Source: Geoalkalibacter ferrihydriticus DSM 17813
GTDB taxonomy: Bacteria > Desulfobacterota > Desulfuromonadia > Desulfuromonadales > Geoalkalibacteraceae
DNA length: 64,000 nucleotides
Direction of reading: 5' to 3'
Assembly (NCBI RefSeq): GCF_000820505.1
Contig: NZ_JWJD01000003.1
Span: forward strand, 340,411-404,410
Part shown: positions 1 through 64,000 of the stretch, in pieces
Position numbering within the stretch: position 1 is the first letter of the stretch
Layout: every line of letters begins with the position of its first letter
Position numbers and translations under genes: made by a program
Notes under the pieces: model-generated
Database searches by the model: none
The model's input: the letters and a program-made list of their open reading frames with translations, nothing else
What the model was told of the DNA's origin: nothing

Positions 1-437
<437 letters not shown>

Positions 438-441
438 TCAT

Positions 442-999
442 ATGTACGATGATATCATCAAGAAAACCCGCACCGGCATGGACAGGGCCATTGACGCCCT
501 CAAGAAGGAATTCACCAAGGTGCGTACCGGTCGTGCCTCGACGGCATTGCTCGATGACATTCGTGTCGACTACTATGGGACGCCGACACCGCTGAACCAG
601 GTCGGATCCTTGACCGTTCCGGAACCACGCATGATCACCATTCAGCCGTGGGAAAAAAACCTGATTTCCGAGATCGAGAAAGCCATTCAGAAATCAGATT
701 TGGGCCTCAATCCCAGTTCCGATGGCCAGTTGGTACGCATCGCTTTTCCGCCCCTGACCGAGGAGCGTCGCAAAGAGATGGTTAAATTGACCAAGCGCAT
801 GGGCGAGGAGGCCAAGATCGCCATCCGCAATGCCCGCCGCGATGCCAATGAAGCCCTCAAAAAGCTTGAGAAAGGCAAGGAGATTTCCGAAGACGATCTC
901 AAGCGCGGCGAAAAGGACGTTCAGGATTTCACGGACCAGTATGTCAAAAAGGTTGATGAGATGGTTTCCAGCAAGGAAGCCGAAATCATGGAAATCTGA
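442..999 (+). CDS. frr: ribosome recycling factor
   Basis: 185 residues, the normal family length. RRF works with EF-G to split the post-termination ribosome from mRNA. The sequence matches along its whole length: an N-terminal helix with [12 protein letters not shown], the [14 protein letters not shown] and ITIQPWEK segments of the beta domain, and a C-terminal long helix ending in the [15 protein letters not shown] region. The ATG at 442 is preceded by GGGAGG (429-434) at good spacing, so the longer upstream reading from 391 is rejected. It follows pyrH by 4 bp. Confidence 0.97.
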
Positions 1000-1050
1000 A
1001 GGGCGAAAACGGATTCCGAACGAACCCAGTCACGGGCAAAGGAGAGACCA

Positions 1051-1215
1051 ATGGCTTTTAAGATTACCCAGGACTGTATTGCCTGCGGAACCTGCGTAGA
1101 CAGTTGCCCAGCGGACGCTATTATAGAAAAAGGTGAGAATTTTACGATTAGCGGCGACTGCACCGAGTGCAGCGCGTGCCTTGACGCGTGCCCGGTCAGT
1201 GCCATCGCTGAGTGA
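1051..1215 (+). CDS. small 2[4Fe-4S] ferredoxin
   Basis: 54-residue protein with two clostridial-type clusters: CIACGTCVDSCP near residues 9-20 and CTECSACLDACP near 37-48, each CxxCxxCxxxCP. It should be a low-potential soluble electron carrier. The gene has a GGAGAG ribosome site at 1041-1046 and a stem-loop terminator directly after it, so it can be the last gene of the pyrH-frr transcript. It is only 51 bp after frr and separates the usual frr-uppS pair. Its redox partner cannot be told from the context. Confidence 0.93.
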   Translation: MAFKITQDCIACGTCVDSCPADAIIEKGENFTISGDCTECSACLDACPVSAIAE

Positions 1216-1224
1216 TTTTTCGCT

Positions 1225-1258
1225 GGTGCGGGGCGCAGAGTGCCCCGCACCACATTTT
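1225..1258 (+). terminator. intrinsic terminator after ferredoxin
   Basis: Perfect 10-bp stem (GGTGCGGGGC at 1225-1234 with GCCCCGCACC at 1242-1251), 7-nt loop, followed by ACATTTTAT. It would end the pyrH-frr-ferredoxin transcript and separates it from uppS. Confidence 0.75.
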
Positions 1259-1364
1259 ATCAACCCCTTCAGTTTTCCTATGGTTCTTGTCTCCTGCCTG
1301 TTTTCGTGCTAGCTTTATCCCCTTTGTTTCACTGCAATAAAATTTCTTTTTGCGAGCTTTTCTG

Positions 1365-2111
1365 ATGTATCTACCTCGGCATCTGGCGATCATAATGGAC
1401 GGCAATGGTCGTTGGGCAAGGCAGCGGGGGTTGCCGCGCATTCTTGGGCACCAGCAGGGCGTAGATGTTGTGCGCGGTATCGTCGAGGAATGCTCGAAGC
1501 TCGGCATCTCCTGGCTGACCCTCTATGCCTTCAGCTCTGAAAACTGGGGGCGTCCTGAAGAGGAAGTCGAGGCCCTCATGGGGCTTCTTGTCAACTATCT
1601 GCGCAACGAACTGGATACGATGCTCAAGCACGGTATACGCCTCAACGTCATTGGCGATATCGGGCGCATGCCCTTGGCTGTAGCGAAAATGTTGCAGGAA
1701 TCAATGGAGCGGACCAGAGAGCAAAAGGGCATGGTTCTGACCCTGGCCCTCTCTTATGGCGCGAGGGATGAGATAACGCGGGCCGTACGCAAAATAGCCG
1801 CTGCCGCCGCGTCCGGCGAAATCACTGCTGACCGAGTTAGCGAGCAGATGGTTGGCGATTACCTGGATACCGCGGGACTTCCTGATCCCGACCTGCTCAT
1901 CCGCACCAGTGGAGAGATGCGCATCAGCAATTTTCTGCTGTGGCAACTGGCCTATACCGAACTCTATTTCACCGAGGCTTTATGGCCGGATTTCAAATCG
2001 GACCACTTGCGTCAGGCTCTGCACGAGTATAATCGCCGCGAAAGGCGCTTCGGTCTCACCGGGGAACAGATGAAAAAGGAAGGTTCCAAGGAGGAAGGGG
2101 GGCGTCATTAA
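1365..2111 (+). CDS. uppS: undecaprenyl diphosphate synthase
   Basis: 248 residues. Cis-prenyltransferase that makes the C55 lipid carrier for peptidoglycan from farnesyl-PP and isopentenyl-PP. The catalytic Asp lies in IIMDGNGRWA (about residue 12), followed by GHQQG, LYAFSSENW and the C-terminal DLLIRTSGEMRISNFLLWQ and ELYFTEALWPDF motifs. The ATG at 1365 gives the conserved N-terminus LPRHLAIIMDG; a TTG at 1350 would add five residues. Neither has a clear Shine-Dalgarno. Its stop codon overlaps the inferred start of cdsA. Confidence 0.95.
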   Translation: MYLPRHLAIIMDGNGRWARQRGLPRILGHQQGVDVVRGIVEECSKLGISWLTLYAFSSENWGRPEEEVEALMGLLVNYLRNELDTMLKHGIRLNVIGDIGRMPLAVAKMLQESMERTREQKGMVLTLALSYGARDEITRAVRKIAAAAASGEITADRVSEQMVGDYLDTAGLPDPDLLIRTSGEMRISNFLLWQLAYTELYFTEALWPDFKSDHLRQALHEYNRRERRFGLTGEQMKKEGSKEEGGRH

Positions 2112-2907
2112 ACAGCGGATCCTTACAGGAATTATCGCGCTGCCGGCGCTGCTTCTTTATATCTATTTTGCCAACCCGTTTTTCTACCGGCTCTTGATTC
2201 TGGTGGTTGCGGGCTTGGCGCTGCTGGAATTTTACCGCATGGTATTGCCGGCGGAGCGCAAACAAGAACAGCTTCCGGCGGTGGCCGGAGGGGTCCTTTT
2301 CGTTCTGTTGACGGCGACCGGCAATGCCACGGCGATTCTTGCCGGCATGAGTTTGCTGTTGCTGTTCTGGGTAGGCTGGTTTTTGTTCAATTTTCGCGAC
2401 TTGAACAGCGTCATTCACCATCTGGGGTTGATTTATCTGGGGATTTTTTACGTGGGCCTGCCTCTCGGCCTGCTCGCGGCACTGGGGGATGTTCCCTGGG
2501 GTCGGCAATGGGTATTTTTTATTTTGCTGCTGGCCATGGCCAGCGATACGGCGGCCTATTTCATCGGCGTAACCTTTGGGCGGCGTAAACTCTATCCGGC
2601 CATCAGTCCCAACAAAAGTATTGAAGGCGCCTTGGGTGGCCTGGCGGGGGCTCTGATCGGTGCCGTGGCGGCAAAGTACTGGTTCTTCCCTGTGCTTTCC
2701 GTCTGGGAGTGTTTGCTGCTCGGTCTCCTGCTCGGCCCGTTGGCCCAGATCGGCGATTTAGCCGAGTCCATGCTTAAGCGCAGCTTTGGAGTGAAGGATT
2801 CCGGGCATCTGATTCCCGGCCATGGCGGCATTCTTGATCGGTTGGACAGCCTGCTTCTGCTGTTTCCGCCGGTTTATTTCTTTGCCCTGCTTCGCGGGTT
2901 CGGGTGA
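2107..2907 (+). CDS. cdsA: phosphatidate cytidylyltransferase
   Basis: 266 residues if started at ATT (2107). Membrane enzyme making CDP-diacylglycerol from phosphatidate and CTP. Many hydrophobic helices are present, together with the CdsA signature region ending in [23 protein letters not shown]. No ATG, GTG or TTG gives the conserved N-terminus [13 protein letters not shown]: the first normal start is TTG at 2194, which cuts off the first helix. The ATT at 2107 overlaps the uppS stop (ATTAA) and sits 12 nt after AAGGAGG, so I infer a rare ATT start. The family call is secure; the start is not. Confidence 0.9.
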
Positions 2908-2920
2908 GACGGTCGATCAT

Positions 2921-4078
2921 ATGAAAAATCTTGTTGTCCTTGGCTCAACCGGCTCGATCGGCGTCAATACACTGAATATCGTCGCGGCCCACCCTGAGCG
3001 CTATCGTGTTGTCGCGTTGACGGGCGGCAACAATATCGAGCGTCTCGAAGAGCAGATCCGCGCATTTCGCCCGCAACTTGTCGCAGTCATTTCCCAGAGC
3101 CAGGCGGCTTTGCTGCGGATGCGCCTGGGCGCCGATTCGCCTGAAATACTTCACGGGGTCGAAGGGTTGATTGCCTGCGCCTCTCACGGCGAGGCACAGA
3201 TGGTGGTCTCGGCCATCGTCGGCGCTGCGGGACTGATCCCGACCATGGCCGCCATAGAAGCCGGCCATGACATAGCTCTTGCCAACAAAGAAACGCTGGT
3301 CACCGCAGGGCCGCTCGTCATGGCGCGGGCGGCAGCGCGCGGAGTGCGGCTGGTGCCGGTGGACAGCGAGCACTCGGCGATTTTTCAATCTCTGGTGGGG
3401 CACCGCAAAGGCGATGTGCGACGCCTGATTCTGACAGCCTCCGGTGGTCCCTTCCGTGAACGCTCCCTGGCGGAGCTTGCGCAGGTGACGCCCGCCGATG
3501 CCCTGCATCACCCCAATTGGTCCATGGGCCGCAAGATCACCATCGATTCGGCCACCATGATGAACAAGGGGCTGGAGGTGATCGAGGCGCGCTGGCTCTT
3601 TGACTTGCCCGCAGAACGCATTGACGTACACGTCCATCCACAAAGCATCGTGCACTCCATGGTGGAATACATTGACGGTTCGGTGATTGCCCAGATGGGG
3701 ATTCCCGATATGCGCACGCCCATCGCCTATGCCCTGTCTTACCCCGAACGCTTTGCCCTGGAAATCCCACAACTTGATCTGTGCAGGATCGGGCGTCTGA
3801 CCTTTGAGCAGCCCGACCTGCAGAAGTTTCCCTGTCTGAAGCTCGCTTACGATGCCTTGCGCGAGGGGGGGACGGCCCCCACGATTCTCAACGCGGCCAA
3901 TGAGGTGGCGGTGGAATCTTTTCTGCGCGGCGACATCACATTTCTTAACATCGGCCGGGTCATTGCCGCGGTGCTTGAGGCACCCTGCGATCATCGGCTG
4001 GAACATGTCGACGACGTTCTCAGGGCGGATCGCCGAGCACGCACGCGCGCGCTCAAGATCATCGAGGCGATTGCCTGA
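2921..4078 (+). CDS. dxr: 1-deoxy-D-xylulose 5-phosphate reductoisomerase
   Basis: 385 residues. Converts DXP to MEP with NADPH, the committed step of the MEP isoprenoid pathway. The N-terminal NADPH site is [11 protein letters not shown]; then come [13 protein letters not shown], the metal and substrate residues of [17 protein letters not shown], and the [17 protein letters not shown] segment. The ATG at 2921 fits the family N-terminus; the reading frame is open further upstream inside cdsA, but that part is not coding for Dxr. It lies between cdsA and rseP in the order conserved in many proteobacteria. Confidence 0.96.
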
Positions 4079-4089
4079 GTGGAGGTTTT

Positions 4090-5418
4090 ATGGTGACAGT
4101 TATTGCCGGAATTATCATGCTCGGAATTCTGGTGTTTATTCACGAGTTGGGTCATTTTTGCGTAGCCAAGATGGCCGGCGTCAAAGTTCTTAAGTTCTCC
4201 CTCGGCTTCGGCCCGCGCCTGGTTTCGCGTAAGTGGGGTGAAACCGAGTACATGATTTGCGCCGTGCCTTTGGGCGGGTATGTGCAGATGCTCGGCGAGG
4301 GCAGTGGCGAAAACGGCGAAACCGGTGAGCTTACGCCCGAAGAGCGCGAGCGTTCCTATGCCGCCAAATCACCCTCCAAGCGCCTGGCCATTGTCGCCGC
4401 GGGGCCGCTGATGAATCTGGCATTGCCTTTTCTGGTGCTTCCCCTGGCCTACATGATCGGGGTAAGCATGCCGGCGTTTCTTGAGGCCCGCCCCTGCGTC
4501 GGGTATGTCGTTGCCGACAGTGGCGGTGACGCAGCCGGTTTCGCGCCCGGCGACTGTATCGAGAGTATAAATGGCCAGGCTGTTGCCAGTTGGAGCGACG
4601 CCAACCGCAAGATGATCAACTTTGCCGGGGATGATCTGGCGTTTGAGATTCAGCGCGGAGCCGAATCTGTGTTGCTGCGGATTCCGGCTAAAGAGGGGCA
4701 TCTGGAAACACAGGCGTTGGGTTTGTTCCCCGCTCAGGAAGCTCGGATAGGAGGACTTGCCGCGAATATGCCGGCCGAGGAAGCCGGTTTGCGGGAAGGC
4801 GATCTGATCGTGCAGGTGGGCGATGAACCGATTCGCTCCTGGTATGATCTGCGTACCGCCATACAGAGAGGCCAGGGGCAACCGCAAAACGTCACCGTCG
4901 AGCGCAACGGCGAGCTTTTTGACTTTACTCTCACCGCGCAGCGAGGGGGCCGCGAAGACGACTACCTTATCGGCATCGCGCCTGCTCAAGACACGGTCAC
5001 CAAGCGCTACGGACCTGGCGCCGCATTTGTTGCCGGGGGCGCGCGCACCGTTGAACTCATCGACCTGACTTTTGTTTTTATTCAGAAATTGTTCAGCGGC
5101 AATGTTTCGACCGAGAATATCGGTGGACCTATCACGGTCGTACAGATTGCAGGCCAGGCAGCCCAGACGGATGTCTCGAGTATCCTCCTGGTCTTGGCGT
5201 TCCTGAGTATTCAGCTGGGAATTCTCAACCTATTGCCCATCCCTATTCTTGACGGAGGACATATTGTTTTTAATTTGTTTGAGCTTATATTCCGCCGCCC
5301 CCTTTCAACTCGGACCAGGGAAATCGCTCAGCAAATCGGTTTGATGCTGCTTATCCTGTTGATGATCCTGGCTTTTTATAATGACCTCATGCGCATTTTC
5401 GGTGGGATCAGTGGATGA
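4090..5418 (+). CDS. rseP: RIP metalloprotease RseP (site-2 protease)
   Basis: 442 residues, inner-membrane zinc protease that cuts transmembrane segments such as anti-sigma factors and leftover signal peptides. The zinc motif HELGH is at residues 18-22 in the first membrane helix; the second active-site motif ILDGGH lies near residue 390. Between them are two PDZ-type repeats (roughly 120-205 and 210-295), each with a GL/GF-x-x-GD-x-I pattern (FAPGDCIESING and LREGDLIVQVGD), as in E. coli RseP. Good GGAGG ribosome site at 4081-4085. The stop overlaps tsaB (ATGA). Confidence 0.95.
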   Translation: MVTVIAGIIMLGILVFIHELGHFCVAKMAGVKVLKFSLGFGPRLVSRKWGETEYMICAVPLGGYVQMLGEGSGENGETGELTPEERERSYAAKSPSKRLAIVAAGPLMNLALPFLVLPLAYMIGVSMPAFLEARPCVGYVVADSGGDAAGFAPGDCIESINGQAVASWSDANRKMINFAGDDLAFEIQRGAESVLLRIPAKEGHLETQALGLFPAQEARIGGLAANMPAEEAGLREGDLIVQVGDEPIRSWYDLRTAIQRGQGQPQNVTVERNGELFDFTLTAQRGGREDDYLIGIAPAQDTVTKRYGPGAAFVAGGARTVELIDLTFVFIQKLFSGNVSTENIGGPITVVQIAGQAAQTDVSSILLVLAFLSIQLGILNLLPIPILDGGHIVFNLFELIFRRPLSTRTREIAQQIGLMLLILLMILAFYNDLMRIFGGISG

Positions 5419-6125
5419 AAGTGACCCTTCTCGCCATTGATACCGCCAGCTCCGCGGGCAGCATCGCACTGTGCCGCGATGAAAAACTCTGCGGTGAAAT
5501 TCTTTTCAACGTACACAGCACCCACTCGGAACGCTTGATGGTCGGCGTGCGTCAAGTGCTTGCCGACACCGGCACTGCATTGGAATCCGTAGACGCCTTT
5601 GTCGTGGTACACGGCCCCGGCTCATTCACCGGACTCCGGGTCGGCATGGCGACGGCCAAGGGCTTGGCAATGGCGACAGGCCGACCCCTGATTGGGGTGT
5701 CCTCTCTGCAAACTCTGGCGATGAATGTCGCCGAAACCGAATACCCTGTGTGTGCGCTGCTCGATGCGCGCAAAAAGGAAGTCTACGCAGGACTCTTTCG
5801 CATGCGCCGCATGCATCCGGTGCCTCTTGCGAGTGAGCGAGTCATTGCCCCTGCAGACCTGGTGCGGCAGATCAAGGAACCGATGCTGTTTGTCGGCGAG
5901 GGCGCAGTCGTTTATCGGAGTCTGATCGAGGACCATCTTGGCGTTCAGGCTCACTTTGCGCCCTGGGTTTTGAATTCACCACGGGCGTCACTTGCCGCGC
6001 TGCTCGCCCTGGAGCGATTACGGCTAGGCGAAACGCAGACGCCACTGACCTTGATTCCCGCCTATATTCGACCCTCCGAAGCCGAGATCACCTGGGCTCT
6101 CAAGCATCCGGGCCAGGGTTCTTGA
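5415..6125 (+). CDS. tsaB: tRNA t6A synthesis protein TsaB
   Basis: 236 residues, ASKHA-fold protein that pairs with TsaD and TsaE to make threonylcarbamoyladenosine at A37 of ANN-reading tRNAs. It has the family N-terminus [15 protein letters not shown] and the [23 protein letters not shown] motif, followed by [14 protein letters not shown]. Starts 4 bp inside rseP (ATGA overlap), indicating translational coupling. It is the last gene of the uppS-tsaB run; a separate promoter begins right after it. Confidence 0.93.
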
Positions 6126-6128
6126 CGG

Positions 6129-6157
6129 TTGACAAGCAGAGCGCCATCCGATATTTT
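6129..6157 (+). promoter_or_regulatory. sigma-70-type promoter for the DUF465 gene
   Basis: Perfect -35 box TTGACA (6129-6134), 17-bp spacer, -10 box TATTTT (6152-6157, 4 of 6). It begins 3 bp after the tsaB stop and points to the small gene at 6211. Confidence 0.6.
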
Positions 6158-6210
6158 AAGATCGTGCTTTCCAAACTCTTTCAACCCTCTAACCGTGCGG
6201 GAGGTGTTAC

Positions 6211-6441
6211 ATGGAGGAACTGGACATGGAGTTGGTAGGGCAACTGGTGAGCGAAAGTCCTAAATTTCGCATGCTTTTTGAAGAACACCGGTTGCTTGAG
6301 AAAGAGCTGGATGAATTTGACAAGAAAAAATATCTGACTCCCGAAGAGGAGATGGAGCGCAAGAAAATCCAGAAGATCAAGTTGGCCGGAAAGGACGAGA
6401 TGATTCGTCTCCTGCGCGGATACAGCGCGACCGTCAACTAA
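6211..6441 (+). CDS. DUF465 (YdcH-family) small protein
   Basis: 76 residues, almost entirely charged alpha-helix. The pattern matches the DUF465 family: SPKFRMLFEEHRLLEKELDEFD followed by KYLTPEEEMERKKIQKIKLAGKDEM, which forms a short helical hairpin. The function of the family is unknown. The ATG at 6211 has GGGAGGT at 6199-6205; a second in-frame ATG follows at 6226. It appears to be a single-gene transcript with its own promoter upstream and terminator-like hairpins downstream. Confidence 0.85.
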   Translation: MEELDMELVGQLVSESPKFRMLFEEHRLLEKELDEFDKKKYLTPEEEMERKKIQKIKLAGKDEMIRLLRGYSATVN

Positions 6442-6622
6442 CACAAATCAATTTATGGGGGGGTTGGGGACAAACACCCGACTCCCCTTTTTGTCTGAGC
6501 CGGTTTTTCGGCCGTGACCGATTCCGGCCAACAGGTTTATCAGGGCAGGGGTCTTTTTCAGGACCCCTGTTGTTTTTGGATCCGACAACCGAATTCATTT
6601 TCCGCAAAGGCAGTGAACAATC
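6442..6622 (+). other. DUF465-ilvD intergenic region with stem-loops
   Basis: Three hairpins can be drawn: an imperfect G-run/C-run stem near 6461-6487 followed by TTTTT; a short GGCCG/CGGCC stem near 6510-6529; and the strong terminator at 6546-6577. No leader peptide rich in Ile, Leu or Val is visible and there is no T-box motif, so an attenuator for ilvD is possible but unproven. Confidence 0.4.
6546..6577 (+). terminator. intrinsic terminator before ilvD
   Basis: 8-bp perfect stem (CAGGGGTC at 6546-6553 with GACCCCTG at 6562-6569) followed by TTGTTTTT. It lies 45 bp before ilvD, so it may end the upstream transcript or act as an attenuator of ilvD. Confidence 0.7.
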
Positions 6623-8296
6623 ATGGCATCCAAACGCAGCGACGTCATCACTAAAGGGTTCGAGCGCACCCCACATCGCGCGCTTCTCAAGGGCACCGGC
6701 GTACCCGGCGAGCAAATGGATAAACCTTTTATCGGTATCGCCAGTTCTTTTACCGACTTGATCCCCGGACACATCGGCATGCGTGATCTGGAGCGCTTCA
6801 TCGAAAAAGGTGTGCACACGGGCGGTGGATTTTCATTTATATTTGGGATTCCAGGTGTTTGTGACGGGATTTCGATGGGACATAAGGGCATGCACTATTC
6901 CCTCCCGACGCGTGAACTCATCGCCGACATGATTGAGTCCGTCGCCGAGGCCCATCGTCTCGACGGCCTGGTGCTGCTGACCAACTGCGACAAGATTACG
7001 CCCGGCATGTTGATGGCCGCGGCGCGTCTCGACATCCCCTGTATCGTCGTCACTGCGGGACCCATGCTTGCCGGGCGGGGGCGGGGCGGGCGTGCCTTCT
7101 CCTTTGTGACGGATACTTTTGAAGCCATGGCCCAGTTTAAGGCCGGGGTTATCGATGAGCAGCAACTCCAGGTCTGCGAGGACAAGGCCTGCCCCGGGGC
7201 CGGTTCCTGCCAGGGGTTGTTTACGGCGAATACCATGGCGATTCTCACCGAGACCATGGGCATGAGCTTGATGCAATGCGCCACGACCCCCGCCGTCTCC
7301 GCTTATAAGCGACGGTTGGCCTTTGCCTCCGGGCAGCGCATCGTGCAATTAGTGCATGACAACATCACGCCGCGTCAAATTATGACCCGTGAAGCTTTTG
7401 AGAACGCCATCCGCGTTGATCTTGCCCTGGGTGGATCGAGCAACACGGTTCTGCATCTTCTGGCTATTGCCCGCGAAGCCGGAGTGCCTCTGCCTTTGGA
7501 GGAATTTGACCGTCTTAGTCGCGAAACTCCTCAGCTGGCATCGATGAATCCGGGCGGGAAATATTTCATGGAAGACCTGGATGCCGCCGGCGGTGTGTCG
7601 GGAGTCCTCTATCAATTGCGCGACCGCATTCTCGATAACCCCACACTCAGTGGCTTGACTGTGAAGCAGGTGATCGATCAGGTGCGTGAGGTGGACGAGG
7701 AGGTTATTCAGCCTTTGAGTCGCCCGGTGCGTGCCGAAGGCGGAATCGCTATCCTCGCCGGCAATCTTGCGCCCAAGGGCGCTGTTGTCAAGCAATCCGG
7801 CGTTTCGGAAAAAATGATGCATTTTGAGGGGCGCGCGCGCTGTTTTGAATCGGAAGAGGCGGCCATGGCGGCGCTCATGGGCGGGCAGATCCGTGGCGGC
7901 GAGGTTGTGGTGATTCGCTACGAAGGTCCCAAAGGTGGCCCCGGCATGCGGGAAATGCTGGCTCCGACCGCCACCCTGATGGGTCTGGGTTTGGGAGACA
8001 GCGTGGCGCTCATAACCGACGGACGCTTTTCCGGTGGAACGCGAGGCCCTTGCATCGGTCATGTTTCTCCTGAAGCCGCTGAGGGTGGACCCATCGCGCT
8101 GGTTGAAGATGGTGATGTCATTTGTCTGGACATTCCCGGGCGCAAACTTGAGCTTAAGGTTGATGATGAAACCCTGGCCGCACGCCTGGAGAAGTGGCGC
8201 AAGCCCGAACCGAAGATCAAAACCGGCTGGTTGGCCCGTTATGCCAAAGTTGTTACCTCGGCGTACACCGGCGCGGTGACCAGTATCGACGAGTAA
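6623..8296 (+). CDS. ilvD: dihydroxy-acid dehydratase
   Basis: 557 residues, normal length. Iron-sulfur dehydratase of valine, isoleucine and leucine synthesis, converting dihydroxy acids to 2-keto acids. Cluster and metal motifs are visible: [10 protein letters not shown], the [20 protein letters not shown] segment, and the C-terminal [16 protein letters not shown] block. The ATG at 6623 gives the standard N-terminus with [19 protein letters not shown]. It opens the ilvD-ilvB-ilvN-ilvC series; no strong Shine-Dalgarno is evident before it. Confidence 0.97.
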
Positions 8297-8380
8297 GCAA
8301 AAAGCCTATGTCGTGTGCCGGCGGGGAGGTCGTCGCACGGTTTTCTGCAGTGATCCAATGGCTCATGGAGGAACTTGATT

Positions 8381-10078
8381 TTGAAAATGACCGGATCCAA
8401 AATTCTGCTGGAATGTCTGCAACGCGAAGGTGTGGATACCATCTTCGGTTATCCCGGCGGCGCAGTCATCAACATCTATGACGATCTCTTCGATTCGCCC
8501 ATTCGCCATATCCTGACGCGTCACGAGCAGGCCGCGGTGCACGCGGCCGATGGCTATGCGCGGTCCACGGGCAAAGTTGGAGTCGCCCTGGCCACCAGCG
8601 GTCCCGGCGCAACCAATACGGTAACCGGCATCGCCACTGCCTACATGGATTCCATCCCTTTGGTGGTTATCACCGGCCAGGTGCCCACGCCCTTGATCGG
8701 CAACGACGCTTTTCAGGAAGCCGACATGGTCGGGATTACACGCCCCATCACCAAACATAGTTACCTGGTCAAGAACGTCAAGGACCTTGCGCGTATCGTC
8801 AAGCAGGCCTTCTTTATCGCCCGCACCGGACGCCCCGGGCCGGTTCTCATCGATTTGCCCAAGGATGTGCAGGTCGACAGCACCCGCTTTGAGTACCCCG
8901 GAGCGGTGGAGCTGGCAGGCTATAAACCGACCTTTGGCCCCAACGCGCGACAGGTCGAGAAGGCCGCGTCCATGATCCTTGAAGCGCGCCGGCCGGTGCT
9001 TTACGTGGGAGGCGGTGCCGTTCTCTCCGATGCCGCCGACGAGCTCATGGCCTTGGCCGAACTGATTCAGGCCCCGGTGACCACCACTCTTATGGCCAAG
9101 TCGGCCTTTCCCACGCGCCATCCATTATGTCTGGGGCTGTTGGGCATGCACGGTACCTACTGCGCCAATATGGCGGTGACCAATGCCGATGTTCTGATTG
9201 CCGCAGGCGCTCGTTTCGACGATCGGGTCACGGGGCGTATCGCAAGTTTTGCTCCCAATGCCAAAATCATCCACATCGATATCGATCCCACCTCCATCAA
9301 AAAAAATGTGCGCGTCGATTTGCCCATCGTCGGCAATCTGCGCGACGTGCTCTCGAAGATGGCCACCGGGTTGGGCCAAAACCAGGACGGACTGTCCACC
9401 CTGATTGAGGCTACCTCCGCTTGGCGCAGCCAAGTCAACGATTGGAAGCAAGCGCAACCCTTGTCCTACCAGAATTCGGAAACTGTAATCAAGCCGCAGT
9501 TCGTCATTGAAAAAATCCGAGAGCTGACGCGTGATGACGCCATCATTACCACCGAGGTGGGACAGCATCAGATGTGGACGGCCCAGTTTTTCGATTTTAT
9601 CCAGCCCCGCACTTTTCTTACCTCGGGCGGACTCGGGACCATGGGCTTCGGTTTGCCGGCGGCTCTCGGAGCTCAGGTCGCCTTCCCTGACAGGCAAGTT
9701 ATCGATATCTCCGGCGACGGCTCTTTTCAGATGAATTCGCAGGAACTGGCGACCCTGGTGCAATACCGTCTGCCGGTGAAAATCGCCATCCTCAATAATA
9801 ATTTTCTTGGCATGGTGCGCCAGTGGCAGCAGATGTTTTTCGACCGTCGCTACAGCCAAACATGTATGGAGCTGCCCATCGATTTTGTTAAGCTGGCCGA
9901 GGCCTATGGCGCCGCCGGCCTGCGGGCCGAGAGGCCAGACGAAGTCGCGCCCTTGATCCGCCGGGCTCTGGAAATCCCCGGCCCGGTAATCATGGAATTC
10001 AAGGTCTCTCGCGAGGAGAACGTGCTGCCCATGGTGCCGCCGGCGGCCGGCCTCAATGAAATGGTGCTCTCCAGCTGA
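8381..10078 (+). CDS. ilvB: acetolactate synthase large subunit
   Basis: 565 residues. ThDP- and FAD-dependent enzyme making 2-acetolactate or 2-aceto-2-hydroxybutyrate. The catalytic Glu is in [15 protein letters not shown], the FAD region follows [16 protein letters not shown], and the ThDP motif is SGDGSFQMN...[12 protein letters not shown]. Start choice: GGAGG at 8367-8371 is 9 nt before TTG 8381, giving [13 protein letters not shown] as in relatives. TTG 8375 is too close and ATG 8387 rather far, so a TTG start is inferred. Works with IlvN encoded just downstream. Confidence 0.96.
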
Positions 10079-10128
10079 TATCTGATGTAATTCGGTTTGA
10101 TCGTCTATCCAACTAACGAGGTATGTCC

Positions 10129-10623
10129 ATGAAACACACCATATCGGTCCTGGTTGAAAATGAGTTCGGCGTGCTTGCGCGGGTGGCGGGGCTTTTTTCC
10201 GGCCGTGGCTTTAATATTGAAAGCCTATCGGTGGCCACGACTCTTGACCCCAGCATTTCGCGCATGACCATTGTGACCTCGGGCGATGACCAGATACTTG
10301 AGCAGATTACCAAGCAGCTCAACAAGTTGATCGACACCATCAAGGTCATCGATTTCACCGGCGGTGATTTCGTCGAGCGCGAAATGGCTCTGGTTAAGGT
10401 TTGTGCCGAAGAAGGTACGCGCGCCGAGGTGCTGCGCGTGGTCGATATCTTTCGCGCCAAAGTGGTGGATGTCACAGCCAAATCCTATACCGTTGAGGTC
10501 ACCGGCGCGCCCGGTAAAATCAATGCCATTATCGAGCTTCTGCGTCCCCTGGGGATCAAGGAGATTGTCCGCTCGGGCCCGGTCGTCATCGGTCGCGGCC
10601 CCAAAGGATGGAAAAACGTATAG
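10129..10623 (+). CDS. ilvN: acetolactate synthase small (regulatory) subunit
   Basis: 164 residues, ACT-domain subunit that activates IlvB and carries valine feedback inhibition. The N-terminal ACT domain begins HTISVLVENEFGVLARVAGLFSGRGFNIESL; the C-terminal domain runs from about residue 85 to 160. Two ATGs are close together: 10129 is better spaced from the GAGG at 10118-10121 than 10123 is, so the later one is chosen. It sits 50 bp after ilvB. Confidence 0.96.
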   Translation: MKHTISVLVENEFGVLARVAGLFSGRGFNIESLSVATTLDPSISRMTIVTSGDDQILEQITKQLNKLIDTIKVIDFTGGDFVEREMALVKVCAEEGTRAEVLRVVDIFRAKVVDVTAKSYTVEVTGAPGKINAIIELLRPLGIKEIVRSGPVVIGRGPKGWKNV

Positions 10624-10673
10624 CCCCCGGGCGCCGCTAAAAGGTTGGCAGCTGGTCCGCACCTATGCTATAA

Positions 10674-11744
<1,071 letters not shown>

Positions 11745-11761
11745 TTTTCATTTGGCAAGGC

Positions 11762-11795
11762 GAACGAGGGCAATTTTGCCCTCGTTCTGTTTTTG
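11762..11795 (+). terminator. intrinsic terminator after ilvC
   Basis: Perfect 12-bp inverted repeat (11762-11773 with 11776-11787) closed by a tiny loop and followed by TGTTTTT. It separates ilvC from psd. Confidence 0.85.
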
Positions 11796-11819
11796 CCCTG
11801 GAGGCCGCAGGGATACAAC

Positions 11820-12464
11820 ATGCGCAATCAAAATCAACCCATTGCTGTTGAAGGCTATCCGTTCATCGGTCTTTTTGCTTTCGTCACCATTGTCTTCGGA
11901 CTTCTGGGCTGGGGTTTTCTGACTTTTGTTCTGTTTGCCCTCACCCTTTTTACCATTTACTTTTTTCGCAATCCCGAGCGTCTTGTTCCCGCCGAGGAGG
12001 GCGCGGTGGTGGCCCCCGCCGACGGCAAAGTGATCTTTGTCGGCGAGGTTGAGGAGTCGCGTTATTTTCAGGGTCCGGCCGTCAAGGTCAGCATTTTCAT
12101 GAATGTCTTCGATGTTCATGTCAACCGCTTTCCTTGTGACGGCAAGGTTATCGACTCTTTTTACAACAAGGGCATGTTTCTCAACGCCTCGCTGGACAAG
12201 GCTGCGTTGGAAAACGAACAATCGGGGTTGCTGATTGAAGCCGTCAACGGGCAGCGCTTGCTGTGTGTGCAGATCGCAGGGTTGGTCGCTCGGCGCATTG
12301 TCAGTTATCCCGAGGTGGGCGAGCAGCTCAGGCGGGGTATGCGCTACGGCCTGATCCGTTTCGGCTCGCGCGTTGATCTTTACCTGCCGGTCGGCACGCC
12401 CGTGCGTCTGAGGGTCGGGGATCGCACCGTGGCCGGGGAAACCCTCATCGCCACCCTGTCCTGA
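11820..12464 (+). CDS. psd: phosphatidylserine decarboxylase proenzyme (short form)
   Basis: 214 residues, the short Psd family. It makes phosphatidylethanolamine from phosphatidylserine. Two hydrophobic helices occupy about residues 12-48; FRNPER and VVAPADGKV follow, with DVHVNRFPCDG in the middle. Self-cleavage should occur at Gly182-Ser183 (RFGSRVD), creating the pyruvoyl group. The ATG at 11820 has CTGGAGG upstream. In many relatives pssA follows psd; here no pssA is present and the T-box leader of leuA comes next. Confidence 0.93.
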   Translation: MRNQNQPIAVEGYPFIGLFAFVTIVFGLLGWGFLTFVLFALTLFTIYFFRNPERLVPAEEGAVVAPADGKVIFVGEVEESRYFQGPAVKVSIFMNVFDVHVNRFPCDGKVIDSFYNKGMFLNASLDKAALENEQSGLLIEAVNGQRLLCVQIAGLVARRIVSYPEVGEQLRRGMRYGLIRFGSRVDLYLPVGTPVRLRVGDRTVAGETLIATLS

Positions 12465-12600
12465 TTTGGCGCGCAGCCGATGCGCCAAACGCTGCTGGGG
12501 GCGAAGGGCAGTCAGTTTAAGTTCGACTGATTTTTCGGTGAGCGTAAAGACGAATGTGGCGATACCGAAAAAACGTCCAAGGTTCCGGGATCCCTGGAAA
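12465..12600 (+). other. psd-leuA leader spacer, no gene
   Basis: Holds a perfect 8-bp palindrome at 12465-12489 (TTTGGCGC/GCGCCAAA, no T-run) right after psd and a weak 5-bp hairpin ending in TTTTTC near 12531. No coding sequence is seen before the leuA promoter. Confidence 0.5.
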
Positions 12601-12606
12601 TGTCGC

Positions 12607-12636
12607 TTGACAGAAGCCCGCTATCTTTGATCTACT
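12607..12636 (+). promoter_or_regulatory. promoter of the leuA T-box leader
   Basis: Perfect -35 TTGACA (12607-12612) and a -10 of TCTACT (12631-12636, 4 of 6) with an 18-bp spacer. The T-box leader begins about 20 bp further on. Confidence 0.55.
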
Positions 12637-12654
12637 TTGCGATATAGTGTTTTA

Positions 12655-12898
12655 AAAGCTGTGAAGAGGAGTAGTAGACCTCAACTTTCGTCACAGAGAG
12701 CCGGCGGTTGGTGCAAGCCGGTACGAAAGCGGTCGAACTCGCCTTGGAGCTGCTCGGGTCAAGCCGCAGCCATGCGGCCAGCTCGGGTCGTGAACCTGCG
12801 TTAAGGGTGAATGAAGGGCTCGGTCAAGCCGGGCTGAAACAGGGTGGTACCGCGAAGTCTCAAGGCTCTCGCCCCTGAAGTGGGTGAGAGCTTTTTTT
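12655..12898 (+). promoter_or_regulatory. T-box riboswitch (leucine type) controlling leuA
   Basis: The T-box core AGGGTGGTACCGCG is at 12841-12854. Upstream is a typical stem I: GAAGAGGAGTAGTAGA, the distal part with AGAGAGCCGG and GGTGCAAGCCGG, and the 3' specifier region GGTCGAACTCGCC. I read the specifier codon as CTC (Leu) at 12738-12740. TGGT at 12845-12848 would pair with the uncharged tRNA end. Low charging of tRNA-Leu should favour the antiterminator and allow transcription of leuA. Class assignment is clear; the amino acid is inferred from the specifier and the gene downstream. Confidence 0.9.
12864..12898 (+). terminator. T-box regulated terminator
   Basis: Stem GGCTCTCGCCC paired with GGGTGAGAGCT, with GCTCTC at 12865-12870 and GAGAGC at 12886-12891, followed by seven T. 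It is the terminator half of the T-box switch. Confidence 0.88.
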
Positions 12899-13025
12899 AT
12901 TTCAACGGATAAGTGGTTAGTTGTTTAGAGTCGGATCTGAGTCACTTGGGCAAACCTCGGGTATTGCCGTACCGGTAACGCCAAATCCGTCGCAGGATAA
13001 GTCACCCTGACAACCAGGAGGAGCC

Positions 13026-14564
13026 ATGAGCAGCGAACGTATTATCAAAATTTTCGATACCACCTTGCGTGATGGAGAGCAGTCACCCGGCGCCAGCATG
13101 AACATGGACGAAAAGCTGCGCATCGCCCATCAACTCGAAAAGCTCAATGTCGATGCCATCGAGGCCGGTTTCCCCATCGCTTCTGACGGGGATTTCGAAG
13201 CGGTTAAAAAAGTTGCGCAGACCATCAAGGGACCACAGATCGCCGGACTGTGTCGCGCCAACAACATGGATATCGATCGCGCCTGGGAGGCGCTCAAGTA
13301 CGCCAAAGAGCGTGGGCGCATCCACACCTTCATCGCCACCAGCGATATTCATATGAAGTACAAGCTCAAGATGAGCGAGCAGCAGGTGCTGGACATCGCT
13401 GTGAAAGCCGTGCAGCGTGCCAAGGGCTATACCCACAATGTGGAATTCAGCGCCGAGGACGCAGTACGCACCCGTTTGCCCTTTCTCGCCAAGGTGGTAC
13501 AGGCAGTGATCGAAGCCGGCGCCACTACGGTGAATATTCCCGACACCGTGGGCTATACCATCCCGTCGGAATTTTTCGAAATTATCAGTTACCTGCGGGG
13601 CAATGTGCCCAATATCGATCAGGCCACCATTTCCGTGCACTGCCATAACGACCTGGGGCTGGCCGTGGCCAACAGCCTGGCGGCCATTCAGGCGGGTGCC
13701 GGGCAGATCGAGTGCACCATCAACGGGATCGGCGAACGTGCCGGCAACTGCTCTCTGGAAGAGGTGGTGATGACTTTGCGCACCCGCCAGGACGTGCTGC
13801 CGTACAAGACCAACGTCGTTACCGAACACATTTACCCAACCAGTCGCATGCTCTCAACGATTACCGGTATTGTCGTGCAGCCCAATAAGGCGATTGTCGG
13901 TGCCAACGCCTTCGCCCATGAGGCCGGAATTCACCAGCACGGCGTGATCATGGAGAAATCCACCTACGAAATCATGACTCCCGAGTCCATCGGCCTCAAC
14001 CAGAGCAAGCTGGTTCTCGGCAAACACTCCGGACGCCATGCCTTTAAGCAGCGCCTGGAGGAAATGGGCTATGATCTGAACAAAGAAGACGTTGAAAAGG
14101 CTTTCGTGCGCTTTAAATCGCTGGCCGATGCCAAGAAGGAAATCTTCGACGAGGATCTCGATGCCATCATCGCCGACGAGATCGTGCGCATGCCTGAAAA
14201 ATACAAGCTGTTGCAGATGAACGTATCTTCTGGCTCTTTTGCCGCGCCCACCGCCACGGTCGAGATGGATGTCGCCGGCAAGGTGAAAAAGGTCGCGGTC
14301 ATGGGCGTGGGGCCGGTAGACGCTGCCTTCAAGGCGATCAAAAAACTCACCGGCAGCAAAGCCCAGTTGCTCGCTTTCAACGTCGGCGGCATCACCGGCG
14401 GAACCGACGCTCAGGGTGAATGCTCCGTGCGTCTGCTCGCCGATGGTCGCGAGACCATTGGCCAGGGCGCGCATCCTGATATCATCGTCGCCAGCGCTCG
14501 GGCATATGTAAACGCCCTGAATCGCCTGGCCTCGACCCTGGAGCGCAAAAGTCCGCAAATTTAA
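13026..14564 (+). CDS. leuA: 2-isopropylmalate synthase
   Basis: 512 residues. Condenses 2-ketoisovalerate with acetyl-CoA, the first step of leucine synthesis. The catalytic TIM barrel starts IKIFDTTLRDGEQSPGASM; metal-binding SVHCHNDLGLAVAN and the GIGERAGNCSLEEVVM motif follow; the C-terminal regulatory domain (about 390-510) contains GITGGTDAQGE. Good AGGAGG site at 13016-13021. Expression is set by the T-box leader upstream in addition to the expected leucine feedback on the enzyme. A GC-rich hairpin follows. Confidence 0.97.
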   Translation: MSSERIIKIFDTTLRDGEQSPGASMNMDEKLRIAHQLEKLNVDAIEAGFPIASDGDFEAVKKVAQTIKGPQIAGLCRANNMDIDRAWEALKYAKERGRIHTFIATSDIHMKYKLKMSEQQVLDIAVKAVQRAKGYTHNVEFSAEDAVRTRLPFLAKVVQAVIEAGATTVNIPDTVGYTIPSEFFEIISYLRGNVPNIDQATISVHCHNDLGLAVANSLAAIQAGAGQIECTINGIGERAGNCSLEEVVMTLRTRQDVLPYKTNVVTEHIYPTSRMLSTITGIVVQPNKAIVGANAFAHEAGIHQHGVIMEKSTYEIMTPESIGLNQSKLVLGKHSGRHAFKQRLEEMGYDLNKEDVEKAFVRFKSLADAKKEIFDEDLDAIIADEIVRMPEKYKLLQMNVSSGSFAAPTATVEMDVAGKVKKVAVMGVGPVDAAFKAIKKLTGSKAQLLAFNVGGITGGTDAQGECSVRLLADGRETIGQGAHPDIIVASARAYVNALNRLASTLERKSPQI

Positions 14565-14591
14565 AGCGGCGGACTTTCACAAAGGATTTTC

Positions 14592-14611
14592 GGGCGGCCT
14601 TAGGGCCGCCC
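14592..14611 (+). terminator. GC-rich hairpin after leuA
   Basis: 8-bp stem GGGCGGCC/GGCCGCCC (14592-14599 and 14604-14611), 4-nt loop, weak T-run. It could attenuate read-through from leuA to leuC, or stabilise the leuA mRNA end. Confidence 0.5.
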
Positions 14612-14713
14612 TGCCTTTGCCAAACAGGTGGCAGACGTTCGTTGCGTTGCCGTCAACGCCGGATTTAGGTTAAACTGCCTGCGTTTTGTCTTATTTCGTT
14701 TAAAGGAGCTGTT

Positions 14714-15994
14714 ATGGGAAAGACTATCGCCGAAAAGATTTTCGACGCGCACCTGCGGGACGAGCCGTTTCCGGGAACCTGCGTGCTCGACCTCGACCGG
14801 GTCCTCTGCCATGAAATCACCACGCCCGTGGCTATCGCCGACCTTGAAGCGCGCGGCAAGGACCGGGTGTTCGACAACACCAAGATCAAGGCCGTTATCG
14901 ATCATGTGACGCCCGCCAAGGACAGCAAAACCGCTCTGCAAGGCAAGATGCTGCGTGACTGGGCCCATCGGCATGCGATTAAGGATTTTTTCGATGTTGG
15001 GCACAACGGTGTCTGTCATGCCCTGTTTCCGGAAAAGGGCTATATTCGCCCCGGTTTCACCGTCATCATGGGCGATAGTCATACCTGTACCCACGGAGCC
15101 TTCGGCGCTTTCGCTGCCGGTGTCGGCACCACCGATCTGGAAGTCGGCATTCTCAAGGGGGTGTGCGCCTTTCGCAAACCCAATTCCATTCGCGTGAATC
15201 TGACCGGCACCCTGGCGCCGGGCGTCTACGCAAAAGATGTGATTCTTTTCGTTATTGGCAGCATCGGGGTCAACGGCGCCACCGACCGCGTCATCGAGTT
15301 TCGTGGCAATATCGTCGATGAAATGTCCATGGAAGCGCGCATGACTTTGAGCAACATGGCCATTGAGGCCGGCGGTACCAGTGGCATCTGTCTGCCCGAC
15401 ATGACCACCGTGGATTATCTGTGGCCTTTTATTCAGAGTGATTATGCGAGCAAGGAAGCGGCGTGCGAGGACTTTCGTCGCTGGCACTCCGACGCGGATG
15501 CGACCTACGAAAAAATCCTCGACTTTGACGTGTCAGATCTTGAGCCCATGGTGACTTACGGCTATAAACCCGACTGCGTCAAACCGGTGGGCGAAATGGC
15601 CGGAGGTCGGGTCGATCAGGTGTATATCGGCACTTGCACCAACGGTCGCATTGAAGACTTGCGGGTCGCGGCTCAGGTGCTCAAGGGCAAAAAAATTGCC
15701 GAGCATGTGCGTGGCATCGTCTCGCCCGCCACGCCTAAAATTTTCAAGGATGCCCTGCATGAAGGGATTATCGATATCTTCATGGAGGCGGGTTTCTGCG
15801 TCACGAATCCGACCTGTGGCGCCTGCCTGGGCATGAGCAACGGGGTCTTGGCCGAAGGTGAAGTCTGTGCCTCGACCAGTAACCGCAATTTCAACGGGCG
15901 TATGGGCAAGGGCGGCATGGTGCACCTGATGAGTCCGGCGACCGCTGCGGCCACGGCCATTGCCGGGGTGATTGCCGACGCGCGCAAAATTTAG
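14714..15994 (+). CDS. leuC: 3-isopropylmalate dehydratase large subunit
   Basis: 426 residues, the shorter LeuC/homoaconitase-type family. With LeuD it isomerises 2- to 3-isopropylmalate. Aconitase-type [4Fe-4S] ligands are visible in GTCTNGRIEDLRVAA and in NPTCGACLGMSNGVLAEGE; the SHTCTHGAFGAFAAGVGTTD block is also clear. AAGGAG at 14702-14707 precedes ATG 14714. A REPIN-like repeat lies between it and leuD. Confidence 0.96.
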   Translation: MGKTIAEKIFDAHLRDEPFPGTCVLDLDRVLCHEITTPVAIADLEARGKDRVFDNTKIKAVIDHVTPAKDSKTALQGKMLRDWAHRHAIKDFFDVGHNGVCHALFPEKGYIRPGFTVIMGDSHTCTHGAFGAFAAGVGTTDLEVGILKGVCAFRKPNSIRVNLTGTLAPGVYAKDVILFVIGSIGVNGATDRVIEFRGNIVDEMSMEARMTLSNMAIEAGGTSGICLPDMTTVDYLWPFIQSDYASKEAACEDFRRWHSDADATYEKILDFDVSDLEPMVTYGYKPDCVKPVGEMAGGRVDQVYIGTCTNGRIEDLRVAAQVLKGKKIAEHVRGIVSPATPKIFKDALHEGIIDIFMEAGFCVTNPTCGACLGMSNGVLAEGEVCASTSNRNFNGRMGKGGMVHLMSPATAAATAIAGVIADARKI

Positions 15995-16012
15995 ATCGGC
16001 TCTAATGGTGAC

Positions 16013-16059
16013 GTAGGGGCGTACCCTGTACGCTCTGGGCGGACGCGGTCCGTCCCTGC
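16013..16059. repeat. REPIN-like palindromic repeat, copy A
   Basis: Starts GTAGGGGC and ends CCCTGC (CCCTAC with one change). Inside are two hairpins: GCGTAC-CCT-GTACGC and GGCGGAC-GCG-GTCCGTC. Same plan as the elements at 54017 and 63253. It lies 18 bp after the leuC stop. Confidence 0.7.
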
Positions 16060-16087
16060 ATGAATCTTCACATGGAGTAGAGAGACC

Positions 16088-16618
16088 ATGAAAAAGACTT
16101 TCGGCGGCCCGGCGATTTATCTCGACCGCTCCGACATCAATACCGATGAAATCATTCCTGCCAAATACCTGACGGAAGTGACCAAAGAGGCGCTCAAGCC
16201 CTATATCCTCGAAGATCTCAAACTGGACGGCTTTGATCCCAAGGGTGAGAAGCTGAAAAATGCCCGGGTTCTGATTACCCGTGAGAATTTCGGCTGCGGC
16301 TCGTCCCGCGAGCATGCCCCCTGGGTGTTTGAAGTCAACGGCATCCACACCATCATCGCGCAGAGTTACGCGCGCATTTTCCGCCAGAACACCTTCAATG
16401 GCGGCATGCTCGCCATTGAGTTGCCCAAGGCCGACATCGATCAGCTTTTTGCCCTCGATCAAGAGGGTGAAGTGGAAATTGCCGTCGATCTTGATAATCA
16501 GACGCTCAAGGCGCGTGCTGGTGGGCGCGAAGAGGTTATCCGTTTTGACATCAGTCCGTTCGACAAGGCCCTGGTTGAGGCGGGAGGATGGGTGGAGTTC
16601 GCCGACGCGCGTTATTGA
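16088..16618 (+). CDS. leuD: 3-isopropylmalate dehydratase small subunit
   Basis: 176 residues. The swivelling small subunit that completes the LeuC active site. The N-terminal KTFGGPAIYLDRSDINTDEI and the NFGCGSSREHAPW motif are diagnostic, followed by SYARIFRQNTFNGGML. ATG 16088 is preceded by GGAGTAGAGAG. It is separated from leuC by 93 bp occupied by a REPIN-like element. Confidence 0.96.
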   Translation: MKKTFGGPAIYLDRSDINTDEIIPAKYLTEVTKEALKPYILEDLKLDGFDPKGEKLKNARVLITRENFGCGSSREHAPWVFEVNGIHTIIAQSYARIFRQNTFNGGMLAIELPKADIDQLFALDQEGEVEIAVDLDNQTLKARAGGREEVIRFDISPFDKALVEAGGWVEFADARY

Positions 16619-16624
16619 AAAATT

Positions 16625-16670
16625 GTAACTGTTCAGCATGCACCGCCGCACGTTGCAGCTGAATAGCAAC
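16625..16670. repeat. GTAACT-TTCAGC palindromic repeat, copy 1
   Basis: Imperfect palindrome from GTAACTGTTCAGC to GCTGAATAGCAAC. The reverse complement shares 16 identical bases (CTATTCAGCTGCAACG) and most of its second half with the repeat at 31684, so this is a dispersed family and not chance. Confidence 0.65.
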
Positions 16671-16683
16671 GAAAAATTATTGA

Positions 16684-16770
16684 TTCACCGCGGCGGACGC
16701 CAAGAACGCAGAGTTTTTAAACTTTTCCCCTGAGATTTTCTCAGCGCGCTTAGCGCCCTCTGCGGTGAAA
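16684..16770. repeat. CACCGC-type large inverted repeat
   Basis: Long imperfect hairpin: TTCACCGCGGCGGACGCCAA at its left end, and TCTGCGGTGAAA at its right, with CGCAGAG and TTTCTCAGCGCGCTTAGCG inside. The arms match the common intergenic motif CACCGCAGAGG/ACGCAGAG seen in many bacteria. Together with copy 1 of the previous repeat it fills the leuD-leuB gap. Confidence 0.55.
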
Positions 16771-16813
16771 ATTTTCTTTCGGTTTCCTGTTAATTTTTCA
16801 AGGAGAGAGTTTC

Positions 16814-17902
16814 ATGTCCAAGTCATTTAAAGTTGCGGTACTGCCTGGTGACGGCATTGGTCCCGAAGTCATGGCCGAGGCCCTGCAGGTGCTTGATGCC
16901 GTTGAGAAAAAGTACGCTGTGCGCTTCGAGCGGACCTTCGCCAACGTCGGCGGCGCCGGCATCGATGAGGAGGGCAAGGCCCTGCCGCAGACCACCGTGG
17001 ATATTTGCAAGGGCTCCGATGCCATTCTTTTCGGGTCCGTGGGCGGCCCCAAGTGGGAGAGCCTGCCCCCCGACGAGCAACCCGAGCGCGGCGCGCTTCT
17101 TCCTCTGCGCAAGATTTTCGGTTTATATGCCAATCTGCGTCCGGCTATTATTTTCCCGGCGTTGACCGGCGCTTCGAGTCTTAAGGAAGAGGTCATCGCC
17201 GGTGGTTTCAACGTTCTGGTGGTGCGCGAACTGACCGGCGGCATCTATTTCTCCCAGCCCAAGGGGATTGAAGGACAGGGGCGCGATCGCGTCGGCATCG
17301 ACACCATGCGCTACACCGTGCCTGAAATCGAGCGTATCACCCATGTTGCATTCCAGGCAGCACGCAAGCGCGACAAGCGCGTGACCTCCATCGACAAGGC
17401 CAACGTGCTCTCGTCCTCCATCCTGTGGCGTGAAATCGTCGAAGGCGTGGCCAAAGAGTATCCCGACGTCAAACTCAGCCATATGTACGTTGACAATGCC
17501 GCCATGCAGTTGGTGCGCTGGCCCAAGCAGTTCGACGTCATTCTCTGCGAAAACATGTTCGGTGATATCCTGTCGGATGAGGCGGCCATGCTCACCGGCT
17601 CCCTGGGCATGTTGCCCTCGGCCTCTCTGGCGCAAGGCAGCTTCGGCATGTACGAGCCTTCCGGTGGCAGCGCCCCGGATATCGCCGGGCAGGGCATCGC
17701 CAATCCCATCGCCCAGATCCTTTCAGCGTCCATGATGCTGCGTTATTCCTTTGCCATGGTCGAGGCGGCCGACGCTATCGATGGCGCGGTGGAAGCGGTT
17801 CTCAATCAGGGCTTGCGCACCGGCGACATTTTTCAGGATCGTCCCGGTGAGAGGCGTGTCAACACCAAGGAGATGGGCGAAGCGATTGTCGCAGCGCTTT
17901 AA
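16814..17902 (+). CDS. leuB: 3-isopropylmalate dehydrogenase
   Basis: 362 residues. NAD-dependent oxidative decarboxylation giving 2-ketoisocaproate. The N-terminus [18 protein letters not shown], the RELTGGIYF loop, [12 protein letters not shown], and the [20 protein letters not shown] and [18 protein letters not shown] segments are all intact. AAGGAGAGAG ribosome site at 16800-16809. The next gene starts 19 bp downstream. Confidence 0.97.
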
Positions 17903-17921
17903 CCTGCCAAAGGAAATTGCT

Positions 17922-18938
17922 ATGCTCAAAACTTTCAAGGTCGCTATTGTCGGCGCCACCGGCGCGGTCGGCACTGAAATTCTCCAGATTCTGGGCGAAC
18001 GCAACTTTCCCGTGGCGGAGTTAAGACTGCTGGCCAGTGAGCGCTCAGAGGGCAATTTCCTGGAATTCCAAGGCGAACAGATTCTGGTCGAAAGACTGAC
18101 CGCAGATTCTTTTGCAGGAATTGATATCGCCATATTCTGTGCTGGCGATGTTCGCAGCAAGGAGTACTGCCTCGCTGCGAGCGCCGCCGGCGCGGTTTGT
18201 ATCGACGATTCCAATGCCTGGCGTACGGATCCCGAGGTCCCCCTGGTGGTGTCCGAGGTTAATTCGCAGGATATTGCCGGGTTCAGAGCCAAGGGCATTG
18301 TCGCCAATCCGAGCGGCTCCACCATCGCGTTGGCTTTGGCGCTTAAGCCGCTGCACGATTTTGCCAAAATCCGCCGAGTCGTGGTTTCGACCTATCAGTC
18401 CGTATCGGCAAGCGGGCTCAGGGCCGTTGAAGAACTACGGGTGCAGACGGGTGAACTGCTCAATGGCCGACCGGCTGTCAACCAGGTTTATCCGCATCAG
18501 ATCGCCTTCAACTGTTTGCCTCACATCGATGGCTTTCTGGATAATGGTTGCACTCGCGAAGAGATGGCGTTGGTGCAGGAAACCCGCAAGATTCTGGGTA
18601 TGCCCTCCCTGGGGATCTCTGCGACCGCAGTGCGCGTGCCGGTGTTTTACGGCGACAGTGAAACCGTCAATATCGAGACAGAAGCAAAGATCAGCGCCGC
18701 GCAGGCGCGGGAGTTGCTGAGCGCGGCACCCGGGTTGCGGATTGACGACGAGTCGGAGCAAAATATCTATCCCCTCGCGATAGACGCCGCCGGGCAGGAT
18801 CTGGTACTGGTTGGGCGTATCCGCGAGGACCAATCCCTTGAAAACGGACTCAACTTATGGGTGGTCGCCGACAATCTGCGCAAAGGCGCCACCAATGTGG
18901 TGCGGATCGCCGAGATTCTGGCTGCTGACTATCTCTGA
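17922..18938 (+). CDS. aspartate-semialdehyde dehydrogenase homologue lacking catalytic Cys and His
   Basis: 338 residues, full length for ASADH, with the NADP motif VGATGAVGTEI (10-20), VVSTYQSVSASG (Q159) and the substrate Arg in ATAVRVPV (R238). But the active-site NPNCST is here NPSGST: the nucleophilic Cys is Gly132 (codon GGC at 18315), and the general-base His of GHSE is Asp245 (GDSE). An active ASADH needs both. It therefore resembles the Usg-type, asd-derived paralogues found in other proteobacteria. AAGGAAA site before ATG 17922. It lies just after leuB, where relatives carry asd. Confidence 0.85.
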   Translation: MLKTFKVAIVGATGAVGTEILQILGERNFPVAELRLLASERSEGNFLEFQGEQILVERLTADSFAGIDIAIFCAGDVRSKEYCLAASAAGAVCIDDSNAWRTDPEVPLVVSEVNSQDIAGFRAKGIVANPSGSTIALALALKPLHDFAKIRRVVVSTYQSVSASGLRAVEELRVQTGELLNGRPAVNQVYPHQIAFNCLPHIDGFLDNGCTREEMALVQETRKILGMPSLGISATAVRVPVFYGDSETVNIETEAKISAAQARELLSAAPGLRIDDESEQNIYPLAIDAAGQDLVLVGRIREDQSLENGLNLWVVADNLRKGATNVVRIAEILAADYL

Positions 18939-18963
18939 TTTCCCCGAATGTTCCCTGGGCGCA

Positions 18964-18981
18964 GGGGGGAAATCCCCCTTT
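18964..18981 (+). terminator. short G/C hairpin after the asd-like gene
   Basis: GGGGGA (18965-18970), AA, TCCCCC (18973-18978), TTT. Perfect 6-bp stem with a short T-run; a possible weak terminator of the leu cluster. Confidence 0.4.
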
Positions 18982-18997
18982 GCGCGGTCTTGTGACG

Positions 18998-19792
18998 ATG
19001 CCCATTCTTGACGACTTGATTCTTGGGCGGTTTGAGCCCGGCGAATCATTGCTTCATCGCTTTGACGCTCCGTTGAAGCTGATCCTGATGCCGGTTCTGG
19101 TGATTTGCTCCTTTGCCGTCACCCGGCCTGCGGCTTTGACGGCATTGAGTGCCCTGGCGCTGATTCTTGCCGCGTGCAGCGGTTATCCCTGGCGCACCTG
19201 GTGGCGCGGATTGTTGGTTTTTCGCTGGCTGTTTCTCTTTACCTTGTTGCTGCATCTGTGTTTTTCTCCCGGGCGAACTTTGTTCGGCGTCGCATTCCTC
19301 TCGTTTGATGGGTTGCTCCAGGGTCTTCGGGTCATCTGGCAGCTAAGTTTGGCCGTGGTATTTTCTTCCTTGCTCACCCTGACGACTTCTCCTGCGCGAA
19401 TCGCCCGGGCTTTTATCACCTTGGCGGCGCCTTTGCAGAAGTTGCGCCTGCCGGTGGCGCGAGCGGGTGAATTCATCCTTTTGACCTTGCATTTTCTCCC
19501 ATTGCTCCGTGAGGAGCTGATTGTGGCGCGCACGGTCGGTGCCGGCCAGCCTGCCGGTGTCGCTGCAAGTGTGCGACGTTTGCGTGAAAATCTCGGGCCC
19601 TTATTGTTGCGCCTGGTGGACAGGGCTGAGGAGATGGCCCTGGCTCTGGCCCAGGGCCACGCCCTTCCTGCTATTGTCGACCCCGCCCCCAAGCGGAGTC
19701 TGTCATCCTGGCTGAACTGGACTCTTTTCGGCGCGGCTATGCTGGTGCCGGTTTTCCTGATTGGCTTACGTCTATGGCCAACATCCGCTTAG
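18998..19792 (+). CDS. EcfT/CbiQ-family transmembrane protein
   Basis: 264 residues from ATG 18998 (GTG 18992 and TTG 18980 are possible; none has a good ribosome site). About five or six membrane helices and the cytoplasmic loop of EcfT-type scaffold subunits of ECF vitamin and metal importers, ILDDLILGRFEPGESLLHRFDAPLKL being typical of the N-terminus. The coupling motif usually written ARG reads ALAQGHALP here. No S component or ATPase gene is next to it, so the substrate is unknown. Overlaps truA by 19 bp. Confidence 0.75.
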   Translation: MPILDDLILGRFEPGESLLHRFDAPLKLILMPVLVICSFAVTRPAALTALSALALILAACSGYPWRTWWRGLLVFRWLFLFTLLLHLCFSPGRTLFGVAFLSFDGLLQGLRVIWQLSLAVVFSSLLTLTTSPARIARAFITLAAPLQKLRLPVARAGEFILLTLHFLPLLREELIVARTVGAGQPAGVAASVRRLRENLGPLLLRLVDRAEEMALALAQGHALPAIVDPAPKRSLSSWLNWTLFGAAMLVPVFLIGLRLWPTSA

Positions 19793-20505
19793 TCTTGGAG
19801 TTTGACGGGAGCAATTACGCAGGCTGGCAGCGCCAACCCAACGGGCTTGCCGTTCAGCAGGTTGTGGAAGAGGGGCTCGGCCGGCTTCTCGGCGCGTCCG
19901 TGACCCTGATATCTTCGGGGCGCACCGACGCCGGGGTGCATGCCCGCGGCATGGTGGCCAACTTTCACACGGAACGCATTCTGCCTCTGGCCGCTTACCG
20001 CGAGGGACTCAACGGCCTGCTCCCGCCGGATATTGCGGTGCAGGAAGCGACCCTGGTGGCCGACGATTTCCATGCCCGCTTCGATGCCCGCGGCAAATGG
20101 TATCGCTACTGCCTGTGTCTCAATCCCGTGCGCTCTCCACTCAATGCGCGCTATAGCTGGCAATTGCGGGCGAATCTCGACGTTGCGGCAATGACTGCCG
20201 CGGCAGCCGATCTGGTGGGGGTTCACGATTTTCAGGCGTTTCGCACCTCAGGCTGTGCGGCGCGGACGACCACGCGGGAAATATTCTCCATTGATCTGCT
20301 TGCCGCCGAAAAGTTGCTTTATATCGATGTGCGCGGCAGCGGATTTTTGCGCAACATGGTTCGCGTTATGTCGGGCACCCTCGTGGAAATTGGTCTAGGT
20401 AAGAGGCCTGTGAACGATGTCAAACGTCTTTTGCTTCAGGACCAGGGTCAGGCCGGCCGCACCGCTCCGCCCCAGGGACTGTGCCTGATGGAGGTCTGGT
20501 ACTGA
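19774..20505 (+). CDS. truA: tRNA pseudouridine(38-40) synthase
   Basis: 243 residues. Modifies uridines 38-40 in the anticodon arm. The catalytic Asp is in SSGRTDAGVHARG; the N-terminus VLEFDGSNYAGWQRQPN, the FHARFDARGKWYRY segment and the GSGFLRNMVRVMSGTLVEIG block are all present. It starts inside the preceding EcfT-like gene, consistent with translational coupling. Confidence 0.96.
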   Translation: MANIRLVLEFDGSNYAGWQRQPNGLAVQQVVEEGLGRLLGASVTLISSGRTDAGVHARGMVANFHTERILPLAAYREGLNGLLPPDIAVQEATLVADDFHARFDARGKWYRYCLCLNPVRSPLNARYSWQLRANLDVAAMTAAAADLVGVHDFQAFRTSGCAARTTTREIFSIDLLAAEKLLYIDVRGSGFLRNMVRVMSGTLVEIGLGKRPVNDVKRLLLQDQGQAGRTAPPQGLCLMEVWY

Positions 20506-20563
20506 GGATTTCCGATTTCTTGCAAATCAGCCGCTGCCGGTTATAGTCACTAAAAAGTTCTGA

Positions 20564-21034
20564 ATGGCGGCGGTTATGCAGATGAAGAAAAGTTTAAAAA
20601 TTCTCGTTCCCATTGATTTTTCAAAGCACAGCCTTGAGACCCTGAGGTTTGCTCTGACCTTGAGAGATTATTTCGATCCGACCTTCTTTCTTCTCTATGT
20701 GGTCGTCGATGGTGAATTTGAGTATTTCACCCAGATGTCAGGCACTCCGCGTGAAGAGCAACGCCGGCAGATGCAAGCGGCACTAAGTCAATTGGAACAG
20801 GAAGCGCAGCGCATTCGCGAGATAGTTCCCGATGCGCGCGTTGAAGCAACGGTGCTCACCGGCACGCCCTTTAAAGAAATCTGCCGCTACGCCGAGCAAC
20901 AGAGCGTGCAGCTGATCGTCATCGGCACCCACGGCCGCACCGGGCTCTCTCATTTGCTCATCGGCAGTACCGCTGAGCGCGTGGTGCAACAAGCTTCCTG
21001 CCCGGTTCTCAGTGTTAAGCCTTCCATTCTCTGA
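20564..21034 (+). CDS. universal stress protein family
   Basis: 156 residues from the first ATG; ATGs at 20576 and 20582 give 152 and 150 residues, and the conserved part begins at KILVPIDFSKHS. UspA fold with the ATP-binding pattern in IGTHGRTGLSHLLIGSTAERV (G-x2-G-x9-G-S). It is expected to be a cytoplasmic nucleotide-binding stress protein; the precise role is unknown. No clear operon partner: truA ends 58 bp before it and rplM has its own promoter after it. Confidence 0.88.
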   Translation: MAAVMQMKKSLKILVPIDFSKHSLETLRFALTLRDYFDPTFFLLYVVVDGEFEYFTQMSGTPREEQRRQMQAALSQLEQEAQRIREIVPDARVEATVLTGTPFKEICRYAEQQSVQLIVIGTHGRTGLSHLLIGSTAERVVQQASCPVLSVKPSIL

Positions 21035-21073
21035 GCGTCTCGACAAAATACCCCAGGGCTCGGGGAAAATCCC

Positions 21074-21102
21074 TTGACATCAGATTTTCTTTCGGATAAG
21101 TT
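21074..21102 (+). promoter_or_regulatory. probable promoter of rplM-rpsI
   Basis: Perfect -35 TTGACA (21074-21079), with -10 candidates TAAGTT (21097) or GATAAG (21095). It lies 57 bp before rplM. Confidence 0.4.
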
Positions 21103-21158
21103 CTCAACTTCTGTGAGCCCCGTTCATACATCACAGATGACTGATAGAGAGGAAATTC

Positions 21159-21587
21159 ATGAGCACCCGAGTCGTTTCAAATTCACAAGTCGAAAAGAGC
21201 TGGTACGTCATTGATGTCGAGGGCAAGGTTCTCGGCCGTGCCGCCACCGAAGTCGCCCGTATTCTGCGCGGCAAACACAAAGCGATCTACGCCCCGAGTG
21301 TCGATACGGGTGATTTCGTTATTATCCTCAACGCCGATAAGATTCGCCTGACCGGCAACAAGATGGCCGATAAGATGTATTATCGGCACTCCGGTTATCC
21401 AGGGGGCATCAAGTCGATCAACGCGGAAAAACTGCTGGCGACCAAGCCGGAAGAGTTGATCAAGAAAGCTGTCAAGGGCATGCTGCCGAAAAACAAACTT
21501 GGTCGGCAAATGTTCAAGAAGCTCAAGGTCTACACCGGTGTTGATCATCCGCATCAGGCTCAGCAGCCTAAAGAATTGACTTTTTAA
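21159..21587 (+). CDS. rplM: ribosomal protein L13 (uL13)
   Basis: 142 residues, standard length. Early-assembling protein of the 50S subunit. Motifs: [29 protein letters not shown], then [26 protein letters not shown] and [30 protein letters not shown] site before ATG 21159. Operon with rpsI, 18 bp downstream. Confidence 0.98.
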
Positions 21588-21605
21588 GGTCCAGGAGATA
21601 GATGA

Positions 21606-21998
21606 ATGGCTCAGGAAACCTTTAATGCCACAGGCAAAAGAAAAACCTCCGTGGCCCGGGTACGCATGATGCCCGGTCAGGGCAGGATCATGGTCAACAA
21701 TCGTACGCTGGACGAGTACTTTGGTCGTGAAACCTCCAAGATGGTGGTGATGCAGCCTCTGGAACTGACCCAGAAGGTTGGGCAGTTCGATATTTTCGTC
21801 AACGTATTCGGCGGTGGGCCTTCGGGTCAGGCCGGTGCCATCAAGCACGGCATCACCAAGGCGCTTCTCGCGGTCGATGCGGAACTGCGTGGAACCCTGA
21901 AAAAAGCCGGGTTCATAACTCGCGACAGTCGCATCAAGGAACGCAAAAAGTACGGTTTGCGTGGGGCGCGGCGCAGCTTCCAGTTCTCCAAACGTTAA
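21606..21998 (+). CDS. rpsI: ribosomal protein S9 (uS9)
   Basis: 130 residues. 30S protein whose C-terminal tail reaches the P-site t[23 protein letters not shown] at the N-terminus, [20 protein letters not shown] in the middle, and the basic tail [19 protein letters not shown]. Partner of rplM. A strong terminator follows. Confidence 0.98.
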
Positions 21999-22021
21999 GT
22001 ATTGCGTTTTTTGCGGCATTC

Positions 22022-22049
22022 AAAGGGAACCCCCACGGGTTCCCTTTTT
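22022..22049 (+). terminator. intrinsic terminator after rpsI
   Basis: 11-bp perfect stem (AAAGGGAACCC at 22022-22032 with GGGTTCCCTTT at 22037-22047), 4-nt loop, run of five T. It ends 19 bp before argC. Confidence 0.88.
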
Positions 22050-22067
22050 GCTTTCAAGGAGTCCTTC

Positions 22068-23105
22068 ATGGTCAATGTGGCGATTGTCGGTGCCAGTGGT
22101 TATACGGGTGTGGAGTTGGTGAGATTGCTTCATGCTCACCCGTCGGTGGAAATTACCTGTGTAACCTCAAGGCAGAGCGTCGGCGAAGAGTTGGCTGCGG
22201 TCTTTCCATCCCTGTTTGGACGAATTGCGCACGTTTGCGACGATGTCGACGTTGATCTGGTCTGCGCCAAGTCCGATGTCGTTTTCACCGCCTTGCCCCA
22301 CCAGACCGCCATGGCCGTGGTCCCCGCGTTTCTTCGGGCGGGTAAGCGGGTCATCGATCTCTCCGCCGACTATCGGCTGCGCGATGTCTCGGTTTATGAG
22401 CAATGGTATCAGGCGCATACCAGCCCGGAGTTGCTGAGTGAAGCCGTTTATGGTCTTCCCGAACTCTACCGGGAGAAAATCGCCACAGCCCGCCTGGTGG
22501 CCAACCCGGGCTGTTATCCCACCAGCGTGGCGCTCGCCCTTAAACCCTTGCTCCAGCAGGGCTTGGTCGATGTCTCGACCCTGGTGGTTGATGCAAAATC
22601 CGGAGCCAGTGGCGCTGGGCGTTCGGCCAAGCTCGGCAGTCTTTTCTGTGAGGTCAATGAAGGTTTTAAGGCTTACGGCGTTGCCGGGCACCGACACACG
22701 CCGGAAATCGAACAGACCCTCAGTGACGTGGCCGGCACTCCGGTACGCCTGACCTTCACGCCCCATTTGTTGCCGATCAATCGCGGAATTCTTTCAACCT
22801 GCTACGCACAATTCGCCGCGGCGCTTTCGATTGGGGATCTGCGCGATATTTACCAGCAGCAATACGGCGACGAACCTTTCGTGCGGGTTCTTCCCGAAGG
22901 TGTTTGGCCCAATGTCGCTTTTGTGCGCGGCAGCAATTTCTGCGACATCAACCTGACACTTGACCCCCGCACCGGGCGGGTCATCGTCATTGCGGCCATC
23001 GATAATCTGGTCAAGGGAGCCGCCGGGCAAGCCGTCCAGAACATGAATCTGATGCTCGGCATCAATGAACGACAGGGTTTGGAGCAATTGCCGCTGTTTC
23101 CCTGA
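22068..23105 (+). CDS. argC: N-acetyl-gamma-glutamyl-phosphate reductase
   Basis: 345 residues. NADPH-dependent third step of arginine synthesis. NADP motif [18 protein letters not shown], catalytic Cys in [15 protein letters not shown], then the [27 protein letters not shown] and HRHTPEIEQ segments and the [11 protein letters not shown] motif. An AAGGAG site (22056-22061) selects ATG 22068; the open frame upstream belongs to the rpsI 3' region and terminator. Not linked to other arg genes here. Confidence 0.96.
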
Positions 23106-23255
23106 TTGTGCGAGCGTTTTCCTGCCCGGCGCGGACCCTCTGGGCGGCTTTGTTGGGCCCGATTCAAGTTGACTTAGACAACCATTTATGGTTTCCTACG
23201 AAGCTGTATTTTCAGTCTTCGGGCAGTTCTCTTGGGCCCGTCGACAGGCGGTTTC
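23106..23255 (+). other. argC-queA spacer, no gene
   Basis: 150 bp with no open frame of note. TTGACT near 23169 could be a -35 box, but no good -10 follows at proper spacing. I see no preQ1-type aptamer before queA. Confidence 0.4.
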
Positions 23256-25450
<2,195 letters not shown>

Positions 25451-25504
25451 GCCGCGACTAAGCGTCTTTTCTCCACCAACTGCCCATAGAGGAGGAATAA
25501 CAAA

Positions 25505-25810
25505 ATGGTTTCTGAAGCTTTTGCCATGGCTGGGAACGGCGCACAACAGGGTAACCCCTATTCGGGCATCATCATGCTGGTGCTCATGTTCGCCATTTTC
25601 TACTTTTTGCTGATCCGGCCTCAACAGAAGCGGGCCAAGCAGCACCGGGAGTTGCTTGACGCGCTGCAGGTCGGCGACCGAGTAGTGACAGCCGGAGGAC
25701 TTCACGGCCGCATCGCGACTTTGGAAGATTCCGTGGTGACCCTGGAAATCGCCACCGGCGTGAAGGTCAAGGTTAATCGCGCATCGATTGCCAACAAAAA
25801 AGCGGAATAA
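25505..25810 (+). CDS. yajC: preprotein translocase subunit YajC
   Basis: 101 residues. One membrane helix (about residues 20-38, IIMLVLMFAIFYFLLIRP) followed by the conserved cytoplasmic QQKRAKQHRELLDALQVGDRVVTAGGLHGRI. Accessory subunit of SecDF. GGAGGAAT ribosome site before ATG 25505. It heads the yajC-secD-secF run. Confidence 0.95.
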   Translation: MVSEAFAMAGNGAQQGNPYSGIIMLVLMFAIFYFLLIRPQQKRAKQHRELLDALQVGDRVVTAGGLHGRIATLEDSVVTLEIATGVKVKVNRASIANKKAE

Positions 25811-25894
25811 TCGCGGCGTCCGCAATTTGGCCCCGGCGGCTTTCACCCTTTGGAGACGCCGGGGGATTAAACAACGCAAGGAGAGTTGAACGAT

Positions 25895-27499
25895 ATGTCC
25901 AAAAGCCTCAAGATGCGGGGTGCGGTCATCCTGCTGCTGGTGATTCTGTCCTTCTTCGCCCTGGGGCCCACTCTTTTCGGCGATAAGTTGCCGGAGTGGT
26001 GGACCAGGACTTTTGACCCCATTCATCTGGGGCTCGATCTGCAAGGCGGGATGCACCTGATCCTCGGTGTCGAGGTCGACAAGGCCGTTGAGAGCCGGTT
26101 GGACAGCCTGGTGGATCAGGCGGAATCTCTGCTGCGCGAACGCGATCTGATCTATCGCAGTGTCTCGCGCGATCTGGCCGCCGGTGGAATCAGCATCACC
26201 GTTTATGACGAAGAATCGGCGCGGCAGGTTGAAAGAATCATGCGCGATAGCTTCCCCAATCTTGAGGAACAGACCCAACCCCTGGACGGCGGCTATATTG
26301 CCAAACATTTCCGCTTCACTGAACGTGAAATCGAACAGATCAGGGATTATGCCCATCGGCAGGCATTGGAAACTTTGCGCAATCGTGTCGATCAGTTCGG
26401 CGTGACGGAACCGGTCCTTCAGCGTCAGGCGGATCACCGCATTCTCATTCAGTTGCCCGGCGTGGATGACCCCCATCGCGCCATTGCGTTGCTCGGCAAG
26501 ACCGCTCGGCTGGAGTTTAAAATGGTGGCCGAGGATGTGACCCCCACCGACATTGCCGAAGGGCGATTGCCGTCTGGAACCGAGATTCTTTACGAGCGGC
26601 GCGTCGATCCGCGCACCGGCGCGGTGACGGAAACTCCTGTTGCGGTACACACCGCGACTCTTATGACCGGGGATCTGCTTGCCGATGCGCAGGTGCGTAT
26701 CGATCCGCGTTTCAATGAGCCCTATGTCGCCATCGATTTCAATGCCCTAGGGGCGCGGCGCTTCGATCAGATCACCGCGGCCAATGTTGGCCGGCGCATG
26801 GCCATCGTATTGGATGATACCGTCTATTCTGCGCCCGTCATCCGAGAACGGATCTCAGGAGGAAGCGCGCAGATTTCCGGGGCCTTCACCGAGCGCGAGG
26901 CTACCGATCTCGCCATCGTACTGCGCGCCGGTTCTTTGCCCGCGCCGGTGCAGATCATGGAAAACCGCACCGTGGGACCATCCTTGGGGCGCGATTCCAT
27001 ACAACAGGGCATCGTTTCGATTACTGTCGGTGGCGCCCTCGTCGTGGTGGCTATTGCCGTTTACTACGGGTTGTCCGGGCTGGTGGCCATTCTTGCCCTG
27101 GTGCTCAATCTGGTCTTTATCATGGCGATGCTGACCTTGTTCAAGGCCTCTTTGACGTTGCCCGGAATCGCCGGAATCGTGCTGACGGTCGGGATGGCCG
27201 TGGATGCCAACGTGCTGATTTTTGAACGTATCCGTGAAGAATTGCGGATCGGCAAGACGGCGCGTGCCGCTCTTGAGGCCGGCTACGCCAAGGCATTTTC
27301 AACTATCATCGACGCCAATATCACCACCCTGGTCGCCGCCCTGGTTCTTTTTCAGTTCGGTACCGGCCCGGTCAAAGGCTTTGCCGTTACTCTGTCAGTG
27401 GGTATCATTGCCTCTCTGTTTACCGCTATTTTCGTAACGCGGACGGTTTTTGATTACTTTCTGACCAGCGGCCGAGCCAAGCGGTTAAGCATCGGCTGA
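25895..27499 (+). CDS. secD: protein translocase subunit SecD
   Basis: 534 residues. RND-type membrane subunit that uses the proton gradient to pull proteins across after SecA. First helix, then DLQGGMHLILGVEVD; the periplasmic P1 domain spans about 60-330; helices 2-6 at the end carry GLSGLVAILALVLNL and MAVDANVLIFERIREEL. AAGGAG (25878-25883) fits ATG 25895, not TTG 25886. Followed by secF after 17 bp. Confidence 0.96.
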   Translation: MSKSLKMRGAVILLLVILSFFALGPTLFGDKLPEWWTRTFDPIHLGLDLQGGMHLILGVEVDKAVESRLDSLVDQAESLLRERDLIYRSVSRDLAAGGISITVYDEESARQVERIMRDSFPNLEEQTQPLDGGYIAKHFRFTEREIEQIRDYAHRQALETLRNRVDQFGVTEPVLQRQADHRILIQLPGVDDPHRAIALLGKTARLEFKMVAEDVTPTDIAEGRLPSGTEILYERRVDPRTGAVTETPVAVHTATLMTGDLLADAQVRIDPRFNEPYVAIDFNALGARRFDQITAANVGRRMAIVLDDTVYSAPVIRERISGGSAQISGAFTEREATDLAIVLRAGSLPAPVQIMENRTVGPSLGRDSIQQGIVSITVGGALVVVAIAVYYGLSGLVAILALVLNLVFIMAMLTLFKASLTLPGIAGIVLTVGMAVDANVLIFERIREELRIGKTARAALEAGYAKAFSTIIDANITTLVAALVLFQFGTGPVKGFAVTLSVGIIASLFTAIFVTRTVFDYFLTSGRAKRLSIG

Positions 27500-27516
27500 G
27501 GAATAAGGAGCGATTC

Positions 27517-28458
27517 ATGCGGTTGATCAAGTCCGACACCAACATCGATTTTATCGGTAAGCGCAAGCTCGCCGTTGCGTTTTCCCTGGTGATGATCCTG
27601 GTCGGGATCGTTTCGCTCATCGCCAAGGGCGGTCCCAATTACGGCATTGACTTTGCGGGTGGCATGCTCGTTCAGGTCAAATTTCAAACCGACACCACCC
27701 CTCCCGAGATCAGAGAGGCTCTTGCCGGTGTAGATCTCGGCCCCATCGGCGTCCAGCAGTTCGGGGACGAAGCCAACGAGTTTCTGATCCGTACCCAAGT
27801 CACGACGACTGAAATCGAGGGTTTGGCCCAGCAGGTTGACCTGGTTCTTGAGCAGTCTTACGGCGCGGATATGGTTGAATTGCGCCGTGCCGAAATGGTC
27901 GGCCCTCAGGTCGGTCAGGAATTGCGCACCAAGGGGATGCTTGCCATTCTCTACGCCATGGTCGGAATTTTGATCTACGTCACCTGGCGTTTCGAGTTTC
28001 GCTTTGCGCTGGGTGCCATCATTGCGCTGATGCACGATGTGCTCATTACCCTGGGTCTTTTCTCGTTGTTCGGGCGCGAGATTGACCTTCCCATCGTCGC
28101 GGCCTTTCTGGCCATTATCGGTTATTCGCTCAACGACACCATCATCGTCTATGACCGCATACGAGAGAACATGGCCAAGCATGGCCGCGAGGGTCTGCCC
28201 GCGGTAATCAACAAAAGTATCAACCAGACCCTGTCGCGCACCATTTTGACATCGGGTACGACCCTGATGGTGGTTCTGGCCCTGTTTATTTTTGGCGGCG
28301 GGGTGATTCACAACTTCGCCTTTGCCCTGCTCATCGGGGTTATCGTCGGGACCTATTCGTCCATTTTTGTCGCCAGCCCGATCCTGATTTTCTGGGAAAA
28401 CTGGCGGCCGAGGAAAGAGTCGCAGGCTGAAGACGTTGCGCAGGAGGTTGCATCATGA
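27517..28458 (+). CDS. secF: protein translocase subunit SecF
   Basis: 313 residues, partner of SecD. First helix, then the GPNYGIDFAGGMLVQV motif, a small periplasmic domain, and five helices with FLAIIGYSLNDTIIVYDRIREN. AAGGAG site before ATG 27517. The stop overlaps the next gene (ATGA). Confidence 0.96.
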   Translation: MRLIKSDTNIDFIGKRKLAVAFSLVMILVGIVSLIAKGGPNYGIDFAGGMLVQVKFQTDTTPPEIREALAGVDLGPIGVQQFGDEANEFLIRTQVTTTEIEGLAQQVDLVLEQSYGADMVELRRAEMVGPQVGQELRTKGMLAILYAMVGILIYVTWRFEFRFALGAIIALMHDVLITLGLFSLFGREIDLPIVAAFLAIIGYSLNDTIIVYDRIRENMAKHGREGLPAVINKSINQTLSRTILTSGTTLMVVLALFIFGGGVIHNFAFALLIGVIVGTYSSIFVASPILIFWENWRPRKESQAEDVAQEVAS

Positions 28459-29012
28459 AGAAAGAGACTTGGATTCTGGCGGGCGCAGCCCTGATCATCG
28501 GTGTTCTGCTCGGTGTCATTCTCACCAAGGACGGCAGGGATTCGACGCCTGCCCGCACCGCCGCGCCTCCATCCTCGGCGCCCAATGTCAACTTGTCGCA
28601 GAACATCCAGATGCTTGAAGAAATTGTGCGCAAGGAACCCGGCAATCGCAGTGCCTGGGTTCAACTCGGGCACAATTACTTCGACAGCAACCAGCCCATG
28701 AAAGCCATCGAAGCCTACAATAAGGCTTTGGAGCTTGATCCGAACGATCCGGACGTCATCACCAATCAAGGGGTTATGTTTCGCCGCGTCGGCTGGTACG
28801 ATCGGGCCATCGAGAACTTTCGCAAGGCCAACGACATGAATCCTTTCCACCCGCAGAGTCTCTACAACATGGGTGTCGTATACCGCTACGATTTGCAGGA
28901 TCTGGACAAGGCCTATCAGGCCTGGTCGCGCTATGTTGAGCTGCATCCCACCTCGCAGGGCACCGAGCAACTCCGCGGCGAATTGCGTGCCATAGAAGCT
29001 CTTCGCCAATAG
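28455..29012 (+). CDS. membrane-anchored TPR protein
   Basis: 185 residues. An N-terminal membrane helix (about 6-24) and a Pro/Ala/Ser linker, then three to four TPR repeats from about residue 50, including AWVQLGHNYFDSNQPMKAIEAYNKALELDPNDPDVITNQGV and a repeat with YDRAIENFRKANDMNP. Probably a periplasmic protein-interaction scaffold anchored in the inner membrane. It overlaps secF by 4 bp, so it is co-translated with the Sec genes; a role in export assembly is only suggested by context. Confidence 0.85.
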   Translation: MKKETWILAGAALIIGVLLGVILTKDGRDSTPARTAAPPSSAPNVNLSQNIQMLEEIVRKEPGNRSAWVQLGHNYFDSNQPMKAIEAYNKALELDPNDPDVITNQGVMFRRVGWYDRAIENFRKANDMNPFHPQSLYNMGVVYRYDLQDLDKAYQAWSRYVELHPTSQGTEQLRGELRAIEALRQ

Positions 29013-29049
29013 TCGCTCGGGGAGGGTGCCGCCGTTTGTCAGCTATTGC

Positions 29050-29077
29050 GAAAGGCCGGGATTTTTCCCGGCCTTTC
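29050..29077. terminator. hairpin after the secDF operon
   Basis: Perfect 12-bp inverted repeat GAAAGGCCGGGA/TCCCGGCCTTTC (29050-29061 and 29066-29077) with a T-rich loop but a poor T-run after it. Confidence 0.6.
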
Positions 29078-29117
29078 GTCTATGTGGGTGCATGACCACA
29101 AAGGGGAAGCAGATATC

Positions 29118-29978
29118 ATGAAATCCAGATGTTTCATCTGCGCACTGCTGCTGTTGGCTCTGTCCGGATGCGCCATGTCGCAGCGCCCGGTGACGGGCGT
29201 TCTTTTTGGTGAGATCCTCTGGGAGAACACCGTGTACGTGCGTGGCGACGTCACCCTCGAGGAGGGGGCGACTCTGCATATCGCACCAGGCACACAAGTG
29301 CTGTTTCTACCTCCCCTTGAGGGTGAAGATCTTCTTCAGGTTCATCCCTTTTTCCCCGGCAGTGAACTGATCATTCGGGGGCGCATCCTGGCACGGGGAA
29401 CTGCCGATGAGCCTATCGTGTTTCGCTCCGCACAGGCCGATGCCGGTCGTGGGAGCTGGGGGGCGGTTAATTTGCGGCAGAGCCCGGAGGCAATTTTTTC
29501 TCATTGCATCTTCACCCAGGCCGACAGTGCTATCCATAGCTTCGATTCCCTGGTGCGGGTTGAGCACAGCCTGTTCGAAAATAATCTGGTTGCCCTGCGC
29601 TTCAATACCAGCGACATCCGCATCGAGCATAATTTGATCCGTGACAACGCGGCCGGGATTCGGTTTCACTACGGTGCGCCAATCATTAATAACAACCACC
29701 TGGTGGACAATGGCAAAAGTTTTTTCATCACTTCCCATCCTCGCGATTATTTGATCCGGAACAACAATATCCTGCGCAGTCGCGAGTATTCCGTGGTGTT
29801 TGGCGAAGAGGTCCCCGAAGATGTGCAGATGGCCGACAACTACTGGGGTAGCACGGATCCGGCGCAGATCGAGGCAAGCCTCTTCGATGGCCGGCGACTT
29901 GCTTATCTTGGTCAGCTCATCTATTTGCCGGCGGCCACCCAGCCTTTTGCCGAGGCGGGGCCCTCATGGATCCGGTGA
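29118..29978 (+). CDS. lipoprotein with right-handed beta-helix repeats
   Basis: 286 residues. Lipoprotein signal with lipobox LSGC at residues 16-19 (ALLLLALSGCAMSQ). The rest has the period of a parallel beta-helix, with Asn-rich turns such as IEHNLIRDNAAG, INNNHLVDNGK and RNNNILRSREY, similar to NosD/pectate-lyase-like folds; AGTQV-type positions near the start suggest the usual cap. Likely an outer-membrane lipoprotein; substrate unknown. AAGGGGAAG site selects ATG 29118 over earlier in-frame codons. Overlaps recJ by 13 bp. Confidence 0.8.
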   Translation: MKSRCFICALLLLALSGCAMSQRPVTGVLFGEILWENTVYVRGDVTLEEGATLHIAPGTQVLFLPPLEGEDLLQVHPFFPGSELIIRGRILARGTADEPIVFRSAQADAGRGSWGAVNLRQSPEAIFSHCIFTQADSAIHSFDSLVRVEHSLFENNLVALRFNTSDIRIEHNLIRDNAAGIRFHYGAPIINNNHLVDNGKSFFITSHPRDYLIRNNNILRSREYSVVFGEEVPEDVQMADNYWGSTDPAQIEASLFDGRRLAYLGQLIYLPAATQPFAEAGPSWIR

Positions 29979-31687
29979 GCCTGCGGCGCTGGTTGCCGCG
30001 CCGCTCCGATTGCACACCGCTGCAGGTTGCGAACCTTGCCGCTGAACTCAATCTCTCCTCCCTCTGCGCACGTGTGCTTGCCGGCCGCGGATTGACTGAC
30101 CCCGCACAGGCGCAAGGGTTTCTCGAAGCGCGTCTTGCGGCGCTGCCCGATCCCTCGCTGTTGAGCAACATGGATCTTGCCGCAGAGCGTCTGGCGCACG
30201 CGGTGCGTGAGCAGCAAAAGGTGACGGTGCACGGCGACTACGATGTGGACGGCATCAGTGGCGCTGCCCTGCTTGTTGAAAGCCTGGGCGCCATGGGTGC
30301 GCAGGTTGATTTTCACATTCCCCTGCGTCTGCGTGATGGTTACGGTCTCTCTGCCGATGCCCTGCGCGCGGCCCATGCTCAAGGCAAGAATTTGGTGGTG
30401 TCCGTCGACTGCGGCATCAGCGCCCATGAAGAAGCCGATTTAGCGCGCGAATTGGGGCTGGATCTGATCATCACCGATCACCATCAACCCCCGAATGCTC
30501 TGCCCCGTGCGTTTGCTCTGGTCAATCCGCATTTGCCGGGTGATGCATTTCCCGACAAGCAGCTCGCCGGAGTTGGCGTAGCATTTTTTCTGGCTCTGGC
30601 GGTGCGCAGGCAGTTGCGCGCCCAAGGCTGGTTTAGCCTGCGTCCCGAGCCGGATCTGCGGCAGGTGCTCGACTTGGTGGCGCTGGGCTCTATTGCCGAT
30701 ATCGTGCCCCTCACCGGGGTCAATCGTATCCTGACCCGGGCCGGTCTGGAGCTGATGGCCCAGGATCGGCGGCCGGGTCTGGCTGCGTTGCGCCAAGTGG
30801 CCGCCGTGCGCGAAATGAACTGCGGCGCTGTGGGGTTTCAGCTGGCGCCGCGGCTCAATGCCGCCGGGCGCTTGGATGATGCTGCCTTGGCCGTTAGATT
30901 GTTGCTCACTGCCGACGTACAGGAGGCGCAAGGCATCGCGCGACAATTGGATGAGTGCAACCGAGAGCGCCAGGGAATCGAAACCGAAACCTTTGCCCAG
31001 GCGCTGGAGCGCCTTACAGCCCTTGATCAACCGCAGCGGCGTTCCATCGTGCTGGCTGATGAGCGATGGCATCCCGGGGTCATCGGCATTGTCGCCAGCC
31101 GAATGGTGGAACGCTTTCACCGCCCAGCCGTGCTCATTGCCCTTGATCAGGGTCGCGGCAAGGGTTCGGGCCGTTCGATTCGTGGGTTCCACTTGCACCG
31201 TGCCCTCGTCGAGTGCAGTGCGCGTCTGCAAGGGTACGGCGGGCACGAGTATGCCGCCGGCTTGACTCTGGCAGAGGATCAAGTGGAGAGCTTTGCCGCG
31301 CAATTCGAAAACCTGGCCCAGGATCGTCTTGGCGAGGAGGATCTTATCCCACAGTTGCTGCACGACGGCGAGGTCGATCTGACGGCGTTTGCTCAACAGG
31401 ATGTCGCGGAACTTGCGTCCCTGGCGCCCTTTGGTCCCGGCAACGCCGAGCCCCTTTTTTGTGTTCGGAACGCGGAGTTTCATCAACCGCGCTGCGTTGG
31501 CCGCGATCATCTACAATTTCAGTTGCGCCAAGGATCGCTCAGGTTGCCGTGCATTGCCTTCGGGGTGGCGTCACGCTGGGAGGGGATTACCGGGCGGGTC
31601 GATGCTCTTTGCACGCCCCAGATCAACAACTGGCGAGGGCGTGAATCCGTGCAGTTGCGCGTGCGGGATTTGCGAAAGATTTTGTAA
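29966..31687 (+). CDS. recJ: single-strand DNA exonuclease RecJ
   Basis: 573 residues. 5'-3' ssDNA exonuclease of recombination and mismatch repair. DHH-family motifs: VHGDYDVDGISGAALL (I), SVDCGIS (II), IITDHHQPP (III), RLNAAGRLDDA, and DHHA1 motif YGGHEYAAGLTL. The C-terminal OB-type domain covers about 460-573. The TAA stop lies inside the start of a palindromic repeat (GTAACT). Confidence 0.95.
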   Translation: MDPVSLRRWLPRRSDCTPLQVANLAAELNLSSLCARVLAGRGLTDPAQAQGFLEARLAALPDPSLLSNMDLAAERLAHAVREQQKVTVHGDYDVDGISGAALLVESLGAMGAQVDFHIPLRLRDGYGLSADALRAAHAQGKNLVVSVDCGISAHEEADLARELGLDLIITDHHQPPNALPRAFALVNPHLPGDAFPDKQLAGVGVAFFLALAVRRQLRAQGWFSLRPEPDLRQVLDLVALGSIADIVPLTGVNRILTRAGLELMAQDRRPGLAALRQVAAVREMNCGAVGFQLAPRLNAAGRLDDAALAVRLLLTADVQEAQGIARQLDECNRERQGIETETFAQALERLTALDQPQRRSIVLADERWHPGVIGIVASRMVERFHRPAVLIALDQGRGKGSGRSIRGFHLHRALVECSARLQGYGGHEYAAGLTLAEDQVESFAAQFENLAQDRLGEEDLIPQLLHDGEVDLTAFAQQDVAELASLAPFGPGNAEPLFCVRNAEFHQPRCVGRDHLQFQLRQGSLRLPCIAFGVASRWEGITGRVDALCTPQINNWRGRESVQLRVRDLRKIL

Positions 31688-31747
31688 CTATTCAGCTGCA
31701 ACGACCCACAGTGCCGCCGCACCCTGCGGTGCGTGCTGAACAGTTGC
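31684..31747. repeat. GTAACT-TTCAGC palindromic repeat, copy 2
   Basis: Runs from GTAACTATTCAGCTGCAACG to GTGCTGAACAGTTGC, with an extra internal hairpin CCGCACC-CTGCGGTGCG. Matches the inverted copy 1 at 16625-16670. Its first bases supply the TAA stop of recJ. Confidence 0.65.
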
Positions 31748-31769
31748 AAAATTACTTGATGAAAATAAG

Positions 31770-31804
31770 AAGGGCCGGTCCTGCAAGACCGGCCCTTGGT
31801 TTTT
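31770..31804. terminator. bidirectional terminator between recJ and the aminotransferase
   Basis: 11-bp perfect stem (AAGGGCCGGTC at 31770-31780 with GACCGGCCCTT at 31787-31797), then GGTTTTT; A-rich on the other side. It serves the two convergent genes. Confidence 0.8.
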
Positions 31805-32994
31805 CAAGCAGAAAGGGTCTCGGCGGCCAATTTATCCCAGGCCGGCAGACTAGCTTCAATCATGGCCAGGTCGACGCAGTAGGCAATACGGAAAAATCCC
31901 GGAGCGCCGAAACCCGACCCCGGCACCAGCAGCAGGTTGTGTTTCTGCGCCTGCTTGACGAATTCAACATCGTCGGCCAGGGGCGATTTGGGGAACAGGT
32001 AAAAACCGCCGTCGGGTTTGACCATCTGAAAGCCGAGGGCGCTCAGGTGGTTGTAGAGCAGGTCGCGCTTTTTCTGGTATTCGGCCACATCCACGCTGGC
32101 GCGCTGCAAGCCGGCCACCAGCAACTGCATGAGAGCCGGCGCATTGACGAACCCCAATACGCGGTTGCAGAATATCGCCCCTTCCATGAATTGCTCGACC
32201 TCACGCATCTGCGGGTTGGCGGCGAGATAGCCGATGCGTTCACCCGGCAGGGCCAAGTCCTTGGAATGGGAGGTGGCGATGACCGCGTTGCGGATGCAGG
32301 CAAAGATGGATGGTACTTCCTTGCCGTCGTAACTTAAACGTGCGTAGGGCTCATCGGAAATCACGTAGATCTGGCGGCCCAGTTCCTTTTCCTTCTGCTC
32401 CAGCATCCGCCCCAGTGCGGCCAGGGTTTCGCGCGGATAGACGACGCCGGTGGGGTTGTTGGGCGAATTGAGAATAAGGGCTCGGGTTTTTGGGCCGATC
32501 GCCGCGGAAATTGCCTCAATGTCGGGCTGAAAAGTCTCCCGGTCGGTCCACACCTCCACCGGCACGCCGCCGTGATTGTCGATATAGAACTTGTACTCAA
32601 CGAAATAGGGGGTGAGGATAATGACCTCTTCCCCCGGGTTGAGAATGGTCTTGAGAATCACGTTGAGGGCGCCGCCCGCGCCGCAAGTCATGATCACATG
32701 GCGGGCGGCCACCGGCAAACCGCTTTTCTCGGTGAGAATATCGGCCACGGCGGCGCGAGTCTGTTCATGCCCGGCGTTATTCATGTAACGGTGCATGCCG
32801 CTCAGAGGTCGTTGCGCCAATTCCAGCAACTGCACGCGAAATGCCTCGGGCGGCTCCACGGCGGGATTGCCCAGGGTGAAATCAAACACATTCTCCGCGC
32901 CGTATTTTTCGCGCAGGGTCGCGCCTTCCTCGAACATTTTGCGGATCCACGAGGCGCGCTCGATAAATCCCTGGACCTTGTCGGCTATGGCCAT
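31804..32994 (-). CDS. PLP-dependent aminotransferase (aspartate aminotransferase-like)
   Basis: 396 residues, fold-type I class I/II aminotransferase. NVFDFTLGNPAVEPPEAF near the N-terminus, the NSPNNPTGVVYPRE motif, SDEPYARLSYDG, and the PLP lysine in SHSKDLALPGERIGY. The closest family I recognise is the one usually annotated as aspartate aminotransferase with N-terminus ADKVQGFIERASWIRKMFEEG; substrate not proven. AAGGAG precedes ATG at 32994, so the 18-residue extension is dropped. Divergent from the pheA-tyrA-aroA cluster, which may hint at aromatic amino acid transamination. Confidence 0.88.
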   Translation of the reverse strand: MAIADKVQGFIERASWIRKMFEEGATLREKYGAENVFDFTLGNPAVEPPEAFRVQLLELAQRPLSGMHRYMNNAGHEQTRAAVADILTEKSGLPVAARHVIMTCGAGGALNVILKTILNPGEEVIILTPYFVEYKFYIDNHGGVPVEVWTDRETFQPDIEAISAAIGPKTRALILNSPNNPTGVVYPRETLAALGRMLEQKEKELGRQIYVISDEPYARLSYDGKEVPSIFACIRNAVIATSHSKDLALPGERIGYLAANPQMREVEQFMEGAIFCNRVLGFVNAPALMQLLVAGLQRASVDVAEYQKKRDLLYNHLSALGFQMVKPDGGFYLFPKSPLADDVEFVKQAQKHNLLLVPGSGFGAPGFFRIAYCVDLAMIEASLPAWDKLAAETLSA

Positions 32995-33223
32995 GTCAAT
33001 CAACTCCTTGAGGTAGGTGAGGGCTACGCAGAATACACCGCAGCTCACAATCGGCGCAGTTTAGCTTTATGTGCGCAACGGGGTCAAGAACTGCGGTGGT
33101 GAATTTAGGGCCTTGGAGCGATGTGGAACTGGTCCGGCACTGAGAAATTCTTCCGGCCCGAAGTTGCATTTTGCCTTGGATTAAGCTAAATTGCCTGCTT
33201 TCCAACTGATGGAGAGGTGTGAC

Positions 33224-34300
33224 ATGGCAGAGGATAAGCTCGGCCCGCTGCGGCAGAAAATCGATGAAATCGATGACCGGATTCTGGACCTTCTCAATGA
33301 GCGGGCGCGGGTGGTCATCGAGGTCGGTCACGCCAAGGCCGGTGAGCAGAAGGAATTTTATGTTCCCAGCCGCGAACAGGCGATCTATCGACGTCTGAGC
33401 GACGGCAACCCGGGGCCGTTTCCCTCGGAGGCGATTCGTAGCGTTTATCGCGAGATCATCTCCGCCTGCCTATCGCTGGAAGAGCCCATGAAGGTTGCTT
33501 TTCTCGGGCCTCAGGCGACCTTTACCCATGTCGCCGCCATGCAGCAGTTCGGACTCTCCGCGCGCCTGGTGCCGCTCAAAAGCATTTCCGCGGTTTTCGA
33601 GGAGGTACAGCGCGGGCGTGCCCATTACGGCGTGGTGCCTGTCGAGAACTCCAATGAAGGCATCGTCTCCCATACTCTGGACATGTTTATGGGGTCGGAT
33701 CTCAAGGTCAGTTCCGAGATTCTCTTGGAGATTTCCCACGATTTGCTTTCGCGTAGTGGGCGTCCCGAAGATGTGCGCAAGGTTGTCTCACATCCTCAGG
33801 CCCTGGCCCAGTGCCGCCGCTGGCTGGAGGAAAATCTTCCAGAGGTGCCGTTGGTCGATGTGGCCAGTACGGCGTTAGCTGCGCAGATGGCGACCGAGGA
33901 CGAGAGTGCCGCGGCTATTGCCAGTGAGATGGCGGCATCTTTTTATGGCCTTAAAGTCGTGAAGGCCAAAATTGCCGATAATCCAAATAATTTTACGCGC
34001 TTTCTGGTAATCGGGCGTAACACCCCCGAACGTAGCGGCAAGGACAAAACCTCCATCATGTTCAGCGTCAAGGACGAGCCGGGCATTCTTTACCGCATGC
34101 TCGAGCCGTTCAGCAAACGCCAGATCAATCTGAGTAAAATCGAAAGTCGGCCTCTCAAGTCAAAGGCTTGGGAATATATCTTCTTTCTTGACCTGGAAGG
34201 ACACCTTGACGATCCGGCGGTTGCCGAGGCGATTGCCGAACTGCACAACTACTGCCAGTTTCTGAAGGTCCTCGGTTCCTATCCCAAAGCGCGCCCCTGA
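33224..34300 (+). CDS. pheA: bifunctional chorismate mutase/prephenate dehydratase
   Basis: 358 residues. P-protein of phenylalanine synthesis. An AroQ-type chorismate mutase domain (about 5-88, LRQKIDEIDDRILDLLNERA), a prephenate dehydratase domain (about 92-272, VAFLGPQATFTHVAA, VVPVENSNEGIVSHTL, NFTRFLVIG), and a C-terminal ACT domain (about 280-355, ESRPLKSKAWEYIFFLD) for Phe feedback. GGAGAGG precedes ATG 33224. First gene of an aromatic run. Confidence 0.96.
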   Translation: MAEDKLGPLRQKIDEIDDRILDLLNERARVVIEVGHAKAGEQKEFYVPSREQAIYRRLSDGNPGPFPSEAIRSVYREIISACLSLEEPMKVAFLGPQATFTHVAAMQQFGLSARLVPLKSISAVFEEVQRGRAHYGVVPVENSNEGIVSHTLDMFMGSDLKVSSEILLEISHDLLSRSGRPEDVRKVVSHPQALAQCRRWLEENLPEVPLVDVASTALAAQMATEDESAAAIASEMAASFYGLKVVKAKIADNPNNFTRFLVIGRNTPERSGKDKTSIMFSVKDEPGILYRMLEPFSKRQINLSKIESRPLKSKAWEYIFFLDLEGHLDDPAVAEAIAELHNYCQFLKVLGSYPKARP

Positions 34301-34308
34301 GGTTGATT

Positions 34309-35181
34309 GTGACGAATACTGATTTTTTCATTCCCCGCCTGGCAATTGTCGGCGTCGGCCTGATCGGAGGGTCTCTGGCGTTGGCGTTGCGCCAAGCCGG
34401 AGCGGTGGGCGAGGTCATCGGCATCGGCCGCGGTTTGGCCAATCTCGAAAAAGCCCTGGAGTTGGGCATCGTCGATGAAATCACCCAGGATGTGGTGGCG
34501 GGCACCCGCGAGGCCGACGTGGTGTTTCTTGCCACCCCGGTTTGTAAGCTGGGCGAGGTGGCAGCGGCGATCATCCCGTCTCTGAAGGACGGCGCGGTCG
34601 TCACCGATGGCGGCAGCGTCAAGGCCAGTGTCATTGCCGAGATTGAGCCGCTATTGCGACCCGAGGTTTCTTTCGTGCCCGGTCATCCCATTGCGGGGAC
34701 CGAACAGAGCGGTGCCGAGGCGGCCTTTGCCAGCCTGTATCGCAACCGGCGCTGCATTCTCACGCCAACGGCGCGCACCTCTGGCGAGGCACTGGAGCTG
34801 GTGCAGCGCATGTGGCAGACGAGCGGCAGTGAAGTGGTGGTCATGGAGGCTGAAAAGCATGATCGCATTCTTGCCGCCATCAGCCACCTTCCGCACATGG
34901 TCGCCTACTCCTTGGTCAATGCGGTGGGATCCTACGATCGCTACGAAGAAAACATTCTTGAATACTCCGCTGGTGGATTTCGTGACTTCACCCGCATCGC
35001 CTCTTCCGATCCCAGCATGTGGCGCGACATCGCCTTGACCAATCCTGAGGCCCTCATCGAGATGATGGAGCGCTTTGAGTGCTTTTTCGCGGAACTCAAG
35101 GAAGATGTGCGCAGCGGCAAGGGTGAGCGACTCTATGAGTTTTTTCAGCGTTCCAAGGAACTGCGCGACAACATCCTGTGA
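34309..35181 (+). CDS. tyrA: prephenate dehydrogenase
   Basis: 290 residues. NAD-dependent oxidative decarboxylation of prephenate on the tyrosine branch. Rossmann motif LAIVGVGLIGGSLALAL, DGGSVKASV, FVPGHPIAGTEQSGAEAA, HDRILAAISHLPHMVAYSLVN, and AGGFRDFTRIASSDPSMWRDI. TGAGG overlapping the pheA stop is 6 nt before GTG 34309, preferred to TTG 34303. Followed by aroA. Confidence 0.95.
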   Translation: MTNTDFFIPRLAIVGVGLIGGSLALALRQAGAVGEVIGIGRGLANLEKALELGIVDEITQDVVAGTREADVVFLATPVCKLGEVAAAIIPSLKDGAVVTDGGSVKASVIAEIEPLLRPEVSFVPGHPIAGTEQSGAEAAFASLYRNRRCILTPTARTSGEALELVQRMWQTSGSEVVVMEAEKHDRILAAISHLPHMVAYSLVNAVGSYDRYEENILEYSAGGFRDFTRIASSDPSMWRDIALTNPEALIEMMERFECFFAELKEDVRSGKGERLYEFFQRSKELRDNIL

Positions 35182-35217
35182 GGCGGCAGTTTTCCGGCCG
35201 CCAGTGAGAAGCAAGCC

Positions 35218-36510
35218 ATGACCCAGTCTTTGACTCTGACCGCCTCGGGCGGACTGCGCGGCGAAATTACCGTGCCCGGCGACAAATCCATCTCTCATCG
35301 CTCCATCATGCTCGGATCCTTGGCCGAAGGCACGACCCGGGTCCATGGTTTTCTCGAGGGCGAGGACAACCTCTCCACCCTCAAGGCGTTCCAGGCCATG
35401 GGCGTGGACATCATCCGTCACGCCGGCGGCATGCTTGAGATTCAGGGCCGCGGCCTGCATGGGCTGCGCGAACCGGGTGATGTGCTGGACTGTGGCAATT
35501 CGGGCACGACCATGCGCCTGATGACGGGGCTGTTGGCCGCCCAGCGGTTTTTTACGGTACTGACGGGTGACCAGTATCTGCGGCGGCGACCCATGAAGCG
35601 TGTGGTCGAGCCTCTCTCTCTCATGGGCGCCCGCATCTGGGGCCGCGACGGTGGGGAGCGGGCTCCTCTGGCGATCAACGGCTCTGCCCTGCAGGGCATT
35701 GAATATCGCTCGGCGATTGCCAGCGCCCAGGTCAAGTCGGCCCTGTTGTTGGCGGGTCTCTATGCTCAAGGGGAAACCTCGGTGTATGAGCCGCATCTCT
35801 CTCGCGACCATAGTGAACGCATGCTCGCTTTCTTCGGCGCCGATTTGCGCACTCGTGACGGTGGTGTGACGCTCTCTCCACAGCCACGCCTGGAGGGACG
35901 CGAAGTTCAGGTTCCGGGGGATATCTCGTCGGCGGCGTTTTTTCTGGTGGCGGCCCTGATTGTGCCGGGTTCGGAGTTGCTGGTGCGAAATGTCGGCATC
36001 AATCCGACCCGCAGCGGGGTGATCGATATCCTGCAACAGATGGGCGGCGATCTGCGCTTGCTTGACGAACGCAACCTTTCGGGCGAACCGGTGGCCGATA
36101 TCCTGGTGCGCGGAAGTTCCCTGCGCGGCATCGTGATCGGTGGCGACCTGGTGACGCGGGCGATTGACGAGTTTCCGGTAATCAGCGTGGCGGCGGCGCT
36201 GGCTGAAGGCACCACACTCATCCGTGATGCCCAGGAGTTGCGTGTCAAGGAAACCGACCGCATCGCCGCCATGGTCAAGGAACTCTGCGTCCTCGGCGCT
36301 CGCGTTGAAGGTCTGGAGGACGGTATGCGCATCGAGGGCGTCGCTGATTTACAAGGTGGTCGCGTGGGTTCACATGGCGATCATCGCATTGCCATGAGCA
36401 TGGCTGTGGCTGCTCTGCGAGCCAGGGCACCGGTGACCATCGAGGATATCGGCTGCACAGCCACTTCTTTTCCCAACTTCTGGCAACTTCTTGAGCAGGT
36501 GAGAAAGTAG
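35218..36510 (+). CDS. aroA: 3-phosphoshikimate 1-carboxyvinyltransferase (EPSP synthase)
   Basis: 430 residues. Makes EPSP from shikimate-3-phosphate and PEP. VPGDKSISHRSIMLGSLAEG near the N-terminus, DCGNSGTTMRLMTGLLA, YLRRRPMKRV, and the C-terminal RVKETDRIAAM and SHGDHRIAMSMAVA. The GNSGTTMRLM wording is that of the Bacillus-like class rather than the E. coli-like GNAGTAMR form. Lies between tyrA and cmk. Confidence 0.96.
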   Translation: MTQSLTLTASGGLRGEITVPGDKSISHRSIMLGSLAEGTTRVHGFLEGEDNLSTLKAFQAMGVDIIRHAGGMLEIQGRGLHGLREPGDVLDCGNSGTTMRLMTGLLAAQRFFTVLTGDQYLRRRPMKRVVEPLSLMGARIWGRDGGERAPLAINGSALQGIEYRSAIASAQVKSALLLAGLYAQGETSVYEPHLSRDHSERMLAFFGADLRTRDGGVTLSPQPRLEGREVQVPGDISSAAFFLVAALIVPGSELLVRNVGINPTRSGVIDILQQMGGDLRLLDERNLSGEPVADILVRGSSLRGIVIGGDLVTRAIDEFPVISVAAALAEGTTLIRDAQELRVKETDRIAAMVKELCVLGARVEGLEDGMRIEGVADLQGGRVGSHGDHRIAMSMAVAALRARAPVTIEDIGCTATSFPNFWQLLEQVRK

Positions 36511-36605
36511 AGTTTCTCATTGGGCCCTGGTTGTTTGTAAGGTGCTAAAAGCAGACAACTGACCGAGCGGGTGTCCAAGATCAGGGACAAAGGACAAAGG
36601 ACGGA

Positions 36606-37289
36606 ATGAAAAGACAACCCATTGTCGCCATCGATGGTCCTTCTGGAGCCGGCAAGAGCACCATCAGCAAGCTTCTTGCGCGCCGCCTCGGTTTTGCCCA
36701 TATTGACACAGGGGCCATGTATCGCTGCGTTGCCCTGGCGGCATTGCGGCGCGGCATCGATGCCGAAGATGAGGTTTCTCTTGCAGAATTGAGCCTGGCG
36801 TTGCGTATTGAATTCCGCCCCGTTGGTGACGAGCAGCAGGTTCTGCTTGACGGCGAAGATGTCAGCGGCGCCATTCGTACCCCCGAAGTCAGCCTGCTGA
36901 CCTCGCGCGTATCCTCGGTATCCGAGGTGCGCGAGAATCTGGTGGAGCTTCAGCGGCGCATGGGCGAAGTGGGGGGCGTGGTGCTTGAGGGGCGCGACAT
37001 AGGCACGGTGGTTTTCCCCCAGGCCCAAGCCAAGTTTTTTCTTACCGCTTCAGCGCGGGAACGAGGTCGTAGGCGCTATCTGGAACTCAAGGGCAAGGGG
37101 CTTGACGTGGATCTGGAGACAACCATCGCTGAGGTCGAAGCCCGTGATGCCGCCGACAGTACGCGACAGCACTCACCTTTGGCCCAGGCGCCGGACGCGG
37201 TGCTGATCGATTCAACGGGGCTGAGTATTGATCAAGTGGTTGCGCGTATGGAAGCGGTGGTGGTCGCGCGCCGCAAAATGCAGGAGTAA
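36606..37289 (+). CDS. cmk: cytidylate kinase
   Basis: 227 residues. Phosphorylates CMP and dCMP. P-loop IDGPSGAGKSTISKLL, then HIDTGAMYRCVALAALRRG, the long CMP-binding insert, and LEGRDIGTVVFPQAQAKFFLTASARERGRRR. Upstream is a short ACAAAGGACAAAGGAC repeat that could act as a ribosome site. Followed closely by ispH. Confidence 0.96.
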   Translation: MKRQPIVAIDGPSGAGKSTISKLLARRLGFAHIDTGAMYRCVALAALRRGIDAEDEVSLAELSLALRIEFRPVGDEQQVLLDGEDVSGAIRTPEVSLLTSRVSSVSEVRENLVELQRRMGEVGGVVLEGRDIGTVVFPQAQAKFFLTASARERGRRRYLELKGKGLDVDLETTIAEVEARDAADSTRQHSPLAQAPDAVLIDSTGLSIDQVVARMEAVVVARRKMQE

Positions 37290-37294
37290 GGCGT

Positions 37295-38140
37295 ATGCCC
37301 ATAAACATTCTTCTGGCGCGCAGTGCCGGCTTTTGCTTTGGTGTTAAGCGTGCGACTCGCATGGCTTTTGAGGCCGCCGAATCCCATGACGGCATCTGTT
37401 CCCTCGGCCCCATCATTCATTCGCCGCAACTGGTGAAAAAGCTCGAAGAAAAAGGCGTGGTGGTGGTTGATAGGGTCAATGAAATCCCCGAGGGAGCGGT
37501 CATCATTCGCTCCCATGGCGTCACCAGCGGTGAACTCAAAGAGATTAACGACCGCCATTTAGAAGTGGTGGATGCCACCTGCCCATTTGTTAAAAGTGCC
37601 CAGGACCATGCCGCCTTGCTGAGCCGTGAGGGGTATGCGGTGGTGCTGGTCGGGGAACGTGAGCACCCTGAGGTGCAGGGCATTCTCTCTTATGCTGAGA
37701 GTGGAGATGTGTTTGTTGTCGGGGCAGCGGCCGAGGCCGAGGCGATTTCGCGCCGCAAACGTCTAGGGCTCATCGCGCAGACAACGCAATCCTTTGAAAC
37801 TTTTCGTCAGGTCGCCGCTATCTGCCTTGATAAATGTCAGGAACTTCGAATCTTTAATACCATCTGCGATGCAACCAGTGTCCGCCAGGACGAGGCGCAA
37901 GAAATCGCACACAGATCTGACCTGGTGCTTGTCATCGGTGGTTTTAACAGCGCCAACACTTCCCGCCTTGCGCAGATCTGCGCCGATATCCAGCCGCGCA
38001 CTCAGCATATCGAAACCGCCGAGCAGCTGCGCAAGGAGTGGTTCGAAGGGGTTGAAACCGTCGGGATTACGGCCGGTGCATCGACTCCGCGCTGGTTGAT
38101 TGATGAGGTGATCCTCGGGGTTCAGAAGATCTCCAATTAA
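37295..38140 (+). CDS. ispH: 4-hydroxy-3-methylbut-2-enyl diphosphate reductase
   Basis: 281 residues. Last MEP-pathway enzyme, giving IPP and DMAPP. The three cluster cysteines are in AGFCFGVKRA, VDATCPFVKSAQ and NTICDATSVRQDEA; IIRSHGVTSGEL and the VIGGFNSANTSRL substrate motif are present. It starts 5 bp after cmk and ends 109 bp before rpsA, a common cmk-ispH-rpsA order. Confidence 0.96.
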   Translation: MPINILLARSAGFCFGVKRATRMAFEAAESHDGICSLGPIIHSPQLVKKLEEKGVVVVDRVNEIPEGAVIIRSHGVTSGELKEINDRHLEVVDATCPFVKSAQDHAALLSREGYAVVLVGEREHPEVQGILSYAESGDVFVVGAAAEAEAISRRKRLGLIAQTTQSFETFRQVAAICLDKCQELRIFNTICDATSVRQDEAQEIAHRSDLVLVIGGFNSANTSRLAQICADIQPRTQHIETAEQLRKEWFEGVETVGITAGASTPRWLIDEVILGVQKISN

Positions 38141-38249
38141 AGAGTTTGTTTTTTCCTTCAGTTTATGCTACTTTCCGGTCCTATTGTTTCGAGAAACAAA
38201 GGAAACCTGCCGAACGGCGGCAGGAAATTCGCTAGGGGGAACCGCTTTA

Positions 38250-39989
38250 ATGGTCGAAAACAAGGGTCAGTTTAACGAAAACGAAGACGAGTTTATGGAC
38301 GGCGACGACGAGTTGGAAGACGCGGAAACGTTTGCCGAACTCCTTGACAGCACGCATAAGGCGCTCAAGCCGGGTGAAGTCGTCAAAGGGGTCGTGGTGC
38401 AAAAGAATCCCGATTCCGTCGTGGTTGATGTCGGGTACAAATCGGAAGGGATCATCTCCCTGAACGAGTTTGTCGAGGATGGTGTCGCCGCTGACATCGG
38501 CGTCGGCAGCGAATTCGATGTGCTCTTCGAAGGCACGGACAACGAAACCGGTCTGGTTCGCCTTTCCAAGCGCAAAGCCGATCAGCAGAAGGTCTGGAAC
38601 GGCCTGGAAGAAGATGCTGTCGTGGAGGGTCGCATCCTGTCGCGCATCAAGGGTGGCCTTTCCGTTGATATCGGAGTTAACGCATTTCTGCCTGGATCCC
38701 AAGTTGATCTGCGGCCGGTGCGCAATCTGGAGAAGATGATCGGCGAAGTTTTCAAATTCAAGATCATCAAGCTCAATAAAAGACGCGGAAATATTGTGTT
38801 GTCGCGTCGTGTACTGCTTGAGGACGAGCGCGAGAATATGCGCGGCAAAACCCTCGAAAATCTTGAGGAAGGCAAAGTTGTCGAAGGGGTTGTTAAAAAC
38901 CTCACCGATTACGGCGCTTTTATCGATCTTGGCGGTATCGACGGTTTGCTGCATATCACCGACATGTCGTGGGGCCGGGTCAATCACCCCTCCGACATTC
39001 TCAATGTCGGCGATCGCATCAATGTCAAGATCCTTAAGTTTGACCAGGAAAAAGAGCGGGTTTCTCTGGGTCTTAAGCAGATTACCCCGGATCCCTGGGA
39101 AGAAGCTTCCGGCAAGTATCCCGTGGGAGAGCGGGTTGTCGGCAAGGTTGTGAGTCTTACCGATTACGGTGCTTTCGTCGAGCTTGAAGAAGGCGTCGAA
39201 GGCTTGATTCACGTTTCGGAGATGAGCTGGACCAAGCGCATCAAGCACCCCAACAAAATCCTCAATATCGGTGATGAGGTCGAGTCTCTGGTGCTCGCCG
39301 TTGATGCCGATAACCGTCGCATTTCCCTGGGGCTGAAGCAGGTTGAGCCCAATCCCTGGGATATCATCGGCGAGAAATTCCCGGTCGGCACCATTATTGA
39401 GGGACAGGTCAAGAATATCACCGATTTCGGTATCTTTGTCGGGGTCGATGAAGGCATTGACGGTTTGGTGCATATCTCCGACATCTCCTGGATCAAGCGG
39501 ATCAAGCATCCCTCCGAAGTTTATAAGAAGGGCGACACGGTCAAAGCCGTGGTTCTCAACATCGATCGCGAGAACGAGCGCTTCAGCCTAGGCGTCAAGC
39601 AACTGGCCGCGGATCCCTGGGAAACCATTCCCCAGCGTTACCGCCCCGGTACGATCGTCAAGGGCCAGGTCACGTCCGTCACCGATTTCGGCATCTTCCT
39701 TGAGATTGAAGAGGGGATTGAAGGTCTGATTCACGTCTCTGAAATCAGCAAGGAAAAAGTCGATTCGCCCAAGAATTTCGCCAAAGTCGGTGATGATCTT
39801 GAAGCGGTGGTGCTCAATGTCGATATGGATGACCGTAAAATTGGTCTTTCCATCAAAAAGATCTCCGACCAGAAGGAAAAGGCCGAGGTCGATGCCTATC
39901 TTGGCTCGCAGAAAGAGGCGACCTCAAGCCTTGGCGCCCTGCTTCAGGGAGCCATGAGCAAGGCCGCCGGGGATAAAAAAGAAGACTGA
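38250..39989 (+). CDS. rpsA: ribosomal protein S1
   Basis: 579 residues. mRNA-binding 30S protein with about six S1 OB-fold repeats; the repeats from about 190 on share DYGAFIDLGGIDGLLHITDMSW, DYGAFVELEEGVEGLIHVSEMSW, DFGIFVGVDEGIDGLVHISDISW and DFGIFLEIEEGIEGLIHVSEIS. The N-terminus is strongly acidic (NEDEFMDGDDELEDAE). Chosen start ATG 38250 with TAGGGGGAA upstream; the longer frame from 38184 has no family support. Confidence 0.96.
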   Translation: MVENKGQFNENEDEFMDGDDELEDAETFAELLDSTHKALKPGEVVKGVVVQKNPDSVVVDVGYKSEGIISLNEFVEDGVAADIGVGSEFDVLFEGTDNETGLVRLSKRKADQQKVWNGLEEDAVVEGRILSRIKGGLSVDIGVNAFLPGSQVDLRPVRNLEKMIGEVFKFKIIKLNKRRGNIVLSRRVLLEDERENMRGKTLENLEEGKVVEGVVKNLTDYGAFIDLGGIDGLLHITDMSWGRVNHPSDILNVGDRINVKILKFDQEKERVSLGLKQITPDPWEEASGKYPVGERVVGKVVSLTDYGAFVELEEGVEGLIHVSEMSWTKRIKHPNKILNIGDEVESLVLAVDADNRRISLGLKQVEPNPWDIIGEKFPVGTIIEGQVKNITDFGIFVGVDEGIDGLVHISDISWIKRIKHPSEVYKKGDTVKAVVLNIDRENERFSLGVKQLAADPWETIPQRYRPGTIVKGQVTSVTDFGIFLEIEEGIEGLIHVSEISKEKVDSPKNFAKVGDDLEAVVLNVDMDDRKIGLSIKKISDQKEKAEVDAYLGSQKEATSSLGALLQGAMSKAAGDKKED

Positions 39990-40010
39990 TTCCCCTTCGG
40001 ATGACTCTCC

Positions 40011-40038
40011 GGATCCCCGGCCCGTGCGCCGGGGATCC
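40011..40038 (+). terminator. hairpin between rpsA and sppA
   Basis: 10-bp perfect stem GGATCCCCGG/CCGGGGATCC with an 8-nt loop. No T-run, so a transcript-stabilising or partial terminator structure is as likely as full termination. Confidence 0.5.
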
Positions 40039-40058
40039 GCTTCGGTCCGAAAGAAATT

Positions 40059-40946
40059 ATGAATAAACGTCCCTTCCTGATGGCGCTTGCAACTTTTGGC
40101 GCCATTTTCCTTGTATTTTTTTTGATTATCCTCGCCGTCGGCAGCCTGACGGGGCGCTCCGCCTCGTTTCCTCTCGGAGACAGAGTTGGGGTGGTTCCCA
40201 TTACCGGGGTGATTTTATCCTCTGAAAAAATAAACGAGAGTATCGTTAAATTCCGTGACGACCCTTCCATCAAGGCTGTTGTTTTGCGTATCGATTCGCC
40301 TGGAGGAGGAGTAGGGCCATCTCAGGAAATTTTCGAGGAGGTGCGACGTACCGCAGAAATAAAGCCGGTTGTAAGCTCCATGGGGTCGGTTGCAGCTTCG
40401 GGAGGATATTATGTCGCTGCACCATCCACACGCATCGTGGCCAATCCTGGAACGATTACCGGCAGTATCGGGGTGATCATGGAGTTCACTAATTTTCAGG
40501 AACTTCTGGGAAAAATCGGACTTAAGACGCAGGTGATTAAAAGTGGGGAGCACAAGGATATCGGATCACCTGTACGCCCCATGACCGAGGAAGATACACA
40601 AATCCTGCAAGCCCTTATCGACGATGTCCACGACCAGTTCGTGGCAGCCGTGGCGCAAGGTCGTTCTCTGGAGTACGCCGAAATTCTCGCACTTGCAGAT
40701 GGGCGTATTTTCAGCGGGCGTCAGGCCTTGTCCTTAGGGCTTGTCGATGAAATGGGCAATTTGCGCGATGCCATCCAATTGGCTGCTGAATTGGCTGGTA
40801 TTAAGGGCGATCCCCGAACCGTTTATCCGGCGGCGGAAAAGCCTAAACTCTTTGATTATCTGATTCAGGAAAGCGCGGCACGATTGCGCCAGAGCCTGCA
40901 GGGGCAGAATGCCGATGGCCTGCAATATTTGTGGCAGGGGAATTGA
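40059..40946 (+). CDS. sppA: signal peptide peptidase SppA (short form)
   Basis: 295 residues, single-domain SppA. One N-terminal membrane helix (about 7-30). The nucleophile Ser is in SMGSVAASGGYYVAAP, and the general-base Lys is in GLKTQVIKSGEHKDIGSP. VLRIDSPGGGVGPSQEI and ITGSIGVIMEFTNFQELL are also typical. Digests leftover signal peptides in the membrane. Followed by ihfB after 17 bp. Confidence 0.94.
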   Translation: MNKRPFLMALATFGAIFLVFFLIILAVGSLTGRSASFPLGDRVGVVPITGVILSSEKINESIVKFRDDPSIKAVVLRIDSPGGGVGPSQEIFEEVRRTAEIKPVVSSMGSVAASGGYYVAAPSTRIVANPGTITGSIGVIMEFTNFQELLGKIGLKTQVIKSGEHKDIGSPVRPMTEEDTQILQALIDDVHDQFVAAVAQGRSLEYAEILALADGRIFSGRQALSLGLVDEMGNLRDAIQLAAELAGIKGDPRTVYPAAEKPKLFDYLIQESAARLRQSLQGQNADGLQYLWQGN

Positions 40947-40963
40947 CCAGGAGAAATGAAACC

Positions 40964-41254
40964 ATGACTAAAAGCGAGTTGATTGAGCAATTGGCTGTTG
41001 AGAATGTGGCTTTGAGTAAAAAAGAAGCCGAACTGGTTGTTAACACTATTTTCGACAGCATCAGCCAGGCATTGATTGGAGGCGATCGTGTTGAAATCCG
41101 CGGATTTGGCTCCTTTACCATTCGCGAACGTGATGCTCGTGAGGCACGCAACCCCAAAAGCGGTGATCTTGTGAAAATTCCGCCGAAAAAGACCCCTTTT
41201 TTCAAGACCGGAAAAGAACTGCGGGAGAGAGTAAACAACGGATCCTGCTGCTGA
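40964..41254 (+). CDS. ihfB: integration host factor beta-type DNA-binding protein
   Basis: 96 residues. HU/IHF fold; TKSELIEQLAVENVALSKKEAELVVNTIFDSI, then the DNA-wrapping arm RGFGSFTIRERDAREARNPKSGDLVKIPPKKTPFFKTGKELRERVN. The rpsA-proximal position and sequence fit IhfB rather than HU. AGGAGAAA site before ATG 40964. A strong hairpin follows. Confidence 0.92.
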   Translation: MTKSELIEQLAVENVALSKKEAELVVNTIFDSISQALIGGDRVEIRGFGSFTIRERDAREARNPKSGDLVKIPPKKTPFFKTGKELRERVNNGSCC

Positions 41255-41285
41255 AAGGCCACGGCGACGTTAGGACCCGAAATTA

Positions 41286-41323
41286 CATAAAGCCCCGCGA
41301 TCGTCAGATTGCGGGGCTTTATG
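41286..41323 (+). terminator. terminator after ihfB
   Basis: 13-bp perfect stem CATAAAGCCCCGC/GCGGGGCTTTATG (41286-41298 and 41311-41323); moderate T content after it. Confidence 0.7.
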
Positions 41324-41929
41324 TGTTGGAAAGCAATTGGCAGATGCGCTGGAGCACTTTCTTCACCCGCTATCAGGCGCTTGTTGTTTCTTCCAGGACC
41401 AACTTCGTGTGAATCCAGCGCCGGAAGATCAAACGTTGCACCTGATTTGGGAAGTCGCTGCTTCAAGCGGGTGAGACTTTACGGGCATTGCCGCTGCTCC
41501 GCGACCTGCCAATTGCTTATTCGCCTCCGGAATGCCGATCGCCAGCTTGTCGTCGTGACCTTGAAAAATTCGCGGAATTTCACCGGAGGATCACTTCAGG
41601 CGTCCCACTCGATGATGGGCAGGCTCACCATGATCACTGGCCGGATGCTTTGCACAAAAAATGTTGGTCACCCCGATAAGGTCCGTATCGCGCATCCCAG
41701 AGAAACTTTCAAAGATCCATTACTCTTATCTGTAACACAGGTTTTTTATCTGTCAATAGGGAGGGATTTTTTTTCACCTTCGCTTTGGTTGGGTTTTTCG
41801 GGATAATGTTTTTCGCGGCAGGCTGAATTTTGAAAATTTGGTAACTTTTCAGCAAGCGTCGCGGTTGATTATTTATAAACAGAGTCCGTGAAAAATTCCG
41901 GGTATAGGTTTTGGTGACTGGAAAGCCTG
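41324..41929. other. 606-bp region without a convincing gene
   Basis: Open frames exist on both strands (for example 41309-41806 plus) but none shows a recognisable family, a ribosome site, or a plausible composition (odd Cys, Ser and Arg content). It contains two TTATCTGT copies near 41725 and 41747, T-rich tracts at 41762-41772, and a half copy of the GTAACT-TTCAGC repeat at 41841. It may be decayed coding DNA. Confidence 0.5.
41841..41859. repeat. half copy of the GTAACT-TTCAGC repeat
   Basis: GTAACTTTTCAGCAAGCG matches the left end of the repeats at 16625 and 31684 but lacks the inverted right end. Confidence 0.4.
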
Positions 41930-42901
41930 ATGAAGGATCGCAATGAGTTGCACCGTTTTGAGGTAAGGGCAGAAGAGGCTGGTCGGCGCCTTGACCAGGT
42001 TATGGCAGCACATCTGCCCGGGCGCTCGCGTACTGTTTGTCGGTGCCTTATTGACCTGGGCGGTGTGCATGTCGATGGACGGCGTACTTGCCGGTGTTCC
42101 TTCCAGGTTAATGCCGGTGCGCAAATAGAGGTTTTTATTGACGGCTTGCCTCTGGAACCTTTTTCTCTGGAAATGCGTCACATTATTTATCGTGATCGCC
42201 ACCTGCTCGCCGTCGACAAATCGGCGGGTATTGATACGCAGCCGACCCATGCCCGCTATAAGGGGACTCTCTATGAGGCGCTACTGCGCTTTCTTCAGGA
42301 TCCTTTTCGGCCCCATTGCCGTCCGGAATTAGGCATGATCCAGCGTTTGGATCGTAACACTTCGGGAATCATGGTATTCTCCGTACACCCGCAGGCGCAC
42401 AAAGCCCTGACCCTTGCCATGACCTCACGAGAGATCGAAAAGGTCTATCTTGCACTGGTTCAGGGCGTCCCAGCACAAGGCCAGGGCGAAATCCGCTCAC
42501 TGCTGGCGCGCGGTCGGCGCAACAATCTGATGAAATCCGTCGAACGTGGCGGGCGTGAAGCAGTGACCCGGTATCGTGTTGTGCATGCCTGGGAAAAGAC
42601 GGCCCTGGTCGAGGTGCGCATCCCTACCGGCCGCTCTCACCAAATTCGGGTGCACATGGCCGAATTGGGTCATCCGCTGCTCGGGGACACAGCCTATGGC
42701 GGATTTGACCATGTCGGGGACTTTCCCGTTGGTCGCCATATGCTTCATTCCTACCAACTGAAATTAAGGCATCCTGTCCGTTCTGATCTCCTCCAATTGG
42801 GCGCCCCCATCGCTGCTGACATGCAGGCACTCTTGGCCCATCTCGGCTTGCGGTGCAGCTCAATTGCAATTATGCCTCCTAAGGAACAAAGCTCATGTTG
42901 A
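41930..42901 (+). CDS. RluA/RluD-family pseudouridine synthase
   Basis: 323 residues. An N-terminal S4-type RNA-binding domain (about 10-70, RRLDQVMAAHLPGRSRTVCRCLI) and a catalytic domain with the Asp in IQRLDRNTSGIMVFS. The usual HRLD is QRLD here. RIPTGRSHQIRVHMAELGHPLLGDTAYGG is typical. The target uridine in rRNA or tRNA cannot be assigned from sequence. The C-terminal tail after about residue 300 is not conserved. The stop overlaps lgt. Confidence 0.88.
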   Translation: MKDRNELHRFEVRAEEAGRRLDQVMAAHLPGRSRTVCRCLIDLGGVHVDGRRTCRCSFQVNAGAQIEVFIDGLPLEPFSLEMRHIIYRDRHLLAVDKSAGIDTQPTHARYKGTLYEALLRFLQDPFRPHCRPELGMIQRLDRNTSGIMVFSVHPQAHKALTLAMTSREIEKVYLALVQGVPAQGQGEIRSLLARGRRNNLMKSVERGGREAVTRYRVVHAWEKTALVEVRIPTGRSHQIRVHMAELGHPLLGDTAYGGFDHVGDFPVGRHMLHSYQLKLRHPVRSDLLQLGAPIAADMQALLAHLGLRCSSIAIMPPKEQSSC

Positions 42902-43674
42902 ATTTTCCTCAAATTGATCCTGTAATCGTAGAAATCGGTCCGTTGGCCCTACGCTGGTACGGAATGATGTACCTCCTCGGTTTTTTTGTGGCCTATCTGC
43001 TGATTTCCCATCTCAGCCGGCTGCGGGGACTGCCTCTTAAACGTGACGATATATCGGATTTGATCTTTTATGCCGTGGTCGGGGTCATTGTCGGCGGACG
43101 CCTTGGGTATGTAATTTTTTATAACCCTCTGCATTTTCTCAGTCATCCCCTGGAAATTTTCGCGATATGGACAGGGGGAATGAGTTTTCACGGTGGGCTG
43201 CTCGGTGTGGTGGTGGCCGCCGTCTGGTTTGTACATAAGAAACAATTGCCCCTCTTGCTCACTGGCGACATCTTGGTCATGGCTTCTGCCCCAGGCCTTG
43301 GTTTTGGCAGGTTGGGAAATTTTATCAATGCCGAACTCTGGGGGCGCACCACTGACATGCCCTGGGGCATGATTTTTCCCGGTGCCGGTCCCTTGCCCCG
43401 GCATCCCAGTCAGCTTTACCAGGCCGTCCTCGAAGGGCTGGTACTGTCAGTGGTTCTCTACATTTTGCACCGGCGCCAGGCCCGGGCCGGAGTGCCCCTT
43501 TTCACGTTCGTCGCCCTATACGGCCTCTTTCGCTTTATCGTGGAATTTTTCCGCGAACCCGATGCACATCTCGGGCTGCTCTGGGGTGGTGCGACCATGG
43601 GGCAGTTATTGTCCCTTCCAATGATCGCGGCCGGATTGATCGGAATTTTCTGGTGCAGAAAAAAACAGGTCTGA
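42895..43674 (+). CDS. lgt: prolipoprotein diacylglyceryl transferase
   Basis: 259 residues, seven membrane helices. Transfers diacylglycerol from phosphatidylglycerol to the lipobox Cys of prolipoproteins. LALRWYGMMYLLGF, GGRLGYVIFYN, GGMSFHGGLLG, the signature GFGRLGNFINAELWGR, and HPSQLYQAVLEG are present. ATG 42895 overlaps the previous stop by 7 bp. Several lipoproteins are encoded in this window, which would be its substrates. Confidence 0.96.
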   Translation: MLNFPQIDPVIVEIGPLALRWYGMMYLLGFFVAYLLISHLSRLRGLPLKRDDISDLIFYAVVGVIVGGRLGYVIFYNPLHFLSHPLEIFAIWTGGMSFHGGLLGVVVAAVWFVHKKQLPLLLTGDILVMASAPGLGFGRLGNFINAELWGRTTDMPWGMIFPGAGPLPRHPSQLYQAVLEGLVLSVVLYILHRRQARAGVPLFTFVALYGLFRFIVEFFREPDAHLGLLWGGATMGQLLSLPMIAAGLIGIFWCRKKQV

Positions 43675-43779
43675 AGCTGAAGGGTCAACAGGGAAGGATG
43701 GGGAATGCTGGGCGCCGGAGGTGCGAGCCTAAGGGCAGGGGGTTGGAACCTTGCGCAGCGCGAGGCGCCTCGATTGCGC

Positions 43780-44205
43780 CTATTGCAGGGCTTTGATCAT
43801 TTCCAATACGTGCCCGCCGTTGAATTTACGATAGCTAACGCTGTCCATCAGGGTATGGATGATGAAAACGCCGCGGCCATGTTCTTCCAAACAGCGGACT
43901 TCGGGCACCGGTAAGGTGCTGATGTCGAATCCTTGCCCCTGATCGTAGACTTTGATGCAGAGTTCCTTGTCTTGGATGGTGATGGTGATGTGAACTTCTT
44001 TACTGGGATCACCCTCGTGAGCATGACGGATGGCATTGGTCATTGATTCGGTCAATACCAGATTGATATGGTAGGCCAGCTCTTCCCGGTCCCCCTTGTA
44101 TCTTTTTAAAGTTCTGGCGACATCCTCGCCAATCTTACCGATCAGACTGAGATAGCGGGTCTGATTGGGGACTTTGATATCCACCTCGATTTTTTCTTTT
44201 TTCAT
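43780..44205 (-). CDS. RsbW-like anti-sigma/serine kinase ATPase
   Basis: 141 residues. GHKL ATPase fold: N box LTESMTNAIRHAH (about 51-63), G1 box DQGQGFD (88-94), and the EEHGRGVFI lid/G2 (107-115). This small stand-alone form is that of RsbW/SpoIIAB-type kinases, which phosphorylate a STAS antagonist and bind a sigma factor or other target. GGGGGG just before ATG 44205 serves as ribosome site; a longer start at 44250 would run into the STAS gene. Last gene of the signalling operon; no sigma factor gene is nearby. Confidence 0.85.
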   Translation of the reverse strand: MKKEKIEVDIKVPNQTRYLSLIGKIGEDVARTLKRYKGDREELAYHINLVLTESMTNAIRHAHEGDPSKEVHITITIQDKELCIKVYDQGQGFDISTLPVPEVRCLEEHGRGVFIIHTLMDSVSYRKFNGGHVLEMIKALQ

Positions 44206-44224
44206 ACGCCCCCCGAAAGGCCTT

Positions 44225-44560
44225 TTAAAAACTCGCCAAAGCTTCCTCAAGGCCGGAGAAAATTTCGAAAACCCGATGCAGGCGAGTTAATTCGAACATG
44301 GACTTGACCTGGGGCTGCAGCCCGCAGAGTTTAAGGTTGCCGTTGCGGGCACTGGCGTTTTTAAATCCGGAAACCAAGGCCCCCAAGCCCGACGAGTCGA
44401 CAAAACGAACTTCCTGCAAGTCAATGACGAGGTGATTCTTGCTTTCCTCAAACAGGCTCAGCATCTGGCTTTTGAGCTCGCCGCTGTTATGGGCATCCAG
44501 GCGCTCTTCTTTGACCTGGATAACGACCACCTCACCTTTTTCTTCAACCTTCAAAATCAT
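44225..44560 (-). CDS. STAS-domain anti-anti-sigma factor
   Basis: 111 residues, a single STAS domain. The phosphorylatable serine lies in the conserved FVDSSGLGALVS loop (S56/S57). In partner switching the unphosphorylated form binds the RsbW-like kinase and frees its target; phosphorylation reverses this. GGAGA is 5-6 nt before ATG 44560. It sits 19 bp before the ATPase gene and after the PP2C phosphatase gene, so all three parts of the switch are together. Confidence 0.88.
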   Translation of the reverse strand: MILKVEEKGEVVVIQVKEERLDAHNSGELKSQMLSLFEESKNHLVIDLQEVRFVDSSGLGALVSGFKNASARNGNLKLCGLQPQVKSMFELTRLHRVFEIFSGLEEALASF

Positions 44561-44635
44561 CACAGTCTCCTTTGTATAGAGCCTGCCGCAGCGGGTTTTC
44601 AGCTTGCCGCAGCCTATTGAATTTTCAATATGAAG

Positions 44636-44698
44636 TTAAATTGGTTCAATCATAACGATAGCATAACTCTTCTCGGTGCGCCATGCCTGTTTTTGCAT
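44636..44698 (-). CDS. possible 20-residue leader ORF
   Basis: ATG at 44698 with an excellent GAGGAG ribosome site 6-7 nt before it, starting 10 bp after the stop of the 1070-residue gene. Encodes MQKQAWRTEKSYAIVMIEPI. The gap to the STAS gene (148 bp) is the only long one in the operon. No homology is recognised; it may be a small peptide, a coupling ORF, or chance. Confidence 0.3.
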   Translation of the reverse strand: MQKQAWRTEKSYAIVMIEPI

Positions 44699-44708
44699 TA
44701 TCGGCTCC

Positions 44709-47700
44709 TCAGGATTTAACCTGCATAACGATCATGGAGACATCATCAGTAAAATTCTGGGTACCGGTAAACAGCCGCACCTGATCGAGAATCTGATTGA
44801 GCAGTGCGTCAGGGTCAAGCTCATGGTACTCGTGCAAAAGGGTACACAACCGCTCGGTACCGAAAAATTCACCGCGATCGTTCTCCGCTTCAATGATTCC
44901 GTCAGTATAAAGCAGAATTACGTCCCCGGGGTCAAGTTGTCCTTTCTCCTGTGCGAAGTCCACCTCATATTTAACCCCTAGAATCAACCCCTCGGCATCG
45001 AGTTCCTCGCATTGGCGCTGATTTCGGCGCCAGATCAAGGGTGGATTGTGCCCGGCATTGGCATAGCAGATCTTGCGGGTATTTGTGTTGAAGTTGAGAT
45101 AAAACATGGTGATGAAGAGTTCGGCGCGCGTCAGATCGTCGTAGAAAAAACGATTGAGTTCAACCATCATCTGGTCCGGCGTGTGGATGCCCCGTGCTCG
45201 TGCCTGAATGAAGGTGCGGGTTTCGGCCATGAGCAGTGCGGCCCCGACATTGTGGCCGGAGACATCGGCAATGACCAGATCAAGACTGTCGTCATCACGC
45301 ACCAGGTAATCATAATAGTCGCCACCGACTTGGCTGGCCGGCACGCAGATTCCAGCCAGTGCGATGCCGGGGACATTCGGAACGCTGGTCGGCAGGAGGC
45401 TCATCTGGATGTTCATGGCGATTTCGAGTTCGCGCTCACGTCCGCGCGCATCGATCAGTTTAGAGGTCTGGATGGCGTTGCGCCAAGCGACCCCGATCTG
45501 CCCCGCCAAGCTGCGAAAAAGTGCCACGAACTCATCCGTGAAGATTCCCTTGACCGACCGCGAAAAGGCGGAAAGCACACCGACCGGCTGGCCTTCGATG
45601 GTGATGGGCGCGTGGGCGAAGGATTTGATTCCTTCGCGATGAATGATCTGTGCCGAGTGAGGTTTGTCGAGAAAGTCGGTATCATTTGCTTTGACAACCG
45701 AGTTGGTCAAAAAAGCCTCGCCGATGTAGGTGTCGAGAGAAATATCGCGCTCGGACTCTCCCAGATGTTCGGAGGTCATGCCTTTCTGGCAGCGGACCAC
45801 GAGGGTGTTTTTTTCATCATCCAGGATACGGATGACGCAAAGATCGAACTTGAACTGCTGGACAAGAAGTTCAAGCATTTGATCGAGAATGTTGTCGAGA
45901 TGATCACCGCTTGCCACGATGCGTGCAGCCTCGTAGAGTACGCCGAGCTGTTCGCGGCCGGTGGTGCGGCTGAGTGTCACCGATCCGAAGATATCAAAAA
46001 CATCCTCCATTTTGCTGCCGCGCGCGGCAAGATAGTTTTCGATAATAATCCGTGCCGGAGCGGCTCCCACGGAGCCCGCCAAGGTGCGCTCGGTGAAACG
46101 TTTCAGGTTGGGTAGCTCATATTCCGAAAGTCCGCCGCGCTCGTCTATTTCCCGATCGCCAAGATATTCGGTAATTGACGAATGGGCCTGCTTCTCGCCG
46201 ATGAACTTGGCCATCAGATCAACAAATTCCATGACTGAGGGCGCTTTGCTGATCCGCTTACGGGTCTGATCCTCTTCTTGGTAGACATAGGCGTTGACAA
46301 ATTTCTCGGCCTGCTCTTCCTCCAGCCGGCTGCGCCGGGTGAACAAAGAGAACATCAAATAGGCCGAGAGATTGAAAAACATGGACCAGAACAAGGCGTG
46401 GCTCCAGAGGTCGAAGCCCGAGAGCCCGAACAGTTCGGTCGGACGCAGGATGCTTAAACCGAACAGTCCGCGTTCGAGAATTTCGCTCTCCATCCAGCCC
46501 GAGCGAACGAAAGAAGGCACCATCAGGGTGTAGAACCATACACAGAACCCGAGCAGTATGCCGGCCATGGCACCGCGGCGATTGGCGCGCTCCCAGTATA
46601 AACCGCCGATGGCCGCCGGGGCGAACTGGGTCGCGGCAACGAAGGAAATCAGTCCGATGTTGACCAATGCCAGCGTGTCGCCGATGATTTTGAAGTAAAG
46701 GTACCCCTGAAAGACCACCGCCACGATCGCTAGGCGCTTGATGTTGATCAGGAGTCCGGAAATGTCGCTGGCCTGGACGTGCAGACGCAAAACAATCGGC
46801 ATGACCAGGTGGTTGAGAATCATGGTCGCCAGGGCGACCGCTGAAACCATGACCATTCCGGCTGCCGCGGAAAATCCGCCGAGAAACACCAGCATGGCCA
46901 GCCAGGTGTGTCCGGCCTCAAGGGGCAGGTGCAGGACGAAATAGTCGGCATTGGTCGTGTCGCCGCCACTGAGCAGCAACCCACCCAGGGCAATGGGCAG
47001 GACGAAAAGATTGATGAGAAACATGTAGAGAGGAAAACGCCACATGGCACTGCGGATGTGTTTTTCATCCGAGTTTTCGATCACCATGATATGGAATTGG
47101 CGCGGCAGGAACATGACCGACATCATGGAAATGAATGTCAGAGTGAACCATTTGGAATAGGGAATCTGCTCGGTTCCGAGCATGATCAGGTGTTTGCGTT
47201 CGGGAAAGGTTTCCAAAAAACGTGTGAAAATGTCTGAGAACCCATTGAACAGGCCGTAAGTGACGAAAATCCCCACGGCCATGAAGGCCACAATTTTGAT
47301 AAGCGATTCCAGGGCGATGGCCGCGACCAGGCCTTCGTGGCGGGCTGCGGCGTCCAGGGTGCGGGCGCCGAACATCACGCCAAACAGCGACAGCACCGCG
47401 GCGATAATGAAAGCGGTGTCCAGATTGGCGGGAAGCCAGTGCAGAGCGCCGTGCCCGCCGACTTCGGTCGCGCCATGCAGGACGATCAGCTCAAAGGTAT
47501 GGGAAACCGCTTTGAGCTGCAAGGCGATGTAGGGCATGATGCCGACCACCGCGAAGAGGGTGACGATCGCTCCCAGGGGAGCCGATTTTCCGTAGCGGCT
47601 GGAAATAAAGTCGGCAATGCTGACGATGTTCTGCTCCTTGCTGATGTGCACCATTTTGCGCAGCAGAAACCACCAGGAAAAGGCAATAAGAGTTGGACCG

Positions 47701-47921
47701 AGATAAACCGGAAGAAAGTCGAGGCCCGAGGTGGCGGCGCGTCCGACACTGCCGTAAAAAGTCCAGGTCGTAAAATAGACGGCGAGGGACAGGGAGTAGA
47801 TATGGGAGTTGGAGATAATGCTGCGGCCCTGCTCTCGGCGCTTGTCGGCGTAGTAGGCGACTGCGAAGAGCAGGGCGAAATAGGACAGGGTAATTAAAAT
47901 GACGTATTCGACAGTTATCAT
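44709..47921 (-). CDS. SSS transporter-STAC-GAF-PP2C (SpoIIE) fusion
   Basis: 1070 residues. 1-530: about 13 membrane helices of the sodium:solute symporter family (SLC5, PutP/CbrA-like), with YFTTWTFYGSVGRAATSGL and FLPRQFHIMVIEN. About 560-635: STAC-like helices ending RFTERTLAGSVGAAPARI, known from transporter-linked histidine kinases. About 655-815: GAF domain. 830-1070: PP2C/SpoIIE phosphatase with GGDYYDY, DVSGHN, AGHNPPL, YTDGIIE and DDVSMIV metal and substrate motifs. It should sense or carry a solute and dephosphorylate the STAS protein encoded downstream. Most proteins of this type end in a histidine kinase, not a phosphatase. Confidence 0.9.
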   Translation of the reverse strand: MITVEYVILITLSYFALLFAVAYYADKRREQGRSIISNSHIYSLSLAVYFTTWTFYGSVGRAATSGLDFLPVYLGPTLIAFSWWFLLRKMVHISKEQNIVSIADFISSRYGKSAPLGAIVTLFAVVGIMPYIALQLKAVSHTFELIVLHGATEVGGHGALHWLPANLDTAFIIAAVLSLFGVMFGARTLDAAARHEGLVAAIALESLIKIVAFMAVGIFVTYGLFNGFSDIFTRFLETFPERKHLIMLGTEQIPYSKWFTLTFISMMSVMFLPRQFHIMVIENSDEKHIRSAMWRFPLYMFLINLFVLPIALGGLLLSGGDTTNADYFVLHLPLEAGHTWLAMLVFLGGFSAAAGMVMVSAVALATMILNHLVMPIVLRLHVQASDISGLLINIKRLAIVAVVFQGYLYFKIIGDTLALVNIGLISFVAATQFAPAAIGGLYWERANRRGAMAGILLGFCVWFYTLMVPSFVRSGWMESEILERGLFGLSILRPTELFGLSGFDLWSHALFWSMFFNLSAYLMFSLFTRRSRLEEEQAEKFVNAYVYQEEDQTRKRISKAPSVMEFVDLMAKFIGEKQAHSSITEYLGDREIDERGGLSEYELPNLKRFTERTLAGSVGAAPARIIIENYLAARGSKMEDVFDIFGSVTLSRTTGREQLGVLYEAARIVASGDHLDNILDQMLELLVQQFKFDLCVIRILDDEKNTLVVRCQKGMTSEHLGESERDISLDTYIGEAFLTNSVVKANDTDFLDKPHSAQIIHREGIKSFAHAPITIEGQPVGVLSAFSRSVKGIFTDEFVALFRSLAGQIGVAWRNAIQTSKLIDARGRERELEIAMNIQMSLLPTSVPNVPGIALAGICVPASQVGGDYYDYLVRDDDSLDLVIADVSGHNVGAALLMAETRTFIQARARGIHTPDQMMVELNRFFYDDLTRAELFITMFYLNFNTNTRKICYANAGHNPPLIWRRNQRQCEELDAEGLILGVKYEVDFAQEKGQLDPGDVILLYTDGIIEAENDRGEFFGTERLCTLLHEYHELDPDALLNQILDQVRLFTGTQNFTDDVSMIVMQVKS

Positions 47922-47930
47922 GTGGTCGCG

Positions 47931-48152
47931 CTATTCATCCTTTTCTGTTTTGTCGAGGATGCGGGCAAAAATATAGACTACCAGAATCGACAGCGGCCAC
48001 CCGGCAAGGAAATACAGAACCAACAGGGGAATTCCGAAGATCAGGATATCCTTGTTGAAAATATGTATAAAAGGAAAATTGATCATGACCACCCCGAGGG
48101 TGAAAAACAGTACCCAAGACTCTCGGAGGTGGGAAGACGGAGCTTTTTTCAT
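47931..48152 (-). CDS. small two-helix membrane protein
   Basis: 73 residues with two hydrophobic helices (about 13-32 and 37-63) and charged ends. It lies 9 bp before the SSS fusion gene and overlaps the upstream gene by 4 bp (ATGA). Small two-helix proteins often precede SSS symporters (YjcH/ActP, YhdT/PanF), so an accessory subunit role is likely by position. I do not recognise a named family with certainty. Confidence 0.75.
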   Translation of the reverse strand: MKKAPSSHLRESWVLFFTLGVVMINFPFIHIFNKDILIFGIPLLVLYFLAGWPLSILVVYIFARILDKTEKDE

Positions 48153-49717
48153 GCCGGGAACCCTGCCCGCTGGATGATTTCATCTAATATGTATTCGACA
48201 TTGTCATCTATGTGGGCGCTTGCGTCAATCTCAAGAACCTGCGGGCCGGCCGGCGGCTCAAAAGCCTTCTCTTGCGGCCCCAGTAGTTCAATTCGTCCGT
48301 CGGACACATCTGTCCCTTTTTCTGTTCGCGCTCGCAGGCGTTTTTCCAGAACGAGCGTATCGCAAGTGAGGTGGAGGACGAAACAAGGGCGTCCCGCGAC
48401 GTGAGCCAGCTCGAAAAAGCGAAGGCGTTGCGCACTGTCGGCGAATGAGGCATCGGCAATCACAATCCGGCCCTGGTGCAGGGCTGCCGTCGCTCGTTGC
48501 GCCAAGGTATCGTAGGTGCGGCGCGTCCATTGGGAAGAATAAATCCCCTCTTCGAATCCTTCTTCAGACGATTTTTTGCCGGTGTCGCCGGCAAGCTCCT
48601 TGCGAATTTCATCCGAACGCAGGATTTCAGCACCCGTCGCCCACGCCAGGGATCGGGCCAGAGTCGTTTTGCCGCTACCCATGAGGCCGCAGGTGAGAAT
48701 CAGGCACGGCTGCATCAAATAGCCCAAAGCCAGATTGAAATAGCGCCGCGCCTGACGGCGTGCCTCCGTGCGCAGAGCTTCCGCGACGGTTTCGTCGGCA
48801 CTCAGAAATGACTCGACTTTGCCGCGCACAAAAGCCCGGTAAACTTTATAGAACGGCAACAGGATGTCGAGATCGGGGTCGGCGGCGGAATTGCGCTGGA
48901 AGCCCGCCAGCAACTCCGCGGCCAGATCGCGGCGGTCACGGACTTCTAGGTCCATGAGCAGAAAAGCCAGATCGGCAGCCACGTCCGCGATGCGAAAGCG
49001 GCGGTTGAATTCGATGCAGTCATAGATGCGGATGGGATCGGTCAGGCAGATATGTTCGGCGTGCAGGTCGCCGTGGCCATCGCGCACAAAACCGTCCAGT
49101 TCCCGCTGGAGCAGCAATTCCTGGTGGGATTGAACAAAGGCGTCGACATAGCTGCGGCACAGTTCCAACGATCTGGTGGAGAGAGTTTGTCCTGTATAAG
49201 GGGTGATTTGCTCGAAATTCTCCCGCCAGTTGCGTCGCACCTCCTCAAGGTTGCTCATGCCGCTGTTTTCACGGCAGATATCAGCATCAGCTTCGATGCG
49301 GGCAAGCAGGGCGCCGAGGGGGGCCATGGTTGCCGGTAGTTCCGCAGAGCGGGCTTTGATCAGGTTGTCGAGCATGCGTTCATCAGGCAGGCGCTTCATC
49401 CACACGGCATAATCAAGAAGTTCGCCGCTACCGTCAAGGCGAACGCCCTCGGAGCTACGGCGAACCTCCTTGATCCCCAGATAGGTGTCGGGCGAGAAGC
49501 GCCGATTCAAGCGAACTTCTTCCTCGCAGTAAAACCTTCGGCGGTCCAGGGTTGTGAAATTTAGAAAGCCGTAATCGACTGGTTTCTTGATCTTGTAGAC
49601 AAAGTCACGGGTGAGGTAGAGACGCGAAACATGAGTCTCCTTGAATTCGATTTCTGCCGGGGCGTCCGGATAGGCTTGCGGTTGCATCAACGCCTGATGG
49701 ACAATATCGGAAGTCAT
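48149..49717 (-). CDS. APH-like kinase/P-loop ATPase fusion
   Basis: 522 residues. The N-terminal part (about 1-330) is aminoglycoside-phosphotransferase-like, with DGHGDLHAEHICL as catalytic loop and IYDCIEFN as the metal-binding Asp region. The C-terminal part (about 340-500) is a P-loop kinase with Walker A GLMGSGKTTLARSL and IADASFADSAQRLRFFELA. Such fusions are widespread and are called bifunctional aminoglycoside phosphotransferase/ATP-binding proteins; the substrate is unknown and drug resistance should not be assumed. GGGGGT precedes ATG 49717. First gene of the signalling operon. Confidence 0.85.
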   Translation of the reverse strand: MTSDIVHQALMQPQAYPDAPAEIEFKETHVSRLYLTRDFVYKIKKPVDYGFLNFTTLDRRRFYCEEEVRLNRRFSPDTYLGIKEVRRSSEGVRLDGSGELLDYAVWMKRLPDERMLDNLIKARSAELPATMAPLGALLARIEADADICRENSGMSNLEEVRRNWRENFEQITPYTGQTLSTRSLELCRSYVDAFVQSHQELLLQRELDGFVRDGHGDLHAEHICLTDPIRIYDCIEFNRRFRIADVAADLAFLLMDLEVRDRRDLAAELLAGFQRNSAADPDLDILLPFYKVYRAFVRGKVESFLSADETVAEALRTEARRQARRYFNLALGYLMQPCLILTCGLMGSGKTTLARSLAWATGAEILRSDEIRKELAGDTGKKSSEEGFEEGIYSSQWTRRTYDTLAQRATAALHQGRIVIADASFADSAQRLRFFELAHVAGRPCFVLHLTCDTLVLEKRLRARTEKGTDVSDGRIELLGPQEKAFEPPAGPQVLEIDASAHIDDNVEYILDEIIQRAGFPA

Positions 49718-49805
49718 TCTACCCCCTCTGCTAAATGCTAGAATTCACACAAAACTTTAGCATAAACGGCAATGCTGTAAAGATTTTGCCTGCGCGGGAA
49801 ACAAA

Positions 49806-49835
49806 TTGACCCCCCATTGCCGCCTGACGTATGAT
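49806..49835 (+). promoter_or_regulatory. promoter of the TPR lipoprotein gene
   Basis: -35 TTGACC (5 of 6, 49806-49811), 18-bp spacer, -10 TATGAT (5 of 6, 49830-49835), about 50 bp before the start codon. Confidence 0.6.
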
Positions 49836-49886
49836 ATCTGGAATTTTTCGCCGGCTTTCCGGCAAGTCATTTGGGTGTTGTCAAAA

Positions 49887-51605
49887 ATGAAAAAAATAAT
49901 TTCCGGGATTATTCTTTGCCTGTTTCTGGCTGGATGTCTCCCCGCGACCGCCTCGGTAAAAAGCCCCACCGATTCCGGGAGCGCTGAAATCCCCTTTACC
50001 TACCGTGCCAAAGTCCGAGATGGCGAAACCAGGGCTCTGGCAGCCTATGCCAAAGGGCAGTTTGCCGCAAAAATGGGTGAACTGGCAACGGCTGCAGACT
50101 TTTTGCGCCAAGCTGCCGATTTGGGCAGCGAGCGCGGCGGCATTCTTCTTGAACTGGCTCATTTGCATCTGCGCCAGGGCAATCTCGAAGAAGCGGTGCG
50201 CGCCTCCGAGGACGCTCTGATCGCCGATCCGGATTTGCTTCTTGCCCATCTTTTTCTCGGCGAGGTGCATCTGCGAACCGGAGAATCGGCGCAGGCCATC
50301 ACGCACTATGAGCGGGCTATCGCTTTGGACCCGGACCGGGAAGAGACTTATCTCAACCTGGCCTTGGTTCATGCCCGCCGGGGCGAGAGCGAAGAGGCGG
50401 CGCAAACCCTCAAGGATCTGGTGGCAAGGGATCCGGATTCGCTCAACGCGCGCTTCATGCTTGCACGACTCTACCAGGAAATCGGACTGGAAGGGTTTGC
50501 CGAAGAGGTGTTGCGCGAGATGATCGAAAGGTTTCCGGATTCCGATAAAGCCTACCTTGAGTTGAGTGGTCTGCTTGAAAGCCAGGGGCGGTGGCGCGAA
50601 GCGGCGGAGACCTATCGACAGGGGCTGGAGTTTACGCCCGACAACACGCAATTGCGTCATTTGCTCATCGGGGTTCTCATTCGCGAGGGTCGCCTCGGTG
50701 AGGCACGCCGCGAGCTTGAAACACTGCTCGCCGCCGATCCTGCCGATGTCGAAGCTTGGCGCAAGGAAGGTCTCATAGCTCTTGAGCAGGGTGCTTGGGA
50801 AGATGCGGGAGAGGCTTTCGCGCGAATCCTAGAAATCGAGCCGGCGCATCATCAGGCGCGCTATTATCTGGGAAGCGCTCTTGAGCAGCAGCAACGCTAC
50901 GAAGAGGCCGTAGAGGCCTTCGCCGCGGTGCCGTCCGAGACTCCCCTTTACAGCGAGGCGCTGATTCACCTGGGTTATCTATATCAGCGCCTGGGGGAGG
51001 AGGCTCGGGCGCGGGACATGATGAGAGAGGCCCTTGCCTCAGACCCTGCGCGCCTGGAGTACCATCTGTATCTGTCCGCCTTGCTCGACGAACAAGGTGA
51101 TGTCGAAGGGGCCCTTGAAGTTTTGGCCGAAGCGCGCCGGCTTGATCCCCAAAATACCAATCTTCTCTATCGCAAAGGGATCCTGCAGGGCAAGCTCGAG
51201 CGCTGGGACGACGCGGTGCAGACCATGCGCGAGCTGCTGGAAATTAACCCTGAGCATGCCGATGCGCTCAATTATATTGCCTACCATTATGCCGAAGTCG
51301 GACGTCATCTTGATGAAGCCCTCGACATGGCCCTAAAGGCTCTGGCTCTCAAGGCGGCGGGTTATATTCAAGATACCGTCGGTTGGGTCTATTTTATGCG
51401 TGGTGAATATGAAGAGGCCCTGGCCTATCTTGAAAAGGCGGCACGCGAATTGCCTCAAGACCCTGTCGTCATGGAGCATCTCGGTGATGTTTTGCACAAA
51501 CTTGGACAGAATGACAGAGCCGTCGAGGCCTATCGCAAAGTTCTCGAAATCGACGAGACTGCCCAAGGCGTGCAGGAAAAACTCGATGCGTTGAAGGAGC
51601 TCTGA
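49887..51605 (+). CDS. TPR-repeat lipoprotein
   Basis: 572 residues. Lipoprotein signal MKKIISGIILCLFLAGC (lipobox LAGC). From about residue 40 to the end it is a superhelix of roughly 14-15 TPR repeats, e.g. AQAITHYERAIALDPDREETYLNLALVHARRGE. The TPR lipoprotein plus the DUF4292/LolB-like lipoprotein next door suggest an outer-membrane or periplasmic assembly role, which is inference. ATG 49887 is chosen because it starts the signal peptide; the frame is open further upstream through the promoter. Confidence 0.88.
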   Translation: MKKIISGIILCLFLAGCLPATASVKSPTDSGSAEIPFTYRAKVRDGETRALAAYAKGQFAAKMGELATAADFLRQAADLGSERGGILLELAHLHLRQGNLEEAVRASEDALIADPDLLLAHLFLGEVHLRTGESAQAITHYERAIALDPDREETYLNLALVHARRGESEEAAQTLKDLVARDPDSLNARFMLARLYQEIGLEGFAEEVLREMIERFPDSDKAYLELSGLLESQGRWREAAETYRQGLEFTPDNTQLRHLLIGVLIREGRLGEARRELETLLAADPADVEAWRKEGLIALEQGAWEDAGEAFARILEIEPAHHQARYYLGSALEQQQRYEEAVEAFAAVPSETPLYSEALIHLGYLYQRLGEEARARDMMREALASDPARLEYHLYLSALLDEQGDVEGALEVLAEARRLDPQNTNLLYRKGILQGKLERWDDAVQTMRELLEINPEHADALNYIAYHYAEVGRHLDEALDMALKALALKAAGYIQDTVGWVYFMRGEYEEALAYLEKAARELPQDPVVMEHLGDVLHKLGQNDRAVEAYRKVLEIDETAQGVQEKLDALKEL

Positions 51606-51606
51606 T

Positions 51607-52383
51607 TTGTTGCGTTTTTTATTTCTCCTCAGTTTGTTTATGCTCACGGCTTGTGCGCCGCGCCCCAAAGTCGTCGTGCCGGAGATCGAACCGACAGAGG
51701 TTCTGGTTCAGACTTTGCTTGAGCGCCTTGCCCAACATGCCGAGATTGCCCATTCTCTGGAAGGGTTTGCCCGGGTGCGCATCGTTCATCCGGAGCGGCG
51801 TCTGGGCGCCAACCAGGTTCTGTTTGTTGAAAAGCCTGATCGTTTGCGTAGCGAAACTCTGAGCCCCTTCGGTCAGCCGGTCCTTCTGGCGGCGACCGAT
51901 GGCGACATGTTCAGCGTTTATTTGCCTGGCGACCGGTCTTTTTACCGCGGGGCGGCGACCCTGCACAATATTCAGCGCTTCGTGCCCATCCCTCTGCACG
52001 TAGCGGATCTGGTCCACATTGTTCTCTATGATCCCCCGGTCATCGCCTACACCAGGACCAGCCTGAAGATCGAACCTCAGCGCGGCTATGTCTTGACTCT
52101 TGAAGCTGCTGCGGGGGTGCGTCAGGAGATGGTTTTTGACGGTAGCCTGCGCCTGCGCGAAGCAAATTACTATCAGGACGCGAGTTTGCACATGACGATT
52201 CGCTATGATCAATTCAGCGAAGAAAATTCGCGGGATTTTCCCTTGACCATCGAAATGCGCATGCCGGAACTTGGTACCCGGGCCACGGTTGATTTACGCG
52301 ATATAGAACTCAATCCCAGCATTCCCGTTGAGCGTTTTTCCCTCACGCCCCCTGATGGCGTTCCGATTCTGCCCATTCCCTGA
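51607..52383 (+). CDS. LolB/DUF4292-like outer-membrane lipoprotein
   Basis: 258 residues with an inferred TTG start 7 nt after AAGGAG (51594-51599). Lipoprotein signal with lipobox LTAC (FLLSLFMLTACAPRP). The body has the half-barrel pattern of LolA/LolB-type carriers: SLEGFARVRIVHPERRLGANQVLFVEKPDRLRSETLSPFGQPVLLAATDG. A LolB-like lipid or lipoprotein binding role is plausible, not shown. It follows the TPR gene by 1 bp and its stop overlaps the next start. Confidence 0.72.
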   Translation: MLRFLFLLSLFMLTACAPRPKVVVPEIEPTEVLVQTLLERLAQHAEIAHSLEGFARVRIVHPERRLGANQVLFVEKPDRLRSETLSPFGQPVLLAATDGDMFSVYLPGDRSFYRGAATLHNIQRFVPIPLHVADLVHIVLYDPPVIAYTRTSLKIEPQRGYVLTLEAAAGVRQEMVFDGSLRLREANYYQDASLHMTIRYDQFSEENSRDFPLTIEMRMPELGTRATVDLRDIELNPSIPVERFSLTPPDGVPILPIP

Positions 52384-54020
52384 TGCGATTCTTGCGGAGA
52401 CCAAAGATGCGCCTGGTGATTTTCGCTTTGTTTTTGTCCGTTCTCTTCGGCTGCAAACCTGATGCCGGCGTGGTCCTGGACGAAAACGACACGACCGTGC
52501 CGACTTACGGCGACACCATCATTCAGGGCAGCATCGGTGAGCCCAGCACTCTGATTCCCGCCCTGGCCAGTGATTCCGCTTCATCCGACATCAACGGTCT
52601 GGTTTACAGCGGGCTCGTGCGGTACGACAAAAATCTCGAAATCGAGGGAGAATTGGCCGAATCCTGGGAGTTCTCCGAGGACGGCTTGACCCTCACTTTC
52701 AACCTGCGGCGCGGCATCACCTGGCATGACGGTGCGCCTTTTACCTCAGCCGACGTGATGTTCACCTATGAACTCATGGTTGATCCGAACACACCCACCG
52801 CGTATGCCGATCGCTATCTCCAGGTGATTGCCGCCGAGGCGCCCGATCCCTACACTTTTCGCGTGCACTATGCCGAACCTTTGGCGTCGGCTCTGATCAG
52901 TTGGGCGCTCTCCATTCATCCGCGCCATCTGCTCGCGGGTGAAGACGTGACCCGCAGTCCTCTGGCGCGCGCCCCCATCGGCACCGGCCCCTACCGGTTC
53001 GTCGAATGGGTGAGCGGACAGCGTTTGGTGCTTGAGGCCAATCCTGATTATTTCGAGGGGCGGCCCTATATCAAGCGGGTGATCTACCGCATTATTCCGG
53101 ATCCAACCACCATGTTTCTCGAACTTCAGGCGGGTAACATCGATCAGATGGGCCTTACACCTTTGCAGTTCGCACGCCAGACCGAAACGGCCACCTTCCA
53201 ACGGCGCTTCAATAAATATCGTTATCCGGCTTCAAGCTATGTCTATCTCGGTTATAATTTGCGTCGTCCTCTGTTTCAGGACCAAAGGGTGCGCCAGGCG
53301 CTCTCGCATGCCATTGATCGGCAGGAACTCGTCGACGGGGTGCTCCTGGGTCTCGGCCAGGTGGCGCACGGCCCTTACAAGCCGGGCACCTGGCCCCATA
53401 ATCCCGATGTGCGCACCTATGCTTATGATCCCCAAAGAGCTTTGGAGCTTTTGGCCGAAGCCGGCTGGCGCGACTCGACGGGTGACGGGCTGCTCGACAA
53501 GGATGGACGAACCTTTACTTTTACCATTCTGACCAATCAGGGCAACGACCAGCGCATCAAGGCCGGCGAAATTGTTCAGCGCCGGTTGCGCGAAATCGGC
53601 ATCGACGTGCGGCTCAGGGTCATCGAATGGGCATCGTTTCTCAAGGAGTTCGTCACTCCCGGAAATTTCGACGCCATCATCATGGGCTGGACCATTCCCC
53701 CAGATCCCGACGCCTATGCCGTATGGCATTCCGCAAGTGCCCGGCCGGGGGGACTCAATTTCATCGGTTTTGAAAACGCCGAAGTCGATGAACTTCTGGA
53801 AAAGGGGCGCCGCACCCTCGATCAGGACGAGCGCAAAAAATACTACGACCGTTTCCAGGAAATTCTTGCCGAAGAGCAGCCCTACACTTTTCTCTTCGTG
53901 CCCGATGCCCTGCCGGTTGTGGCCCGGCGCTTTCGCGGCATCGAACCGGCACCGGCGGGAATCGGTTACAATTTCATCCACTGGTATGTACCCGAAGGCG
54001 AACAGAAGTATGACTGGTAG
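52383..54020 (+). CDS. peptide ABC transporter substrate-binding lipoprotein
   Basis: 545 residues, solute-binding family 5 (DppA/OppA-like). Lipobox LFGC (ALFLSVLFGCKPD); then LNGLVYSGL-type opening INGLVYSGLVRYDKNLEIEGELAESWEFSEDGLTLTFNLRRGITWHDG, and the APIGTGPYRFVEW motif. Likely captures oligopeptides or similar ligands for the permeases encoded downstream. ATG 52383 overlaps the previous stop; ATG 52407 is an alternative. The TAG stop is formed by the first bases of a REPIN-like repeat. Confidence 0.9.
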   Translation: MRFLRRPKMRLVIFALFLSVLFGCKPDAGVVLDENDTTVPTYGDTIIQGSIGEPSTLIPALASDSASSDINGLVYSGLVRYDKNLEIEGELAESWEFSEDGLTLTFNLRRGITWHDGAPFTSADVMFTYELMVDPNTPTAYADRYLQVIAAEAPDPYTFRVHYAEPLASALISWALSIHPRHLLAGEDVTRSPLARAPIGTGPYRFVEWVSGQRLVLEANPDYFEGRPYIKRVIYRIIPDPTTMFLELQAGNIDQMGLTPLQFARQTETATFQRRFNKYRYPASSYVYLGYNLRRPLFQDQRVRQALSHAIDRQELVDGVLLGLGQVAHGPYKPGTWPHNPDVRTYAYDPQRALELLAEAGWRDSTGDGLLDKDGRTFTFTILTNQGNDQRIKAGEIVQRRLREIGIDVRLRVIEWASFLKEFVTPGNFDAIIMGWTIPPDPDAYAVWHSASARPGGLNFIGFENAEVDELLEKGRRTLDQDERKKYYDRFQEILAEEQPYTFLFVPDALPVVARRFRGIEPAPAGIGYNFIHWYVPEGEQKYDW

Positions 54021-54064
54021 GGCGCACCGGTGTGTGCCCGAGGGCGGACTGAGTCCGCCCCTAC
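54017..54064. repeat. REPIN-like palindromic repeat, copy B
   Basis: GTAG at 54017-54020 and CTAC at 54061-54064 bound two hairpins: GGGCGCAC-CGGT-GTGTGCCC and GGGCGGACT-GA-GTCCGCCC. Same plan as copies A and C. Its TAG is the stop codon of the binding-protein gene, and the element separates that gene from the permease. Confidence 0.75.
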
Positions 54065-54102
54065 ACATTCCTTTCAATCAATGACTCTGGCTGATTAACT
54101 CA

Positions 54103-55077
54103 ATGTTGCACTACCTGGCCAAACGCCTGTTGATGATGATTCCCCTGCTGCTGGGGATTACTCTGATTTCCTTCGTGGTGATCCATCTGGCGCCGGGCGA
54201 ACCCACCGACCTGCAGGTTGAACTCAATCCCGAAGCCAGCGTCGAGCTCAAAGAGCGCCTGCGCGCCCAGTACGATCTCGATAAGCCGCTGATGGTGCAG
54301 TACGGCTTATGGCTCAAACGCCTGGCGGTTCTTGATTTCGGCGAATCCTTCAGTCAGGACCGGCGTCCCGTGATGGAGAAGATTGCCGAACGTCTGCCCA
54401 TCACCATTCTCATCAATGTGCTCTCCATCGGCTTGATCCTGCTGGTCGCCACGCCCATCGGCATTCTTTCCGCGGTGCGTCAGAATTCCCTTTTCGATCG
54501 GATCACCACGGTGTTTGTCTTTATCGGCTTTGCCACGCCGTCTTTCTGGCTTGCGCTGCTGCTCATGGATTATCTGGGGGTGCGGCTAGGTCTGTTTCCG
54601 ATCTCCGGAATTCGCTCCCTGGGTTATGAGTATCTGAGCTGGGGCGGGCAACTCTGGGACCGGCTCCATCATCTGCTGCTGCCGGTATTCGTTTCGGCCT
54701 TCGGCGGACTGGCGGGATTTTCGCGCTACATGCGCTCCAATATGCTTGAGGTGGTACGTCAGGACTACATTCTTACCGCCCGCGCCAAGGGCCTCTCCGA
54801 AAGCGTTGTGATCTACAAGCATGCCCTGCGCAATGCCCTGTTGCCGGTGATTACAATCCTTGGTCTGTCGGTACCGAGCCTGATCGGCGGCAGCGTGATT
54901 TTCGAGACGATTTTTGCCATTCCCGGCATGGGCAAACTGTTCTTCGACAGCGTCATGATGCGTGACTACCCAGTGATCATGGGAGTGCTGGTCATAGGTG
55001 CGGTTCTGACCCTGGTCGGTAACCTGATTGCCGACATCAGTTACGCCCTGGCCGATCCGCGCATCCGCAATACCTAG
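54103..55077 (+). CDS. peptide ABC transporter permease (DppB-like)
   Basis: 324 residues, six membrane helices. [34 protein letters not shown] is the typical DppB/OppB N-terminus; the EAA loop reads [33 protein letters not shown]. It pairs with the DppC-like permease encoded 651 bp downstream. No ATPase genes are in this cluster. Confidence 0.93.
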
Positions 55078-55093
55078 AACCCGGGAGTCGAAC

Positions 55094-55732
55094 GTGCTGC
55101 GTGCAAAACCTATGAAACTTGGGAATATGCTCAAAGAAGCCGGACTGATTAACCCCATTCAGCTCAAATCGGCCCTGTCCTATCAGCGCAGTAGCGGCGG
55201 ACGCCTGGGCTCGGCCCTGATCGCTCTGAAATATATTTCCGAAGATACCCTGCTGGATTTTCTGGCTGAGCAACTGAAAGTGACCCGCATCGATTTGAGC
55301 CGACGGCGCCTCTCGGAAGACATCGTCCGATCCCTGCCGGAGAGCAAGGCCCGCCAGTACAACGTAATTCCCGTGGCGCGCAAGGAGCATGGCGGGGCGC
55401 TATATTTGTTGGTGGCCATGAGCGATCCCACCAATCTTGGCTTGACGGATGAGTTGCAGGCCCTCACCGGATGCCGCATTCGACCGGCCCTCGCTAGCGA
55501 GGATTCCATCCGCGAGGCCATCGACACCTATTACAGCGCTCTCAGCGGCGAAGATGAAAGTTCCCTTTCTGAAGCCCTGGATCAGATTCTTCTGGCAAGT
55601 GGGCGCTCTGAGCCGTCCGCGGATGCAGCAAGGCCCTGGAGCGATGCTCAGGCTGATCGTCTGCACCGCCTGGTCGAATTGCTGGTCCGCAAAGGGGTGC
55701 TCAGTGTCGAGGAGGCCAGGTCACTGCAATGA
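55094..55732 (+). CDS. stand-alone GspE N-terminal (MshEN-like) domain protein
   Basis: 212 residues. MKLGNMLKEAGLINPIQLKSALSYQRSSGGRLGSALIALKYISEDTLLDFLAEQL matches the N-terminal domain of type II secretion/type IV pilus ATPases (GspE/PilB), which in MshE binds cyclic di-GMP. The ATPase core is absent. The rest contains YNVIPVARKEHGGALYLLVAMSDPTNL and an acidic tail. GTG 55094 is chosen because GGGAG lies 6 nt before it; ATG 55112 lacks a site. It sits between two permease genes and overlaps the second (ATGA). Confidence 0.82.
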   Translation: MLRAKPMKLGNMLKEAGLINPIQLKSALSYQRSSGGRLGSALIALKYISEDTLLDFLAEQLKVTRIDLSRRRLSEDIVRSLPESKARQYNVIPVARKEHGGALYLLVAMSDPTNLGLTDELQALTGCRIRPALASEDSIREAIDTYYSALSGEDESSLSEALDQILLASGRSEPSADAARPWSDAQADRLHRLVELLVRKGVLSVEEARSLQ

Positions 55733-56592
55733 GCGCCATTCCCGATTTAAATCGATCCTCTTTTTTGCGCGATGTTTTTTTGCAGCGTCTGCGGCGCAAT
55801 CGCATGGCCATGGCCGGGGCGAGCATTGTCGCTTTCATGTTTATCCTGGCGATCGTCGCGCCCTTGTGGAAGGATCCCGCGCACATCGACATCACCCTGG
55901 CCCTGCTGCCGCCGAGTTGGGCTCATCCCCTCGGTACAGATGATCTCGGCCGTGATGTTCTGGCGCGCATTCTCTTCGGGGCGCGCATTTCGCTGCTGGT
56001 CGGTTTTGTCGCGGTGGGCATCGCTACCCTCATCGGCATTGTCCTGGGTGCGTTGTCCGGCTATTACGGACGCTGGACCGACAGCGTCATCATGCGCTTT
56101 GTCGACATCATGCTGTGCTTTCCGACATTTTTCCTGATTCTGGCGGTAATCGCTTTTCTCGAGCCGTCCATCTGGAACATCATGATCATCATCGGCTTGA
56201 CCGGCTGGATGGGCGTGGCGCGCCTGGTCCGCGCAGAGTTTCTCTCTCTGCGCGAGCGTGATTTTGTTCAGGCGGCGCGGGCCCTGGGAGCCTCCGATGG
56301 GCGCATTATCTTTCGCCATTTGCTGCCCAACGCCCTCTCACCCGTGCTGGTATCCGCCACCCTGGGGGTCGCCGGGGCGATTCTCACCGAAAGTGCCCTG
56401 TCGTTTCTGGGGATAGGCGTCCAGCCACCGACGCCGTCCTGGGGCAATATGCTGATTTCAGGCAAGCAGACTCTGGGCACCGCCTGGTGGCTCTCCGTGT
56501 TCCCCGGAGTGGCGATTCTTCTTACGGTGCTGGGCTACAACCTGCTCGGCGAAGGTATCCGCGACGCCCTGGATCCGCGACTGAAGGAATAG
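55729..56592 (+). CDS. peptide ABC transporter permease (DppC-like)
   Basis: 287 residues, six helices. HPLGTDDLGRDVLARILFGARISLLVGF and the EAA loop LRERDFVQAARALGASDGRIIFRHLLPNALSPVLV are typical DppC/OppC. It forms the channel with the DppB-like protein. Start codon overlaps the MshEN-like gene, so these genes are translated as a unit. The ATPases must be encoded elsewhere. Confidence 0.93.
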   Translation: MSAIPDLNRSSFLRDVFLQRLRRNRMAMAGASIVAFMFILAIVAPLWKDPAHIDITLALLPPSWAHPLGTDDLGRDVLARILFGARISLLVGFVAVGIATLIGIVLGALSGYYGRWTDSVIMRFVDIMLCFPTFFLILAVIAFLEPSIWNIMIIIGLTGWMGVARLVRAEFLSLRERDFVQAARALGASDGRIIFRHLLPNALSPVLVSATLGVAGAILTESALSFLGIGVQPPTPSWGNMLISGKQTLGTAWWLSVFPGVAILLTVLGYNLLGEGIRDALDPRLKE

Positions 56593-56594
56593 TG

Positions 56595-57056
56595 ATGAGT
56601 GATGAGACGGATAAGGTTTCCGGAACCTTGGCGTTGAGTTCGGATCTGGAACCGGTGGACATTCTTGCTCTGCGGGTTCGGGCTTTTCGCCTCGGTGAGT
56701 TTGGCCTGGTCTATGACAGCTATCATGCCGAGTCTTTTTTTCGCGAACAGTTTCCCGATCGCGATGACTACATCCGCTATGCATGGGCGCATCTGCGGCG
56801 CGATTTTCGGATTCGGTTTTGCCGGGTGCTGGCATCGCGCCTGGTGAGCGCTGAAGAATTTCATCTGATCTTTCATCAGGCCGTCGAGGTTACGCAAGGG
56901 CAGATCGAAACTTTGGAAATGGCGCGCTTTTTCGCTACCGAGCAAGGTTGGCGCTATCACTCCAGCCAGAAGATGGAACGCAGCGAATTTGATGGCCCCG
57001 TCGAAAAAATTCGCTTTCTCGATTTCGATAAATTGCATCCTCGGCTGTTTTTCTAA
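56595..57056 (+). CDS. conserved protein, YchJ/NTF2-like
   Basis: 153 residues, no signal peptide or membrane helix. The central part LRVRAFRLGEFGLVYDSYHAESFFREQFPDRDDYIRYAWAHL and the C-terminal GWRYHSSQKMERSEF have the feel of YchJ/NTF2-like domains (helical lid then beta sheet), but the Cys-rich SEC-C motifs of YchJ are missing. Function unknown. It starts 2 bp after the DppC stop and ends 18 bp before mutM. Confidence 0.6.
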   Translation: MSDETDKVSGTLALSSDLEPVDILALRVRAFRLGEFGLVYDSYHAESFFREQFPDRDDYIRYAWAHLRRDFRIRFCRVLASRLVSAEEFHLIFHQAVEVTQGQIETLEMARFFATEQGWRYHSSQKMERSEFDGPVEKIRFLDFDKLHPRLFF

Positions 57057-57074
57057 CCTCCTTGCGGAACATCC

Positions 57075-57890
57075 ATGCCTGAACTTCCCGAAGTCGAAAC
57101 CGTGCGTCGTGGCTTGGCGCCCCACGTTCGCGGACGCCGCATAACACGGATTCTGGTGCGTAATGCAGGTCTGCGACAACCGGTTCCCAGCGACCTTCAG
57201 CACCGCTTCAGCGGCGCATTGGTTCATGAGATTCAGAGACGCGGCAAGTATCTGCTGTTTGGGACCGATGTCGGCTGGATGATACTGCACTTGGGCATGT
57301 CGGGGGTTTTGCGGCTGGTCGACTCGTCGCAACCGGCCCACAAGCACGATCATGTGGATATGGACTTGGACGACGGGCGGGTGCTGCGTTTCACTGATCC
57401 GCGCCGCTTTGGCCTGCTGTTGTGGACTGCCGAGAACCCCTTGCAACATCCCCTGCTGGCCGGACTGGGCCCTGAGCCCCTGGATGCAACTTTTGACGGC
57501 GCCTACCTGTGGGCCAGGGCGCGGGGGCGCAGTTTGGCAGTTAAATCCTTTCTTATGGACAGCCGAATTGTGGTCGGCGTCGGCAATATTTACGCCAGCG
57601 AAGCCCTGTTCCGCGCTTGTATTCGTCCCGATCGAGCGGCAGGCGGCATCGGGCGCCTGCGCTACGAGAGGCTCGCCCAAGCCGTCAAGGCGGTTTTGGC
57701 TGAGGCCATTGAGGCGGGCGGCACCACTCTGCGCGATTTTGTCGACGGCGAGGGGCGTCCCGGCTATTTCCGTGTGCAGCTTCAAGTTTACGGTCGCCGC
57801 GGCGAACCCTGCCCCCGCTGTGGAAAGCCCTTGGCGGTGGCCACCATCGGACAGCGTTCAAGCTTTTTCTGTCGCAGTTGTCAGCGCTGA
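57075..57890 (+). CDS. mutM: formamidopyrimidine-DNA glycosylase
   Basis: 271 residues. Removes 8-oxoguanine and FapyG and nicks the abasic site. Processed N-terminal PELPEVE with Pro2 as nucleophile, Lys in RGKYLLF, the DPRRFG motif, SRIVVGVGNIYASEALF, and the C-terminal zinc finger CPRCGKPLAVATIGQRSSFFCRSCQ. Intact and of standard length. Confidence 0.96.
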   Translation: MPELPEVETVRRGLAPHVRGRRITRILVRNAGLRQPVPSDLQHRFSGALVHEIQRRGKYLLFGTDVGWMILHLGMSGVLRLVDSSQPAHKHDHVDMDLDDGRVLRFTDPRRFGLLLWTAENPLQHPLLAGLGPEPLDATFDGAYLWARARGRSLAVKSFLMDSRIVVGVGNIYASEALFRACIRPDRAAGGIGRLRYERLAQAVKAVLAEAIEAGGTTLRDFVDGEGRPGYFRVQLQVYGRRGEPCPRCGKPLAVATIGQRSSFFCRSCQR

Positions 57891-57940
57891 TCCCGGCGCG
57901 GAGAGCGCATTGCGTGATGTTGCGGGGAAGGGAGCAAGGA

Positions 57941-58381
57941 ATGGAGAATTTTTCTTTTGTCATGCCGTACAAAGTGCGCGTCGTGGACATCAACTACGGC
58001 GGTCATGTCTCCAATGCTGCGGTGCTCAACTACTTTCAGGATGCCCGCATTGCCTATCTTGCCGCTCTCGGCCCCTATTCCGAACTCGATATCGGCAACG
58101 GCTGCGGCCTGATCATGCCCGAATCCCACGTGCACTATCATGCGGAAATGTTTCACGGTGAGGATCTGAATATCGGCGTGCGGACCCACCTGTTAGGGCG
58201 CTCGTCCTTTGAGCTTGCGTACCGTATTGAACGCGGCAGCGAACTGGTCGCCGAAGGCACCACGCCCTTGGTCGCCTTCGATTATCAGGCTCGCAAACCA
58301 CGCCGCCTGCCCGCCGCGTTCAAAGAGTCCCTGGCTCGGTTTGAGAGACTCGATCCACGCAATCCGCCCGAGAAGTGCTAA
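57941..58381 (+). CDS. acyl-CoA thioesterase, 4HBT hotdog family
   Basis: 146 residues. Hotdog-fold thioesterase: YKVRVVDINYGGHVSNAAVLNYFQDARIAYLAALG holds the position equivalent to the catalytic Asp of 4-hydroxybenzoyl-CoA thioesterases (VDINYGGHV); RSSFELAYRIERGSELVAEGTTPLVAFD follows. Hydrolyses acyl-CoA of unknown chain length. AAGGA just before ATG 57941 and AGGGAG further up; longer frames into mutM rejected. Confidence 0.85.
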   Translation: MENFSFVMPYKVRVVDINYGGHVSNAAVLNYFQDARIAYLAALGPYSELDIGNGCGLIMPESHVHYHAEMFHGEDLNIGVRTHLLGRSSFELAYRIERGSELVAEGTTPLVAFDYQARKPRRLPAAFKESLARFERLDPRNPPEKC

Positions 58382-58429
58382 GCTTATAGATAAAACAGAC
58401 AACAGACAACGGACAAAACGGAGGTCATC

Positions 58430-58744
58430 ATGCCTGTCCCCCGTATCAGCCCCGCAGAAGCACGAAGCAAGGTACAGAACGGCTCAGGATTGCTGGTTTG
58501 TGCTTACGCCGAGCCGGAGAAGTTTTCGCAAAATCACCTGGAAGGAGCCCTGTCGCGGCAGGATTTCGAGGCGCGCCTTGGTGAAATTTCGAAAGACACG
58601 GAGATCATCTTTTACTGCGCCTGAACAGCGGAACACAGTGCTGCCGGTCTGGCGGCCGAATACCGCAAGCAGGGTTACGAAAACGCTAAAGCTTTGCTGG
58701 GTGGCGTAAAAGGATGGCAGGAAGCGGGCTTTAAGCTGATTTAG
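58430..58744 (+). CDS. rhodanese-family selenoprotein (UGA = Sec65)
   Basis: 104 residues when the UGA at 58622-58624 is read as selenocysteine. Reading on restores the rhodanese fold: IIFYCA-U-TAEHSAAGLA then LLGGVKGWQEAGF, and a TAG stop at 58742. C63 aligns with the classic rhodanese Cys and Sec is two residues later (CxU). A hairpin with a GGUCU loop lies 21 nt after UGA (see next feature). GGAGG precedes ATG 58430. Likely a persulfide or redox enzyme of sulfur/selenium handling. Related Sec-containing rhodanese proteins are known from deltaproteobacteria. A simple nonsense-mutated pseudogene is the alternative. Confidence 0.8.
58622..58656 (+). promoter_or_regulatory. UGA codon with bacterial SECIS-like hairpin
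   Basis: After UGA (58622-58624), GCTGCC (58640-58645) pairs with GGCGGC (58651-58656), five Watson-Crick pairs and one U-G, closing loop GGUCU (58646-58650). A GGU at the loop tip 16-37 nt after UGA is the SelB recognition feature; E. coli fdhF has the same GGUCU loop. Confidence 0.75.
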
Positions 58745-58836
58745 CGAGCCTCAGGTCTCCTTGAGTTTGCCCGGGGTTGCCCATAAAGGGTACTCATGAG
58801 AAGGTCAACATTAGGCCAAGCTTCCGGACGTTTCTG

Positions 58837-58877
58837 ACAAGAAAAAAGCCTGCCGTGGGGGCAGGCTTTTTTCTTGT
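58837..58877. terminator. bidirectional terminator
   Basis: Perfect 18-bp inverted repeat with GCCTGCC core flanked by A6 and T6 (58837-58854 and 58860-58877). Serves the rhodanese gene and the convergent FKBP gene. Confidence 0.92.
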
Positions 58878-58898
58878 TTAAAAAGGGTTGGGTTGCGA

Positions 58899-59429
58899 TT
58901 AGTTGCCGGGCAGAATTTCGACAAGCTCGAATTCGAAATTTAGTGCATTGCCGGCCAGGGGATGATTTCCGTCAAGGGTAATGCTGTCGGGACTGACCGC
59001 TGCCACCCATACGGGAAATCCCTCATCCTCATTCTCATCGTCATCGCCGGCGAGTTCAAGCATTTCACCTTCTTCGGGGTCCATATCCGGGGGCAGGTCG
59101 CTACGCGGCACTTCAAAAACCATTTCAGCGCTGCGCTCGCCATAGGCGTCCGCGGCTTCCAGACGTACGGTGCGGCTTTCGCCCGGACTCATTCCGATGA
59201 TGGCCTGCTCGATGGCGGGGAAAACTTCGCCGGCACCGACAGTGAACTCCAGAGGTTCGGCCTCACAGCCGCAATCATCTTCAGTGCTGCCGCAGCCCTG
59301 ACCTTCGTGCTCACCTTCGCAGCCGCAATCATCATCGTTGCAGTCTTCGGAGGATTCAAAAATGGTTCCGTCATCAAGGCGACCGATAAAGTGCAGCCTT
59401 ACCCGGTCGCCGGTTTTTACCTGGGTCAT
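58899..59429 (-). CDS. SlyD-like FKBP peptidyl-prolyl isomerase with Cys-rich insert
   Basis: 176 residues. Begins like SlyD/FKBP (VKTGDRVRLHFIGRLDDGTIFESSE), continues EFTVGAGEVFPAIEQAIIGMSPGESRTV, an IF (insert-in-flap) chaperone domain, and returns to the FKBP fold with GNHPLAGNALNFEFELVEI. An unusual acidic insert at about 28-58 holds six Cys (30, 35, 37, 46, 53, 55) and His41, with two DDCGCE units. It looks like a metal site, placed at the N-terminal side and not the C-terminal tail as in E. coli SlyD. AAGGA precedes ATG 59429. Confidence 0.88.
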   Translation of the reverse strand: MTQVKTGDRVRLHFIGRLDDGTIFESSEDCNDDDCGCEGEHEGQGCGSTEDDCGCEAEPLEFTVGAGEVFPAIEQAIIGMSPGESRTVRLEAADAYGERSAEMVFEVPRSDLPPDMDPEEGEMLELAGDDDENEDEGFPVWVAAVSPDSITLDGNHPLAGNALNFEFELVEILPGN

Positions 59430-59512
59430 GAATTGATCCTTTCAGTGTTGGTATAAGGTCCGAGAATTCTAGCGCGAATGCCCATTCAGGAGCAAGGGAA
59501 AGTGCGGTGCGA

Positions 59513-59941
59513 TCAGCCGGTTTCCCTGGTCGGCAACCGCAGAAGATGGAGGGTTACGCCCGAAGCGATGAGAAAAAGCAGTGCTTTGACCCAAGTTATA
59601 GGCACCACCAGCAGAGCGGAAATGGAGATGCTGATCCACAGCAGGGTAATGGCGCTGATCTTGGCGCGTAGAGGAATCCCCTCACCTTCCAGATAGCCGT
59701 TGATCATTGGCCCGAGGCGCGGATGGCCGATGAGCCAGTTGTAGAATTTTTCGGAACTGCGTGCAAAGCAGGCTGCGGCCAGCAGCAACAAGGGCACGGT
59801 CGGCAGCAGTGGCAGGAAGATGCCAAGGACGCCAAGTCCGGTGCTGAGGAGCCCGGCGGCGAGGAGCGCCAGTTTCAGCGCTCGGGCTCGTAAGGGCTCA
59901 GGGGTTGGTTGATCGACAGGAGTCATAGGTTTTTTCAGCAT
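59513..59941 (-). CDS. DUF454 (YbaN-family) membrane protein
   Basis: 142 residues. ALLAAGLLSTGLGVLGIFLPLLPTVPLLLLAAACFARSSEKFYNWLIGHPRLGPMI is diagnostic for the YbaN family: two N-terminal membrane helices, a cytoplasmic segment, then a hydrophobic C-terminal pair. Function unknown. ATG 59941 or 59926; neither has a strong ribosome site. Confidence 0.85.
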   Translation of the reverse strand: MLKKPMTPVDQPTPEPLRARALKLALLAAGLLSTGLGVLGIFLPLLPTVPLLLLAAACFARSSEKFYNWLIGHPRLGPMINGYLEGEGIPLRAKISAITLLWISISISALLVVPITWVKALLFLIASGVTLHLLRLPTRETG

Positions 59942-60117
59942 GAGATCAGAGGGTGCAGATTTTCAGGATAATCGCGGATACATCAATGACACAGAGTAAA
60001 AAGAAAATCCACCTCGATCCAGCCTTTTCTATGTTTATCCGCGCCTACTGATCTGAGTTTTGCAAGCAGTATAAGCGATGATCGCGACTGTGTCTTTGAC
60101 TCTTGTCAAGAGTGCAT
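59942..60117. other. spacer upstream of the YbaN-family gene
   Basis: About 176 bp with no open frame of note; it should hold the promoter of the minus-strand DUF454 gene, but I see no clear box pair. Confidence 0.4.
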
Positions 60118-60161
60118 AAAAAAAGCCCCGGAAGCTAGGGTACCGCTTCCGGGGCTTTTTT
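60118..60161. terminator. terminator of the fumarase gene
   Basis: 16-bp stem (AAAAAGCCCCGGAAGC with GCTTCCGGGGCTTTTT, 60120-60135 and 60145-60160) with A- and T-runs on both sides. It ends the minus-strand fumarase transcript. Confidence 0.9.
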
Positions 60162-60179
60162 GCGATCAGGGCTTAAATG

Positions 60180-61799
60180 TCAGCAACCAAGTTGCTTAAA
60201 GAAGTCGTTGCCCTTGTCATCGACCAGAATGAAGGCCGGGAAGTCGACCACTTCGATTTTCCACACCGCCTCCATTCCCAGTTCGGGATAGTCGATGCAT
60301 TCGACCTTCTTGATGTTTTCCTCGGCCAGCAGCGCGGCGGGGCCGCCGATGGAGCCCAGGTAGAAGCCGCCGTGCTTTTTGCACGCATCGGTGACTTGCT
60401 GGCTGCGGTTGCCCTTGGCGATCATGATCAGCGAGCCGCCGTTGCTTTGCAGCAGGTCGACATAGCTGTCCATGCGTCCGGCGGTGGTGGGGCCGAAGGA
60501 ACCCGAGGGTTTTCCTTTAGGCGTTTTTGCCGGTCCGGCGTAGTAGATGGGGTGCTTCTTGAGGTAGTCGGGCAGGGGCTTGCCGGCGTCAAGCAGTTCC
60601 TTGAACTTGGCATGAGCGATGTCGCGCCCGACGACGATGGTGCCGGTGAGCAGCAGCGGAGTGGCCACGGGATGCTTGGTCAGTTCGGCGAGCATCGCCT
60701 CCATGGGCTGGTTGAGGTCGATCTTGACGCCGTGGTCGTGCTTGCGCCGATAGGCGTCGGGAATCAGGCGGCCGGGGTTGCTGTCCATTTCTTCGACCCA
60801 CAGCCCTTCCTTGTTGATTTTGGCCTTGATGTTACGGTCGGCGGAGCAGGAGACACCCATGCCTACCGGGCAGGAGGCGCCGTGGCGGGGCAGGCGGATG
60901 ACGCGGATGTCATGAGCGAAGTATTTGCCGCCGAATTGTGCGCCGATGCCCAGTTTCTGTGCCGCTTTGAGCAGCTTTTCTTCCAGCTCGACGTCGCGAA
61001 AGGCCTGGCCGTGCTCGTTGCCCGTGGTGGGCAGAGAATCATAATACTTGGTTGAGGCCATTTTTACCGTCTTCAGGCAGGTCTCGGCCGAAGTGCCACC
61101 GATGGCAAATGCGATGTGGTAGGGGGGGCAAGCGGCGGTGCCCAGGGATTTCATTTTTTCCACGAGAAACTTTTCAAGCTTTTCGGGCGTCAGCAGGGCC
61201 TTGGTTTCCTGGTAGAGCATGGTCTTGTTGGCGCTGCCGCCACCCTTGGCGACGAAAAGGAATTTGTACTCATTGCCCTCGGCCGCATAGAGATCGATCT
61301 GCGCCGGAAGGTTGGTGCCGGTGTTCTTTTCGGTGTACATATCGAGGGCAACGGTTTGCGAGTAGCGCAGATTCTCTTCCGTGTAGGTTTTGTAAACCCC
61401 CTGGGAGAGCATTTCCGCGTCGTTGCAGTCGGTCCAGACTTTCTGGCCTTTTTTGCCGACGATGCAGGCGGTGCCAGTATCCTGGCAGAAGGGCAATTCA
61501 AAGTTGGCCGAAACCTCGGCGTTGCGCAAAAAGGCGACGGCTACCCCCTTGTCGTTCATGGAAGCTTCGGGGTCGGAGAGAATTTTGGCGACCTGCTCGT
61601 TGTGTTCGGGACGCAGCAGGAAGGAGACATCGCGAAATGCCTGGTTAGCCAGCACGCTCAAGCCTTCGGGCACAACTTTAAGAATTTCCTGGCCGTCGAA
61701 ATTTGTTGTGCTGACGTACTTCTGCGACTCGGGAAGCAGGCGGTACTTGGTTTCGTCTTTGCCCAGCGGAAAAGGTTCCTGGTACACGAAATCCGGCAT
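60180..61799 (-). CDS. class I fumarate hydratase (FumA/B type)
   Basis: 539 residues. Oxygen-sensitive [4Fe-4S] enzyme interconverting fumarate and malate. The N-terminal alpha region carries [43 protein letters not shown] and [18 protein letters not shown] hold further Cys; the C-terminal beta domain has [37 protein letters not shown] and [19 protein letters not shown] selects ATG 61799, giving [21 protein letters not shown]. It is monocistronic, between its own promoter and terminator. Confidence 0.95.
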
Positions 61800-61883
61800 C
61801 TTCTTCTCTCCTTTGCTCATGGGAATTGTAGTCGGCAGCGGTGCAGGACACAGCCGCTGCCCATCGAACCTTGTGCAGCCGTT

Positions 61884-61912
61884 ATTATATATACTGTATA
61901 CACTTTTGTCGA
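61884..61912 (-). promoter_or_regulatory. promoter of the fumarase gene with operator-like palindrome
   Basis: On the minus strand: -35 TCGACA (5 of 6, 61907-61912), 17-bp spacer, -10 TATAAT (perfect, 61884-61889). The spacer contains the palindrome TGTATACA (61895-61902), a likely regulator site. Confidence 0.7.
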
Positions 61913-61950
61913 CCATTTAGCGGCGTTCTCGCAGTGTGATTTCAGTAAGG

Positions 61951-61967
61951 TATAATTGTCTGCAGAC
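61951..61967 (+). promoter_or_regulatory. -10 box and palindrome before the thiolase gene
   Basis: Perfect TATAAT at 61951-61956 with a poor -35, immediately followed by the 10-bp palindrome GTCTGCAGAC (61958-61967), which would overlap the transcription start. Suggests a repressor- or activator-controlled promoter. Confidence 0.5.
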
Positions 61968-62002
61968 AGTGCCGGCAAAACATTCCATAAAAGGATTTTG
62001 CG

Positions 62003-63256
62003 ATGAATAAAAATCAGCCACGCGCAGCCATCATCGGCGGCATGCGCACTCCCTTCGTTAAGGCAGGGGGGCCATTTCGTCACATCGATCCGTTGAAGCT
62101 TTCGAGCCACGCCGTGCGCGGTCTTCTGGAGCGCTTCGCTCTTGATCCCGCGAAGGTCGATCGGTTGGTGTGGGGCCGGGTCATCCATGATCCGCACATC
62201 TCCAATCTGGCACGGGAAATCGTCTTTGATCTCAAATTGCCTGCCCATATTCACGCTGACCTGGTGTCCAACAACTGTATAACCGGCATTCATGCCATGA
62301 TGGCGGTGAGCGACGCCATTGCCCTGGGTCAATGTGAGGTCGGCATTGCCGGCGGGGTGGAATCCATGTCCAACACGCCGCTGCTGTTCGGTCACGATGC
62401 CACGCGCATTTTCACTGACGCGGCCATGGCTAAGGCCTTGGTCGACCGTTTAAAAATTCTGGCGCAATTGCGACCGGGACATTTTAAACCCCGTGCCCTT
62501 GGCGTCAAGGAACCCTCGACCGGATTGTCCATGGGCGAGCATGCGGAAATTTCTGCAAAAAAGTGGGACGTTAACCGCCGCGAACAGGACGAAATCGCCC
62601 TGCGCAGCCATCAGCGCGCGGCTGCCGCCACCGCCGATGGACGGCTGAAGGCAGAGATTTATCCTCTAGGAGGCGTGGCGCACGACACTATCGTGCGCGG
62701 CGACACCAGCCTGGAAAAACTCGCAAAACTACCAGCGGTTTTTGATCGCAGCGCCTCTGGGACCATTAGTGCCGGAAACGCGAGCCCCTTGACGGATGGT
62801 GCCTCAGCTTTGCTGCTCATGTCCGAGGAGCGTGCCGCGGTCGAAGAGCTTGAGGTTCTCGCCCTTATCAAAGCCGTGGAATTTGCCGCTATCGATCCCG
62901 CTGATGGGTTGCTCATGGCGCCGGCGGTGGCGGTGCCACGTTTGTTGCGGCGGACCGGTTTGACCCTTGACCAGATGGATATCGTGGAAATGCATGAAGC
63001 CTTTGGTGCCCAGGTGGCGTGTAATCTCAAGGCCTGGGAAAAAGGCTGGAAGGAGGCTGCCGTCGGTGGGGTTGACCCGGAAAAACTCAATCCCCTGGGC
63101 AGCTCCATTGCCGTTGGCCATCCCTTCGGCGCTACGGGTACGCGTATTCTCACCACTCTGGCGAATGAGATGGCACGCCGCAAAGTCAAATATGGGCTCG
63201 TATCCATCTGCGCTGCGGGTGCCATGGCGGCCGCAGTGATCCTTGAACGGCCGTAG
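62003..63256 (+). CDS. thiolase (acetyl-CoA acyltransferase, FadI-like)
   Basis: 417 residues. Thiolase fold with nucleophile C92 in SNNCITGIHAMM, HEAF motif in VEMHEAFGAQVA, H373 in VGHPFGATGTRI, and second Cys C403. The last motif reads CAAGAMAAAVILE where FadI-type enzymes have CAAGGLGAAMVLE, so two glycines near the active site are replaced. It most resembles the beta-subunit of the fatty acid oxidation complex. AAAGGA precedes ATG 62003. The TAG stop is supplied by a REPIN-like repeat. Confidence 0.9.
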   Translation: MNKNQPRAAIIGGMRTPFVKAGGPFRHIDPLKLSSHAVRGLLERFALDPAKVDRLVWGRVIHDPHISNLAREIVFDLKLPAHIHADLVSNNCITGIHAMMAVSDAIALGQCEVGIAGGVESMSNTPLLFGHDATRIFTDAAMAKALVDRLKILAQLRPGHFKPRALGVKEPSTGLSMGEHAEISAKKWDVNRREQDEIALRSHQRAAAATADGRLKAEIYPLGGVAHDTIVRGDTSLEKLAKLPAVFDRSASGTISAGNASPLTDGASALLLMSEERAAVEELEVLALIKAVEFAAIDPADGLLMAPAVAVPRLLRRTGLTLDQMDIVEMHEAFGAQVACNLKAWEKGWKEAAVGGVDPEKLNPLGSSIAVGHPFGATGTRILTTLANEMARRKVKYGLVSICAAGAMAAAVILERP

Positions 63257-63330
63257 GGGCGAACTTTGTATTCGCCCTGTGTATTCGCCCAAGCTGTGTT
63301 CGCCCAGGGCAAGGCATGCCTTGCCCCTAC
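63253..63330. repeat. REPIN-like palindromic repeat, copy C
   Basis: Longest copy. GTAGGGGC (63253) to GCCCCTAC (63330). Contains GGGCGAA...TTCGCCC, further TTCGCCC units, and the hairpin GGGCAAGG-CAT-GCCTTGCCC. Its TAG is the stop codon of the thiolase gene. Confidence 0.75.
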
Positions 63331-63394
63331 GAGGTTCTCCGTGGTAAATGTTTAGCCTGCCAGATGAATCTCACCCCCCTCCAGGATTTTCCCC

Positions 63395-64000
63395 ATGCAG
63401 AAGATGTTGAAGCTGATCCTGACCTCCAGGGTCTACGATGCCGCCATTGAAACCCCTTTGGACGAGGCACAGGGTCTTTCTGCCCTCCTTGGCAACCGGG
63501 TACTGCTCAAGCGCGAGGATCTGCAGCCGGTTTTTTCCTTCAAGCTGCGCGGTGCCTACAACCGCATTGCCCATTTCTCTCCCGAAGAACGCAGCCGCGG
63601 GGTCATTGCCGCCTCAGCAGGAAATCACGCCCAGGGCGTGGCTTTTTCGGCGCGTATGCTCGGCATTGCCGCCACCATCGTCATGCCGGCGACCACCCCG
63701 CAGATCAAGGTGGATGCCGTTTCGGGTTACGGTGCCCGCATCGTGCTTTTTGGAGACAATTATTCGGAAGCCGCCGACCATTGCGCCCGTCTTGCCGAAG
63801 AAACGGGCATGGCCTTCGTTCATCCCTTTGATGATGAACTGGTCATTGCCGGACAGGGGACCGTGGCCGATGAACTCCTGCGGCAGAGCGCGGGCAAGCT
63901 CGATGCCGTATTCGTACCCGTGGGCGGCGGCGGACTGATAGCTGGAATGGCGGTATACCTCAAGGCGCTGCGGCCCGATGTGCGCATCATCGGAGTTGAG
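63395..64000 (+). CDS. ilvA: threonine dehydratase (3' partial)
   Basis: First 202 residues; the gene runs off the window. PLP enzyme deaminating threonine to 2-ketobutyrate, feeding isoleucine synthesis. PLP lysine in PVFSFKLRGAYNRI, ASAGNHAQGVAFSARMLG, the MPATTPQIKVDAVSGYGARIVLFGDNY segment, and the phosphate-binding VPVGGGGLIAGMA. ATG 63395 is chosen (ATG 63404 possible); no strong ribosome site is seen. The C-terminal ACT region, if any, is outside the window, so biosynthetic versus catabolic type rests on the N-terminal part only. Confidence 0.92.
   Translation, partial: MQKMLKLILTSRVYDAAIETPLDEAQGLSALLGNRVLLKREDLQPVFSFKLRGAYNRIAHFSPEERSRGVIAASAGNHAQGVAFSARMLGIAATIVMPATTPQIKVDAVSGYGARIVLFGDNYSEAADHCARLAEETGMAFVHPFDDELVIAGQGTVADELLRQSAGKLDAVFVPVGGGGLIAGMAVYLKALRPDVRIIGVE

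Follow-up and report, generated by a model that had tools for sequence, protein, structure and literature searches.

A rhodanese-like frame that continues through UGA

The window, that is, the whole 64-kb stretch of Geoalkalibacter ferrihydriticus DSM 17813 analysed here, contains a short gene in which an ATG is followed by 64 sense codons, a UGA and 39 further codons before a TAG at 58742-58744 (Table 1). These coordinates agree with the preliminary description, which had read the locus as a 64-codon rhodanese-like frame continuing beyond its UGA. It had also proposed a C-A-U motif in the rhodanese active-site loop. The protein context of the UGA is IIFYC63-A-U65-TAEHSAAG, and the match to the Pfam Rhodanese model (PF00581; 35.6 bits, gathering cut-off 22.2) extends over residues 28-99, with the UGA inside it. 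From sequence comparison, we infer that the gene encodes a selenoprotein with Sec at codon 65 (probability about 0.97). It is very probably a small single-domain protein of rhodanese fold, a confidence that applies to its identity and not to its chemistry.

Table 1. Positions of the selenoprotein gene and associated features in the window
Feature	Position	Strand	Remarks
Predicted selenoprotein CDS, 104 residues	58430..58744	+	UGA read as Sec at codon 65, TAG end; 40 copies in 38 genomes
Shine-Dalgarno sequence GGAGG	58420..58424	+	Sequence; 5 nt before the ATG
Cys24 codon TGT	58499..58501	+	Invariant in 40/40 subfamily rows; region is D-x-R in other rhodaneses
Cys63 codon TGC	58616..58618	+	Rhodanese catalytic Cys position; UGA in 2/40 copies
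Sec65 UGA codon	58622..58624	+	UGA in 39/40 copies
Putative bacterial SECIS hairpin with a 6-bp stem and the loop GGUCU (58646-58650)	58640..58656	+	Conservation, folding, covariance model
Inverted repeat resembling a terminator, flanked by runs of A and T	58836..58879		Between the rhodanese gene and the convergent FKBP-like gene

AlphaFold, given an input alignment of 17 sequences of which 16 were distant, predicted a rhodanese fold (pLDDT 84.5, with a lower block mean of 73 near Cys24) close to GlpE and other sulfurtransferases. In alignments, the active-site loop exceeds that of YCAV rhodaneses by a net two residues. The convergent neighbouring frame (58899-59429, minus strand), which we take to be FKBP/SlyD-like, has a Cys-rich insert, CNDDDCGCEGEHEGQGCGSTEDDCGCEAE. 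A crude ORF comparison across 40 loci found no conserved partner gene; the only ORF cluster present in at least four of them, presumably fumarate hydratase, comprises three loci from the window's genus and one other.

The earlier proposal depended on Sec machinery in the same genome, and this was found. The source genome (3.84 Mb in 23 contigs) encodes a tRNA-Sec (C3:665-756, 75 bits) and consecutive selD, selB and selA genes (C1:138571-142956; 370.7, 392.8 and 615.7 bits, respectively), all scoring over their cut-offs, and its selD carries an in-frame TGA of its own. Among the genomes with a copy of the rhodanese gene, selB is above the cut-off in 36 out of 38, including 29 out of 29 of good quality; the two remaining assemblies are 81% and 78% complete.

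Codon 65 in a subfamily of 40 copies

Using the window protein as a query, with Cys standing for Sec, we searched 136 genomes of the order. Sixteen close copies came from 15 genomes, and a gap in E from 8.5e-25 to 4.3e-11 set them apart from all other matches. A profile made from 15 of these copies was searched against 395 genomes sampled from the phylum, with at most 12 candidates scored per genome. It retrieved 25 close copies in 24 genomes, down to an E of 1.2e-33, after which came a degraded copy at 2.1e-24. One further copy was present in genome G527, and eight genomes around G309 added none. With double counting removed, the subfamily totals 40 copies in 38 genomes.

These 40 rows were picked by score, not by stop codon, and two degraded copies (L136 and L070) lie outside them. 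A UGA stands at codon 65 in 39 of them and a UAA in the remaining one (L051); Cys was found in none of the 40, although the Cys-for-Sec query would have favoured it. Apart from this single UAA, the random stops or frameshifts in relatives that the preliminary description had named as evidence against its reading were not seen among the 40.

The UAA copy, a second one in genome G133, retains both frame and hairpin, which suggests either a recent nonsense mutation of a paralogue or a mistake in the assembly. As for the degraded copies, L136 (genome G214) has kept the UGA and lost both the frame and the would-be SECIS stretch, and L070 (genome G012) is truncated before the active site and the UGA position.

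A scan of genome contigs requiring the motif [IV]FYC[AN]C[PT]xE, which is not exhaustive and is the sole evidence from beyond the phylum, gave 23 loci, all distant, and no subfamily member with Cys. Only distant CxC rhodaneses (L071-L093, L120) were seen to have Cys where the subfamily has Sec. Those of Pseudomonas, Acidobacteriota and others (L071-L093) resemble the subfamily in the loop length up to GY/GL in most rows, but have Cys in place of Sec, no SECIS-like hairpin and 25-50% identity over the matched part.

Relationship to known rhodanese selenoproteins

The nearest model is NF041203 (rhodanese_LYCAU), which scores the window protein at 54.3 bits, below its curated cut-off of 115; the C-x-U loop that it specifies is present as FYCAU. 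All 15 profile members match this model with E no higher than 0.001, the lowest being 2e-19, two subfamily members with a UxU motif score 64.5 and 60.9 bits, and five listed subfamily copies score 58.7-63.0. NF041203 is catalogued as 'rhodanese-like form 3, CxU', with one Sec, in the selenoprotein listing of PMC13188914, and a CxU rhodanese form is also among those listed in PMC9312934. This kind of selenoprotein is, therefore, already known.

The subfamily shares with NF041203 the rhodanese domain, the Cys-x-Sec loop and a SECIS of equal shape and spacing, but it falls below the cut-off, on a separate branch, and has Cys24 where NF041203 has D-x-R (54 out of 54 NF041203-type rows). These rows, like those used in the SECIS and codon comparisons, were chosen for having a TGA, so Sec in them is not an independent result. 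The 40 copies make up one side of a branch with a bootstrap of 94 and an SH-aLRT of 97 (97.5 in a quick tree), which the tree tool marks as neither shown nor rejected. Cys24 is a third invariant residue that the subfamily adds to the proposed chalcogen pair. A true NF041203 member is also encoded in the source genome (C3:305639-306007, 141.3 bits, one TGA).

Other known proteins are further away. TsoB (NF045694), a rhodanese/DsbD fusion-like selenoprotein with a UxxxxU motif, likewise has a rhodanese domain with Sec, but differs in motif and size, and the window protein scores 18.7 bits against its cut-off of 805. The thiosulfate sulfurtransferase GlpE shares the fold, with an rmsd of 2.0 to 1gmx across 97 columns, but its model (NF001195) gives the window protein 24.5 bits, below a curated cut-off of 102. 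GlpE is not known to contain Sec.

Judging from the sequences compared, what appears to be new is a separate Cys24 branch for which no Cys form was found, together with repeated U-x-U forms. In the literature on LYCAU/NF041203, only the 2026 review was relevant, and the Cys24 branch may have been noticed before. Since a gene caller that applies the standard code would end the frame after 64 codons, and the NF041203 cut-off excludes this branch, the gene is probably misannotated.

A conserved SECIS-like hairpin

The hairpin downstream of the UGA folds with six pairs at -9.4 kcal/mol. The preliminary description was right about the 6-bp stem and the loop GGUCU, but it placed the stem 21 nt after the UGA, which is where the loop begins; the stem itself starts 15 nt past the UGA. 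The bacterial SECIS model, in the passages of PMC13188914 that define it, comprises a loop of 3-9 nt with G in the first two positions, a stem of 4-16 bp, a spacing of 16-37 nt and an energy of at most -7.5. With a 5-nt loop beginning GG, 6 bp, a spacing of 21 nt and its folding energy, the hairpin lies within all of these bounds. The same loop letters are present in fdhF of Escherichia coli K-12, as had been claimed, but there they start 18 nt after the UGA, instead of 21, and the stem is different; a covariance model of the rhodanese SECIS (55 rows) gave no fdhF match at E up to 1. An Rfam scan of 58300-58900 found no SECIS family among 35 matches at E ≤10, all of which scored below the gathering score, with most located on the terminator-like repeat, on both strands.

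Shuffled sequences folded as well as the hairpin in 4 out of 200 cases for the 17 nt and in 15 out of 200 for a 23-nt stretch. A longer fold of 69 nt did not stand out (z -0.58, matched by 47 of 200 shuffles), so the case for a SECIS rests on conservation and not on energy.

Conservation was assessed by redrawing synonymous codons 2000 times in 37 of the 40 subfamily copies (L051, L134 and L142 excluded). The pairs at third codon positions (21-33 and 24-30, with the U of the UGA as the start of the numbering) are formed in 72 of 74 cells, against a null mean of 30.2, and the loop U27 is present in 34 copies (null 4.4). Neither count was reached in any of the 2000 draws (0/2000), a figure that overstates the significance because kin sequences are treated as independent and codon use is pooled. 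The complete six-pair stem is present in 25 of the 37 copies, against 4.0 under the null; its outermost pair is found in 29 and missing from 8, and two other pairs are missing from 2 copies each. The NF041203-type rows (n=23) gave 46/46 third-position pairs and 23/23 for U27. The corresponding counts in 24 Cys relatives, 15/48 and 0/24, are no better than the null, and by this third-position test the SECIS-like hairpin is absent from them. We read these values as strong indications, not exact probabilities, that the hairpin has been selected as RNA.

A covariation test on 55 aligned rows (L124 left out) with 500 shuffles pointed the same way in two of its measures. Cells with compensatory two-sided change numbered 67, against 29.2 after shuffling, and the covariation score was 0.409, against 0.157 when shuffled and at most 0.103 when slid; none of the 500 shuffles reached either value. 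For the same 55 rows, neither the number of stem pairs with two-sided change (3, reached by 352 of 500 shuffles) nor that of pair types (7, reached by 490) was above the shuffles. Pair 20-34, which is C-G versus G-C between two subfamilies, forms part of the covariation signal. A covariance model built from 55 relatives, all outside the window's genus, scored 35.4 bits at exactly 58622-58666, with a next best of 10.1 in the 64 kb; it also captures coding conservation, giving four Cys relatives 14.9-17.0 bits at or close to the corresponding site.

Two more frames in the source genome are worth recording. On contig C5, a tandem double rhodanese (L137:865-1596, plus strand) has an in-frame UGA in FYCLGRT-U, a C-x4-U motif reminiscent of that of TsoB, and the SECIS covariance model matches exactly at this UGA (C5:151634, 18.1 bits, E 0.1). 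On contig C10, a rhodanese-like frame (L138:684-1319, plus strand; 39.9 bits to NF041203) reads YCP-UGA, that is, C-x-U; among the SECIS-model matches listed, for which 150 of 2524 candidates were scored, none with E up to 1 falls on it.

A second UGA at the catalytic Cys

In two subfamily copies, L110 (G309) and L113 (G465), UGA also occupies codon 63, giving FY-U-S-U and LY-U-A-U. The NF041203 search of the 395 genomes yielded 83 matches over the cut-off. A single TGA occurs in 63, one of which has a TAA as well; 11 have two TGAs, 1 has a TAA only and 8 have none, the place of single TGAs having been read only in the loci opened. The 11 double-TGA matches and L132 (108.6 bits, below the cut-off) are all Y-U-x-U (12/12), which brings the U-x-U genes to 14, 2 in the subfamily and 12 in or near NF041203.

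Mapping the two motifs onto a tree takes a minimum of 11 changes between C-x-U and U-x-U for 99 rows, with L051, L229 and L230 left out of the count and L192 (TGA plus TAA) not in the tree; a tree with eight U-x-U rows takes 6. The number is approximate because many branches are weakly supported, but U-x-U is likely to have arisen several times. The term 'UxU' is absent from the main text of the 2026 review (PMC13188914), although such forms may have been noticed earlier elsewhere, and in the literature searched it occurs together with a selenoprotein for SELENOP only.

With a UGA for the catalytic Cys as well in no fewer than 14 relatives, a single SECIS hairpin would act on both UGAs. Their starts are 6 nt apart, one lying 27 nt and the other 21 nt from the loop, and each distance falls within the 16-37 nt of the model.

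Elsewhere among the NF041203-type rhodaneses, L229 and L230 have Cys-x-Ser at the Cys-x-Sec place, and L225 resembles them with a TAA just before that place.

Alternative readings and proposed chemistry

If the UGA were a real stop, the locus would be a pseudogene or encode a truncated protein of 64 residues, and the downstream codons would be a relic. Decay does happen in these genes, as in the TAA copy L051, the frameshifted L136 and the truncated L070, but conservation of the downstream codons and of the hairpin spans an order and reaches further, the same UGA recurs in 39 of 40 copies, and selB is over the cut-off in 36 of 38 genomes. We regard this reading as extremely improbable. In the selenoprotein reading, SelB with tRNA-Sec would insert Sec at UGA 65, guided by the hairpin 15 nt downstream. 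The protein might then be an ordinary sulfurtransferase, with Cys63 carrying the sulfane sulfur and Sec65 merely tuning its reactivity. In line with this, both Pfam and the fold comparison match it to sulfurtransferases, GlpE among them, and Cys63 is retained in 38 of 40 copies, but Sec replaces Cys63 in 14 relatives and the loop, CAUTAEHS, has no Arg. In yeast RDL2, the loop Arg is reported to be critical for transferring sulfane sulfur (PMC8533005); the same paper states that Thr, present in the loop here, can stand in for that Arg. A plain sulfurtransferase seems, on balance, somewhat doubtful.

Binding of soft metals or metalloids, or delivery of selenium, through the Cys/Sec cluster would involve no redox chemistry. 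The CXU and UXU motifs of SELENOP are described as cadmium-binding in PMC11818150, and the subfamily has three conserved chalcogen residues, yet no adjoining gene family recurs except one shared mainly within the genus, and the rhodanese catalytic position is retained; we consider this function unlikely. A two-chalcogen redox pair is favoured by the CxC of the distant Cys relatives, the U-x-U of 14 relatives and the two-residue-longer loop. A persulfide or polysulfide would donate sulfane sulfur to Cys63, the usual acceptor, Sec65 would attack the Cys63-bound sulfur, sulfide would leave, and a Cys63-Sec65 selenenylsulfide would form, to be reduced by cellular thiols or thioredoxin. Cys24 may be a third redox residue. 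The selenenylsulfide chemistry suggested in the preliminary description is plausible, and as the likeliest of these functions we tentatively propose, at slightly under even odds, a persulfide reductase rather than a plain sulfurtransferase.

More generally, we lean towards CxU rhodaneses forming a tunable chalcogen pair, with the U-x-U ones working through a Sec-x-Sec diselenide or paired selenols and having one SECIS for two UGAs. The natural series of C-x-U, U-x-U and C-x-C in one small fold makes the contribution of selenium at each of two nearby positions of the active site directly testable, and it also lets one ask whether a single SECIS drives two closely spaced Sec insertions.
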